From Psococerastis gibbosa (Eukaryota > Arthropoda > Insecta > Psocodea > Psocidae), in contig OZ020487.1 of NCBI GenBank assembly GCA_963971405.1, forward strand, positions 23,297,371-23,361,370: 64,000 nt of DNA, in the 5' to 3' direction. Positions 1 to 64,000 of this stretch are shown in pieces. The stretch's first letter is position 1. Every line of letters begins with the position of its first letter. Below the pieces are notes generated by a model. It did no database searches, was not told where the DNA came from, and worked only from the letters and a program-made list of their open reading frames with translations. The position numbers were made by a program, and so were the translations under genes.

Positions 1-899
1 AACTTCAAGCATTAGTAAACCTTAAGAAGTCACCAAGGCATTATTCAAATAAGAAACAGATAGCATTCAAACTATATGAATTTGCTTAAATACTATCAGT
101 TATTAGATATATATATATATTATAAGAAAATTAGCGTTTATTAATAATCAAAATAGACGAAAAGTATGATACCATAAATGGAACATTTCATTTGAACATT
201 ATATCTGATTCCACTGTTTGTTTACTTTTCTATTTTTCTAAAAATGAATACTGATAGCTGAATTAATTTTCTTCACTTTATCTTCCGAACGCTGAAGGAT
301 AATGATTTAATAGCAATTTTTAGTCTTCGTTTATTTTGATTATGGCATGGCTAAACAAAGTTGTGTGTACTTAGCTGTCCAAATTCATTAGGCTCATTCA
401 AGAATTGTTAATTAAGGCAAGTGAGTAGCCTATACTATCAAATTGATATTTTATATTCAATATTTCCCATTTCATCGTTTCTATAATTAATCACAGGATT
501 GTTTTAAATTAATTTCAGGTATGGTGATTCCAGATACACAAAAAGAAATCCATTTAACGTTTAGGAAGTGGCTCAATATTTTTAGCTTGCTTGACCCTGT
601 TTCCTGATTCTCTTATTGTAATATGTTGTTGAATGTTAACTGGGGTGTTGGCTAATAACTACCTACCTTACTAACACTGCATTTGTTTTAGGATACAATG
701 TAGTTGTTAAAAAATCTGCCTCAATCATAAATAGAGCGTTTTTTAAACTGACATTGTCCAAATGAACTACGTGTTACTCCATTTAACCGCGAGCAACGAC
801 TTATAGTAGTGTGTTGTATTTGTATTTTGTGGTTCAAAAATATTTAAACTAAAATACTAGTTTACAGAAGAAATAATAAAGGAAAATTCTGTGTTTCAG
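1..899. other. AT-rich sequence upstream of the first coding exon
   Basis: No coding sequence, repeat or promoter motif I can support. Because 898-899 is a splice acceptor, this is best read as a 5' intron; the promoter and first exon lie to the left or within it unrecognised. Confidence 0.6.
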
Positions 900-918
900 T
901 CACCCCATCAGGGCCAAC

Positions 919-3900
919 ATGTATAGTCAATCTAATTTAAAAGGAAAATGGTTGGATCACTTCAACAGCATTTGGGCCAGTGGTGCGAGTGAAGTGATAG
1001 CAAATAGAGAGGGTGTGTTAATTCTATTTGGCCGGTTAATCACCAACAAAGAACTTTATCATGGACCTCCGCAGCATGCTCTTAGCAAGCACAGTAAGTA
1101 CTACTTTTAGACGTGCTAGGAAGCATATTCAAGACTGTAAAACGTGGAGTGGACTATTAGAAACAGTTCAAACAGTTGTTTCAAACCAATTGCGCTGCTG
1201 TTGGTAGAAGGTTCAACTGGGAAGGGAAAACTATGTTGATGTTCCCGACTTTCATATAAGTCACTACCCGCTTTAGTGTTATATAAGTCTTTATTACTTT
1301 TACTTATTTCTTACATTTATTGCATATGTAATTGTTTTACATACCCTTTAATAAAATAGTTCGGTGGCTAATTTTTTTTTATTAAATAAAAGGATTAATT
1401 TGCATTTAAACAATTTAATGAATGCATCCGATTAACAAAATACTTACCATCTGGAGAGTACGGTATGTTTAATTCGCATGATGATTTGATGATGTAATTA
1501 ATTATTCAGGCTGGTTAAATTTTAATTTTTGTTAGATCAAAGTGTTTTATTTGTGCATTGTATTGTTCTATTCAATTGATCAATATAATTGATTCTGATT
1601 CTGAATTCTATTTTAATAAGGAGGTTGAACCTGCAACTTGGAATTAATTGACAATTAATTGACAAATAACTAAATTTTTTATTATTAAAAATTCTAGGCG
1701 AGGTTCTGTAGAATATGGTTTGTGTAGAAATTCTGAGGGTTTGGTATGTGGCTTGAGGGGAGTTCACATGGAAAACGGATTTTTACAAATTACACTTTGC
1801 CATTTGTAAATATTAATAAACGTATTTATAATTTCAGCGGCTTTTCCTGACTTTGATTCGGAGCCAATCGCAATTCAGGAATTGGAACCCCTTATCGCTG
1901 CAATGTTGGAGCAACAACTGGACTTGGCACATTCAGCCATGGCTGATACGCCCTTTTCGTCTGTTCTAAAGCAAAGAAGACTTGTATTACAACGTATTTA
2001 TTATGCTGTGAATACTAAATACCATGGGAAGGACAAGGTAATGCAATTGAAATGATTTGTTTGACAATTACAATACCTTCATGTACCCATTTAGTAAGTT
2101 CTTAATTATTAATAACGCTGGTTTATAAAATTATTGACATTTTCTATACCGTTGTCACGTCTTTCTATGAATGAAAATTAATCTGCTTACGAACCACAAT
2201 GTCTCAAGACAGTCCTAGCTCTATTTTGTCCAGGGGCTCCTCCGTCCATTAAGCGAATAAGGCGACCACTCAATGCCCCACGCTTTTGTAGAAACTCACT
2301 ATTTTGCGCCTATTTACTCAAAAAGTTTCCCTGGTTCCAGTTTTCTTAATAAAATTCTCCTACTGAATGCTGACAAAAAGCGCCACTATTTCGCACCTAA
2401 AGCTTGAAACATTTTCCCCGAGCCCCTTGTTTGCAGTTATCTTCTTCGCCTGTAAAATCTATACGGCTGCTATCAAAATTATGCCCAATAGCACTTAATA
2501 GTAACACACCTAAGAATTTCAAACAATATCAGATAGCCTACTACAAGTAAAGTGCACTTACGTCAATTTTGTGGTGAAAAACGGCCAGAATTACTTACCC
2601 ACATTCTTATCTCTTTTCGCTGTCAATTCTTTCGTTTTACAGCAACACCGGTTGTAATTGCTGATGTTGCTACAGTCTCTAGAGACATTAACATATGCGA
2701 GTCATTCATTATTTCGTCCATCTTTGCAAATGTTATTATTAGGTGTAACTGTTTACATTTATTTTTCTTGCCTCATAATTAACGTGGGACATACTAAGAA
2801 ACATTTGAGTGTGTAAAACCTTCATTCTGTATATTTATGCGACCCATATATTTCTTTGGCCGAATAAATATTGGATCGAATAACATTCGAGTGTGTAACC
2901 AGGACCATATTAAATAAAATAAATATAACATCTAACTTTGTAATTAAAATATTTTTAATAACATTTGACCGTTTCAAACGGTTTAATTCCGATTGACCCA
3001 AGTTTATCTCTTTTTTTATCTCTTCTGTTCCAGTCTAAGCGAGACAATGTATCAAATGAGAGTGATTTGTCTTCTGTGCTCTGTTCCCCTGGTGGACCAG
3101 CTTTCTCCCCAACATCGGCACTGTTGGAAATTGGTGTCAAGACTGGGCTTAGTTTGGTCTTCACGTTGCTCATGCAGAGTTGGCAGTCAGGAGGGGGAGC
3201 TATTTGCAGCAGTGTTCTTCAAACAGCGCGAGATATCCTTGCTGCGCTACCACCACTATCCCTCGCTAACGAGAGCCAGATAAGCCGGTTAGGCGTAGAA
3301 AGTTTACAGCAAGTCACGGATTTCTTAGCTCAAGCTGCCCTGCCTGGTGGAGGAGCTGATGGGAAAGGTGTGTGTGAGACTTAATGTTCAGATTGTATCA
3401 TTTCTGTAAACCTCAGCTACTGCGTTGTTGCATCTGTCCTAAATGTGAGCCATTCGCATCCCAGCAGTCTCCACATCAATCAGTTTAGGGGATTCTGGTT
3501 CATGTATGTATAAGTTCCGAATGGCATCATTGAGTTAAGCCAAAGTAAAAAATATCTTTATTTTGACGTACGCGAGTAAAATTTCAAATCGTCGGATGTA
3601 AAGTGTTTTATTAACGGTGCATTTGCAATCAATGACAACGTTACATCCAGAATTACGCCTTTATCAATATCAGTTTATGAAAAACTACTTTACTTTATCC
3701 AACGCCCACTCTTGGCGTTACCGCCATCTGGTGCCGCGCCTGCCAGTATAGTGATGTTATGCCTTTGTTAGGGCTCTCAATCGATTGATACGTAGCAGGT
3801 GGGCAGCATCCATGCGTCCGCTGAGGCAGAGTGGGCATTGGTCTGAAGCAGTCAGGCCTAGGTGAAACAGGTGAGCCTGCAGGTAGTCGTGGCCAGTTGT

Positions 3901-5323
3901 GCAGTGAAAACGGGCGACAAAAGCAGCTCTTGGTAGGTCATGTGTATGAAAAACTGAATTAGTGTTTGAAATATTGTTTACTGTTCCAGGACGGAGGCTG
4001 GCTAGCGATGTCTTGCTGTCTTTGGCGTTGCAAAGGGGTTCGCTCTGTCATATTCTCGACTGGATTCGAATGGCATTAACTTCTTCTACCAAGACTTTTA
4101 CCCCTAAAGCAAAAGGTGTGACCTTTAATCAGTAGCTAACCAGTCAAGTCTTCCTTATGGTGGTACAAACACGCTCGCATGTCTAATTTCCAACGAAAGA
4201 CACGAACATTTTTCTATGTATAACTTTCAGATTGAACCGAAATTTTGCATTTCAGCGTAAACGTACTATTTATATCTTAAGTTTTCCATTGAGCCCATCT
4301 CTTCATGAGGTCATTTGCTTTCTTTCGTTTAACTTAAGAAATCTACTGATAGCATGCTGAATAGATAATTATCTGGCATAAGAATTAACCGTGAGTTATC
4401 AGTTGTACGTATTTTAGAAGCTATTAGTCAAATGAAGGACTCATTGCTTAGTAGATAAATCATTATGTTTGATTTTTCAAAGGAGTTCCCATTTGTAAGA
4501 TTTGGTTTTAGATGATGCTGCCAAAGCAGAAACAGACGATGAATCTGGGGACGTATTTTTTGAAGCGGAAGATACAGAGGTCAAAACTCATGAAACACCG
4601 GTGAAAACTCCTGAAGAGCAGAAACAAATCATTCTAGAAAAGATATCGGAAGCACACAGGGAAATCCTGGAGATGCAGTCATTGATTAGTCAGTCAGATT
4701 CGCAACTGTCACGTATACAAAGCCACATTTGTTCCACCTCACGGCTACTGAGTAAAGGGAAAAAGTCGGGTAATGATGAGAAGGGTAATAACTTCTTTCA
4801 AGTTTCAAATCACAGTGTGCTGTTACATTTGGAAAGGGGGGCGCCTTCAAGAATGCAGACTGCTACGTTGGAAACTCCATTAGGTGCAAAATCAAGTAAG
4901 TTTGCCATTTCTGTTACGATTTTTTTTTTTTTTTTTTTACATGTACTGTGTCTAACAGGGACTATGTTTTTTACTATATATTCATCCTTAAACATTACCT
5001 GCGTTCTTTTTTCTCATTAAGGATGGTAATTATGTTCCATATTTATCTCTCAGAATTTGGTAGAACTTTTTTGAATGGTAATGTACAGGTTAATATGAGA
5101 ATTAAAAAATGCATTCAAATGGCAAAAGTGAAAATTTATGGATGTGTTATAATTTTTAGATGAGGAACCAGATACAATTAGCAAGATATTTGTGTTAAAT
5201 GCGTTAGACCACATGAAAAACGCCGTTTCTCTGCAAAGAATTGACAGAGAGCTTAGGGAACGATTGGCAAAGGAAAATGAGGAGCTGCCCTTGTACAAAG
5301 CTGCAATGTATCTTCTGGAAGAG
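919..5323 (+). CDS. HERC1: HERC1 N-terminal region, coding exons 1-6
   Basis: Exons: 919-1093, 1838-2037, 3034-3367, 3990-4115, 4512-4895, 5160-5323 (residues 1-461). The start ATG at 919 opens with [20 protein letters not shown], which fits the conserved HERC1 N-terminus (WL.H.NS.W, then REGV). Exon 2 gives the [20 protein letters not shown] block. Exon 3 gives the [18 protein letters not shown] and [10 protein letters not shown] blocks. Exon 5 is acidic and low in conservation (residues about 280-405), with a D/E-rich stretch and KTPEEQKQ, probably a linker. Exon 6 ends in [11 protein letters not shown], which precedes the propeller. No signal peptide or membrane segment is seen. Confidence 0.93.
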
Positions 5324-8300
5324 GTGCGTAAATGCCTATGCTACAAACTGCTATACACTATACAGGGGACCTGCATGTGTGCGTCATAACATGAAGTGAT
5401 AACAAACTATGAACCTTTTAAAGCTGTTAAAGCATCTTCTGACGCTGTAGAATGTACTTACTGCTATTGAAGTATATAGTATTATGCATAGAAACTTGTA
5501 TATGTTGAAGTATATAGTTCTATCTATTTTCTTTATATAAGAATAATATTACAAAAATTGATTGTACGTATCAAGCGATTGATCAGGATTCCACAAAAGG
5601 TTCAGATTACTTTCAGACACTAAATCATCTAATGTGCAAAGTATCGTATATTAAATTAAGTTATCCCATGACTTGTTTTAGTCGGTTAAAATCTATTTAA
5701 GTGGTACGATTTAAGTGGATCCTATGCGAACTGGAGTTCGTTTACACGTTTGAAGGAAGAGTTGCTTAAAAAGTTGTTGTGGTTTCAGTTGGTTTCGTTG
5801 GCTGGAGAGTATACGTGCTTGGGAAGTGATCGCGTTGGGGAGAGCGGGGACGCTGAAGAGTGCCAGGTGTTTGTGTGGGGTAGTAACTCATCCCATCAAC
5901 TTGCCGAAGGGACAGAAGAGAAGCTTCTCGTCCCCAAGCTTACTCGAGCTTTCACCCAAGTTGAACAGGTACACTAAACACTTGCAGGTGCAATAGGAAC
6001 GATAACTTCAGCTGAAAGCTGACTGAAATTCTTAAAGTCTTTAGTAGAATAATGCTACTCAATCAGTGTGCAGGAAATAATTTTATTTCTTTTTAACTCT
6101 TCTTATACTAATTCCTTATCACGCTCTTAGGCTGTGTCCACACTTGTTTCACTTTCATGTTTAACCCGAGTTTCAACGTATGGGTAGCCAATGAACGAAT
6201 CTCAGGAGACCGATATTTATTCTTGTCACTCGCTAGTTGCATGTTGAAGTACAGGTTAAGCGTGAAATTTTTACAACTTTAAATAATGTGAAGTTGATAC
6301 CGAATAAAACACTTTAGTTCGTGTAGAGTTGGTAAGGAATAAAATACTTTCATCAATTTGATGATGACAAAGAATAAAATAATTGTAGGTGTACAATTCG
6401 TGAAGTTAGGCATACAGTACTACTCTACCATAATTTATATTATTTGCCGAAGGAGTTACATGAATTATCTACTTTTATTTTCAGGAACATAACTTTTTTG
6501 TCAATGTTTTCATTCTATTGTATGTAAAAACTGTAAAAAAGGTAACTTTTGTACTGTATTTTAACAATAGTAGTACATATGATGATATTTTAGATGGAGG
6601 CCGGACAATATTGCACTTTTGCAATCTATACTAATGGAAGTATTTGGGCATGTGGCAAAGGGAGTTACGGACGGCTTGGCCTCGGTGATTCTTGCACTCA
6701 ATCTCTCCCGAAACGAGTCAACATCGATGGTGTTGTCAAGAAAATATCATCTTCGAAAGGCAGTGATGGACATACACTTGCTGTAACAGACGATGGTCGT
6801 GTGTTCAGCTGGGGCGATGGTATGTTTAAACGTTCATTATTTAAGAGCAAATCGGACTCCGCCACTGCGCGTTTTTTTATTATATGTATACCCAGGCCTA
6901 TTTTTGGTGGATTCAGACGGTTTCAAGTGCTGACGCTGCTGATTAAGTGATATTTGCTTACCTTCAATTGTTGGTTTATTTCCATTTCAAGTCTCATTTT
7001 TGACTTTAATGCGACGATAGTAATTGGTGTCTTTATTTTTAGGTGATTACGGCAAACTGGGTTTGGGTAACTGCACGACACAAAAAGTACCTCGTCAAGT
7101 GTGCGACGCCTTGTCAGGGAAAGCCGTTACTTACGTTTCCGCTGGATACCGCCACAGTGCTGTAGTCACTGAAGATGGTGAACTCTTCACGTGGGGGGAA
7201 GGAGATTTTGGGAGATTGGGTACATATTTTTATGTACATATTCATACTTGTACTTTATTTCTTTGTACTGTATAACCGAATGACAAGTTGTCGCTACTCA
7301 ATTTTATTTATTTAGGGGCAAAATTATGTTCGGCGTTGATTTTACCAACAATATTAAAATAGATTAGATTGCAAGTATGAAGTAAGCACAAACTAAGTAT
7401 GGTCAATAGTGATGAGATACAGGTGACATTAGGCAAAATCGTCGTGGAGGGAACTGACTGGATTGTCAGAATGCCAAAACAATAAGGCCCGGTACACACT
7501 GACGATTCGACCAGCCCGAGTTACTGACGTCTTTTTTCACAGTAGCAAATATGCTTGGTGAATGGTTGGTGGAAAACCAGAGTCTGCTTCAGAAGGTTTC
7601 CATGAGCTGACGTGTCGAGGGGAAAACTGTACTTTTGTGCGTTCGGCTTCACGCCAGCTTCAGAAATTTACAAAAATCTTCTGGGTACCCCATTTGCTAC
7701 AATTAAAAAAAAAAACTTGGCGACTCGCGAGTGTCGAATCGTTCGCGTGTTCCAGGCCAAATAATAAAAAAAATACATAGCAGATGTGTTTAGTTTTTCC
7801 CGCCTTTTCAAAATCATTCAATATAATAATTGAAAAGGAAACCACAGGGCTCTATGGTTCTGCACCATCCTTATTACTTACAATTACTTAACAATGACCC
7901 ATAAATTCCCAATGGATGTTTTGGAACTAATCCTTTCTTCACGAAGTTTCAATTATAGACCCTAGACCATGGTCATACAACCCGTTCTTAAACTTCGTTT
8001 GCTCACTGTTATATCTCAGATTAATACTTCTACAAATCAATCATTAGAGGTTGTATTTTTTACCGAATGTGTTTTGTATTCACCAATTTCATAACTGCGA
8101 TTTGTTTATGACTTGCCTAGGTCATGGCGATACAAGTGGAAGACAACTGCCCACTCTGGTCCGTGATATTTCTGGGGTTGGGACCGTAGCTTGTGGGAAC
8201 TCGCACACATTGGCGGTGTCCAGCGACGGGAAAACTGTTTGGTCGTTCGGGTCGGGAGACAATGGCAAGTTGGGCCACGGAGACACGGCTCGGGTCCATG

Positions 8301-11300
8301 CTCCCAAAGTCATTGATGCTCTTCAGGGGATGTACATTCGGAAAGTGGCTGCTGGAAGTCAGTTCTCCCTTGCTTTAACTGCCAATGGTCAGGTAAGCTA
8401 CCAAGCCATCTTTTGTTGTGCTCACTGCGCTGTTAATCAGCTAGATAAAAGTGTACTGCGGTTAATTTGTGTTTTAATTTCTAATATTAAATTAATATTT
8501 AATCTGGAATTCTGTGAAGAATATTTGTTTTTGTCGTTTCTGCAGGTGTTGTCATGGGGGACTGGCCCTGCGTTAGGGCGTGGTAGTCCAGATTCCACCT
8601 CTCTCATTCCGAAAGGCATCAAAGATCTCGACTCTAGGCGTGTAATAGACATATCAGTCGGTGACTCCCACTGCCTCGCACTCACTCACGACTACGAAGT
8701 TTTTGCTTGGGGTAAGTGTAAGATTAATATTTGATGAGCAAGTGGTCAGGATCATAAAAGATTAACAAGAGGTGTCTTTACTTATTTGCTCTATTTGCTT
8801 TAGTTTCCAATGGCTGATCGATGCAACCGAGCGCATGCTAACATAATATAATCAGTCAGTTGAGTTGATAAACCATTCCCATTGTTTACGTAAACATTAA
8901 TTTTTCTACTTCTTTGACTCACTATTCCCTTGTTTTATTTCTTACTTTAGGTAATAATGTAATGGGACAGTGTGGGCAAGGTCATTCCACAAGCCCAGTT
9001 GTTCGGCCACGAAAAGTTGCAGGCCTCGAAGGAATGCCAATTCACCAAATATCGGCTGGTACTTCCCACAGCGTCGTTTGGACTGCTAGAACACACGATA
9101 GACAGGTAAAATGACCACTGCTACCCTCAGGGGGCACATTGTTTTTGATATTTCCATGATTGATGCAACCCAAGTCTATTGAACCCGCAGCATATGTCCT
9201 ACTCAAGAGTTTTTTTGTTTGTATAAAGTCACTATTTTTCAACTTCCAGGTTGTCACTTGGCATCGGCCATTTTGTCTGGAACTGCAAGAACAAACATTT
9301 GCAATCCTGCGATCCTTTCTGGAGCAATACTGTGACCATTTCCACGTAGATCAAGCCCCTCCCCCCTTTGCTGACCCCGAAGAACACACCAAGTTTGTCA
9401 CTCTCTGCTTAAAACTTCTGGCTAACCACTTGTCCATGTCTCTTGGTGGCGGGTTGGCCTCTGGGTTTTTGGGCCAGCAAGCCACCCCCCTTCGTATTTT
9501 ATTATTTAGGTAAGTAAGGGAAATGCTGCAAAAGTTATATCAATTATACTCATTAATATGGGCCTAGCGGTTTCATGAACCGTTTTTTTTTCTTTACTTC
9601 GTCATTTACAATTTTTGTAATATCTGCTCTCCCTCGTGCCGTAACACATAGGGAATGAGACGAGAAGTTACCTAAATTGTATTGTTTTGATGCTTAACCT
9701 CTGTTTGATCTTCGAAAAGTCATGACCTGCGTGATGATTTTTAATTTTTCTTGTTTCTCAGACTAACTGATATTTGGACGCCAGACATTGTCGGGAAAGT
9801 TGTAAACGAGACATTAACATTGGGTGCGCCTCTGCTGTTGCCTCCGTTACGGCAGCGAATGGAACTGCTGCAGACACTACTACCGCAGGGCTCTTACTTG
9901 AGCCGGGGGCAGAAGATGCTGTTGGGAATAATACTCAGGAGTCTAGAAGACAATGGCCATGTGGCCGGGTTGCTTGGTTTTGGCTCACATGACCTCGGAT
10001 TTGATTCTCCTGGATCTCACGATCTTCCTTATGTTTTAATGGATACTCTACTTGCCAACTTAGACGCATATACTGTAAGTTACTTATAGTTGACAAGAGT
10101 TAGTATGAAATACAGTAACTAATTACAAATACATATAGTACATAGTACACATGTACATAGTACATAGTACATATACAAAATACAAACACAAAGTAAACAA
10201 TACAAGCAATAATTCAAAAATGGAGCAACTACTCTTCTTTACAGAGACGAATGGACACCCGTTCCATCCTCAACTCCAATGAGGTCGTCACTTATGAATC
10301 TTATGCTTAGTTTTTTTTTTATATACAGTATTTAGTATAGTATGGGAATGAGTCCAGCTTTTTAGTAAGATTTTTTTCAAATGTTTACCCGTCGTAGTTA
10401 AACCTGAAACCGTCTATTGCGTCAATATTAATTATTAGGAGCCTGTTCTGTTATTTTCTTTGTTTCGCTGACGTTTTCATATTGAACTCGTTTTTTTAGG
10501 ATACATGTCTGACCGATGTTTCAACTGCTCCTGTTGGCACCTCACAAAGCTTCGATGGCGCTTTCACCCATCTCTATGACTTGTTGTCTTCACTACAAAC
10601 TCATTTGCTGGCATTTTGTGTTAATGAAGCGTCATCCGACCCCTCCGATGTCTATCTTTCAAGAATACGGCTTTTACAAAAACATTTATTGGAGCTCTTT
10701 AGCAAAGCTTGCTTGCTTTATTCTCGGGCTACAGTTGTTGCTCAAGAATCGAACCAGCCGTCTAATTGTCTTTATGGTGAGTGTTAAGAGCAAAATCGGA
10801 GAACCCCTACTGCGCGTATTTTGTACAATGTCGGGTTTCAATGGAAAAATAGATCGTAGAGCCATCAAAAACATTCATTAAATTAACAGAAATGCCCCTC
10901 TACATTTCTATATATTACATGTGACTTTCACTAATACAAATTGGCCACAGTTTTTGAACTCCTTCCTCGGGACTACGATGCCAATCGTTTTTTGTACAAA
11001 TCAATTTCAATAATTGTCGCCAATCAAACATTCATTCTATCTCACTCTATTATAGAGGGTGGGCATTTTCCAATTATTATTTATTATTTTTTGTTATTGT
11101 ACCATTTTAATTCTGGGGAAATATTTCTTTTAATTTTCATTTCTTAACAGGGCTCAAAATATTATAAAATTAATCTTTACTGTGCAGGTGTTCTTTATGA
11201 ATCTTATGGCGGAGCTATGCTCAGCAAAATCCTTCACTCGCTGTTGCTTGTACCGCTGGAGTATGTAGAACCTTTGCTTCACAAACTGCTTGATCTACGA

Positions 11301-14300
11301 ACTGCCCTGGACGGACTTAGTCGTCTTCTTCCAATAACGAACCATCTAGACTTGGACTTTTACTCGTCTGGTATGTTATGCTGGTATCACTTTCTTCAGG
11401 ACAGGCCCAGAAAAAGGCGTAGTAGCTGGAACTAAAATGAAAAAAAAATCACAAAACGCGTGTAATCCAAAGAAATCTTTATGTTCTAATTTTAAATTAC
11501 TTTGTAAATCTGGTATAGAATTAACACGATGACTTGAGGCGCTAAGCTTTTGTGACTGCGACCATTTCAAGATGTGATTGGCAACTCAGTAAACAACGTC
11601 TCACTCCGTGTCTTTTTAAAATTAATTTATCAAGTACATAGTTTTCGTGGAAATTAGAAATAAAATATCCTATTACAATAAGTTATGAATTTCATTTCCA
11701 GAAGCGAGCACTCCAACCATGTTGGATTTGGCGGATGTCTCATGGTTGTGGTTGATAGACTTGGAGAGATGCTGCAGTCTCCTGATTGGTCGATGTCTTG
11801 GAGGACTGGTACGTGGAGCTCCTCCGTCTGCGCGAGAACTGCAGGCTCAACCTTGGCTAGATATTCCATTATTATCGCAAGGTCTTGAAGACTGCATTGA
11901 TAAATACCAACTTTGTAAGTGGAATTTTTTTATATTTCTGTGTAAATATTTCAGCTTACTTTACTGCAGCCATATGTCTTGCTTAGTAATAATTCATTAT
12001 TGCAATGATTTCATTCCAGGTCGGTTAGCGCATAATCAAGCATTTCTAGAAGTTGGCAATACTGAGTACTTCAAAGATGCATTTAAAAAACTGGACGTTG
12101 CTTTTTGTTTCGCGCCCACCGACTATTTGGACGAACACATGGATTTTATCAAATCGTATTCAGTAGATGACCTCAGTTATTCAAGACAAGACACTTATAA
12201 TCCGCTTGTTGAGCTTCCTGTGAGATTAGCTCATCTTGCATTCTTGAAGCATACTTCACTTCTCACGAAAAATGAAGAGTACGTATACTGCTGTTTATTT
12301 TCTAAGCCCTAAAGGGCGCAATATGATTTTAAACTACCTATCGGCTCTGGACTGGCTCGCTGGAGTGGACCACTCGTAAATAACCTGCTTAATGCAATAA
12401 CTGATGATTTCAGTGATGACTGGGAAATCAAGAAAGTAGAAGTTTCCAGGACAATTCAAGAATTACAACACTTACTACTTTTTCAAAAGTCTGAATCTTC
12501 TGGGAGAACAGATCGCCAGGAATTCGATCAGAACGAGATTAACTCCGAATATGAACCTATTGTGGGGAAAAATTCTGAACGAGTAGAGCATTTAGGTATG
12601 TTTTAATTTACATGCTGCTTTAAAGTTTTCTTTTTTTGTTGAATGTTCATTGCCGGTTGCTCAATAAATTATATGCATGATCCGACCTCCACGAGCGTCT
12701 TTTCTCCGTGCCAAGAATGGGGGGTGGCTAAAGTAATGTAAGTTAACAAATTATCTTAAAACTAATGTTATCCTATCCGTTTGTTTGCCTTCCAGATGAC
12801 ACATCAGACTCAGCAACATTGGACAGTATTTGCGATGAGCAAATTCGCCTGTGTACAGCTGTCCTCGAGAGGTCTTGTTTCCTTCTAGCTTGTCTCCGAC
12901 CATGGCAGGTGACAGCATGTCGGATAACCAGCGAGCAATGTCGCATAAGATGCCGGCAGTTGCTGGATTTCGTACTAGGCACTACTCCTCGTTTTTCAGT
13001 CTCAACTATGCCTGAATGGGATATGCAAGCCGTATTTGAGGCAATGCGATCACAACGGCAACGTGCTGAGGTTAGTTTGAACAATTAATAGCTCATAATA
13101 TTAATAATTAATTTAAAAAACACAATTTTGTCGAGTACTGTATTATTATACTACACTTGTAGTATTGATAAAAGTTGGTATTAAATCAAGTATTAATGGT
13201 ATTAGATTTCGGCACTAGTTGTAATTTGTAATTTTTTATGGGCCCAGGCCTACTTATAGTGGCCCATAGATCCCTTGTCCAATTCCAACGACCCCCATGG
13301 ATTTCAGACATTATTTTGTATTGTCTCCGTATGAATTTTTGGCCATTGGCAAACTGGTGTACGTTCTCGATGTCAGCCTACACCGGCTACAAGCGAAAAT
13401 GGAAAAGCTGAGACAAGCTTACCATTGACGCACGACTTAACCAAGTACAGATACGAGTCTCAATGCTAGTTACTCTCGTAGCTCGACCGCATGTAAAAAT
13501 GCATTGCTGTGAGAATTAATAATGGTACCTTATTGAATCAAACAATAACGGCAGTCCTTGGTTTCTTGTTTTTATTGCAGAGTCGCTTATCAGCCCTAAA
13601 CCAAATATTGGAACTGATGTCTGGACAGGACAAGACTGATAGTAAATCTGACAGTCCTAGGCATGTCAGTACTGTTCATCAGCAACTCCTTGTTGGTGTA
13701 CACGCCCTTCATGAAATAGGCATTGATGAAAAGATTAAGGTGAAAAATGGGCTTGGAGTCGAATGTTGTGACGACGTTCTACCAACTCGCCTTAGTCACT
13801 ATTCAGATGGAGTTCTGGCGGTTTCGCACACGCTTGTTGAAAGTATTCGTTCAGTCTCGCACCGCATATATAATGTCCTTGTAGACTCTTTGGATTTTGA
13901 GCTTAAAGACTTCTATTTAGGTGAGTGATACTAGGTGATACTATCATATTCTGTGTCGTTTCCTGAACGTGCGATACTCTTCCTACAGTACCTTAAGCGA
14001 CAATTTACTATTAACTTTTAATTGCAGGCTACGAAGAGCAGCAAAAGCTGCTTACAATATTTGCTCTCTCCGTACATTATAAATCGGAAGACCTGAGACT
14101 CGTGGTTTCTAATGAATTGCTGCCTAAACTGGTCCAACTCACAACGAACGAAGGGCTTGGATCACGCCTCGGCATTGCATGCATGCGGCTTACACAGATT
14201 TTAGCCCTGTGTTGCGGGTAAATACTTACTAATGAAATAATACTAATAATATGCACAATATTCCTCTAGTTGTCAGGATTGTTAATCAGTCCCTCTTCCA

Positions 14301-17300
14301 GTTTTAACTGTAAATTTCTTTATGCTTTTTGCAATTTATTTTCACAGGATGTATGCTGATGTGTTGGAATGTGAAGTCGTTGAAAGTATACTAGATTTGC
14401 TCTATAGCCAATTGGACCATATGTTAAGCCAACATATTGCTCAAGTTACCTATACCGCTAAGGAACCATTGCAAAACGACGAAGATGGCTTCCAAGAAAT
14501 AGAAATCAAGCTTCCAGAGATGGGCGATCGTCGTAATAGCTCTGTCCGAGGATATAGCTTGGAAACCACACTAGGGGATTTCTTAGTCCTTGTTCGTAAA
14601 ATTGCCTCAAATGCGACGGTAAGGGGATTTTTTACTCAGCTTATAATTTAGAAAAAATGCTAACCTGGCAACGCCACCTCACAAAAACTCTGAAGTGAGA
14701 CTTCGCTCCAAAATTCAGATACGATAATTTTCAATTTTTTAATGAATTAATTATATGAAATTCAAGATGCTTATTATTTGAACCAGGCCTAGACAATAAT
14801 TTGCTCCACGAAGAATGTTTTTAAACGCCCAATGCTTACGTTATGGGATTTTTTCGCGCCAATTTTCCCTATCATCGCTAATACTATGCCAAGCATCTCA
14901 TTTAAGTTTGTACTGAAGACAAATCTAGTGTAAATACTAGAGTTTTTACTTTTTGAAAAGGATTCCGGTTTATTACCTTATCTGATTGATTCTACATGAA
15001 AATAGAGGAAATTTTAAATTTAGACTAATATCCAAAAAAAATAAAAAATAAAAAAAAATAAAGAAATCGAACCAGCCAAAATGCGTGCCATTTTCATGGA
15101 TGACGTCACGCGTACATAATTTTGAAAATGACCGCCTTAGCTGAATATTAATAGATGGGTTAAGCATAGGGGCTTATTTTTGGAATTAAGTACACGTAAC
15201 GTCATCCAAGAAATGGCGCGGCGTATTTGGGATGGTTCGAAAATCAGTGTTATAAATAAACTATAAAGAGTTGGATATTAGTGTGAATTGCAAATTTTCC
15301 TCTTTTTTCAGTAGAATCCATTTCAACAGTAAAAATAATTTCTGTTTAGAACTCATTTGCTGACTGAGCCCTCTTTTTCAGGTTCTGCGATGTTTATCGT
15401 CGGAAAAATGGGTCCTAACACTCTTGCTAATAGTGAGCTCCCGTGGAAGAAGACCCGTAGTGGTTGGATTGCGACCACGTCTTTTGGCAGTCCAACTTCT
15501 GCTGGCTATCATGCCCGAGTCTGCTTTGAATGGTATAGGTCGCAGGAAAACCTGCGTTCAAAGTCTATTCAATGAACTTGCCCATATTATGTGGACGATT
15601 CCGCCGGTAGTAGCTCGTGATGCCGCTGAAGCGAAGCTGCATGAACTAGACACCAAACTAAGAAAGCTTAATTCACCAGGTAAGTGCTGAAGATTTTATG
15701 ACACGATTTCCAGCCCTCAACTGCCGATTTAAAAAATAATGGATATTTGTTTCTTCGATTGCTGACGAAAGCAAAAGAAGTTCGTACTTATACTGAAAAA
15801 GGGGACCCGTGTTCTGAAACATCGGAGGAAAAAGAAAACCACCAAAATAAGTTAGCAGGACAATGGGGGCTCTTTTGAACCGTTTCAGAGTTTCAAGTTG
15901 AATAAAAGTTTTGTATGTAGTCTAGAGGTAGGACGGACATCCAGAGATTTCTAGATTGTTTTCTGCCAATAACAGACCTTGGCACTATCTCAAATTAGAG
16001 GAACGCCTAAAGCGTTGTGCTATCCGAAAACAGTTAATGTTCTGATTTCACTACTCTGTTTCTGCTATGTATCAAATTTCAAAAATTTCCGAAATTATAT
16101 TACAGATGGTGGACCAGATACGCAAGGGGAATTGATTGAAATCGCATTTGACAGCGAGAAGTGTATCTACAGCTCTGTGGAGAATAGTCAGACTGTTGTT
16201 CATGAGTCGGGGGTACGGGGTTATGCCCTGGCCAACGTAGCAATTACCTCGGGCTGTTACCAGTGGAAGTTCCTCATTGTAAAGGAGAACAAAGGCAATG
16301 AGGGAACTTGCGTCGGTGTTGCCAAATGGCCAATCAAAGACTACAGCCATCGCTCTACAAGTGACATGTGGTTGTATAGAGCTTACAGGTCCGTTAAAAG
16401 TCCATATACATTTTATTTTTGACGACATTTTGCATTCCGTCCAAGACAAATCTTAGGCGGCTATTCCACCGACGTGGATTTTGAATGTGAATGTGTCATG
16501 ACGTGGTAGCAGACACCATTAATAAGTCTCTACCATATTATAACTTAATTTATAATAGATAAGTTAAGTATCTACATCTCCTTAAAATATGGCAGAGACT
16601 TATTAATGATGTCTGCTACCACGTCATGACTCATTCACATTCAAGATCCACGTCGGTAGAATAGCCGCCTAAAAGTCCATATACATTTTTTGACGACATT
16701 TTGCATTCCGTCCAGGACAAATCTTACCAATATTTAAAGAATGCTGGTCTTGAAGTATCATAATGTAACCGAAATTAGAGGATATGGAAAAAAACTGGGC
16801 TTGGCGGGATTTGAACCCACGATCTACGCCTAACCGGGGCGTCGTCTTAACCGCTAACCTGTCTAGCAACACGAATCATGTTAATTTGAGCATAAGTAGA
16901 GGATTTGGCGATTACTGGACCTGTCGGGTCTTGTGGTCCAGCGGTTAAGACGACGCCCCGGTTAGGCGTAGATCGTGGGTTCGAATCCCGCCAAGCCCCG
17001 TTTTTCCATATCCTCTAATTTCTGTTATAACGAGGAGGTTTTTCCCCTTCAACCAAAGTTAATTTAGTATCAGTGTTATATATACCATATAATACTACAA
17101 TGTATATCATCATGTAGGAAGTTACCTCAATGTAAGTGAAATAATAGTGATGAAGCAGTAAAATCCGGGATGATAGGGTGTGGTCGATCTAAAAGAGTAC
17201 TTCCAATCGTTTCGTCAACATCTGCGGTCGACATCTTCAATGGAACTGCAGTTGCTGCTGATCATCCTAGATAGAATGCTAGAAAACTACGCAGCTCCAC

Positions 17301-20300
17301 TGAAGATGTTGACGAAACGTTTGGAAGTACGCTTTGAGATCTTCAGATTCTACTGCTTCATCGCGTAACTCCGCCCGTGAAAGTCTTTGAAATTATATTG
17401 ACATACGTAATAGTGCCAAAGTGATTGGGGCCATACTCTATATTAGTAGTAGTATGGTTGGACACAGTCCCAGGCCACGGTGTGGGCCCATTGGACAGTG
17501 GACCTACTGATTAAAGTGGATTCCGAACCACTTGGGAAACACAGTGAAGTCACACAATTAGTTCGGAGGTGACCAGGACAAGTCCTACCATGCTTCCATA
17601 CCGGCACTGTGCACACGACCAAGTTATCTGCAGATTTGAACCTGCTCTGGACCGCTGGATTCAACTTGGTATGGCTGTCCGGTGATACTCTATGTACTCT
17701 TGTAGATGAACGATTTGAAAATGTAGTGTACATTTATGAGACAGTCCAAGGGGGAAAAACCTTACAAGTGTAAAAATGAAATATCGCCACTGTCAAAAAT
17801 ATCACTTCCCCTAGGAGATTTTTCCTGCGCATTTTGATAAGATTTGTGCCTCTTTCCAACACCGCACCGATCGGCCACAATTATCAAAATTGATTAATGC
17901 ACAAAACACAAAGTTGGTGAGGATGTGTAAGTACATATCATGTCGCCAAATGTTGACAATTATTTCTTCTAAGGTATGCTATATTTGTAATAGCTCTACA
18001 ATGGATGTTTCCTGTGAAATTCGCCCTTGTACAAAAATGTTCTTAATACATTACAATTAACGTTAATTTTGATTGCAGTGGAAATTTATATCACAACGGA
18101 GAGTTACCTCTATGTCTTCCCAATTTCACCCAAGGAGACTACATTACTGTGATTCTTGACATGGAGTCCCGCACGATAAGTTTTGCTAAAAATCGTGATG
18201 ACCCAGTTGTTGCATTCGAGGAAGTTGATGGTTCCCCTCTTTATCCTTGCGTCGTTTTTTATAGTACTAACCCTGGAGAGAAGGTACTTGCTTTAACTGT
18301 TACTAGGGTAATTACTTTAAGACAATGTTTGATTGTAATTGATTTATATATACTTGTTTCAAAGTTTTCAAAGTAGCTGAACCTCTGAGTAATGCCTTAT
18401 GGTCTCAGGGGCACAGACGTGACAACTTCTATTCTGTACCTTCTCGTGGTAAAGATGGAAGCGCGTAATGGTGACTGAACAGATAGGGGACCGAGTTTGA
18501 GCCAGGATAAGCGAAAAACACAGTCTTTTCTGTACAGGGCACTCTTGTTTCCTGGGGTTGGGAAACTGGCCCTGAAGGTGGAGGAACTCAATGAACAATC
18601 AATGGCATAAGGGTGCAGAAGGGAACAGGAACCGCTACATCACAATACCCTAGTATAATCATCATGACATTAATTGCCATGATGATCGCCGCTCTTCAAT
18701 AGAAGTGGCATTTAAAGAAGAAGAAATATTTCTTATTATTATTAAGAGACAATGGGTTGGGGGAAAAGCCTTACAAGTGTACAATATAAAATATCACATC
18801 CCTTCGCAGAAATTGTATTCATATTGGTGGATGATATGGGCCACAATTCTTGAGCATGACTTGTGGGAAAAAAACGGTTGGTGGCAGTACCCGGAGGAAG
18901 GAGTTCCAAAACTGCGACCAATCGGTTTTAGTGACGGTCACATATATAAAAATGCAGGGGAGTATTTCTTCTAAGGGATGTGACATTTTTGATAGCTATA
19001 CATTCCTGGGAAACTCAAGTTTCTCAACAACAAAAACGCGTAGTAGGGGTGTCCGACTTGCTCTTAATTCAATAGTCTATGTGAGTCTGGGTAGTCATGA
19101 ATTGGGAGAACAACATGAGTCTTCGATGGCATAGTGGTAGCTTGTTCGTACTTGTGCAAGTCTCTACACATCATGCGATCGGTGACCTGTCGTAACTCAA
19201 CACAGGTATTACCTACAGAGGCGACTGAAGAGGTTATTCGGATACATTCATTGAATTGTTTGCATGCAAATAATCTTTAAAAAAAAAAAAAAAAAAAAAT
19301 TTGTCCTTTGGGACTGAATTTTGTTGAAATCTCTTATCCTCCTTTTGCCACGCTTAATTGGTACGATCCATGTAATTTATATTGCATGCGATTTAGTGGC
19401 AAAATATGTAATGTAAAAAATTATTTGATTTTTTTATTTTTATTATTGTCTACAGGTTAAAATTACCGACATGCAAATCAGGGGCACTCCTTGGAACCTT
19501 CTCCCTGGTGAACCATTCTGTGCACCCGAGCCGGCAGTGATGGGGGAAGCGTTTGTGCATCTGATACGTGAGCTACATGTCCATCCGCGATGGACAACAG
19601 AAGTAAATTCGTGTCTTACTGAAAGACTGGAACTTTGCAAAGCTATTCTTGCCGGAACCGATGAGGCCAAGGAGGAAAAGCTTGAGGATGTTGCCGCTGA
19701 AAAAATAGCGTCTGGTAATGAGGCAAACTTCCTGTCGGAAGTACAAATTGAAAACCTTTGCGTTGAGGTAAGAGTCAAATTAAGTGGCAACTGAAATTAT
19801 ACAGTGAAAGTCTGAATTTTCGGGTGCATTAACATAAAATAAATTCTTGTTGTATTGTTGACTAAAAGCTCCCGATTGTTCTAGGCTTGGCCTGCTCTTG
19901 CTGTTATTGGCGGAGTGGATCGAGGACTTCGTATGGGAGGTCAATGCATACACAAACCTAGTGGGAAGACCTGTTACGTTATGGGGAGCTTAAAACCTGG
20001 ACTACAGACTGTTAAAGTTCATTGGAAGGATGGATCTGTGAGGTACGGTAGTACAGTATATTTTGAATAAAGCTGGGTAAAACAAGAAATTGGTTTATTT
20101 TTATGTATAATATGGCGTTTAGATGTCCTGTAGAAAGGGTAAACCAGGTGGTTAAGATGGGCGTCCGCGGCTCAAACAATGATTCGGCAGTTGTGACCGA
20201 GCGTAAGCGGGTGGTTTCTAGTGAGCTAAATACAGTCAACATCAAGCTAATATTTAATAGTTTCTGCATTGACTTGGTAGTATTTTGACGTTTATAAAAT

Positions 20301-23300
20301 TATAATAACTTAGTTGCATAGGAACCACAGAAAAAATCGAATTTTATTTGAAATATGCCCAATTGTTATTCATATGCTCAAGACTGGCCCTTCAGTAAAA
20401 ACTATTTTTTGTGTGCTAAATATAAAATTATTTTGGCTAACAATAAATTGCAGATTAGTTAATTCACCACAAACAACTTTATTTCAGTGATGCATCTGTG
20501 AATAACCTGGAGCCAGTAGCGGGACCTTCCTTTGATGTTATCAAATTGTCTGGAATGACTCACGAGATGTTTTTGACGTTAGCTCGTCTGTCTGGACTGG
20601 CAGAGACGTTGCGCTACCCCGAGTGCCAGCTTACGCCCAACGAGCGATGCATTCTCTATAATAAGCCGAAACAGACTGATTATTCAACACCTGTGTGGTC
20701 TCCTCGCCGTTTTGTACGTGAAACACGGAGTGAAACAGGTAATCCCCACTTTTAGTGTGGAATTTCTATTCTAATTAAGGGTTAGGATGAGTATAGTGCA
20801 AGCTAATGCAATAGGGAGTGTCCCGAGGTTCGGAATTCCTTGGCAACAGTGTTGCCAGATACCTACAGTGTTGAAGATGAATAATAAATAAATTGGCCGT
20901 CATTAGACGTAATGGAGTGCCGTAAGCTTTATACCTCGGAATCGAGGGACAGTCCATGAATATTAATAAAAACTTTGAAAATGTGTTGTTAGTAGTAAAT
21001 ATAATTTTTTTTTTGCCCGCTCTCAATTTTTAACTACAGGGTGTGGCACCATAACTTCCTCTTCTTGCAATGCGCGCCATTCGGTCGGTTGATGTCGTAG
21101 CGGAGTGTTAGTGGTCTCGTTCGAGAGGCGGGACTACACACTTTTGTCATAGGCCTACATAGTTTCGAAGATCAAAACATTTAGATCACGTCCCCCATTC
21201 TCGATACATTGACAATTAGTGGAGCGCCGTAACACAAAAAAATGGAAAGGCCACGGAATTCATGGACAGTCAATGAATATTTATAAAAACTTCGAAAATG
21301 TGTTTTTAATAGTATATAGAAATATGTTAAGAAATGGTAACGCTGTAGTTTAAAATTTAGAGGGGGCAAAAATTTTTGTTTAAAAATTTTCTATATACAT
21401 TTAACAACACATTTTCAAAGATTTTATAAATATACATTGACTGAATTCCGAGGCATTACCATTTTTTTTTTTACTCGCGGCGCTCCACTAATACTCATTG
21501 TATCGAGATTGGAAGACGTAAGCTTAATGTTTTGATCTTCAAAACTATGTAAGACAGAACTTTATAGTCCCGCGTCTCGAACGAGTCCACTAACAGTCCG
21601 TTACATTATGAACCGACCGAATGGTGCGCACTACAAAAAAGGAAGTTATGCTGTCACACCCTGTAGTTAAGAATTGAGAGCTGACAAATTATTTTTAAAC
21701 ATTTTTCTATATACTATTAAAAACACATTTTCGAAGTTTTTATAAATATTCATTGACTGTCCCTGAATTCCGAGGCTTTTCCATTTTTTTGTGTTACGGC
21801 GCTCCACTAATACTCAATGTATCGAGAATGAGGGACGTGATCTAAATGTTTTTCATCTTCATGATCTTCGAAACTATGTAGGCCTATGACAAAAGTGTGT
21901 AGTCCCGCCTCTAGAACGAGACCACTAACACTCCGCTACAACATCAAACGACCGAATGGCGCGCATTACAAAAAGAGGAAGTTATGCTGCCACACCCTGT
22001 AGTTAAAAATTGAGAGCGGGCAAATTTTTTTTTTAAACATTTTTCTATATACTAGTAATAACACATTTTCAAAATTTTTATAAATATTCATGGACTGTCC
22101 CTGGATTCCGAGGTTTTACCATTTTTTTTTTTGTCTAATTGCACTCCACTAACGTAAACCTTTCACTCATAAAGCCAAAATGAAAATGTACATAGGCTCT
22201 TTTTATTTTTAGCTGCCATGATACTTGTTATGGACGTGTCGCTTAAGAACCATAAAGGCATTAGTTACAAGTTGACAATTAAGTCTTCCTATAATAATTC
22301 AACACCGCGGTTGCGTATGGTTTGCATATGTTGGCCTGTTTAGCTGTCATAAGAATAACATGGAATTGAGGAAAGTGCAAAGAAAATAGTTTAGGGCATT
22401 TTTGAGAAATACCCTACCGGGCCGCCTAGGGTGGTTGAAAGTGTCTTCGAAAACCAGCTTCGGCGTCCTTTCCCCTTGCATACGGTGCACATGACCCAGC
22501 CATTGGATTCGACGCCCTTTTAGTTCTAATAATATGTTCGGGAAGGCGAAAAACTTATAACTTATGCCTCATTTCATTATTTCTATGTTGAAAATTACCC
22601 ACATTAAGGATTGCTGTGTAGTGATGAATTATTTGGCAGCATAGTGACAAGGGGTAGAGTTCATTTACATTAATGCTTAATTTGCAGCTTTACAACTCTC
22701 GGGTTTCTCACAGTCGGATCATTACGCGGAGTGTTTCTCACCTCTAGGAATAACTTTAGACGAAAAATAAGACTCTACATAAACATAGTAGTTATTGATG
22801 CTATATTGGTATAACCAGGAAAGTAGAATTACGTTTCGGGCAGTCAATATAAAAATCAAGTTTTTGATATTTATTAGCTGTAATTTTGAGTACTTACTCA
22901 AAATAATATATATAATAAATAAAATTATAAAAGTGTTATCCATTTTGTATTTTTGAACATGCTCCTAAATTCTTAGCTTGCAAACTGTTTAACTCTATGC
23001 CAGATCACCTTAAAATATCGAGAAAAACTTATGTTCAATTTAACAAGAACGCAAAATTACATGTAAGAAGTTTAAGTGACGAAATATTAAAAACTATGTT
23101 ATTTTAGTTTTATTATTTGTGTACTGGCTGCTGATCTGATGAATTAAAATACTGTAAAATCGAAATTGCCCCAGCGATACTAGTACTTAGTACTGGGGAA
23201 GACAATGTAAACTGTTTATGAAAATGTTGTAATATATTATTTACTTACTTATTTGTCCAGCAGATGATGTAGACGATGATGATTTATGGGATGTAGGAAC

Positions 23301-26300
23301 TTCCACACCTCAGCGAACGGTGGCTTCCCTAACGAATGCCATGGTGTCTAGGATTTTGGGAGAAATCACGAGGCGAGAGGTCCCAGAGAAAGAAGATCAG
23401 GACGAGGCTGAAGAACAGCGGGCTCAAGCTCTCAGACCTCTAACCCAGAAGGTTAGTTTCTTAGCTATTAGGGCCGTGTCCACCAAACTTGGGAATGTAT
23501 CAGTAAATAATTCTAGATGGCACATAGCGGTAGTCCATTGAGCCTGCCCGGTGTTCATGTAACTGTTTTGGATCTTATTCAAGCTGGTAGAGCAGAAAAA
23601 GTTATGTGAAATAATGCTAATAGCAGCTGAAGCAACCAAAAATATAAAAAAGGCTATGTTAATACTCACCATACACTTATATTGCAGCTTTGGCACTACG
23701 AGAGAATGTGTGGACGAGCTACTGGTTTGCAGCTATCAGCATTGAAAGCACTCTTTGTGCTACTCAGTGGACCCAAGTTCATTGACCTACTGCTCCTTGA
23801 CAATGGGATGGATAGTGCCTGTCGCCTTGTTTCTTACTCCGACAAGGAATGCACGCAAACCGAAGATGAAGAAAAGAGTGAGCTGTTAAATGACGTCCTA
23901 CTGAAGGACGCATTAAAATACATAATGAAGTGAGTTTGTGTAAAATATGAGGCTCTTGATTTCTTTTCTATAGAAAGTTTCGTCAACATGTTCTTGTGCC
24001 ATCCAATCACCAGCTCTGGGGATTAAAATCCTAGATAGTCCGCTGGTTGCATTGTATAGGTGGACCGTTCATAACGTATGGTTGTATTGTATGGTGGAGC
24101 CGGGCTGAGGTGCTATCTGTACAAAAACGTCTACAGTAACTTCAACGGATGGAATGCATTGGAGCGACAGGGGCCATAAGAACCGCAACCACAGCATCAC
24201 TAGAAGTTCTGCTTGACATCCCGCTACTGCACATATTCTTAAAGTTACAAGCTTCAGTTGCTAAATATCGGCTCAAGACGATGGGGGCATGAAAGGTTGA
24301 GCTACCAGTCAGTTGCGGCGATATAGGGAACATGCCCCAAGATAAGATTTCAACCAAAGGATTCCCAGATGACTGCTTTAAGATACGATTACCGAAAAGG
24401 TATGAGTGGTATTACAATATGCCGAGTTCTTGTCGTCGGCAACAGTGGTCTATTTCACGGATGTTTCCCAAATGGGAGGCAAGGTAGGGGCAGATTACCC
24501 AGCATGCATAGAGAATTTAAAATGGTATGGCGGTTAACGCCTGAATTGTGTATATTGAAATTATTCATCTCCCGTAAGAAAGGATGGGGGCTACCCAGAG
24601 TGAACGTCAGGAGACAGACGGCTCGAATGACCGCAGCCCTGGTTACTGGTCATGGTCTGTTAAGAGCCCACATGGCCAAATTGGGTTCGCAATGAGTTCG
24701 AGGAAACCGCGGAACACGTGGTTAGCCACTGTCCAGCACTGTGGTTGGCGTGGTTAGACTGCCTTGGGGCTGCTTACATCGACCAAGTCGATCTGATTGA
24801 CTTACCATTGAAGGACATGGTTGTCTTCGCTGCCAAGGCTAAGCTGCTGTTTTTCAACAGTTGATTAATTGCCATAGTATGACTGATTGGGGTACACTGA
24901 TGTGATCCCAATAATTATGCTGTTCAAAGGGTGACCTATGTCAGCTTAACTCTCTAATTAATAATAATCACTTTCACTTCACTTTTCTTCTTGTCCAGTA
25001 ACACCGAAGAAGGTGTAATATATTGGGGACAAAATTAATACAATGTAATGAAATTATTATGCTCAAGCTTCCGTTAATAATAGTAATAATAATAATATAT
25101 AAATTATTATTTCAGATTGATAGTTGATAAAGGAGTAGAAGAGTGCCGTCTTGTTAATTTGGTTACCGTTGAAGAGTTGGAAAGGGTTCATTCTGTTTTA
25201 CATTGCCTGTTGGTCCGCTCACAAGCAGAAGATGGCCTACCTATATCTGAGACGCAGTCCAAGATACGCCATCTTTCGTGGAACAACACAGGAAGCCTTT
25301 CTCATATGGCTGCCAATGTAATTGCTCAAAGCCAAGATGGTGGAAGTCTTAGTCGTGCTAGTAAGTGTAAGTGGGAGTATGTATAAAAGTTTACTATTTT
25401 GTATACCAGTCATATCATTCTTATGTTGTAAAGTTTCTTGTATTGCCTGGGCTGCTGATTTTTTTTCTTCAAATAATCTTATTTACTTTGACCTAGGGTT
25501 AGCTCGTCCTCAGACATCGTCAGTTCTTCCTCTTGCACCTGGCTCGGCTGTCAGATCACCTTGGGTTTTCCGGTCGGAGAGAGTAGTCCATCCAGTTCTT
25601 GCGACAGCTCTTGGCGAAATGGGCTTCAGTTCGAAGCATATTTCTCGGGCAATCAGTGCCATCGGTAAGTTCTCCAGTAGGCTTTCACCGAATATTTTTG
25701 TTTAAAGAGAATACTTACATCACGTTAGAATTATAAAAATAAGTAGACGAAAAGGAAAATTTCATTTTAAAACAGAAATATAAAACAGTAGAAAATTTAT
25801 AAAAATATTTATCCAATTGATTTCGAGAAGCTACAGACACAACAAACATGAATTTGGCACCGCTAGACGCAAAGGATACAAATAACATTCATGAGAAAGA
25901 AAAATTGGTATACAATACTTGTCTTCTTGCTTGCAGATTGGTAATTGCTTCAAACGGACTTGTTTAGTTAATTAAAACGCTGTGAATTTACCCGAAGTTA
26001 GAGTGCAAATAATAATGGACGCCTGGTCGGGCTGTAACTCCCTAAGGCGGCTATTCCACCGACGTCGTTTTTAAATAATAGATAAAATAAATAAATAAGG
26101 ACTTTTTATTGTTTCTATTACTAAGCCAACCTAGCGAAGTTAGGGCTATATAGCCATCTCTTACACGCAACTAGGAAGGCCCGGGTCCGCCTGCTTTACA
26201 TGCCCTCCGAAGCATGGCCAGAAAATGTAGCCAGTGTGGGACTCGAACCAACAACCTTTCGGGTGAAAGTCAGAGTCCATACCACTACGCTACATGTCCT

Positions 26301-29300
26301 TTTCAATGTGCATGTGCATGACGTGGTAGCAGACATCATTAATAAGTCTCTACCATATTATAACTTAATTTATAATAGATAAGTTAAGTATCTACATTAT
26401 AGTCTCCTTAAAATATGGCAGAGTCTTATTAATAATGTCTGCTACCACATGCACATTGAAAAACGACGTCGGTGAAATAGCCGCCTAAATATAGGCTATA
26501 ATTATAATTTTTTTTTTTCGAATTTTGTAGGTGCTAATGGAGAAACAACAGCTCATATCATTAATCAATTGGCCATGTGGATGATTGAGCATCCTCATAT
26601 TGACGATGCATTAGAAGAGGACCTTGCTATTTGTGCGGCTCCTAGAACGGAAGTCGCTCAAAGTACCTCCTCGGTAAGATAGAGTTAAAAGTAACCTATA
26701 TGTTAACTATTTCTATTTTGTTTAGATGAACTTATAAAATATTTTTAATTTTGAACTTATTTCCTATTATTTTGTCATTTAGGACCGTGGTTTTTTGCTT
26801 ATCCTTTCCAAATTATATCATTATAGAGGCTTAGGTTAGGTTCATTTAATTTGTTGTATAGGGCTAAATTGTTATGGAAAACCAGTTTATAAAGTTGCAT
26901 TTTGTGGTATGAAGAAGTAAACTGGACTACAATATTTTTTAAAACTACACTAAAAATCAATTGTACTATAGTGGAAGTAGAAATATTCAATAGGCGCCCA
27001 TTCCATTGACCGGCTAGGGCTATTTCCAAAAACAGTGACGTGGTAGCAGACATTCAAGACTTAGGTTGTGATTCCACCGATCTCGCATTGCAGAATGCAA
27101 ATGACATTGACGGAAATTTAGAATTTTTCTTTTTATAGAAATCTATTAAAATGTTTGTACTTAACATATCCCATGACGCCATTTTTTAATTTTAGTTTGT
27201 TTGTTTGTGATTTTACTCTATGATCATTGATCAATTTTAACTATGGCATAGAGGAAAATAAACATTTCCGTCAATTCTGCAATGCGAGGTCGGTGGAAAC
27301 GCCACCTAAGTCTTGAATGTCTGCTACCACGTCACCGTTTTTGGAAATAGCCCTAGCCGGTCAATGGAATGGCACCTTATTAAATCATAACATTTTGTTT
27401 TAGGATTTTCCGACTGTTGTGGGCTCAAACAGGGCTGGCTTAAGAGCCCGTGGTCGTCCTTGCCCCGATATAAGGAGCTTCCTGCAGCAAATGGAAACAT
27501 CTGCCATGGATCGTCTTCATAGGTTTCGGGAAAGAGAGCGAGAGCGTCTGCACGTGCGCGGTGAAGCTCAGCCGCTTATTTTCCAACAGCATGAAGAAAG
27601 TGCTTCTGCTTTAGGTTGGTACCGTATGTCGTTAAATGATGAAGAAGAGGCCGCTGGCTATTAGGAATTGTATGGTATTATTTGTGGCTGGTGTTTTGTT
27701 TCCTAGCGCATCGGAGAGGGAGGAGGGTAGGACGGAGGTTCATTGGACCGATTAGGTTGGGCAATCGAGAAGAAGGTGAGCTATTGTGAGGGCCACTCCG
27801 CATTGTTATACTGTTTTCTTACACTTGACGATGGCGTGAGCCGAAACTGGTTGTGTGTGTATGACTGTTTTTTTTTAATGTAAATTAATTTTTCCACAAT
27901 GAGTGACAGCAAGTTTTACAAAGTTACTAAGGAGACTAAGAGATGTATATTTATCATCTGATTACAATTCTTCCTTTCATTTTGGCGGATATTCTAATGT
28001 TCATTTGCATTGTAATCCGACTAATATTAAATAATTTTAATTTACAGAGCCTTCCCAAAAGACACACTTGAGCAGTGCTCGATCAGGGAGCACACAAAAT
28101 GGCCAACATTTGACAGCGCCTGATTTAATCACAGGCTTTAAGGATAATCAAGGTAACCTTTTGAGCTTAATGACATAATAAATAGGCTACTGTGAAATGC
28201 TTGTAGCATTTTTAATTACACACGCAAATTTAATTGTATTGTATCAACCGTAACTCTGTAGTATCTAGAGCCTGGGCATTATGTAAACGATTAAAACCCA
28301 ACTTTATACGTATTTCATAAAAAGTGTATTGAGAAGCAAACTATTTCGGAAGTCTATTCCATCGCCAGGTGTAATTTCAAACTTAAACATAAAACAGGAA
28401 GTGCCAACCTTCACAGCATAAAATGAAAGTCATATTATATGAAATTCCAACGTCAGAAAGTTAAAAACGCCAATTTACGTGCGAAATAACCTCCGTTTGC
28501 AGCGCCAGCCTTGAACATTATGATCATTCCAAAAGCTGCTGGCTAATGTGTGTAGAACTGACGAGGAAATATATTCAGTATATACAATACGGTATTGTAC
28601 GTGTTACTTTAAACATCTGATATTAATCGCGCAATTAAACCTCTTTTACACCGTCATTTCAATTTATGCGTTTTTTCATCAGTTTTTGACTACTGTGCTG
28701 TCTTGACTGTGAAACCTCTTACATCTTTGGTCATAGAATGCGACACCCTTTGTATGGACGATACCGGGTTTGACCCTCTCGACTACGCCTATGCTGGAAT
28801 GAGCACTCTGGCTCCTCTGCTGGGACTAGCAGATCGTGGGGTGCCTGACCCTTGGCCCATTAGGGACGCTGACGCACTCGGTGCATCAGCTGTTGATCGT
28901 GCCGTTGCTCCTGATGCAGATCACGGTAAGTTTGTTATTTTTTATTCATTTATTCAGCTGTGTCATTTGCTTTGGAGTCATTAGATTTTTATTGATAGGA
29001 TTATCGCCTCGTTTCAAAGCGACTCAAATCAAACGACTGCCTCAAGTTCGGCACGTGTATGCGCGAGTTCTGATAGGCCATCCCAGTTAGAACGTACGCT
29101 GTCACTGAGACTGATCATTACAATCAGGGTGCACATTGTTAGCATGTCCAATAACTGTATTGTAAGTTTCATTTAAGAGGAATGATATTGGCCACCCCTC
29201 GACCCACCCAAAATCGGTTGGTTTATATTTTGTATTTAATTTAATGCGAGAGTTATAAAGATTTGGTCTATTCCAGTAGTAGAGGACTATTTCACGCACC

Positions 29301-32300
29301 AAATTATAGAGTTTTTAAATTTTAATGAATAATTAAAATTCCGTTTCACGGAAAAAGCACTACATCAAGACAACAAAATTCCTTAAGTTATAGTACGTTA
29401 CTATGCATGAACTAGTAATCTACTGCTTGGATCTTTTATAACGGATATATTGAAATTAAATTAAAATATAAAACAACCGAATTTGAAGTGACGAAGCCAG
29501 GTGGCCAATACCTACGGTCAGCAGTGCTAATGGATCCTAATGTACTTAAATTAAATGCCCCTTTCTGTTAAACCCACGTCTTTAAATAATGGCTACTATC
29601 GAAGCAGCATGTATATGATTGCCGAATACAAATTTCCCTGCTATAAGCCTCTTCAGGTATATTGTTATCCATGGGATAACCATTTCTCTATTCCGAAGCA
29701 TTAGAAAATTTCAATTATCCATATGATTTATTTACCATGCATGGCCGGTGTTTGAAACGATATTAAGCAATATTGTATATACTGTAGATGTAGATTTTTG
29801 GCATTTCGAAATGAACTGGTTAATGGTATGCAAACCATACTATAAAGTTAAGCACAATAACTTAACTGAAATTGTGTTACCTACTTGATTGGAAAAAATC
29901 ATTTGGCCGTGATAAGCAAGCATAATTAATGTATTCTTCAAACATACCACACCTTTGCATACATGTTTCGCTTATTGAATTATATCACATTTTCCCTTTC
30001 CTTTTTAAACGTAGTAGGCCTACTATATAAGGAAAGCTTTGTGATGGTCAAAATTTTCAATTTCGGGATTTCAGTGGATTTCGATGCGTTGAGGTCCTGG
30101 GAACAAAAAAAGCGGTTTTTACGAAATGTCGGTCTGTCTGTCTCTTCGTCGAATTGTGGACAAACTACTCATTGGACTTCGATTAAATTTTGCATGTATG
30201 TAGGTTCACAAAAGTCATGTCCGGCACCATTTTTTATATGGGGCTAACTTAATTTTTACTCGACTATAACCCCCAAAAACTATAAAAGAAAAGTCAAAAA
30301 CAATTATTTCTCAAAAATGGCATCAGCGATTTCTTTTAAATTCACATAAATTGTAGTCGTTAATAATGCAAACAAATCTAATAGGTTGCTTTCCCAAGGA
30401 AAATTTTGGTTTTGAATAATGAAATTATTTTGATCGAAATTACATTGCATACCCTGCCATTATTAGCCTACTGTGTCAAATTATATTGGTCTGCCAATTC
30501 TTGATTATGCAATCGTCTTACTGACCAATTCCGTGCTTGGGATACGGAAAGTCGATGTGACCGAAATTTGACACTAAGACAATTGTTTACTCATTATTAT
30601 CTATCGGTACCAATAATATTGATAAATAGGAAAACATGTACGGGTTGACTCGAACCGGTTCTTTTATACTTGTTTCATTTGGTAGGGTTTCTGTCACAAA
30701 CAAAAATATGCTGATGGAATGCAGCTTGAATTGGAAATACTTATTTATTTTGCCTCTTTACAGGCGCCTTAACAACATTTGAAGGTCTCTTTTTAAAAGT
30801 GCCCTGATTAGTCTCAATTAATTTGTTCAATAAAATTGAAATGACTGGCACACGAATTCTAGGGGATTTTGAGCAAATGTCAGTGCAGTTAATGTCAAGC
30901 TCATCAGTCAATGCAAAGTGTCCGGAATGAGCCATTCATTTCCTCTTGTCCCGCTTTCACCCTTCTTAATTCTTCTTTGACGCGATATTCTTCCGAATCG
31001 ACCAGTTTCAACCAGTCGTCAGAGCTTTGGAAACGTTTTCGAAACTCGCCTGTAACAAATAATATTTATGTTGTAAAGTCAGGCGCAATGCCGGGTTTGG
31101 CCTTGCGGGGCTGCAATTGTGTGGGACCCTTTCTCGGGCAGAAAACTCTTATACCCTTGCACGAATATTCCCCTATCATTTATAAAATAGAGACTCATCC
31201 AGAATAAAAAATAGAATTAATCATTAATGCCACGGCACATTCCAATTTCCTTCAAATATTTCGACAAGTGTATTTATTTGCTTTAGTTTTTTTTTTTTTT
31301 TTTTAGTTCAGGGCCATCGCCATGGAGAACTTGGCGGTGTTCGTCAACAAATTAAAACTCACGGACTTGTGAAGTGCCTTATGCCTGCTCAAAAGGCTTC
31401 AGCCTACTTTAAAACATAATAATGATAGTTCTTTTTATCTATTGAGATTTTTAATTATGGGCCTTTTGGGGGGGGGGGGACCTGGGGCCATGACCCTCCT
31501 GGCCCCATAGCCAAACCCGGCACTGGTCGGGCGCCTTACTGCACAATGTTTTTGTAATGTGTCGTATACCGATACCGACCGGCGAATGCAACAGACTCAG
31601 GATGCTGTTATGCCCCGTTTTTTCATGACTTGCGGTTTAAAAGTTCATTTAGTTTCACGAGTCTCAGTTAGAAGAAATGAAGCCTATCTAGTGCCTTGTA
31701 CTAAACATTGGATCCTTCAGTATAGGAATTTTAGTCTGATGTTCAGAAATGCAGAGGAACTGAGGAAGGACTGACACAAAATTTGAAGGCGCGCTCCGCC
31801 ACTGATAGGAACCGCCCTGTTTGGTGCATGTGTAGGTGAAAACCCAAGATTTCAGAAGCTATCGTGACTGCATCAGCCAATTCGTGTACCTTTTTTACAC
31901 TCTTAATACCTAATACCTATAGTCTACATTTTACCTTGAAATCTCTATGGATATTATACTGTCTATATAACATGTATATTATATAAATGGATTTATTACC
32001 GTTTAAAACAGACATAGATGGTAAATCACCACCGTACGTAGACGGCACACAAGATTTGGGAATCTTGTTGTACAATGCTTCCATTTCGTTTGGCATGTAG
32101 GAAAATATCTGTAACATATCACATTGCATTACTTCCCAATTTTGATATCAAATGAAAATGCGGCAATCCCAAGAGTGATGATTAATATTTTTTTAAATAG
32201 GCCCATGTAATTAAAATTGAAGAAGATAACATTTTCTCATGAAAAAATAATAGGATGCGTACGAGTATGTAGGCTTAAGGCGGCAATGCCACTGGCGAAT

Positions 32301-35300
32301 TTACTTCATTTGTGATTAGAGATTTTTTGTTTGTTTTGTTTTAAGGAGACTATTATGTAGATACTTAACTTATCTATTGTAAATTAAGTTATAATATATG
32401 GTAAAGACATATTAATGATGTCTGCTTAAAACAAAACCAACAAAAAATCTAAAATCACAAGTGAAGTAAATTCGCCGGTGGAATTGCCGCCTTAAGAAGA
32501 TTTGCAATATTTTTGACTGCTCATACTGAGGAAATTGTGCATAGATAGGTCACATACAGGTAATAACCCTGTACCTAGATAACTAGATAATACAGTATAG
32601 TAGCATTTTTTAATGCACATTTCCTGGGCGCCTCTTATTCTTCTACTGTTGGAGTGCAGCTCTCTGCATTTCATGATGTCTTTCTTTTCGGTTAAAATAG
32701 CAGGTAACAATAATTGTGAAACCTGACAGTTATAGTTTAAAAAGTCTTATTTCCAATTAACGCAGAGATTTCAAAATTGTACTCAAAGGAATTTATCAAT
32801 TTCGTCAAATTGACGCAGCCATTCTTTAAAATATTTTGAATCTCTGCCTAAAATGGTTCACCACCCTAGTTTAAAGCAGTCAGATATTGCTGTATATTCT
32901 TACTATTTAATCTTTAATCTTTAATTCCAACAATAAAACAATTACAGTTAGTGACAATTTATGTACCGCAGGGCAGTAGCCCGTGTGCGGCTTAACTTTG
33001 GTTACCTATCTATATATTAAAATACTATTTTAATTATACTATAAACTAAATACTTATATACTATAAGCTAAATAATTATCTACTATAAACTAATTATAAT
33101 ATTATACTTTTGTCATGTATTATTTCTGAGACAATCCAGTTTTGCAATTTCCTATTAGGTTCCTAAATAATAAATTTACCTTTGACACGAGGGCTTTTGA
33201 AAGGAATGGCCGGACAATTAAGATGATTTGACTTAGAAGCCCGTTACAGTTTATTACGTGAACTTCCCTGATTAAATTCTCCATTATCTAGAAATCCAAC
33301 AAATTTATAAGTCCCTCTATACATTACATGATTGAAATTTAAAAAAAATATATTTCAGAACAGAATTTTCTATGACTCTTTTCAGCAAAACTATTGTCAC
33401 AGAACTTACTATTTTAATACAATACCTGGGAGGGGGCGGGGTTCATTTATTATTTTATTACGTATTTTAAAGCGTACCTACTTTAAATTATTGTTATTAA
33501 TGGAAAACTTTTCATGAAAAAAAAACGTGGCGTTTCTCTTACCTGAATATACTTTAACACCTGACCGACATCGTTTATGTTGATTTTTGGAAGATAGCCC
33601 AAATGGAAACCTTCCATATCAATGACGGTTACTACACCGTTCACATAGTGGGCGACCCGGCCTAATTCGAAATCCAAACCGGCTGTAAAAGACTTCATTG
33701 CCAAGGAGAAGTCCAATTTTGAAGGATCTGCTGAATCGCTTAGACGCAGAAAGGTTAATCTTCCACCTTTTAGGTTAATTTTCCACGGGTCTGGTGTGGC
33801 AATCTCTCTGTGAACACAACACATTTTATAAAGCTTTCGTCTTCAACCTATTGACATCAACTAAGTTTGAGAAGTGAATAGCTACTACAGAAAATCCCTT
33901 TCGGCCCTGGCCGATCAAGTGAAGGAAGAACTTGTCAACGGATCAATTTCACTTTAAATTGTCGCCATTTTGAAATCAGTGCTTTGTCGTAAAAAGTGTT
34001 AATTGCCATTATCGTAGATAAACCTGCGGGCTCCCATTCACATGTTACCTCATCCTTCTTCGACCAATGTTAATTGAGTTATGAATTTTTTAAGTTTTTC
34101 GGCCGCCATCTTAAAACAAAATGGCGGATCACTCTGGTTATGAACTCGATCAAGGCATTTGTATGATAAATTTTTGTGCCAAGTTTAATAAAAACCTGAT
34201 AATATCTACGAAAGTTAGAGTGTTTCCTAAAATTGATATACATAACTTGCATAAGAGGAACGCCAAGTTTATTCGATTATGAAGAAAACCCTGTAACTTC
34301 CGTGTATACATATATCCAATTTTGATGAAACTTGTTACAAAAATTTAGAATAGGCTACAAATGTCTTGATTTAGTTCGTTTATCAGCGTTATCTGCCATT
34401 TTGCTAAAAGATGGCGGCCGATTAAAAATCAAATCCCAGTTTAATATTAGTCCCAGAGGGATGGAATAAGTTGTAAAGTAAAGTAAAGTAAAGTAATTTT
34501 ATTTCCTTCAAAATATAGATTAACAATTATTTTATAAGTGTAATAACAGTAGGAGGGGACCCTTTAGGACGAGCCTGTGCTGAGCCCCCTTTTAATATAT
34601 CTAATAGCTAAAACTAAAAACTAAGATAAGCGAATTATAATTATTAAATTTTAGTTGCGATAACTAAACATGCAATACAATAAAAAAACATGCTGACATT
34701 CTGGGTGGCTGTTAGGACAATAAAGGACGTTTTTTTTATATTTCAGGGTATTGGCTGAGTTGTTTTTTAATTTTATCTTTGTAAATAGTTAGGTTTAATG
34801 CTGATTCAACTGATAGAGGAAGCAAATTGTAAGCTTTTACTGAGAGAAAGGAGTGTGAATGCTGAAATAAAGTAGTTCTAAAAGTTGGGATTCTGAGGCA
34901 GCTCTCTTCAGTCAATCTGGTTCCTTGTGAGTGTTGTATGTAGTCTTCAAGAGTGTTGTGTGTGTATCTATATAGTAAGAGCTGTGTAATGTAGGTAGTT
35001 TCAAATGTAGGTACTTGTAGGTCATTGAATAGAGTTCCTGATGGATGAAGGCGTTGCTTACCCATAGCAACTTTTAGCACTGCTCTAAGAGCTACTATTA
35101 TTGTCCTTAAATGGCTATCAGCTGCATGTGACGGAAGGCCGGTATTTTTTATCTACGATAATGGTAATTAACAATTTTTGCGACAAATCAAGGATTTGAA
35201 GATAGTAGTAGTAGTGTTCGTCGGGTTAATAACGACTTAGGCCTCATATTTGGGCCCAGTGGACCTCCTGATTATAGCGGATTCCGAACCACTTGGGAAA

Positions 35301-38300
35301 CACAGTGAAGTCACACCATTAGTTCGGAGGTGACCAGGACAAGTCCTACCATGTTGGCCGGTCAAAGTTAAAATAATATGATACTTGCACGAAATGCAAT
35401 ATGTTCTAATTTATAATTATAAGAGAAAGAGAAACCATGCGAAGCGGGGTCGGTGCTTTTATGAAATCTCCCTAGGCTACTAAATTATTCTATTGACATA
35501 ATTTATAATACATCTAATATTCATAATTAAGCACTGCATAATGATAATAATAATTTTATGGGATTGAGATGGACTGTTCCACTTTCACTTAATTTAGCCG
35601 TACAAGTTACATGCATACGTGTTACTTGTGCTCCATTGTTGCCTGTGTGGTAATTTCAATAGTAAATTTGGTAGGGCCTATGACTTGCGGTTTTTTCATT
35701 GAACACACCAAGTGGCGTCCAGTCTAGCCACCGGCCTAGCTTGAGGAAACACAGTACTTCCTGTTGGAATCTGACTTGCAGCAACCTGTCACTGTCAGGA
35801 CATGTAGAGTAGAGGTACAGACTCCGAATTTCACCCGAAAGGTTGTTGTGGTTCGAGTCCCACACTTGCTACATTTTCTAGCCATGCTTCGGAGGGCATG
35901 TAAAGCAGGCGGTCCCGGGTCTTCCTATTTGAGTGTAAGAGAGGGCGTTATAGCTCTAACTCCGCTAGGTTGGCTTAGTAATAAAACAAAAAGTCAATAT
36001 TTAGTTATTTATTTACTGTGCATCCTGCTGCTGCTATGTTTGATAGTCAGTCAGAAAACCTGTCGGAATATGCAAAACTTTTGCGGGACTGCGGGGCCTA
36101 CTATGGCGTGTTACCATACTATTGGGGTTGAAAATGTAAACAGCACAATTTGGAATAGCACTTTCCATTATAAAATTAGCTTTTTTACATTTTTAATGCT
36201 AGGCTAAGATCAAAATTAATCGCCATATTAGGCCTGCTGATAGGATTTCGTAAGCTTGTGACTTTGTGAGATAAGTATTGGATAGTATTGAAAGTATAGC
36301 CAAGCGAAACAAGCTACCTGAGCTAAGGATAAAGTGTAACCAGAGAGACACAAAGTGAAACCTTAAGTTACCAAAACGGAGGTGAACCTGGTTACAACAA
36401 GCCAAAGGCAGCGCCAATCCAAAAAACCGGTCAAGGGAAAAAGTCGATTTTTACTTTAAATAAAATTTCAGACTATCTTTCCGTTTCACTTACGCTAAAT
36501 CCAACTGTTGTTCCACTGCTTTCGAGCTTGCAAAACGTTCTTTAAACATTCCTGGGTTCCTTGTTTTGTGTGTGAAGTAAGAATCAATCATTTCCTTCGC
36601 GCTTTCCGTACTAAGGTTGCCAGTGAGTACTAAGAAAAAGCCAAGGGATGGCCCTGGAAACATTCAAGGTTATTCATAGGTGTCTTAGTGTAATTATGGA
36701 ATGAGCCGTTGTTTTATGACTGCGTTTGAACAACGTCCGGATCCCATGAATTGCTAATTAAGTCCATTCGTTACATGGGTGCCTTCACAGAATCATATCC
36801 CCAGGTATTACTAAATAACTCTTAAGTACTGCCATCTATGCCCAAACGTTTAATAATAATAATAATAATAATAATAAAGTCTTGATTGAGAAAACGGGTA
36901 TAATTTCCATTGCGATGATACCCATACTCACATCTGCAAAGTTTCGGGAAACCACCTTCAACCCCCTTCCTCCGAAAATCCCCTCTCCGTAGCCTATTCC
37001 CGAACAAAACTTGCCCCAAAATCCAGCCAACAACTTTTTTCACCATAGGTACTCAAATGCCCATGGTAAGTATGAAAAATACCCTGGTGCGAGTGGTCTG
37101 ACTAACCAGGTAAATTTTGTGCTGAAAATTTAGGGCTGTCAGTAAGGGTGGCTACCAAGATAGCTTGAAAATTCTTGGCAATTAATACTATTGTATTGTA
37201 TGCTAGGACTTTATAAAACATTATACTATAATAGGCAAAATTTCAAATTCGTGGTGCCCAAAGAAACGAATGCGGTGGATTTTCTGAAAAAGGCCTGCAA
37301 TAACTTTGGAAAATTTGAATTTTATAATGATTTGAATTCGATTTGAAAATGAAGCCCCTTTCTCACGAAGGTGAAAGTAACATATAACTTATAAAATTGC
37401 ACATATTGAAATCAAGGCCGTAACCGTAATTTCTTCAAGGGGGTAGCTTTTAATTGCATTGGGTTAAAGCAATGTTATAGACACATTTAGCAGGCTGTAC
37501 CTTCGAACGCGATGTCTCGCGGAACGTTTCAGCGGTTTTCTACTACAATGACAAAGTTAAGTAGCAAGTAAGTAATTCGGTTGTTCTTTGGTCTGCAGGA
37601 AAACCTCGGGCCAGAAATGTGGGAACAGTTATTCAATTATTAGCTTATTAGTTGAGAATTTATGACAATACATGATTAGAAGAAGAGGTTTAACTAATAA
37701 AAGTTTGAAATTTTGTCGTTTTGTTTAGGTCAAAACCGTCTTTTAAATGTCGGCGTCCTTGGAGCGTTGGCGCCCTAAGCGGCTGCCTCACGGCTTCATA
37801 GGCTCGCACGGCCTTGAAAGAAGCAAGGCGATACCTGGTTTGGTTTTGTAACGGAATGGTACATACAGTGATTTCGTGTAATGCTACCATGAAATTATTT
37901 TTCAGTTTGACCACAAATAGTCTGTTAATGTAGGCTGCATCTCATAACCCAGTACACCAAATCTTATTATACAGTAGAAACTGTGCTATCACTTTTATCG
38001 TTATTACAAGCTAGGCCTAGACGGCTTGTAGTTGTTACATAGCAAATCCAATGTTATTTTGCGTTGAAACATGATGATTTCAAGATTCATTACTTTTCTG
38101 AAACAACAATGACTGATTCATTCACACGCTAATCCATTATAACATAATAGTACGTCATTATAGCTGTTTAGACTTTAGCCTTATGTTTTGCGTATTTGTT
38201 GATGTTCCCTCAATTTAACTTTACCAGTCCATTGTCTTCTAATATGCGGTGCATGAAGGTATAAATCGTTCCAAATGTTTGCAAACAAAAGACGTTTGAT

Positions 38301-41300
38301 AATTTTTTGTGACTTCGTTGGCAAGGTGTTTTTTTTTTGCGAGTATCTACACACCTTGCGGTCGGAGACGTGTCGTAACTCGACACAAGTACCTATTAGG
38401 TTACTTAGTGAGGCGATTAAAGAGGTTAATCGGATGCATTCATTAAATTGTTTGTACGCGATTTAACCTTTGTTTTACTGTAAATAATTAAAAATAAATA
38501 AATAAATTTCTTCATCCACGGCAACGATCATCTAAGAATAGTCTTTCATAGACATAATAAAAATTACAAACTTAAGTGATACACGGACTATTTACCCCGC
38601 GGCAAAGAATAATTAAATGGTAGGTACTCACTGCTCAAATCAGGGAGATGAGGCTCCTTCTTAACCCATTCTTCTAAGTTGTCAATTTGTTGCTTATGCT
38701 CTTCAACAAATTTAGTGTAAATTTCATCAATTTTTTCCCAATCATCCAGATGGTATGCGCTGGGCACATGGGTGGCCATGGTTCGGTTAGCTTGTCTGCC
38801 CCTGCAAATTGAAAATACTCTGATTCCACACAAGACCATTCACCCTCACAGTGCCGGATTAACCCCTTGGGGGGCCGGGGGCACAAGATATGGGGGGGCC
38901 GTGGGTGCAAGCCTGAGGGGGACGAGGTGGTCCCAGACCTCATAAAAGGCGGAGGCACTTGTCAGTGCCGTAACGATATGTTTTCGAAAGTGTGGCATAA
39001 TTTGGTGCCTCTGCATCCATTTTCATAAAAGTTGCTCAGGAGACAGAGGGCTGAAATATTGGGGTTTTCCACATTTTGAGAACAAGAAAGCTTACCTACA
39101 TATTACAAAGAATCAATATAATTATGGCCATGGGCGGCCCGGGGTTCTCCCCCGGGAGAAAAGTTTTGAAAAATAGGGCTGAAATAGTGAGGTTTTGCGC
39201 ATTTTGAGTGTTTTAACACTTAGATTTTTGAGGCAAAGAATATAATGCCTTCCAAAGGGGGGAGGGGGCGATAGCAGGTCGCTTCGTCAGCCCCTGGTGC
39301 AAGTTGCAACCTCCCCTAAAATTCATAAATCTACCTCATAACTTTTAATTTCTATTTCTTTATATTTTAATCTAAAAATATCTCATTCTGGGGGGTGGGG
39401 GGGCCGGGGGCCTGTGCCCCAAGTGCCCATGGGTTAATCCGGCACTGCACCTTCAATCGAAATCCCCTGACGTTTTTAGGGATAATTTACTGCCCTTCGT
39501 AAGAGTCATACACAGAATCTGTAACTTATACATAATGTACTTTATATCAAAAAGTCCAAAAGAAATTAATTTTGTCCGTCCCCTCCATTCTGTATACGTT
39601 AGTTCTTTCGTTATTTGGCAAATTTTAGTTCCCTCCCTGTGTCTATAATGAGGAGGTATTACAAGAAAGACGTAAAAAAATGTAGTAGACCCGCGGCCGC
39701 TCAATGCGTGGAGTACACTACGATACTTATGGGATGGAACTTTTGTACATTATGCATGTGAATTGTTACTAATTACGATATAGTGAGTTGCTTGGAAGAA
39801 AGTGAGATTCTGTCCAGTTTGTCAACTAGAGATGCACGTGTGTAAGAAGATACTGGATTAGCCTTGAATTTGGGCACAGGCCCTATTTATTTCCATGGTG
39901 ATGTAAGTGTTGAAACACATTCCCTATTTAAATAAACTGATATCGGCATGAAATGAGGAAACGAACGTTCTCACAGCACAAACCTTGAGTTTTTTTTTAT
40001 GAAATGAAATTAGAAACGTCTTTATATTAGGCAGCTTTAGCCCCGAAGGGCTACTCTACCAGCTAACCTATTTTGGTTTACAGATTATTTTTCAAATTAA
40101 TGACATAACAATTTTTCCCTGAAAAAAAAAAAAAAAAAAAAAATGAAAAAAGGAGCGAAAATAATATGGAACTCATTCATTCACTCTCTCACTTCTCTCC
40201 CCAGAAACTGATGGCAGGCTGTCCTAAATCTCCCCAAATTATTTATAAATATTTACAAAATATTTTTAGCCAATAAATCATAGTAAACAAATATGATGCG
40301 CGTTGCAGTTATCTTAATTTTCGTGCGCTTTTGCTTCGAACTAAATGACGAAATATTCTCAAATTTAATGTGATGTCTCAGGGCTGTCATAAGTTCATAA
40401 GTTTGATATGGCAGTTTCCCCGTTGCAAATAGCAATAAATGGCAGTGAATATCTCGACCTTCCATTTTATGGTTTATCTTTTAAGTAGCCTACCTCAATG
40501 GACTCAACAGCCTTGGGGCTAACAGTTTACTGATCTCGCACGCACCCTTATTACAATATTATTAGGAGGAGGTCAACAATAATTACTCTGGAAATGGTAC
40601 GGACCTCCTCATTAAATGGGTGCATTGATTAGATGCGGGAAAATTATAGATATCTGCATCATTACAACCTTCAATGAGTAATATATGTTCCAGACTTGTT
40701 CCCGTACAGGTGGATGGGCATCCGGAGCTCAGCCACCCAACGGTTCCGCAGTAGTTTCCTCGTGTAAGCAGATGGTATTCGCTACAAGTCTAATGCAGTC
40801 AAAAGCAAGCTACCATTTAGGTTGTGAGTCAAACTGACTGCCCCTGTTGAAGTTTTCATTTTTGTTTTAATTGCCGCTATTTTTGTTTTGTTATGTTGGA
40901 ACACTTCCCCCATCGCAGTACTGTCAGATGTCCTCCTACGTTTCACCGCTATAGGCAATACTTATCCATCTATTCCATTTTATTATCGTTGGTTAGGTCA
41001 AGCTAACGCCTGTTACAATGTCAATGGTAAGCATGTCTTAGCTTGCCCATTGTCACTCGTAGCCGGTGTGGGTTGCCATCAAGCTATTGAACTAGTTTGC
41101 CAACGGCCAGAAATTCATGCGGAAACATTGCTAATCATGTCCGAAAAGCCGGTGTGGCAATGTTGACAGGTCAAAGTTCAACGGGCGATTACATGTTCAC
41201 AAAAACCCTTCAAATAATAATAAAAAGGTATGTTCCACTGGGGATATGAGAAGTTTGGGGCTCTCCACCGAGGACGCACAGGACAGAACTGTGTGGAAAC

Positions 41301-44300
41301 GCTGCTGTCGTGCCGCCGACCCTCCATGAGGATAAGGCGCGGTAAAAATAAAAAGTAGTATGTTCCACTGTTGGTCTTGACTTTGGCAATGTTTTCCGAC
41401 CACAACCTCGTTGCTTTAGTTTTTGCGCAATTTGTCTAGGCAAATGAATGGCACTCATCAGAGAATTATTGCGGTGTTTATCTTATTTAGTGGACCAAGC
41501 CCACTCAATCAATAGTTACGTTTGCTCAAGTGCGTCCTTCACAAGGACTGAAATGCTGTGAGTGTATGAAATGTAAAGCCTGCTGCTACAGTACGCTACT
41601 TCGGAAGAAAAAGGACCCAACTCTAAATCTATCAATTTACAGACATTGAAGTTGAAGTTTTTTTTTAATAATGAATTACCTGACAGTTCCGCCAAATACA
41701 ACTGCCCTCGGGCCCGGAAAATATACATACTAGGCCTACATTAACGACGTTTTTCTAGCAAAATACAGCAAATTTTTTTAAAGATATAATAGGGTTATTA
41801 AGTCGAAAACGACAATTTTTGAGTTGTTTCTTTTTTCTTCCGAAGTAGCGAGCAGTTGATGAATGTTTTGTAAGATTATTTTCTCATGACAAAACAAAAC
41901 AATAGTCTCCAGTTCCATGACTTTGTTCACAGGGAAATTGGTTTTTTATGGTATCGTACATTGTATCTAATTGAAACATGATACAGTGCATGCTGAGGGA
42001 TGCAGGACAGAGGCGGTCCCAGACCTCATAAAAGGGGAAGGCACCTGTCAGTGGCTTATCGATAGGTTTTCGAAGATATATAATTTGGCGCCTCTCCACC
42101 CACTTAAAAGTTGCTCAGGAGCCAGAGGGCTGAAATATTGGGGTTTTACTAATTTTGAGAGCAATAAGTCTTACATATTACAAAGAAACAATATAACTAT
42201 AATATATATAATATAATTCTCCCCCGGGAGAATTTTTTTGAAAAATAGGGCTGAAATTGTGAGGTTTTACGCATTTTGAGAGCAACATGACTAATATGCT
42301 ACAAATAATCAATATAGTGGCGGAGAATGGATTTGAAAAATAGGGCTGAAATAGTAATGTTTTGCGCATTTTGAGTGCAGTAACACTTAGATTTTAGAGG
42401 CAAAGAATATAACTGCTGTCCAGGGGGGGGGGGGGCAATTGCCCGCATTGCCGGTCGCTGCGTCCGCCTCTGATGCAGGAAATGTGTTTTTGTCGATTTA
42501 GTACATCTTCCCTACTACTAATGATTCCATTATTTCGTAGCTGTTTAAGGTACTGGACTATGAGGAATTCTCAAGGCAAAGTAGGAGTCAATGTTTTTTT
42601 GTCATATTAGAATTATATGTGTTGCGTCACGGAATGTGACTGCAATTGCAAATACCCTTTTATTAGGGACATAGTCTACAAGGAACATAGGAAAAAAATA
42701 ATACAAAAATACATGCTCGCTCACTTAGCCCATTCGTCTGGTTGGGATATAGAACTTGCGCATGGGGGGGGGGGGGCGTAGGTTAATTTTTAAAAGACTT
42801 TGTTGTGGACCCAGGCCTACTTATAGTGGTCCATAGGTCCCTTGTCCAATGCCAACTACCCCATGGATTTCGGACATTGTTTGTATTGTTTCCGTATGAA
42901 TTTTTGGCCTTGCACTCTCCCCTGCCTCTTAAAGTTTCCTAAATTTTACCCATGGCGAAACCTGTCTGGCAAAGAATTCCACCAAACCTTGTTACTCTAC
43001 GCGGGCATAATTTGTGTCTCAGTCACTATTTTTTATAGCAAAGGTGGACTTGGGCGTATGCAGCTTTATAATTAGGGGGGGGGCACACCGTAGTGTTTCA
43101 ATAATCAAATTAATTGCCCTGCCCTAGCCCGTAAAGGCGTAAATTGATGAGTGGGAGATTTTTGGCTTGCATCATTGAGGCCAAGTTTGTCTATACTAGT
43201 AAACCATTATGCTGTCTATTGCTTTTTAATGATACCCCATTGCGATAATGTCCGGCAAAAACTAAGCACATTCATAATACAATATAATAAGAGTACAGTC
43301 TGTAGGTACTACCAATGTTGTTTTTACATTTTATTTCCAATTTTGAAACATAATTTCCCGGGCTGATATATTAACCTCGTATCACATAGTTTTTATGTGT
43401 TATCGGTTATTATTCATCGATCAAAGTAGAGGCTACGTGACATGAAAAGTAAAAAGTTAGAACTAAGTACCGTAAACCTATTTAAAAAAAATGAAATGAT
43501 AGCTTTTCGCTGAACCAGACTTTAGGTTTGTACATCTCATGAAAATACCGGTACTGTTAGATATAAGGGCTTTTGTAAAGCCATATCCATCTGCAAGCTA
43601 CCCATTTTTGCCTTTTCATTTTTGAAAATTCATAAAATTAATTGGTTTTGTAAAATTTCATTTCATTTCAAAATGATGTGAAACTGACAAAGTCAACCGA
43701 GGGAAAGGTATACCGTTAGGTAGGACCTAGAACCTAGGTAGGATAGTAGCTTTTAACAATATTTAACTTTTCAATTTCAAAAAACGGCGACTGATGTCAT
43801 TTTCCTTTTTCAAAACTTGTGGCATTACAACCCTAAATTGCACTACACCCACCTTAACGAACTACAGTACCGAACTGGGTAGGATGCACGCACCGACTGA
43901 GGCTAGCGTACTAGTGCCGGTGTCTGGAAGATAACTTTGGAGTGTGCTTTGCTGATTCCGGAGCAAGGTCTCCTAGAAGTACTTGCTTTCTTTTTTGCTT
44001 TAACACATAATTACATATTATTTGCTAAAAATTATACCTATTATTGGAAGTCTGACTCTACGCTAATTAGGCTATTGCGGTGTTTTTTCCGTAACGTTCT
44101 CTTTTGATTATGATATGATATGTGTATCGTGTGTGCAATGTGCATAACAAGTCACATTAGTCATTAAACTCGCACTCGTTGCTTTCCAAATTATTTGTAG
44201 TACAGTATAAGTAAAGCTTTGTGATGGTCAAAATTTTCGATTCCGAGATTTCAACTGATTCACACGTTTTGCGGTTCCAGGAACCAAAAAAAGTGGTTTT

Positions 44301-44944
44301 TACGAAATGTCAGTCTGTCTGTCAGTCTGTCCGTTCATACATTTGCGGGCAAACCACTCGGTGGATTAGGATGAAATTCGGCATGTAGGTACACAAAAAT
44401 CAGACCTCGGGAATATTTTATTTTTATTTTGGGGGTTTTATTGTCAAAAAAACTACAAAAAAACGTTATCGACGGATCTGAAATTGAACCATAGGAAAAT
44501 TTTAATATTCACTATAAAACTAGTCATATTATCTATCTACTAATTGCTGAATAGGAAAGTATGTTCGAGTAAACTAGGACAGGTTCTTTATAACTGTCCT
44601 CGTGGACGTAAATGCTTTGTGATAAATTGATTGGGCGACTTTTACACTGAGGGTTTCCAGTGCAATAGCCGCCCAAGATAATGCGTGGTCCTCACACGCC
44701 TCACGGCACGAGGGAGCGCTGATATTACAAAAATTGTAAACGACGAAGTATGTAAATACACGTACATTATTATTATTATTAAATAAATAACAAAAATAAA
44801 TGATTAAGCCTTGTTTACCAGCACTGTATGAGTCTTTTGTCCCAAATAAGCGCTAGCTTGGGGATGCGGGATGGTATTATTATGTATTGTATTTTTGTAA
44901 TATATGTTCCTTGTCCAGGGAATACTGGACAAGGAAAAGAAAAA

Positions 44945-44995
<51 letters not shown>

Positions 44996-47900
44996 GTACA
45001 AGTGTATTTGTTGGGCATTTTTCACCAAGGCAAAGAGAAAAGCACCGGTGTGAGATAATGAATTTGTACAATTTTTTCGGCCGCCATGATTTTCCCTATC
45101 CTAAGGCATTCGATTATTGTTAGGTTGAAGAATCCCATTGTACAGATGGGTATATTTGTGCAATGTGCTAACACAATACTGCTTAATACAGCAAGAGGCA
45201 ATGCATTAGAAATATAGATTTTCCTCTACAAAAATTAAGCAACAAAAACTTGAAAGCAAACTGATTGGATTTCTTACTTACTCTATTTAGCATCTAAATC
45301 ATGCTAGAAGTTGTAAAGCATCAATGAAAGAGTTATACGTCAATATCATTCATTCTTATTTTTTTGATCCAGAACCAAACGTTCAAGTGGAAAGCGACAT
45401 AGTATTACATTATATTGTAGTATTATATGGTATATATAACACTGACATTAAATTAACTTTGGTTGAAGAGGTAACCTCCTCGTTATAACCGAAATTAGAG
45501 GATCCCGCCAAGCCCAGTTTTTTCCATATCCTCTAATTTCGGCGACATAGTATGTTTTGTTTAAATTAATAACCACTACAACATACAATATATTACCTAC
45601 ATATAATATATGTGAATTTAAAAAAATCGTTGGAGCATGTTGGTTACATCCCAAATGAAGCAGAGATCAGGAGAGAGCCCTGGGGCTTAAACTAATTAAA
45701 AATTAAGAAAAAAAAACGTTTTACACGTCTTGTGGCCTACTGAGCGAGAGACAAATGATAATAATTTGATAACAATTTTGCCTATTTAAAAATATGCACG
45801 TATGTGAAAATACAAGTACGTTGAGGAGTCCAGGAAGAATTACCGCCAATGTCGTTGCCCAGTTTTAATTGCGTAGTCAGGGCAGTTTTTTTTAGTGGAA
45901 AATGTGGGATATAATTACAGGCCAGCCTCATGGCTCTACGAGGCCTCTGGCAAATCAATCGGATGGTACCTAGGTTACTAGACTTGCATTTTATTGGACT
46001 TTAAGGTCTGTCTGCAAATAACTGATTATTTATTTAAATTTCTTTATTTACCAAGAGGTTTATGAAAGAAACTAAGTGTATGGAGCCTATACTTCGCAGA
46101 TTTCAGTAGTGCAATATTAAATTACTTAAGAGGACATGCTACTTAGAAAATGAGTACCCCAAAATTGGTTGTTTTTATGGACTTTTTATTTTTTATTTAA
46201 TTAACAAAGCAAATCATTAAAATGGAAGTTGTAGACGACTGCTTCATGCATCATGTAATAGGAAATATTAAATTTTTGGTACCTTAGTTCTTTCATAAAT
46301 ACCAGAACGGACTAAAATTATGCGTATTCTGGGATTTTTGGAAGAAAACAAACCGAAAAGTAAAAATACCCGATTATATGATGCACGAAGTAGTCTTCTA
46401 CAACTACCATAAGCCAAATCTTTAATGACTTGCTTTGTTAATTAAATAAAAAATGAAAATTCCATAAAAACAACCAATTTTGGGGTACTCATTTTCTACG
46501 TAGCATGTCCTCTTAAACAGATTTTAAAATGTGTCATCCTAAAGTTAGAAACAAACTAAACCCAGCTGCAGTCAAGATATCCGCTTATTAAATTTTATTT
46601 TGTTTAACCAAGGAATTAATTTTCCCCAACATAAGAGGATTCAGAAAAACCTGGACTTGACGGGATTCGAACCCACCGTCCGGGGCGTTGTCCTAACCGC
46701 TGCGCTGGACCACAAGCCGGACAAGTACAGTCCCTTCTAAATCTTCTAAGATTCTTATTGCTAGACAGGTTAGCATAGCTAAACAACTATCTTATTGAAC
46801 AGGTCTGTGAGCTTAATTTATTGCCTGATAGGCGTAGATCGTGGGTTCGAATCCCCCGAGTACAGTTTTTTCTTAAATCCTCTGGGTTAATTGTAACAGT
46901 GGGCCGAAAGGCCCGAAATTCGCCCACATGGAAAATAAAGACAATTTTCTTTCTTTCTTCTAATTTTGGTTCTAACGAGGAGATTGAGGAACCAGTAGAA
47001 TCCGGGCTGATGGGCCGTGGTCGAAGTGAAAGTGAACTTCCAAACGTTTCGTCAACATCTGCGGTCGACATCTTCAGTGGAACTGCGTAGACTTCTAAGA
47101 TTGTATCTCGGAGGCTCAGCAGCGACTGTGAGGGCAGGAGGTTGTGCTCTGAAATTTATACTAAGATGCGGGGTGGTGGGGGGTGGAGGCGGAGTCATCC
47201 TCGCTCCTGATTGGCTCCCTACTACCTCAACCTGATTTCCGGATGATGACACCAGTTTCTTTGCTGTAGTCTTCTTTAAGGCTGGATACCAAATTCTATT
47301 GACCTTTAATCCTTCTTCTTTCCTATTGAAGTTATGCGGGTGCTTGTGGATCTCTATAGCCTCTCTGTGTAACCGAGGGTGGTATGAAGAAGTTGTAGAA
47401 AGTACTGTAGCATCTTGAAATTGTATTATGTGACCGGTTTGTGTTAGAACATGCTCAGCGATTGCAGACTTCTCCGACTGTAGAAGACGGCAGTTTCGTT
47501 TATGTTCATCAATCCTGGTTTTTAAGCTTCGTTTCGTAGTACCTATATAGACTTCTCCACACGAACACGGAATCCTGTAAACACCTGCTGACGTCATCGG
47601 GTCCCGGCTATCTTTGGCTGATCTGTACAAACTATTTAATTTTCTCGTAGGCTTGTAAATAGTCTTCACATTGTGCCGTAAGAAGAGTTTACCTATACGG
47701 TCTGAGACTCCCTTGATGAATGGAAGGCAGAGTAGGCCAGTAGTACTTGGGGGTGCGTCTTGCCGAGCGGATCTATTCATGCGGGGTCGGATGGCGCGGG
47801 CTATTTCTCGTGCGCTGTATCCATTCGATTGCAGTGCCGTGTCTAAGTGCTTGAGTTCCCGTTGAAGAAATGTTGGTTCGCAGATCCTGTTGGCACGGTG

Positions 47901-50900
47901 GATGAGTGTCTTTATCATGGCTCGTTTCTGGCTCGGATGATGGTTAGAATTCTTGTTCAAGTATCTATCCGTGTGGGTCGGTTTTCGATACACTGTGTGG
48001 CCCAGAGTTCCGTCTTCTTTCTTCGTTACCAACACATCAAGAAAAGCCAACCGACCGTTGTTTTCCTGTTCCATCGTGAATTGGATGTTTGCATGGATCG
48101 AGTTTATATGATTCAGGAAATTCTCCAGGTTCTTTTGGCCATGACTCCTTACCACGAAGGTGTCATCAACATACCGGAACCAACATTTCGGCTGTAGAGG
48201 GGCTGAGTTCAAAGCTGTATTTTCAAATAACTCCATGTAGAAGTTAGCGACTACTGGACTGATTGGGCTGCCCATCGCGACTCCATCCAATTGTTCATAG
48301 AAGGGCGAATTCCATTGAAAATACGTCGTTGTCAGCACATGGTGGAACAAAGCAGCAATGTCATCAGTGAATTTTTCTTTTATCAACTCCACAGTTTCCT
48401 GGATGGGTACCATTGTGAAGAGTGACACGACATCAAAGCTTACCAGTATATCATCAGGTTCCAGGCGGATGGTTTTCAGTTTTTCGATGAAGTGCGTAGA
48501 ATCCTTGATGAACGACTCATTATCCCCTATATGTACCTGAAGGAGTTTCGTAAGGTACTTCGCTAAGCCATAAGTGGGGGATCCGATCGTACTAACAATA
48601 GGGCGCAATGGTACATCCGGCTTGTGGATTTTTGGTAGGCCATATAGTCTCGGTGGCAAGGCTTCTGATTGAACCAAATCCCGTTTGTCTTCAGTGGGTA
48701 ATGAGGAGTCTTTGACCAGCTTCCTAGTTTTGGCCAAGATTTTCGAAGTTGGGTCGCGGTTCAGAATCTTGTAGGTAGCCGGGTCAAGGAATTCTGTAAT
48801 CTTCCTCTTGTAGTCTCCCGTGTTCATGACCACCGTGGCATTCCCTTTATCTGCCGCAAGAATTAAGATGTCCTTGTTGTTGTTTAAGCTCTTTAATGCC
48901 GCGCGTTCCTTGGTGGATATATTGGGCACCGGGGGTTTGGCGTAGTGAAGAATTCTAGCAGATTCCCGTCGTATTTCTTCAGCTGCCGTTGGGGGTAAAT
49001 GTCTCAGTGAGGACTCAATGTTGGCGATGATATCTTCCGTCGGGATGCTCCTTGGTACCACAGCAAAGTTTCCACCTTTTTCAAGAATCGATCGCTCGTC
49101 CTCGGAAAGTGGATGATCCGACTGGTTGATTACGATACGGTTCTTATCTAGTGTGGGTGCTGGTGTAGGCTTTTCAGTCGCAAGGAGACCTTCGAATTTC
49201 TTGATGTGGCGTTCTGTGGTCTTCATCTTGTGTGTTGACATCGATGAAAACGTCAACCTATCCACTTTGTCCCAATCTGTCCGGTTCAGTTTACCAGCCA
49301 ACAGCAAATGAAGATTGAGTAAGTCGTGGTCTAGTAGTGCGAGCTGTTTTCGTGTGAAGTGAATCCGTTCCCGCAAGAGAGCACGTTCAGTCCGGTTGTA
49401 GATCCGATTGCAACTAGCCGATTTCAGGTTTCGTTTCTGTCGTAGAAAAGTAGGTATAACATCATTGTCCCTGCATCTTAGTAGAAATATCAGTGAACAT
49501 AGGAGATGGGACTTCTTCTTACGGAAAGATTCCAGTCGTCGAATGAGGTGATGAACTTCCTCCCCGTAGAGGCGAACAATATAACTGCAAAGGCTTTCAC
49601 GGCCGGGGTCGAATGAGGAACCAGTCGGATCATCCACTTTCCGAGGACGAGCGATCGATTCTTGAAAAAGGTGGAAACTTTGCTGTGGTACCAAGGAGCA
49701 TCCCGACGGAAGATATCATCGCCAACATTGAGTCCTCACTGAGACATTTACCCCCAACGGCAGNNNNNNNNNNNNNNNNNNNNNNNNNNNNNNNNNNNNN
49801 NNNNNNNNNNNNNNNNNNNNNNNNNNNNNNNNNNNNNNNNNNNNNNNNNNNNNNNNNNNNNNNNNNNNNNNNNNNNNNNNNNNNNNNNNNNNNNNNNNNN
49901 NNNNNNNNNNNNNNNNNNNNNNNNNNNNNNNNNNNNNNNNNNNNNNNNNNNNNNNNNNNNNNNCAGTCGGATCATCCACTTTCCGAGGACGAGCGATCGA
50001 TTCTTGAAAAAGGTGGAAACTTTGCTGTGGTACCAAGGAGCATCCCGACGGAAGATATCATCGCCAACATTGAGTCCTCACTGAGACATTTACCCCCAAC
50101 GGCAGCTGAAGAAATACGACGGGAATCTGCTAGAATTCTTCACTACGCCAAACCCCCGGTGCCCAATATATCCACCAAGGAACGCGCGGCATTAAAGAGC
50201 TTAAACAACAACAAGGACATCTTAATTCTTGCGGCAGATAAAGGGAATGCCACGGTGGTCATGAACACGGGAGACTACAAGAGGAAGATTACAGAATTCC
50301 TTGACCCGGCTGCCTACAAGATTCTGAACCGCGACCCAACTTCGAAAATCTTGGCCAAAACTAGGAAGCTGGTCAAAGACTCCTCATTACCCACTGAAGA
50401 CAAACGGGATTTGGTTCAATCAGAAGCCTTGCCACCGAGACTATATGGCCTACCAAAAATCCACAAGCCGGATGTACCATTGCGCCCTATTGTTAGTACG
50501 ATCGGATCCCCCACTTATGGCTTAGCGAAGTACCTTACGAAACTCCTTCAGGTACATATAGGGGATAATGAGTCGTTCATCAAGGATTCTACGCACTTCA
50601 TCGAAAAACTGAAAACCATCCGCCTGGAACCTGATGATATACTGGTAAGCTTTGATGTCGTGTCACTCTTCACAATGGTACCCATCAAGGAAACTGTGGA
50701 GTTGATAAAAGAAAAATTCACTGATGACATTGCTGCTTTGTTCCACCATGTGCTGACAACGACGTATTTTCAATGGAATTCGCCCTTCTATGAACAATTG
50801 GATGGAGTCGCGATGGGCAGCCCAATCAGTCCAGTAGTCGCTAACTTCTACATGGAGTTATTTGAAAATACAGCTTTGAACTCAGCCCCTCTACAGCCGA

Positions 50901-53900
50901 AATGTTGGTTCCGGTATGTTGATGACACCTTCGTGGTAAGGAGTCATGGCCAAAAGAACCTGGAGAATTTCCTGAATCATATAAACTCGATCCATGCAAA
51001 CATCCAATTCACGATGGAACAGGAAAACAACGGTCGGTTGGCTTTTCTTGATGTGTTGGTAACGAAGAAAGAAGACGGAACTCTGGGCCACACAGTGTAT
51101 CGAAAACCGACCCACACGGATAGATACTTGAACAAGAATTCTAACCATCATCCGAGCCAGAAACGAGCCATGATAAAGACACTCATCCACCGTGCCAACA
51201 GGATCTGCGAACCAACATTTCTTCAACGGGAACTCAAGCACTTAGACACGGCACTGCAATCGAATGGATACAGCGCACGAGAAATAGCCCGCGCCATCCG
51301 ACCCCGCATGAATAGATCCGCTCGGCAAGACGCACCCCCAAGTACTACTGGCCTACTCTGCCTTCCATTCATCAAGGGAGTCTCAGACCGTATAGGTAAA
51401 CTCTTCTTACGGCACAATGTGAAGACTATTTACAAGCCTACGAGAAAATTAAATAGTTTGTACAGATCAGCCAAAGATAGCCGGGACCCGATGACGTCAG
51501 CAGGTGTTTACAGGATTCCGTGTTCGTGTGGAGAAGTCTATATAGGTACTACGAAACGAAGCTTAAAAACCAGGATTGATGAACATAAACGAAACTGCCG
51601 TCTTCTACAGTCGGAGAAGTCTGCAATCGCTGAGCATGTTCTAACACAAACCGGTCACATAATACAATTTCAAGATGCTACAGTACTTTCTACAACTTCT
51701 TCATACCACCCTCGGTTACACAGAGAGGCTATAGAGATCCACAAGCACCCGCATAACTTCAATAGGAAAGAAGAAGGATTAAAGGTCAATAGAATTTGGT
51801 ATCCAGCCTTAAAGAAGACTACAGCAAAGAAACTGGTGTCATCATCCGGAAATCAGGTTGAGGTAGTAGGGAGCCAATCAGGAGCGAGGATGACTCCGCC
51901 TCCACCCCCCACCACCCCGCATCTTAGTATAAATTTCAGAGCACAACCTCCTGCCCTCACAGTCGCTGCTGAGCCTCCGAGATACAATCTTAGAAGTCTA
52001 CGCAGTTCCACTGAAGATGTCGACCGCAGATGTTGACGAAACGTTTGGAAGTTCACTTTCACTTCGACCACGGCCCATCAGCCCGGATTCTACTGGTTCC
52101 TCATTCGACTCCGGCCGTGAAAGCCTTTGCAGTTATAACGAGGAGATGTCAGTGCTATAATGTACCATAATGTAATACTGCAATATATAGTCAATAATGG
52201 ACGTAGATATAGGTTAATAGCCGATGACTAGCTTATAAAAATATAGTATTTGTTTCTTCTGAATGACGTCACTGTGCGATGTTGGAAATTGCATCTTGAG
52301 TAGATTACATTTTTGTTAAAATTCATTTTTGCGACAATTTTCATGCTGTTAAGGCTTTCAAAAATTGTTTCACATTCTTCTTTATAAGCGTTTCATAATA
52401 TATCACTGGTGCAGACAACATAGCTACACTTTTTTTCATCCTATTTGTGACAAATGATAGGTAGACCTCTCTCTGCACTGAACTATGGACTTTGAACTTT
52501 CTCTTTTTTAACACCTATTGTTCTATGTAGCTGTGATAATGGCATGGAGCGTGAATTAATAAATGCTAGAAAATTCACGTCCGCACGTTTCAAATCACGT
52601 TGCCTATATTCTCAAGTTTGATCACTTTTGACGATAAAAAATAATGCCCTTTTAGGGAGATTCATCTACCTATTGAGATGACGACCAATGTTGACTATCG
52701 GAAAATTTCTTCACAACTTTTCATTTCATGACCCCCTGAGCCTAAAACCACCCTCCGTTCAAAATGTTATATATTTGTATATACATATACGATATGTACT
52801 GTATGTATGTATATCGATTTTAGGAAACACTCTAACTTCCGTAAATATTATCTGATTTTGGTGAAACTTGGCACAAAAATCGATCATACAAATGTCTTGA
52901 TCGAGTTCGTTAACCAGCTAAATCCACTATTTAGTTAGAAGATGGCTACCGATTGAAACCTTATATAATTCATATCTCAAGTTAATATTGGTTGCAGAGG
53001 AATGAATTAAAATTTGACTGAAAGCCCGTATTATTATCTACGATAATGGTTATCAACACTTTTTACGACAAATCAATGATTTCAAGATGACGTCCAGTCA
53101 AAGTAAAAATAATTTAATACGTAAAAGTTCATAGTCGTCATTGTTTGGAACACAAGAGTGTTTGGTGTGTTGATGTTGTGGTCGGGAAAATAATGAAGTA
53201 TTTTTTTATTTTTTACTGTAGTGCAGAGGAAAAGCAGGGTCTGCGGAATCTCCCTACACCTTATCGGCCAGAGCCGAAAGGGATTTTTGTTTTGTTGCTA
53301 AGCCAACCTAGTGAAGTTAGGACTAAAAAGCCCTCTCTTACCCTCAACTAAAAAAACCCTGCTTCACATGCCCTCCGCAGAATGGACAGAAATTGCAGCC
53401 AATGTGAGATTCGAACTAAAAACTGTTCGGGTGAACGTCCGTACTACTACTCTACATGTCTTAACGATCGCTGTAATTGTCGGCAATATTATAGGAAATC
53501 GACTGTGCCGATGTTTAGGGATAGGGTAAAACATGTCAGCTGACAAATTCGTCAATCAGGCAATGGACCCGATACGCCCTAAGTATGATGCATTTTAGAG
53601 ATGCACCTGAATAACCTTATCTTATCTTAACCTTTTCAGTCGCCTCACTAAGCGACTTTAATACTTGTGTCGACTTACGACAAGTCACATTGTATTGCAG
53701 TATTATATGGAGTATATAACTCTGACATTAAATTAACTTTGGTTGAAGGGGTAACCTCCATGTCTAGTCACCGTTCGCATGGGGTGTAGAGACTCGGACA
53801 AGTACAAGCAAGCTACCACCATGCCACTGAAACCCATAAAAAGCCCATAATTGAAGAAGGAAGTTATTCTGTATACAATTTGCATTCTGTCCTTCTGCAT

Positions 53901-55970
53901 GGAAGAGTATTCAAGGTCAAGATAGTTAGCGTTATTATTCAACCAGTTTTTTTTCTTCAAATATTTAAGTTCAACTGTGTGCATTGCGTTTATTTAGGCA
54001 GACCCTTTGGCTGCGCCCCCTTATTATTTGCCTACCAAATTTATCCCGCCATATACAGTAGATAGTACCCAGGCTGGATGTTCATTTATTTGCATCTGCC
54101 GAGATTTTCAATTTGTTACGTTTGCAACCTGGAAACATTTCCTTTGATATTTTGACATTTCCCAGTACGTCAAGACAATATGTAGAGTAGTGGCGCGGAC
54201 TGACTCGTATTTGTACTAGGTTAAGTCAAGCCTTCGCCTGTTTCATTGCGTTAATGGTGAGCTTGTCTCAGCTTGTCCACTATCGCTTGTAGCCGGTGTA
54301 GGTTGACTTCGAGAACGTATACCAGTTTGCCAATGGCAAAAAATTCATACGGAAACAAAACAAATAATGTCCGAAATCCATGGGGTCGTTGGCATTGGAC
54401 AAGGGATCTATGAGCCTCTATAAGTAGGTCTGGGTTCTATAAAAAGTCCTTCAAAAATTACAAAATTACAAATTACAACCTCATTAATTGAGTGTTTGGG
54501 ATTGGGAAAAATGAAAAATAAGTAACTGTGACCATCCATCAGTAATTACTGTGGCTCATCATGAAATGAAAACATACAGTATATACATATGTGCACTTGT
54601 TCACGTTTGTTTCCACGTAAAATATTTTATTTGTATCAAATAATTACAATTAAGTATTTACAATAGTGGTAAAAATTGTCGTTTAGTTTCAGGTGGGGCA
54701 AATACGCCAAACAAGGAGGGGCTAAAGAAACGAAGCTTAGGGGAGCAAGCTATGACCATCACTGATCCTATGGACCGGATGCAAGTCCTCAAGAACTTTG
54801 CATCTGCCTCGGTTGTTGTTGTTTCTCGGTCCATTCTTGTCAACGCCATTAATATTCTATCAGTTAGGTACGCTATTTAAATAATATATTTAGCAATGTT
54901 TTGTTCCTATAAGGAAAAAGAATCGACTTTTGAGCAAATTGAGGTAAAATTATGCCAGAAGTCACGTTTTTACATAAAAAGTCCCTAAGTGATCAGGATT
55001 AGGTGTTCTCACATGTCGGCGATAGACGTGGTCAATCCAGAAAAAGATGAAGTCGATGCGATAAGTTAATATATGCCTGAAAGTCATGGTCACATATCAA
55101 GTTTACTCGTGAGACTTCCAGGCTTATAGACCAGTTTCGTCTGTACCGTCTTTCGATCTAATCAAGGCTAACCATTACTTTTCGTCCCATTTATTTAATG
55201 ACTCGAACGGTGCAAGATGCATTCTATTACTTGTACTACGTCTATTTTATTTTGCCTCCTCAAAATGGTCCTGACTAGCTAATTTGTTTGGTAGAAATCG
55301 TCATCGTCATCATAGTGAGGATGGAAGAATGCGTGTTCCTTATTGTGAGAGCTACTGCGCTCAATGTGATCTCAAACACTTGTCTTGACGTTGTACAAGT
55401 CGGCATTTAATTTTTTTAATCCTGCAACTGATAGCATGAGAAATTATTCAAATGCATTCATGCATTGTTCACATAAATTCCATTAATTGCAATGCGTTTT
55501 TCTTTAAATTAGCGGTTATAGTGTCAATATCAATCGGAACTACCTCGGTGCATAGAATAGAGACTTTTCGATAGCCTCCAATTTTTGAAATACTGTTACA
55601 ACTAATCACGATAGTTTTTACTTTCAACAACTCGTAATTAATCGACAAATCCCGTAGATGTTGTGGAATTGTAAACCAAGTTTCTTTGTCTTCAGATAAA
55701 GCGTGGATTTCATATTGTCCTTCAGCTTCCTTGACAATGTGTACATGTAGTTTCGCCATTGTTATTGTTTTGAAGTTATTCAATTTGTAATAAATCAGTA
55801 CGACGTTATACGATTCAATCTATAAAAGATATATTATATTGTTACATAATCACAATTATAATACATTACAGACAAATAAAAGATAAAAGAAGAAAGATGT
55901 TTTACATACCTATAAAAGAATTGAATAACAGTCATTTTCAACACCTCTTTAGGCATAACACCATGTTGTA

Positions 55971-56005
<35 letters not shown>

Positions 56006-59000
56006 AATAATAGAATAAACTAAGCATAATGAATAATTATAAATATGATAATAATTTATAATTTACATATTATTGTAACATGACTGCTTTAAGAATGTTT
56101 TCAAATTCTATAAAATGCTTAAATTTTTCAGCTAAGGTAAATTTTCAATTTTGGAACCAGCAGATGACAATATTCTTTCTTTTGATTTATGAAAAAGTTA
56201 AAGCAAGTTTTCAATATGCTGGTGTGCATTTCGGCCACGTTAATCTTCGATAAGAATTGTAGAATGAAAAACAGTGCGTTGCGTGTTAGGCCTAACCCCG
56301 GTAAAGAAATCAAACCGTAACTATTTTTTCCAGTGGCGCCTGGTCGAATTTAGCGGGGGGACTGAGTGCTGTTGGGCTGTCGGACATCGGGAAGGTGGTG
56401 CGGCTGATGTCGCTGTTGGCGGCGGGCCGCGTGGAGTTGCCCGGGAGGCGGCAGCCCTCCCCATCTTCCGGCCCCGCCATCTTGCAGACCCTCAGTGTTG
56501 GCGTCAGGGACCTCGCTGACCGCGACCCGGAGTCGTCGCGACTGGTCCTCAATATGTGCACTAGGGTATGATATAACGTTAGCCTTATAAAGACTACGTC
56601 ATAAGAATTATTTAATTCGGTGAGCGTATTAAGGAAGATTTGTTGAACATGAAATTGACTTGTATAGGTTGAAGGGGCAACTTCATCAGGATATTATATT
56701 CGAAAATAGAGAACCAAGAAAAACCTATCTATCCTTTTGGTGGTTCTCCTTGGGGGCCGTCCATTAATCACGTGATGTTTTTTTAAACATTTTTTAACTC
56801 CCCCCTCCCCCTTGGTGATAAGGGGTGAGGTTTAAGACTACACCCCCCCCCCCAACCAAAATCACGTGTATTTTTTAGTAGGCACCTACAAAGAATCTTA
56901 AAATTTTTATATTATTATTTTTAAATACAGGTAGCCTATAAAGTATAATCTAATTTTATTCTATTGTAGAAAATTAAGGACCATGATAAAAATGTCTACA
57001 CAGAAAGGTTGCAGGTTGTTTTTGACTGGCATAAAAACAATATTGAAGGAAGGTGTACTCATGAGAAAAACATATATTGTACCAGTACATTATATGAACT
57101 TATTTAATGTACATTATCCTCCGACCACGGATTATCAAGACATTCTTCAACACTAACAACTGGATAACTATCTTGCAAGTCAGTTGTTGGCACTGTGCTT
57201 TGTTGATGATTATCGCTTTTAAAAATCACGCGTTTGACGAAAAAATAAATACACGGGATATCTTACTATACCCCCCTCCCCCTTGTGATATTTCGTGATT
57301 TTTGCGCCGGACCCTCTCCCCCCCCCCTTCTAACCTCACGTGATTAATGGACGCCCCCTTGGCCCATTTCCGTTTCTCGATTTAAGGGCGTTCAGGTTGA
57401 TAATAAATATTTTATTATTTTGGGTTTTGGCTGAGGATGGCGAGCTTAGGTTGGGCAGACTGAATGTGGTGGAAATTTGTTTTTTGGTGGGTATTTGCGG
57501 TGGTTTAGTCATATCTTATCATAATATATCATCTTGTGATAGTCATCTGTATTGTATCTGGATGTATAATGAGTATTCGGCTCAAAGAAGTAATAATTAA
57601 TCAAATATACCATAGGAACCGGACCGTTGATATTGGCCACCCCTGCATCATCCAAAATCTATTAGCCTAATTTGAATTTTAATTAATACTACAGTTATAG
57701 GGATTTGGTGACTATTTCGTACCCCGTAGGCAGGTATTATATTATGAGGTACCGTATTTTTAATTTTTGGTGTTATAGTGTTTCAATGAATTTGACAATT
57801 CGGTAAATTTCCATCCCCTATCAGTTTAACGGAAAATTCACTGCACTAAAACTAAAAAAAAAATCCTCTTCTATTTTGATCGATCAGAAATTTATTTATA
57901 AATTTATTTTCCTCTTTCATGATTTTGTATGATTTTAGGACTTAATGAGGATGGCCATGGGGAATGCTAATACCACTCAAACTGCAGAGGCCAAAGCATC
58001 TCAGAGTTTTGCTGTTACGCAAGCTCTTGTCAAACTGCTGGCCCAGCATGGTGGCCTGTCCCTCACTGGAAAGAAACTGCCGGAGAAACTTAGTGTGTCT
58101 TTGGACAGTCCTGTGAATCAGAGTCCTCTTATTCTGGCCAATGCTTTGTCGTCTTGTGTCATTTCGATGCGCCTTGGTGCAACACATAGACAATGGGCGG
58201 CGCAAATGCTGGTAAAATAGGTTGTTTTGAAATCATTTAATTTATTGTTTGACCTGAAATTAAAATGATTCTATCATCGCATTTTTACAGTCCTTCAAAA
58301 AACATAACTATTGCACAATCCAGAATTCTCTATTATCCCGTCCATGTTGTGTATATTTTTCCACGGTTTCAGGTACGTTTCATCACTTCGAGAGCCTCAA
58401 ATATGTCTGGCAGTGGTCTCCAACCAGAACCCCTGGATATGTCCGACCTTGCAGGTGTTATGGACAGGTGCTCTGAAACCGATCTCGAGGCTCATGACAA
58501 CAGAGTCAGTTTCTGCTCCTGGCATCCAGACCGTTGTTTACTCGCTACAAGGTACTAATATGAAATGGTCCTGGCTTTGAATATTATTATACTTTTATAT
58601 TGTTGGTTGGTTGGTTGGTTATAAGGTTGGTTGCAATGCATTGTCACAGATTATATAACGGGGTGAGAACTTGGGGACTCCTCGCTGCAAGTAACCACGT
58701 TTAATCAGCGTTACTTACTGTGTGACAGGAGATCAAAATTGCAAACTTTCAAACTGAACGCTGGATATACTATAGCATCCTCCAACGCTTGCAAAGAATC
58801 CGCAAGGACTTCTGAACGGCACCCCAGTATTATTTCCCGAGATCGGTATAGAATAATTTTGCCATGTTTTGCAACATGTCCAATATTCCCCATGGAAACT
58901 TTCCAAGCGTTGGTGGGACCGGGTCTAGGTAGAATCGTAGTTTTTCGCGCTTTACACAACAGTTAGTAATTAGTGAAATGCAGTTTCGTAAGCTTTTGGT

Positions 59001-62000
59001 GGTTCTGAGTTTGAATAATATGTTTTGTTTTGGTGTTGATTCCCGCAAACCCTCCTGTTCAAATGTAATCTCCTTATTAACCGAAATTAGAGAATCATGA
59101 CTCTCTTGAACCTAAGTAAATTTAATAAATTTATTAATACATTGTAGTATTATATGGTATATATACTATACAACACTGACATCAAATTAACTTTGGTTGA
59201 AGAGGTAACCTCCTCGTTATAACCGAAATTAGAGGATATGGAAAAAACTGGGCTTCTAATTTCGGTAATAAATTAATAATTAAAGAACTGGTCCGAGTTT
59301 ACTCGAACATGTTTTCCAATTTATCAAAATTAGTAGAAGGGAAAATGAATAATTTCATGGTAAATAATTTTCCTATGATTAAATTTTCCGATATCTCCGG
59401 GGGGGGGGGGGGGTGTGGGGGGGGGGGGGGGTTGTCCACCTGACTCACGAGGTAAATTCTAGGTAGGTCACACCAACACAATACCACACACCAATAATGG
59501 CAGGGCATGCAATGCATTTGAGCGTAAATTTTCAATCATTTTTTCAAAAAAAAACATTGTTGCACAAAACAAAATAGTTTTTTGCGTAAGCAACCTGTCC
59601 GGTTTCGTTACTCAATTTAACACCTAAAATATGCCTGAAGGTAGACATTATCGTTAAAATTGTTTTTTAATCATTTTTCATGAAAATTGAGTTATTTTTA
59701 TTTTTTTACCCCCAGAAGCAAACTATCAAGGGGCAAACGACCCCCCCGCATTTTGTTAACATTAATAACGACTACAATATATGTGAATTTAATAGAAATC
59801 GTTGGAGCCGTTTTTGTGAAAGTACCTACTTGGTCAATATGTAGGTTTTTTCAAGCCCCCCCCCCCTAGGACCCCCCTATTTACGCCAATGCTCAATTTA
59901 ACACATAAAACATGCCTGAAGCTGGAAATCATTGATAGAAATGTTTTGCAGAATAATAAAACTATTTTTTAGTCACTTTTCATTAAAATTTAGTTATTTT
60001 TGTTTTTTACCCCTAGAAGAAAACTATCAAGCGGCAAGTGGCCCCCATTTTATTAACATTAATAACGTCTACAATATAGGCTATGTGAATTTAAAAGAAA
60101 TCGTTGGATCCGTTTGTGAGAAATAAATTATTTAGGAGTAATTTTGGAGTTTTTGAGAATAACCCCCCCCCCCAAATTGAGTTAGCCCAAAATAAAAATG
60201 AATTGTCCCTAGGTATGATTTTTGTGAACCTACACGCCAAATTTCATCAAAATCGACCGAGTAGTTTGCCCGGAAATCGATGAACAGACAGACAGAGCGA
60301 CAGACAGACAGACATTTCGTGAAAACCACAGTTCCTGGGACCTCAAAACGTGTAAATCCGTTGAAATCTCGGAATCGAAAATTTCAACCATCACAAAGCT
60401 TTCCTTATACTATACTATACGCATAAATTGGAAAGCAGTAAAACATTGCCTTTATGTAGTAAAGTAGCTCCGAGACCTGTTCAGTTAAATAGTTGTGTAG
60501 CTATGCTAACATGTCCATATCCATATCCATAACCTAAACCGCGCACGGGCTGACTGAAGCCTTGCGGTATATGATTTTATTGTATCAATATAATGTATTG
60601 TACTGGATCAATATAATAATAATAATAATTCGAATCTTGTCGAAGACTATGATATAGACTATAGAGCAAGTGAACCTTGTTCGTGGTGGACTTTTGTTAG
60701 TAGTAACACGATGCCCTGACAAGGGAGAGATCGTGGGTTCGAATCCCACCAACTCCGGACTTTTCTTGACTCTCTAATTTCGGTTTTTATGATAATTTTC
60801 ACAAGTCTTATAAAAAAGAAATACTTTGCCCAATGTAAACACGGAATGGCAGGCTTATCTTGTTTCTTTTATGCCAGACCCGCTCCCGCAACCGCCTGCT
60901 ATAAACGTGTCCTAATGAGTCGTCGGAACCAACATTGGTCGTATTAACTGTGTTACTGCCTACTTTCAGTGGCTATGATGGAACCGTACGGCTTTGGAAT
61001 CCTAATGGTGGGCTGGAACATACTTTAGTATTCAGAAAGAACGAGCATGTTTATGGAAGCGAGCTGTCGGGTGAACTGTTGGGCCCATTGGCTTGGTGTA
61101 ACTCAGGAACTCATATTGCTGCTGCCATCGAAAATGTGGTTAACATTTGGCATGTACCAGGTACGTGGAATACGAGCTTATTTTTAAAACCTTTTGTAGA
61201 CGCCCAAAACCTCCGTGAAGGTTAAAGGCTTGGAGGATGACGGTTGCGATATAGCCTATTCACCAAGAAAATGTAGTGAATTCATGCTTAATATCCGAAA
61301 ATAGAGAAAATCAAGAATAATCTAGACAATGTGGGACTTTTGGATGGTTTTCCGCAGATCACACCAGTACATAAAAATCTTCTGAAGTAGATTCTGTCGT
61401 TTTGCACCAACCATTCACCTAACACAGTTCCTCCCGTGACAAATTTCTCAGCGAGTTCGAATTGTCTGCAAGTAGCGGGCCTAAAGCTTTGGATATTATT
61501 GTAAATTAGAAAGTTTCCTTTATTTACATGCAGAATCGTTTAAGCCAATAAACCGGAACACTTTTCCAACTGTTAGAACTCCATATTTTGTCAAAAAATG
61601 AATTCATGCTTATTGTTACAGAGTCGTCCGGGCTCCCTGTATGCTTCATGGATACGCTGCCAAGTTGTGTAACATCATTGGCATGGCCGGAAGTGGGGAG
61701 TGATCCTGATGTAGTTGAGAAGTTGTTGATTGGATGTATATCCGGTTCAACACACCTTATGACAGCAACTAATTGGAATAAGACCCGCTTAGACCTGTCG
61801 CAGTTCTCGGGACACAATGGTGAGAGTGACCGTACTACAAGGGCTAGTCTCATAGCAGGTGGGTTCGTAGTGGCAGTGGGTGTCCGCTGCAAAGGCTGCT
61901 TACACGCTCACCGAAATGGTAGAGGGGCTATGCTTAATGGGGAAACCTACTGGTATGGGTACGGGGTAAGAACAAGCAACGGTATACTGACATCTTAGCT

Positions 62001-63699
62001 GCACCTACAAAAGACAACAGAATCACGCCATGCACCAAAACATGTAATTAGACATTTAATTTGCTTAGCCTAATCTACTTTCACATACATATTACAGCGC
62101 GAAGTCCACAAAGCATTTTGGTAATTTAGACCAAGCTACAGTTCTACTGTCCCTACTACTAAGAAGTGGGAGATGATTGCTTATCTGTTGTTTCTGGTAG
62201 CTTGTCCAATTTTTCCAGTAGCAGCTTTTATGTCATTCTATTTATTCCGTTGAAATTTTCTCATGAACTTAAATCAAATCCAATCATCTGATTCAATGGT
62301 AACCTATATTACTTATTGCCTACCTTGCCCATGTTAAAGGCGCTACTTTAAGTATGTTTTAGTCGATATCAGATTTATTTAAACTGCTTGTACTTGTACG
62401 AGTCTCTACACACCTTGCGCTTGGAGACGTGTCGTAAATAGACACAAGTAACTATTAGGCCACTTAGTGATATAAAATCGGATACATTAATTAAATTGTT
62501 TCGATTCACCTTTTAGTTAAGCAAGTAAAGCAATTACTGGTTAACTACCTACCTCATTCATTGTTACTGTAAGTCTAATAAACTTATGTTTTGAGTGTGT
62601 GACTCCACGTTTTATTGACAGGGAGTGTGACCCATGTAACTTGGCTGCCCGATGACTTCGTGTGTGTGGCACTCGGTGACGGCCGTCTTCTCTTTGGTCG
62701 AACAACCGACGCTGCTCCGCAAACATTAGAACTACATGACGGCCGGCTCTCTGGGTTGAAACTCAGCCCAATGCTGGATGGGCAGCGTCTGCTGGCGTCT
62801 GCATGCGCGTCCGGCGTGAAGTTGACTGCAAACGCAAATGGCATGTGGCAGTGTGTGCAAAGCGTTGCTGTTAGAGAAGCATCGTCTATAGAATGGTCAA
62901 CGAGTCCAGGTACCCAGCCCAAGCAGAGGTTCTCTTGTCATTCAAATTTTTAACAGTTTAAACCCTCGCTAGGTGGTGAACTTAAAGAAAACCCCTAATT
63001 ATTAAGAATTCTGCTAGGTAACTCTCCCATCATCAAGTGTGACAGAACTGATGCGTCTATGCCATTCATACACATATATTTTACTAACCGTTTATGTACT
63101 AGTAATTAATTATCGTTCAAAACTGAGCTTAGAAAAGGCGGCTATTCCACTTGTCACTTTTCCCATCAAATGTGATTAAAAAGAGTCTGCTACCATATTA
63201 TAACTTAATATAATATCTACATAATAGTCTCCTTATAATATGGTAGCAGACTCTTTTTAATCACATTTGACGGGAAAAGTGACAAGTGGAATAGCCGCCT
63301 TAGGCATGCGATAAGTGGAAAATGGTAATTGATAAGATGTACATAGTAGTAGTCTTATTAATAAATAGCATCGGTGGTTCAGTGGTAGAATGCTCGCCTG
63401 CCACGCGGGCGGCCCGGGTTCGATTCCCGGCCGATGCATTTTTTTTTAAAACCAGAGAACCATTCCAAAATCTGGAGTCTCACAATCATAGCATTGATCT
63501 CTGATGTTAAATATTGATTTTACAGGGACTAAGGAAGGACCATCGTGGCTGTTTTGTGTGGGGACAAGTTTTGGAGGCATAGAGGTGTGGCGAATCCCTG
63601 TGGCACGGACTGACCCTCAGTTGGTGACCGTTCTCCAGGGGCGTCCACATCAGCCCGTCACCTGCTTGGCTGCGCTTGATGGCTTTCTATTAGCATCCG
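919..63699 (+). CDS. HERC1: HERC1-like giant HECT/RCC1 E3 ubiquitin ligase, 45 coding exons, 3' end outside window
   Basis: HERC1 is a very large cytosolic and Golgi-associated protein combining two RCC1-like propellers, SPRY, WD40 and a C-terminal HECT ubiquitin-ligase domain. Here 45 exons join in phase from the ATG at 919 through 63699, giving about 3,364 codons. Every junction has GT/AG ends and keeps the frame, and the domain order (RLD1, SPRY, UBA-like, WD40) matches animal HERC1. An acceptor AG at 898-899 means a 5' untranslated exon lies further upstream. The last exon ends in phase 1, so the gene continues; RLD2 and HECT are not in the window. Exon coordinates are in the domain entries. 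Orthology comes from recognising conserved blocks across the whole protein, and I am very sure of it; individual splice sites are predictions. Confidence 0.95.
2038..3033. other. HERC1 intron 2
   Basis: No gene or repeat recognised. A short ORF at 2552-2782 has no conserved features. Confidence 0.6.
3690..3935 (-). pseudogene. LINE 3' fragment
   Basis: Minus-strand translation gives [20 protein letters not shown] then [15 protein letters not shown], the zinc-knuckle-like end found after RNase H in several non-LTR elements. Broken on both sides. In HERC1 intron 3. Confidence 0.7.
5789..9105 (+). CDS. HERC1: HERC1 first RCC1-like domain (RLD1), coding exons 7-12
   Basis: Exons: 5789-5968, 6594-6819, 7043-7219, 8121-8392, 8546-8711, 8951-9105 (residues 462-853). 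RCC1 repeats form a seven-bladed propeller; in HERC1 this domain has been linked to ARF/Rab GTPase binding. Typical repeat cores are visible in order: [32 protein letters not shown] then [48 protein letters not shown], and VFAWG then [13 protein letters not shown]. Several introns fall inside the G-x-G turn after a W-G motif, in phase 1. The blade count is complete, so nothing appears to be missing from this domain. Confidence 0.95.
5969..8120. other. HERC1 introns 7-9
   Basis: Introns 5969-6593, 6820-7042 and 7220-8120. AT-rich, with no mobile element identified by eye. Confidence 0.5.
9250..15679 (+). CDS. HERC1: HERC1 helical region between RLD1 and SPRY, coding exons 13-24
   Basis: Exons: 9250-9509, 9762-10074, 10500-10776, 11188-11370, 11702-11914, 12020-12278, 12414-12595, 12796-13070, 13581-13920, 14028-14217, 14348-14618, 15382-15679 (residues 854-1873). 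No named catalytic domain is seen. Conserved HERC1 blocks mark the frame: [42 protein letters not shown]-like [21 protein letters not shown] (11719-11810), LQILELMSG-type repeats, and [14 protein letters not shown] leading to [19 protein letters not shown]. Exon 24 starts at 15382; a longer overlapping ORF in another frame there is spurious. Likely scaffold helices; role inferred only from position. Confidence 0.9.
13240..13475 (+). repeat. Repeat family R2, copy 1
   Basis: Begins GGGCCCAGGCCTACTTATAG, continues GTATGAATTTTTGGCCATTG and CACCGGCTACAAGC. Relatives: 42805-42915 (plus), 40975-41150 and 54208-54445 (minus). About 235 bp, noncoding, unclassified. Confidence 0.65.
14619..15381. other. 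HERC1 intron 23
   Basis: AT-rich, A-run at 15035-15060; nothing coding. The acceptor at 15380-15381 sets exon 24. Confidence 0.5.
16106..18283 (+). CDS. HERC1: HERC1 SPRY domain, coding exons 25-26
   Basis: Exons 16106-16388 and 18079-18283 (residues about 1874-2036). SPRY is a beta-sandwich protein-interaction domain. Visible landmarks are [46 protein letters not shown]-like [11 protein letters not shown], then [33 protein letters not shown] and [15 protein letters not shown]. The domain is cut by a 1.7-kb intron (16389-18078) after AYR/S, phase 2, loaded with a hairpin MITE, an inverted SINE pair and an inverted Penelope remnant, yet both exon edges are intact. Confidence 0.95.
16455..16670. 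mobile_element. Hairpin MITE family H, copy 1 (about 216 bp)
   Basis: Nearly perfect palindrome. Arms start AGGCGGCTATTCCACCGACG and end with its complement; the core carries ATAGATAAGTTAAGTATCTA. Direct repeats of about 60 bp (16395-16455 and 16670-16726) flank it. In the SPRY intron. No coding capacity. Confidence 0.9.
16767..16860 (-). mobile_element. SINE-A fragment facing the 16930 copy
   Basis: Complement of the SINE-A head and first part of the body. With the copy at 16930 it forms an inverted pair separated by about 70 bases, able to fold into a strong hairpin. Confidence 0.8.
16930..17105 (+). mobile_element. SINE-A, nearly full length
   Basis: tRNA-like head with A box TGGTCCAGCGG, an ACGCC/GGCGT anticodon stem and B box GGGTTCGAATCCC. 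Position 33 is C, so it is not a working tRNA. The body includes CCATATCCTCTAATTTC and GTTATAACGAGGAGG, ending in ATATAATACTACAATGTA. Used here as the family reference. Confidence 0.85.
17150..17407. mobile_element. Old inverted Penelope pLTR remnant
   Basis: Two diverged pLTR pieces in inverted order: minus-oriented 17155-17250 and plus-oriented 17290-17395, resembling the outer ends of the element at 46984-52135. An 8-bp direct repeat TAATAGTG (17142-17149, 17408-17415) flanks the pair. The left ribozyme motif (17201-17245, minus) has its core C changed to T. The right one (17295-17336) has lost 13 bases of helix II between two GATGT repeats. No coding sequence remains. It sits in the SPRY intron of HERC1. 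Confidence 0.75.
17440..17640 (+). repeat. Repeat family R3, copy 1
   Basis: GGATTCCGAACCACTTGGGA and TTCGGAGGTGACCAGGACAA are shared with 35204-35355. Noncoding, unclassified, follows the Penelope remnant. Confidence 0.6.
18284..19455. other. HERC1 intron 26
   Basis: Contains the SINE-C at 19112. The part 18390-19060 looks like degraded repeat (short ORFs in several frames) but matches nothing else in the window. Confidence 0.45.
19112..19290 (+). mobile_element. SINE-C (tRNA-like head, poly-A end)
   Basis: A-box-like GATGGCATAGTGGTAGCTTG, then GACCTGTCGTAACTCAACAC and GAGGCGACTGAAGAGGTTAT, ending in an 18-base A run. Related pieces are at 38341, 53600-53832 and 62390. A tRNA origin is inferred from the A box only. 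Confidence 0.65.
19456..25360 (+). CDS. HERC1: HERC1 region between SPRY and UBA, coding exons 27-32
   Basis: Exons: 19456-19767, 19885-20042, 20488-20738, 23264-23451, 23688-23929, 25116-25360 (residues 2037-2501). Exon 27 begins [19 protein letters not shown], which directly follows SPRY in HERC1. Exons 27-29 contain [20 protein letters not shown] and a small beta-rich module ([19 protein letters not shown], then VHWKDGS). Exon 30 is acidic ([10 protein letters not shown]) and has a tandem CAG/CAG acceptor at 23259-23263. Exon 31 carries [19 protein letters not shown]. Function is not assignable from sequence. Confidence 0.9.
20880..22140. repeat. Inverted/tandem array of a ~340-bp noncoding unit
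   Basis: The unit contains GTGTGGCACCATAACTTCCT, CGCGCCATTCGGTCGGTTGA, GCGGGACTACACAC, TATTAGTGGAGCGCCG and CTCAATTTTTAACTACAGGG. It appears plus-oriented at 20880-21035 (part) and 21036-21370, then minus-oriented at about 21375-21670, 21671-22020 and 22021-22140 (part). The centre of inversion is near 21370. It fills most of the 2.5-kb intron before HERC1 exon 30. No ORF. Confidence 0.8.
22425..22515 (-). pseudogene. Short retroelement RT-tail scrap
   Basis: Minus-strand translation [20 protein letters not shown] then GR matches the common W-GH--RM---R-PK signature at the end of non-LTR reverse transcriptases. Only about 30 codons. Confidence 0.45.
24040..24870 (+). pseudogene. Decayed LINE 3' part (RT C-terminus and downstream region)
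   Basis: Broken frames encode [52 protein letters not shown] and AKYRL, typical of the end of a non-LTR reverse transcriptase. Later come [27 protein letters not shown] and [15 protein letters not shown]. Many stops and frameshifts. In the intron before HERC1 exon 32. Confidence 0.8.
25497..26673 (+). CDS. HERC1: HERC1 UBA-like ubiquitin-binding segment, coding exons 33-34
   Basis: Exons 25497-25664 and 26531-26673 (residues 2502-2605). Exon 33 ends with [20 protein letters not shown] and exon 34 starts [20 protein letters not shown] then HPH. The MGF loop, an alanine-rich second helix and the LAMWMIEHP third helix form the three-helix UBA pattern that binds ubiquitin. The separating intron (25665-26530) holds a hairpin MITE that is itself split by a SINE. 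Splice phase 1 is kept across it. Confidence 0.9.
26045..26485. mobile_element. Hairpin MITE family H, copy 2, split by a SINE-B
   Basis: Left tip 26045-26072, right part 26300-26485. Tips AGGCGGCTATTCCACCGACG and the same AT-rich core as copy 1. The left arm is interrupted by a SINE at 26073-26299. In the UBA intron of HERC1. Confidence 0.88.
26073..26299 (-). mobile_element. SINE-B (tRNA-derived) inserted in hairpin MITE
   Basis: On the minus strand: head GGACATGTAGCGTAGTGGTA, B box GGTTCGAGTCCC, then a tail with CATGCTTCGGAGGGCATGTA and AGGTTGGCTTAGTAAT and an A/T-rich end. Two other copies are at 35798 and 53283. The T-run at the junction may be the target duplication. Confidence 0.8.
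26991..27378. mobile_element. Compound hairpin element, nested tips
   Basis: One long palindrome with arms of about 110 bp around an AT-rich loop. Going inward it shows ATTCCATTGACCGGCTAGGG, then GACGTGGTAGCAGACA (also in family H copies 1 and 2), then at 27060 TTAGGTTGTGATTCCACCGA, a tip resembling family H. The inner unit (about 27060-27309) sits exactly at the symmetry centre of the outer arms (TTCAAGAC...GTCTTGAA). In the intron before HERC1 exon 35. Confidence 0.8.
27404..28925 (+). CDS. HERC1: HERC1 low-complexity linker, coding exons 35-37
   Basis: Exons 27404-27623, 28048-28152, 28683-28925 (residues 2606-2794). Exon 35 has an Arg/Glu-rich stretch ([15 protein letters not shown]). 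I set its end at the GTATGT donor at 27624, because reading on meets a TAG at 27662 while splicing to 28048 stays open. Exon 36 is Ser/Thr/Gln-rich. Exon 37 has [20 protein letters not shown], matching the conserved LGL...PDSDPLGAS block of HERC1. The Cys-rich segment that vertebrate HERC1 carries before this block is not visible. Exon 36 is the least certain because its conservation is low. Confidence 0.82.
29165..29370 (+). repeat. Weak repeat shared with 57605-57850
   Basis: Both have GATATTGGCCACCCCT, CCAAAATC, a stretch near GAATTTTAATTAAT or its like, and TTTCACGGAAAAAGCACT-like ends. Diverged; assignment by eye. Confidence 0.4.
30006..30290 (+). repeat. Repeat family R1, copy 1
   Basis: Starts near AAGCTTTGTGATGGTCAAAA, with GTTTTTACGAAATGTC and a GTCTGTCTGTCT run. 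Also at 44200-44470 (plus) and 60130-60425 (minus). Probably the end of an unidentified transposon. Confidence 0.65.
30744..30749 (-). terminator. Candidate poly(A) signal of the CRAL-TRIO gene
   Basis: AATAAA on the minus strand about 155 bases after the TGA at 30904. It is the first canonical hexamer in a plausible position; cleavage site not determined. Confidence 0.5.
30904..38779 (-). CDS. CRAL-TRIO domain lipid-transfer protein (alpha-tocopherol transfer protein-like), complete, nested antisense in HERC1 intron 37
   Basis: Six exons join on the minus strand: 38632-38779, 36494-36653, 33543-33807, 33180-33287, 32000-32108, 30904-31049. Together they are 936 nt, 311 residues plus TGA at 30904-30906, with every GT/AG and phase consistent. 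The family are cytosolic Sec14-like proteins that carry hydrophobic ligands such as tocopherol, retinoids or phosphoinositides. The N-terminal CRAL-TRIO-N helices include [12 protein letters not shown] and [18 protein letters not shown]. The lipid-binding core has [17 protein letters not shown] and [15 protein letters not shown] then [12 protein letters not shown]. The C-terminus is [19 protein letters not shown], ending in GSFRTLCID. The ATG at 38779 follows an acceptor whose exon starts at 38801, so a 5' UTR exon is expected upstream. The short length and motif spelling suggest the insect clade. Ligand unknown. Confidence 0.93.
31086..31525. mobile_element. hAT-type MITE in the last CRAL-TRIO intron
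   Basis: Tips CAATGCCGGGTTTGGCC and CCAAACCCGGCACTG; flanks GTCAGGCG (31078-31085) and GTCGGGCG (31526-31533), 8 bp with one change. Contains a G-run near 31471 and no ORF. Confidence 0.82.
32278..32492. mobile_element. Hairpin MITE family H, copy 3
   Basis: Tips AGGCGGCAATGCCACTGGCG and complement. Shares the family core in reverse orientation (TAGATACTTAACTTATCTAT) but its arm sequence differs from the other copies. Lies between CRAL-TRIO exons 5 (32000-32108) and 4 (33180-33287). Confidence 0.88.
33950..35212. repeat. Repeat family R4 with inverted ends
   Basis: Left end 33950-34025 contains ATTATCGTAGATAAACC, right end 35145-35212 contains TTATCTACGATAATGG; inside are AAAATGGCGG and GATGGCGGCC stretches. 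A second copy is at 52790-53105. The LINE fragment 34475-35140 lies within it. Unclassified. Confidence 0.55.
34475..35140 (-). pseudogene. CR1/L2-like LINE 3' fragment inside another repeat
   Basis: An open stretch (34736-35080) encodes [20 protein letters not shown], then [20 protein letters not shown] and [15 protein letters not shown], the C-terminal tail of CR1/L2-type reverse transcriptases. It interrupts a repeat that flanks it on both sides (33950-34470 and 35140-35210). A GTAAA microsatellite sits at its plus-strand left end (34475-34496). Confidence 0.75.
35204..35355 (+). repeat. Repeat family R3, copy 2
   Basis: Same GGATTCCGAACCACTTGGGA and GAGGTGACCAGGACAAGTCC blocks as the copy at 17440. 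Confidence 0.6.
35798..36025 (+). mobile_element. SINE-B copy
   Basis: GGACATGTAGAGTAGAGGTA head, GGTTCGAGTCCCACAC B box, CATGCTTCGGAGGGCATGTA body and AGGTTGGCTTAGTAAT near the end, followed by an A/T-rich tail. In the intron between CRAL-TRIO exons 3 and 2. Confidence 0.8.
36849..36878 (+). repeat. (AAT)n microsatellite
   Basis: About nine units, in the first coding intron of the CRAL-TRIO gene. Confidence 0.9.
38341..38510 (+). mobile_element. SINE-C 3' part
   Basis: Begins GAGTATCTACACACCTTGCG, then GACGTGTCGTAACTCGACAC, GTGAGGCGATTAAAGAGGTT and an AATA-rich end. About 120 bases past the first CRAL-TRIO coding exon, in its intron. Confidence 0.65.
38849..39447. mobile_element. hAT-type MITE with an inner homologous element
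   Basis: Tips CAGTGCCGGATTAACCC and complement; flanks CACCCTCA (38841-38848) and CACCTTCA (39448-39455), an 8-bp duplication with one change. The inside (about 38920-39300) is homologous to the MITE at 42008-42472, so one element seems nested in the other. It starts 47 bases upstream of the CRAL-TRIO exon boundary at 38801. Confidence 0.85.
40975..41150 (-). repeat. Repeat family R2, partial copy
   Basis: Complement of the family: GGTCAAGCTAACGCCTGTTA, GTAGCCGGTGTGGGTTG and GTTTGCCAACGGCCAGAAAT. Confidence 0.6.
42008..42472. mobile_element. hAT-type MITE with perfect 8-bp target duplication
   Basis: Tips CAGAGGCGG and CCGCCTCTG. Flanked by ATGCAGGA at 42000-42007 and 42473-42480. The 8-bp duplication and CAG..CTG ends are the hAT signature. 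The interior is noncoding, with CTCCCCCGGGAGAA and a G-run at 42424-42436. About 465 bp. Confidence 0.88.
42805..42915 (+). repeat. Repeat family R2, partial copy
   Basis: CCAGGCCTACTTATAGTGGT and CCATGGATTTCGGACATTG match the 13240 copy; 3' part missing. Confidence 0.6.
44200..44470 (+). repeat. Repeat family R1, copy 2
   Basis: AAGCTTTGTGATGGTCAAAA and TTTTTACGAAATGTCAGTCT as in copy 1; followed by a run with GGGGGTTTTATTGTC. Confidence 0.65.
44946..44995 (+). repeat. (TTA)n microsatellite
   Basis: About 16 uninterrupted units. Creates poly-Ile, poly-Tyr and poly-Asn reading frames that are not genes. Confidence 0.95.
45412..45541. mobile_element. SINE-A inverted fragments (tail minus, body plus)
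   Basis: 45412-45501 is the SINE-A tail and body on the minus strand. It switches at 45502 to a plus-strand piece starting TCCCGCCAAGCCC and ending CCTCTAATTTCGG at 45541. The two meet with no spacer. Confidence 0.75.
46126..46516. mobile_element. TTAA-ended hairpin MITE (391 bp)
   Basis: Ends TTAAGAGGACATGCTAC and GTAGCATGTCCTCTTAA. Arms of about 100 bp include ACCCCAAAATTGGTTGTTTT and CATAAAAACAACCAATTTTG. The inner sequences ATGCATCATGTAATAGG and ATTATATGATGCACGAAG also pair. TTAA termini suggest a piggyBac-type origin, not proven. Confidence 0.78.
46633..46736 (-). mobile_element. SINE-A head fragment
   Basis: Minus-strand head with GGGATTCGAACCC and CCTAACCGCTG; diverged in the anticodon arm. 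Faces the next copy. Confidence 0.7.
46829..46983 (+). mobile_element. SINE-A copy interrupted by the Penelope dimer
   Basis: GGCGTAGATCGTGGGTTCGA head, an unrelated AT/G-rich insert, then TAACGAGGAGA at its right end, where the Penelope element begins. Its tail resumes at 52136. Confidence 0.72.
47038..47082 (-). ncRNA. Hammerhead-ribozyme-like motif of the Penelope element (left copy)
   Basis: Identical to the right-copy motif, on the minus strand: same CTGAAGA core, 6-bp helix II, GAAAC and the matching TTCCA/TGGAA helix I. It overlaps the stop TGA of the left ORF (47052-47054) and contains the ATG whose first base is 47071. The conservation of two copies in an inverted dimer is expected from recent copying, so it is not independent support. 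Confidence 0.72.
47052..49694 (-). CDS. Penelope-like reverse transcriptase with GIY-YIG endonuclease (left copy)
   Basis: Open for 880 codons. The RT part (about residues 340-560) shows [52 protein letters not shown] and the catalytic [10 protein letters not shown] at about 508. The C-terminal GIY-YIG nuclease (about 702-800) shows [31 protein letters not shown], then [10 protein letters not shown] and NRKEEG. Penelope elements use this pair for target-primed reverse transcription. The first roughly 25 codons are antisense of the inverted neighbour and do not belong to the protein: the element's own sequence starts at [10 protein letters not shown], and its normal start probably lies in the missing pLTR (see ribozyme entry). 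The stop TGA is 47052-47054. No internal stop or frameshift, so a young copy. Confidence 0.9.
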   Translation of the reverse strand: MVPQQSFHLFQESIARPRKVDDPTGSSFDPGRESLCSYIVRLYGEEVHHLIRRLESFRKKKSHLLCSLIFLLRCRDNDVIPTFLRQKRNLKSASCNRIYNRTERALLRERIHFTRKQLALLDHDLLNLHLLLAGKLNRTDWDKVDRLTFSSMSTHKMKTTERHIKKFEGLLATEKPTPAPTLDKNRIVINQSDHPLSEDERSILEKGGNFAVVPRSIPTEDIIANIESSLRHLPPTAAEEIRRESARILHYAKPPVPNISTKERAALKSLNNNKDILILAADKGNATVVMNTGDYKRKITEFLDPATYKILNRDPTSKILAKTRKLVKDSSLPTEDKRDLVQSEALPPRLYGLPKIHKPDVPLRPIVSTIGSPTYGLAKYLTKLLQVHIGDNESFIKDSTHFIEKLKTIRLEPDDILVSFDVVSLFTMVPIQETVELIKEKFTDDIAALFHHVLTTTYFQWNSPFYEQLDGVAMGSPISPVVANFYMELFENTALNSAPLQPKCWFRYVDDTFVVRSHGQKNLENFLNHINSIHANIQFTMEQENNGRLAFLDVLVTKKEDGTLGHTVYRKPTHTDRYLNKNSNHHPSQKRAMIKTLIHRANRICEPTFLQRELKHLDTALQSNGYSAREIARAIRPRMNRSARQDAPPSTTGLLCLPFIKGVSDRIGKLFLRHNVKTIYKPTRKLNSLYRSAKDSRDPMTSAGVYRIPCSCGEVYIGTTKRSLKTRIDEHKRNCRLLQSEKSAIAEHVLTQTGHIIQFQDATVLSTTSSYHPRLHREAIEIHKHPHNFNRKEEGLKVNRIWYPALKKTTAKKLVSSSGNQVEVVGSQSGARMTPPPPPTTPHLSINFRAQPPALTVAAEPPRYNLRSLRSSTEDVDRRC
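49764..49963. other. Assembly gap of exactly 200 N, flanked by identical contig ends
   Basis: Runs of N from 49764 to 49963. The 142 bases before it (49622-49763) are identical to the 142 after it (49964-50105), which is what unmerged overlapping contig ends give. The real locus probably has this segment once and no gap. Confidence 0.9.
49964..52036 (+). CDS. Penelope-like reverse transcriptase/GIY-YIG endonuclease, 5'-truncated right copy
   Basis: Starts at the base after the N gap, at the [10 protein letters not shown] segment (about residue 191 of the left copy), and runs open to TGA 52034-52036. It holds all RT motifs, including YVDD, and the whole GIY-YIG domain. Two amino-acid differences from the left copy are visible: ATYK/AAYK and VPIQET/VPIKET. 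No start codon of its own; an apparent ORF beginning at 49613 runs through the Ns and joins unrelated frame, so it should not be used. The absence of decay suggests very recent insertion. Confidence 0.85.
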   Translation, partial: QSDHPLSEDERSILEKGGNFAVVPRSIPTEDIIANIESSLRHLPPTAAEEIRRESARILHYAKPPVPNISTKERAALKSLNNNKDILILAADKGNATVVMNTGDYKRKITEFLDPAAYKILNRDPTSKILAKTRKLVKDSSLPTEDKRDLVQSEALPPRLYGLPKIHKPDVPLRPIVSTIGSPTYGLAKYLTKLLQVHIGDNESFIKDSTHFIEKLKTIRLEPDDILVSFDVVSLFTMVPIKETVELIKEKFTDDIAALFHHVLTTTYFQWNSPFYEQLDGVAMGSPISPVVANFYMELFENTALNSAPLQPKCWFRYVDDTFVVRSHGQKNLENFLNHINSIHANIQFTMEQENNGRLAFLDVLVTKKEDGTLGHTVYRKPTHTDRYLNKNSNHHPSQKRAMIKTLIHRANRICEPTFLQRELKHLDTALQSNGYSAREIARAIRPRMNRSARQDAPPSTTGLLCLPFIKGVSDRIGKLFLRHNVKTIYKPTRKLNSLYRSAKDSRDPMTSAGVYRIPCSCGEVYIGTTKRSLKTRIDEHKRNCRLLQSEKSAIAEHVLTQTGHIIQFQDATVLSTTSSYHPRLHREAIEIHKHPHNFNRKEEGLKVNRIWYPALKKTTAKKLVSSSGNQVEVVGSQSGARMTPPPPPTTPHLSINFRAQPPALTVAAEPPRYNLRSLRSSTEDVDRRC
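52006..52050 (+). ncRNA. Hammerhead-ribozyme-like motif of the Penelope element (right copy)
   Basis: Helix I: 52006-52010 (TTCCA) pairs 52046-52050 (TGGAA). Core CTGAAGA is 52011-52017. One extra T at 52018. Helix II: 52019-52024 (GTCGAC) pairs 52032-52037 (GTTGAC) with a 7-nt loop. GAA is 52038-52040. Helix III is only AC/GT (52041-52044) with no loop. Predicted cleavage follows T52045. Minimal hammerheads with a 2-bp helix III, proposed to act as dimers, are known from pLTRs of Penelope elements; activity here is inference, and the extra T before helix II is unusual. The ORF stop TGA (52034-52036) and an ATG (52017-52019) both lie inside it. Confidence 0.72.
52136..52193 (+). mobile_element. 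SINE-A tail to the right of the Penelope dimer
   Basis: TAACGAGGAGA then ATGTCAGTGCTATAATGTAC and AATACTGCAATAT, the SINE-A end. The target duplication shared with 46973-46983 ties both halves together. Confidence 0.65.
52790..53105 (+). repeat. Repeat family R4, second copy
   Basis: Shares TAGGAAACACTCTAACTTCC (inverse of the stretch near 34210) and TTATCTACGATAATGG with the copy at 33950-35212. Confidence 0.55.
53283..53465 (-). mobile_element. SINE-B copy, diverged
   Basis: Complement of the family: CTAAGCCAACCTAGTGAAGT at its start, CATGCCCTCCGCAGAATGG in the body and CTACTCTACATGTC at the head. Confidence 0.7.
53600..53832 (-). mobile_element. SINE-C split by a SINE-A tail
   Basis: Minus-strand SINE-C: 3' part 53600-53688, head 53766-53832 (complement of GGCATGGTGGTAGCTTGCTT). 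Between them 53690-53765 is a minus-strand SINE-A tail (ACTTTGGTTGAAGGGGTAAC). Confidence 0.65.
54208..54445 (-). repeat. Repeat family R2, full copy
   Basis: Complement of the 13240 copy over its whole length, ending GCCTCTATAAGTAGGTCTGG. It ends about 250 bases before HERC1 exon 38. Confidence 0.65.
54693..58211 (+). CDS. HERC1: HERC1 region before the WD40 domain, coding exons 38-40
   Basis: Exons 54693-54867, 56334-56565, 57939-58211 (residues 2795-3021). They follow a 25.8-kb intron; phases match (exon 37 ends with one base, exon 38 supplies two). Exon 38 contains [20 protein letters not shown] and the [18 protein letters not shown] helix. Exon 39 is markedly GC-richer than its neighbours and ends [14 protein letters not shown]. 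Exon 40 contains [19 protein letters not shown] and [10 protein letters not shown] then HRQWAAQML, all recognisable HERC1 blocks. Confidence 0.9.
55469..55783 (-). CDS. Hypothetical 104-codon ORF in HERC1 intron 38
   Basis: Single ORF with two possible starts, [15 protein letters not shown]; the second Met (residue 9) begins a compact sequence with alternating strands ([34 protein letters not shown]). It does not look low-complexity, and it has charged and hydrophobic alternation like a real small domain. I do not recognise it. It could be an intronic retrocopy, a transposon-derived fragment or chance. No homologous repeat elsewhere in the window. Confidence 0.3.
   Translation of the reverse strand: MNNFKTITMAKLHVHIVKEAEGQYEIHALSEDKETWFTIPQHLRDLSINYELLKVKTIVISCNSISKIGGYRKVSILCTEVVPIDIDTITANLKKNALQLMEFM
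55973..56004 (+). repeat. (AAT)n microsatellite
   Basis: About ten AAT units in the intron before HERC1 exon 39. Confidence 0.9.
56752..57358. mobile_element. MITE with GGGGGCCGTCCATTAAT termini
   Basis: Ends GGGGGCCGTCCATTAATCAC and TGATTAATGGACGCCCCC, with CACGTGA just inside each. C-rich tracts at 56803-56860 and 57270-57330. About 607 bp in the intron between HERC1 exons 39 and 40. Superfamily not assigned. Confidence 0.78.
57605..57850 (+). repeat. Weak repeat shared with 29165-29370
   Basis: GATATTGGCCACCCCTGCAT and AACGGAAAATTCACTGCACT correspond to the copy at 29165. Lies between a MITE and HERC1 exon 40. Confidence 0.4.
58373..63699 (+). CDS. HERC1: HERC1 WD40 domain (first blades), coding exons 41-45
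   Basis: Exons: 58373-58551, 60970-61160, 61622-61819, 62622-62909, 63526-63699 (residues 3022-3364, continuing past the window). Blade landmarks: [20 protein letters not shown] then [31 protein letters not shown] then [32 protein letters not shown]; and [21 protein letters not shown]40 propellers are protein-interaction platforms. The last donor is at 63700, phase 1. Exon 44 has a degenerate blade with an alanine/cysteine-rich strand. Later blades, RLD2 and HECT are expected downstream. Confidence 0.92.
59140..59270 (-). mobile_element. SINE-A body and tail
   Basis: Complement of the reference tail and body, with CTCCTCGTTATAACCG and TTAGAGGATATGGAAAAA; head missing. A 25-base scrap of the same family is at 59066-59090. 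Confidence 0.75.
59400..59431 (+). repeat. Poly-G tract
   Basis: Two runs of 12-14 G separated by TGTG. Could form a quadruplex; length may be unreliable in the assembly. Confidence 0.85.
59607..60125 (+). repeat. Diverged tandem duplication (~270 bp unit)
   Basis: Two successive copies start CTCAATTTAACACMTAAAAY, with GCCTGAAG, AAACTATCAAG and GTGAATTTAAWAGAAATCGT in both. A scrap of the unit's end is at 45570-45625. C-runs in the first copy (59858-59880) are not in the second. Confidence 0.6.
60130..60425 (-). repeat. Repeat family R1, copy 3
   Basis: Complement of the family with CAGACAGACAGACATTTCGT and ACCATCACAAAGCTTTCCTT. Directly follows the tandem duplication at 59607-60125. Confidence 0.65.
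60705..60790 (+). mobile_element. SINE-A head fragment
   Basis: GATCGTGGGTTCGAATCCCA B-box region followed by CTCTCTAATTTCGGTTTT. The A box is degraded. Confidence 0.65.
61820..62621. other. HERC1 intron 43
   Basis: ORF read-through from exon 43 to 61998 is intronic. Apart from the SINE-C fragment, nothing recognised. Confidence 0.5.
62390..62530 (+). mobile_element. SINE-C fragment
   Basis: GCTTGTACTTGTACGAGTCT, GACGTGTCGTAAATAGACAC and CGGATACATTAATTAAATTG mark the family. In the HERC1 intron before exon 44. Confidence 0.6.
63135..63301. mobile_element. Hairpin MITE family H, copy 4
   Basis: Tips AAGGCGGCTATTCCAC and complement; arms of about 66 bp match except for one base. Arm interior (CTTGTCACTTTTCCCATC) is unique to this copy, while the centre (CTACCATATTATAACTTAAT and AGTCTCCTTA) is shared. 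In the last complete HERC1 intron, 66 bases upstream of the tRNA-Gly gene. Confidence 0.88.
63368..63438 (+). tRNA. tRNA-Gly (anticodon GCC)
   Basis: A 71-nt cloverleaf with a 7-bp acceptor stem (GCATCGG/CCGATGC), an A box (TGGTTCAGTGG), an anticodon loop reading CTGCCAC with GCC at its centre and T before it, a B box (GGTTCGATTCC) and discriminator A. A run of T from 63439 serves as the Pol III terminator. It lies in the intron between HERC1 exons 44 and 45, same strand. Unlike the SINE heads in this window, all stems pair and position 33 is T, so it looks functional. Confidence 0.93.
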
Positions 63700-63867
63700 G
63701 TAAGACATAACGGCATGTCTGTTTGTCTCCTACTTTCCAACATGTTCCAAAAGTAAATTAACTAATTAGATGTGGCAACTATGGATCTGGGAGACGAAAC
63801 GAATACATTTGAAAATATTTAATGCCTATTAGTGTTACGAGTATATAATAAGAAACTCGAGTTTCTT

Positions 63868-64000
63868 CGATATGTAGCAGCATTATTTGGTATAAAATAC
63901 TGACATGGAACTAGCTTTTGTCGAAGAGGCAGCCTCCGTGTTATAACCGAAATTAAAGGGTTTAGAAAAATTTGGGCTTGACGGGAACCCACGATTTATA
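63868..64000 (-). mobile_element. SINE-A copy running off the right edge
   Basis: Complement of tail, GTGTTATAACCGAAATTA body and part of the head (GACGGGAACCCACGAT). Diverged from the reference, with the head cut by the window edge. Confidence 0.65.

Follow-up and report, generated by a model that had tools for sequence, protein, structure and literature searches.

A hammerhead motif that holds a stop and a start codon

The DNA analyzed here, called the window, is a stretch of 64,000 nucleotides from Psococerastis gibbosa in which a Penelope-like element (PLE) raises the question of how one ribozyme motif can end the open reading frame (ORF) of one unit and, in another frame, start that of the next. 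The initial annotation had reported a 45-nt motif with the TGA of the RT/endonuclease ORF in its helix II and an ATG in a different frame, and all its letters and coordinates proved accurate:

52006-52050, plus strand: minimal type I hammerhead motif without helix III, PLE family A (descriptor scan, Markov controls and genome counts)
52034-52036, plus strand: TGA that terminates the RT ORF, within the helix II 3' arm
52017-52019, plus strand: ATG of the next unit, its A being A9 of the hammerhead core, in the +1 frame relative to the RT ORF
52045-52046, plus strand: predicted cleavage site, after T52045 (motif geometry; cut site of the PAc element)
47038-47082, minus strand: second copy of the same hammerhead, in the left element copy, with its stop at 47052-47054

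We observed the CUGANGA and GAAA boxes together with helix II, the criterion for a type I hammerhead. Helix I pairs TTCCA (52006-52010) with TGGAA (52046-52050) over 5 bp, the core CTGAAGA occupies 52011-52017, helix II pairs GTCGAC (52019-52024) with GTTGAC (52032-52037) over 6 bp, and the GAAA box lies at 52038-52041; one additional T (52018) stands between A9 and helix II. In place of helix III there is only the palindrome ACGT (52041-52044), and since its halves adjoin with nothing between them, no helix III is possible in the monomer. According to the passages concerned in two reviews, minimal PLE hammerheads are of type I, lack helix III, reside in pLTRs and are thought to act as dimers (PMC6155905, PMC7761336), a model that the palindrome fits. 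The hammerhead pairing amounts to −9.6 kcal/mol, and the minimum of −10.4 is reached through one extra wobble pair. In PAc (Poseidon, Anolis carolinensis), the cut site is given as 26 bp downstream of the start codon (PMC11167929); here, the predicted cut would likewise fall 26 nt past the ATG, that is, 29 nt into the downstream ORF.

A structural descriptor composed after the motif had been sighted (CTGANGA, GAAAC, GT and H, with helices I and II each 4 bp or longer) matched the window twice, at 52006-52050 and at its inverted twin 47082-47038, and gave 0 matches in 200 first-order Markov versions of the window scanned on both strands. Rfam left the motif unmatched at the gathering score over the whole window and at E<=10 over 51900-52200, and no relative was detected in viral contigs scanned by protein and by motif.

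The composite insertion in the window

The motif belongs to a composite insertion made of two inverted family A copies:

46985-52137, no strand assigned: composite PLE insertion, two inverted copies head to head (inverted arms; flanks)
46985-49631, minus strand: left copy, nearly full length, 5'-truncated after the start codon, ending at 3' site S1
49619-52137, plus strand: right copy, 5'-truncated, ending at 3' site S2 and spanning a 200-N gap (49764-49963)
50108-52036, plus strand: RT/endonuclease ORF of the right copy, the part after the gap, ending in the TGA inside the hammerhead (Pfam RVT_1)
52017-52137, plus strand: duplicated N-terminal codons 1-40, forming the 3' end of the pLTR plus tail (ends: S1 at 52103, S2 at 52137)
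17148-17397, no strand assigned: older solo inverted pLTR pair of family A, ending at +86 (minus copy) and +120 (plus copy)

The insertion is flanked by a target site duplication (TSD) of about 12 nt, TAACGAGGAGAT, recognized by eye, and the 3' ends of its two copies lie at +86 and +120 from the ATG (listed as L033 and L032). RVT_1 matched the window's PLE with E=4.9e-11 (50108-52036) and 6.4e-11; a search of the C-terminus for the GIY-YIG endonuclease domain gave no Pfam match at E<=0.001. A 19-residue segment resembles the GIY-YIG motif by eye. The pLTRs, the tandem and inverted copies, the optional tail and the short TSD are all present, as in EN+ Penelope-like elements. The 200-N gap is flanked by 142 identical nucleotides (49622-49763 and 49964-50105), which likely represent an assembly join, so the centre of the insertion is uncertain. 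In the older pair, the plus-strand solo pLTR (17249-17397) lacks 13 nt of the helix II region, the missing letters lying between two GATGT repeats. A dispersed repeat (45426-45521, 53706-53801, 59160-59255 and 63884-63979) has letters like those of the target site, and judging from this resemblance the PLE may have landed in a copy of it.

Three complete tandem units read from one hammerhead into the next

In the window, the ATG at 52017-52019 opens 40 residues. Complete units were sought in the 409-Mb assembly (68 contigs), where the junction query had at least 54 matches, the best 40 of 1118 candidates being scored. At four tandem loci, L031 (the same place as L039), L038, L035 and L054, two hammerhead ATGs in direct orientation are spaced by exactly 2629 bp. 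The initial annotation had proposed that the 5' ribozyme starts the protein and the 3' ribozyme ends it. The 5' ATG is present in all four units, and at L031, L038 and L035 it opens a frame that passes unbroken through the RT ORF to the TGA inside the 3' hammerhead (882, 882 and 881 aa, respectively), as proposed; at L054 the same ATG is there, but a stop halts the frame after 69 aa. In the three unbroken units, the frame contains no Met besides M1 ahead of residue 154; the B-family fragment L072, which starts at about residue 64, has its first Met at 154.

Since an ORF of 882 codons plus stop measures 2649 nt, 20 nt more than the 2629-nt repeat, the first base of its stop lies 17 nt past that of the next ATG. 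This offset is +17 at L031 and L038 and +14 nt at L035, where a T-to-A change moves the stop one codon earlier, to the border between the loop and helix II. The overlap of one ORF with the next is 20 nt at L031 and L038 and 17 nt at L035. Such overlaps would suit a coupling of stop and start, in which ribosomes that end one unit re-initiate on the AUG just upstream and polycistronic RNAs yield several proteins. The AUG has A6 of the core at its position −3, and an A at −3 is a favourable context, which also counts for coupling; however, re-initiation after an ORF of 882 codons is rare in eukaryotes without a dedicated signal, and we regard this explanation as improbable.

Boxes, ATG and stop were all intact in 88 of 100 motif contexts, counting as misses the motifs mapped without gaps onto broken copies and one containing Ns; because the copies were fetched by similarity and most are young, this figure says little about selection.

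Selection in two frames and the near-identity of families A and B

A diverged sister family, B, has a protein 72-74% identical to that of A. Its loci L062-L064 carry the motif and the TGA at the same place as in A, and a stop codon inside the hammerhead was seen in these two families only. The expectation that both stems would be maintained among diverged copies was borne out in part. By eye, helix II keeps 6/6 pairs in four of the five B copies (5/6 in L071) and recurs with other letters in families C and F described below, but helix I retains only 3/5 pairs in B. Other departures among B copies are one change in a core box of L063 (GAAAATG) and an additional stop one codon ahead of the usual Cys in L064.

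We compared A with B by Nei-Gojobori counts, using three B copies for the stop frame and leaving decayed genome copies out as evidence on a two-frame constraint, since dead copies drift. In the stop frame, pS was 0.82-0.85 and pN 0.19-0.21 over codons −300 to −60, and 0.45-0.52 and 0.11-0.14 over codons −27 to −10. In the last nine codons, which form the motif, none of 5.3-6.0 synonymous sites had changed, with 1-2 nonsynonymous changes. In the ATG frame, 0/6 synonymous sites had changed in codons 1-9 and 3.0/23.8 in codons 10-40 (one B copy, L063); against L072, pS was 0.65 and pN 0.086 over codons 64-123, and pS was 0.76 over codons 124-260. From this pattern, both frames are read as protein. 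By these counts, the stop frame is coding up to the motif, and codons 64-123 of the ATG frame are under protein selection.

The A/B identity per 30-nt window is 97-100% over 52010-52099 vs 37-90% over 50900-52009. The counts indicate that the stretch between the motif and the positions where insertions preferably end is either held by more than protein or exchanged between the families. Exchange by template switching is a serious contender, to which we give somewhat less than even odds. It would account for the abrupt rise in identity (97-100% also when taken over 52008-52099), and since insertions preferably end within the near-identical piece or directly beside it, chimeras could form at the junction. 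Against it, A and B differ in helix I and at codon 16, which indicates some independence, and the motif is recognizable with other letters in C and F, which argues that pairing was kept rather than letters being copied alone. As A and B are nearly identical in letters at the motif, B is weak independent evidence, and the placement of the stop in both families may represent a single event.

The motif in other families

The pattern CTGANGATGN{8,30}GAAACGT was found genome-wide at 4796 positions (2338+2458) vs 15 (10+5) for the reversed control. With a base other than T after the core, there were 352 motifs vs 238 in the control; motifs with T but without G after the core were left out of these counts. 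The excess of cores followed by TG, set against the small excess of those followed by another base, places the additional U of the hammerhead where an AUG needs it.

Motif family C (CTGATGATGGGAGTAGCACCCACTCCCGAAACGT) has the same geometry with new helix II letters. Relative to A, four of the six helix II pairs are changed on both sides and one on one side, and by eye all are still paired. This family is known from 34-nt motifs and five short loci with no ORF linked, and its ATG is partly imposed by the search pattern; among the matches listed, some C-type motifs carry another base in place of the T, and these are rarer per genome length than the T form.

Family F, with 40% amino acid identity over a 117-residue RT stretch, has the hammerhead CTGATGATGGTATTTTACCGAAACCGGTC, preceded by TATATAAAG, and its ATG again lies at A9. 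In the F sequences covered, none of them a full-length unit, this ATG runs in frame into MMKFHEVT, which resembles the MKYHEVT of family E. Two other ATGs (−10 and −3) lie between the TATA box and the hammerhead ATG of F, and there is a further in-frame Met at residue 28. The stop of F is a TAA whose first base lies 66 nt upstream of the core; it falls in a non-coding pLTR and not within the motif. F insertions end at +78 and about +123, with a TSD of 11 nt (by eye). A 35-nt stem considered in this family was dropped, as it is the inverted partner copy.

Family E (37-38% amino acid identity) forms a direct tandem with a period of 2877 at L073 (1-4301). No hammerhead was recognizable at its junction with a descriptor that demands CTGANGA, which ribozymes lacking CTGANGA would escape, in family E as elsewhere. 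A non-coding pLTR between stop and start is present in F and E and absent in A, where the stop lies past the next start, and in B, where both lie in one motif; we treat it as a common, not a defining, feature of PLEs.

These families bear on two further explanations. According to one, the hammerhead is a dead relic whose letters are kept solely for the N-terminal codons. The missing helix III, the weak helix I in B and the lack of an Rfam match all point that way, but neither frame has a synonymous change inside the motif (few sites), the helix II pairs changed on one or both sides between A and C remain paired by eye, and PLE hammerheads are said, in the passages concerned, to lack helix III and may act as dimers (PMC6155905, PMC7761336). 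We consider a relic unlikely.

The other explanation is an ordinary PLE hammerhead with the published start overlap, in which an earlier stop was lost and the next in-frame stop fell in helix II by accident, neither coupling nor extra constraint being involved. It agrees with the start codon described in the PAc hammerhead (PMC11167929), with family F, which has the start in the motif and a TAA beginning 66 nt upstream of the core, and with the nearly letter-identical motifs of A and B. It leaves unexplained only the protein selection on the C-terminal codons up to the motif and the TATA-like box kept in register. We think this account of how the stop arrived is rather probable, and it can be true alongside the anatomy proposed here, with which it does not conflict.

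A TATA-like box within the C-terminal codons

51928-51933, plus strand: TATAAA, a TATA-like box that lies within C-terminal codons 89 nt upstream of the ATG and is aligned in B
51915-51945, plus strand: C-terminal arm of a possible long-range stem, spanning the TATA-like box
49469-49499, minus strand: N-terminal arm of the possible stem, in the left copy, about +201 to +231 from the ATG

The TATAAA is aligned in A and B (TATATA in one B copy) within codons that have diverged, SINF in A and GIKV in B. It lies 89 nt from the ATG in nine of ten A/B copies and 98 nt in the tenth, with no ATG between in any of the ten. Families F and E have a TATA box in non-coding pLTRs, which in E reads TATATAA. 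Since the box of A and B lies within C-terminal codons with no ATG before the hammerhead AUG, coding sequence may house the promoter as well as the ribozyme, the stop and the start, with the box putatively working as that promoter.

The box also lies in one arm of the possible stem. The 31-nt arms pair at 26/31 positions in A and, allowing G-U, at 23-25/31 in B (five B arms against one B N-terminus), the homologous register being the only one of 551 positions to reach this. Between A and B, 14 stem columns have changed; 8 keep the pair, 2 gain one and 3 lose it, where about 6 would be expected paired. Against 60 shuffles, the score stands out at L038 (21.5; maximum 17.1) and barely does so at L031 (19.0; maximum 18.9), and it is not above the shuffles in B (15.4; maximum 19.1) or in E. 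In a tandem RNA, the region looped out by this possible stem would include the hammerhead as well as the two preferred 3' ends.

Two preferred 3' ends and inverted pairs

Among 100 distinct 3' ends of insertions, 90 fell into two classes, +85 to +89 (38) and +118 to +127 (52); two of the other ten read on, being the 5' units of tandems. Inverted composites occur at many other loci (L002-L063). The survey took the nearest inverted pair per locus and yielded 42 pairs; the window's own pair fell outside the classes, its left N-terminus having been matched first, and was read from the list of 3' ends. Both ends belonged to the classes in 32 of the 42 pairs, 10 having an end outside, and every one of the 32 combined one end of each class, with no class used twice. 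Twenty of the 32 are biased because they were fetched with a query carrying the longer end; the other 12 came from matches of an RT protein search. A TSD of 9-15 nt, most commonly 12, was found in 33 of the 42 pairs. The constant pairing of one end of each class suggests a fixed arrangement in which each strand is primed from an RNA site of its own.

Comparison with known elements

The initial annotation knew of no description of a core shared by stop and start in two frames. A start codon inside a PLE hammerhead is already known from PAc (PMC11167929), but a stop in the same motif seems new. PAc shares with family A reverse transcription that starts within N-terminal codons (111-118 nt into the ORF), the tail structure and tandem units, with the tail lying between two start sites and the strands no different (PMC11167929). 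It differs in that the paper has an ORF-pLTR junction and tested RNA from −145 upstream of the start, whereas family A has its stop within the motif and a coding pLTR. Nowhere does the text of the paper use the words "stop codon" (PMC11167929). PAc with a mutated hammerhead was still able to insert in vitro, and reads at the cut site were not found (PMC11167929), so cleavage may not matter for movement.

Pen2a of Adineta vaga, in the portion of the paper available, resembles family A in a pLTR that extends over 12 aa at the start of the ORF, or 22 once the tail is counted, in inverted pLTRs with a tail on one of them, in a 9-bp TSD and in a putative TATA box in the pLTR; it differs in that its 218-bp pLTR is not described as coding past the first residues (PMC3846280). 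The word "hammerhead" is absent from that paper (PMC3846280). In trypanosomes, Pr77 of L1Tc is likewise a short retrotransposon stretch with promoter and ribozyme roles, but it holds an HDV-like ribozyme at the 5' end of another class of element. Minimal PLE hammerheads are reportedly the subject of Cervera and De la Pena 2014 and Lunse et al. 2017. The passages concerned in the reviews of these hammerheads say nothing on stop codons (PMC6155905, PMC7761336), and a stop in a hammerhead with a coding pLTR was not found in the portions of the literature searched (PMC11167929, PMC6155905, PMC3846280, PMC6431247, PMC7761336).

A pLTR that probably became entirely coding

We propose that the locus is a tandem junction of a PLE whose pLTR became entirely coding, and give this account as a whole a probability of about 0.8. 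The sequence itself shows the anatomy of the junction, a frame that runs without a break through three complete units, only one usable AUG, the two preferred 3' ends of insertions and the TATA-like box in C-terminal codons. In the mechanism that we propose, this box would drive transcription of the downstream unit, and the hammerhead AUG would then be the first AUG on the mRNA. Cutting by the hammerhead after 52045 would strip the start codon from the released RNA, so that an RNA would be either translated from the hammerhead AUG or cleaved; cleaved monomers would serve as template or be recircularized. Reverse transcription would start inside the downstream N-terminal codons, near +86 for one strand and near +120 for the other, as the inverted pairs suggest, and such starts would recreate a 3' pLTR holding the hammerhead with its stop and start.

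Loss of an earlier stop, after which the ORF extended into the pLTR, is probably how the stop came to lie in the motif. The most economical history would date this loss to the ancestor of A and B; the C-terminus gained by read-through would then have been kept as protein while promoter and ribozyme stayed put; we do not claim selection for the placement of the stop.

A broader idea, which we hold only tentatively and at odds well below even, is that of a retrotransposon without non-coding unit sequence, in which the ORF is longer than the monomer, promoter, ribozyme, stop and start are stacked in C-terminal codons, and cutting switches messenger to template by removing the start codon. A cut that parts the start codon from its ORF would give this ribozyme a testable role, in the choice between messenger and template, and the thousands of motif copies in this genome, its several families and its three or more complete units that are intact make it feasible to map start sites, to look for covariation and to test cleavage.
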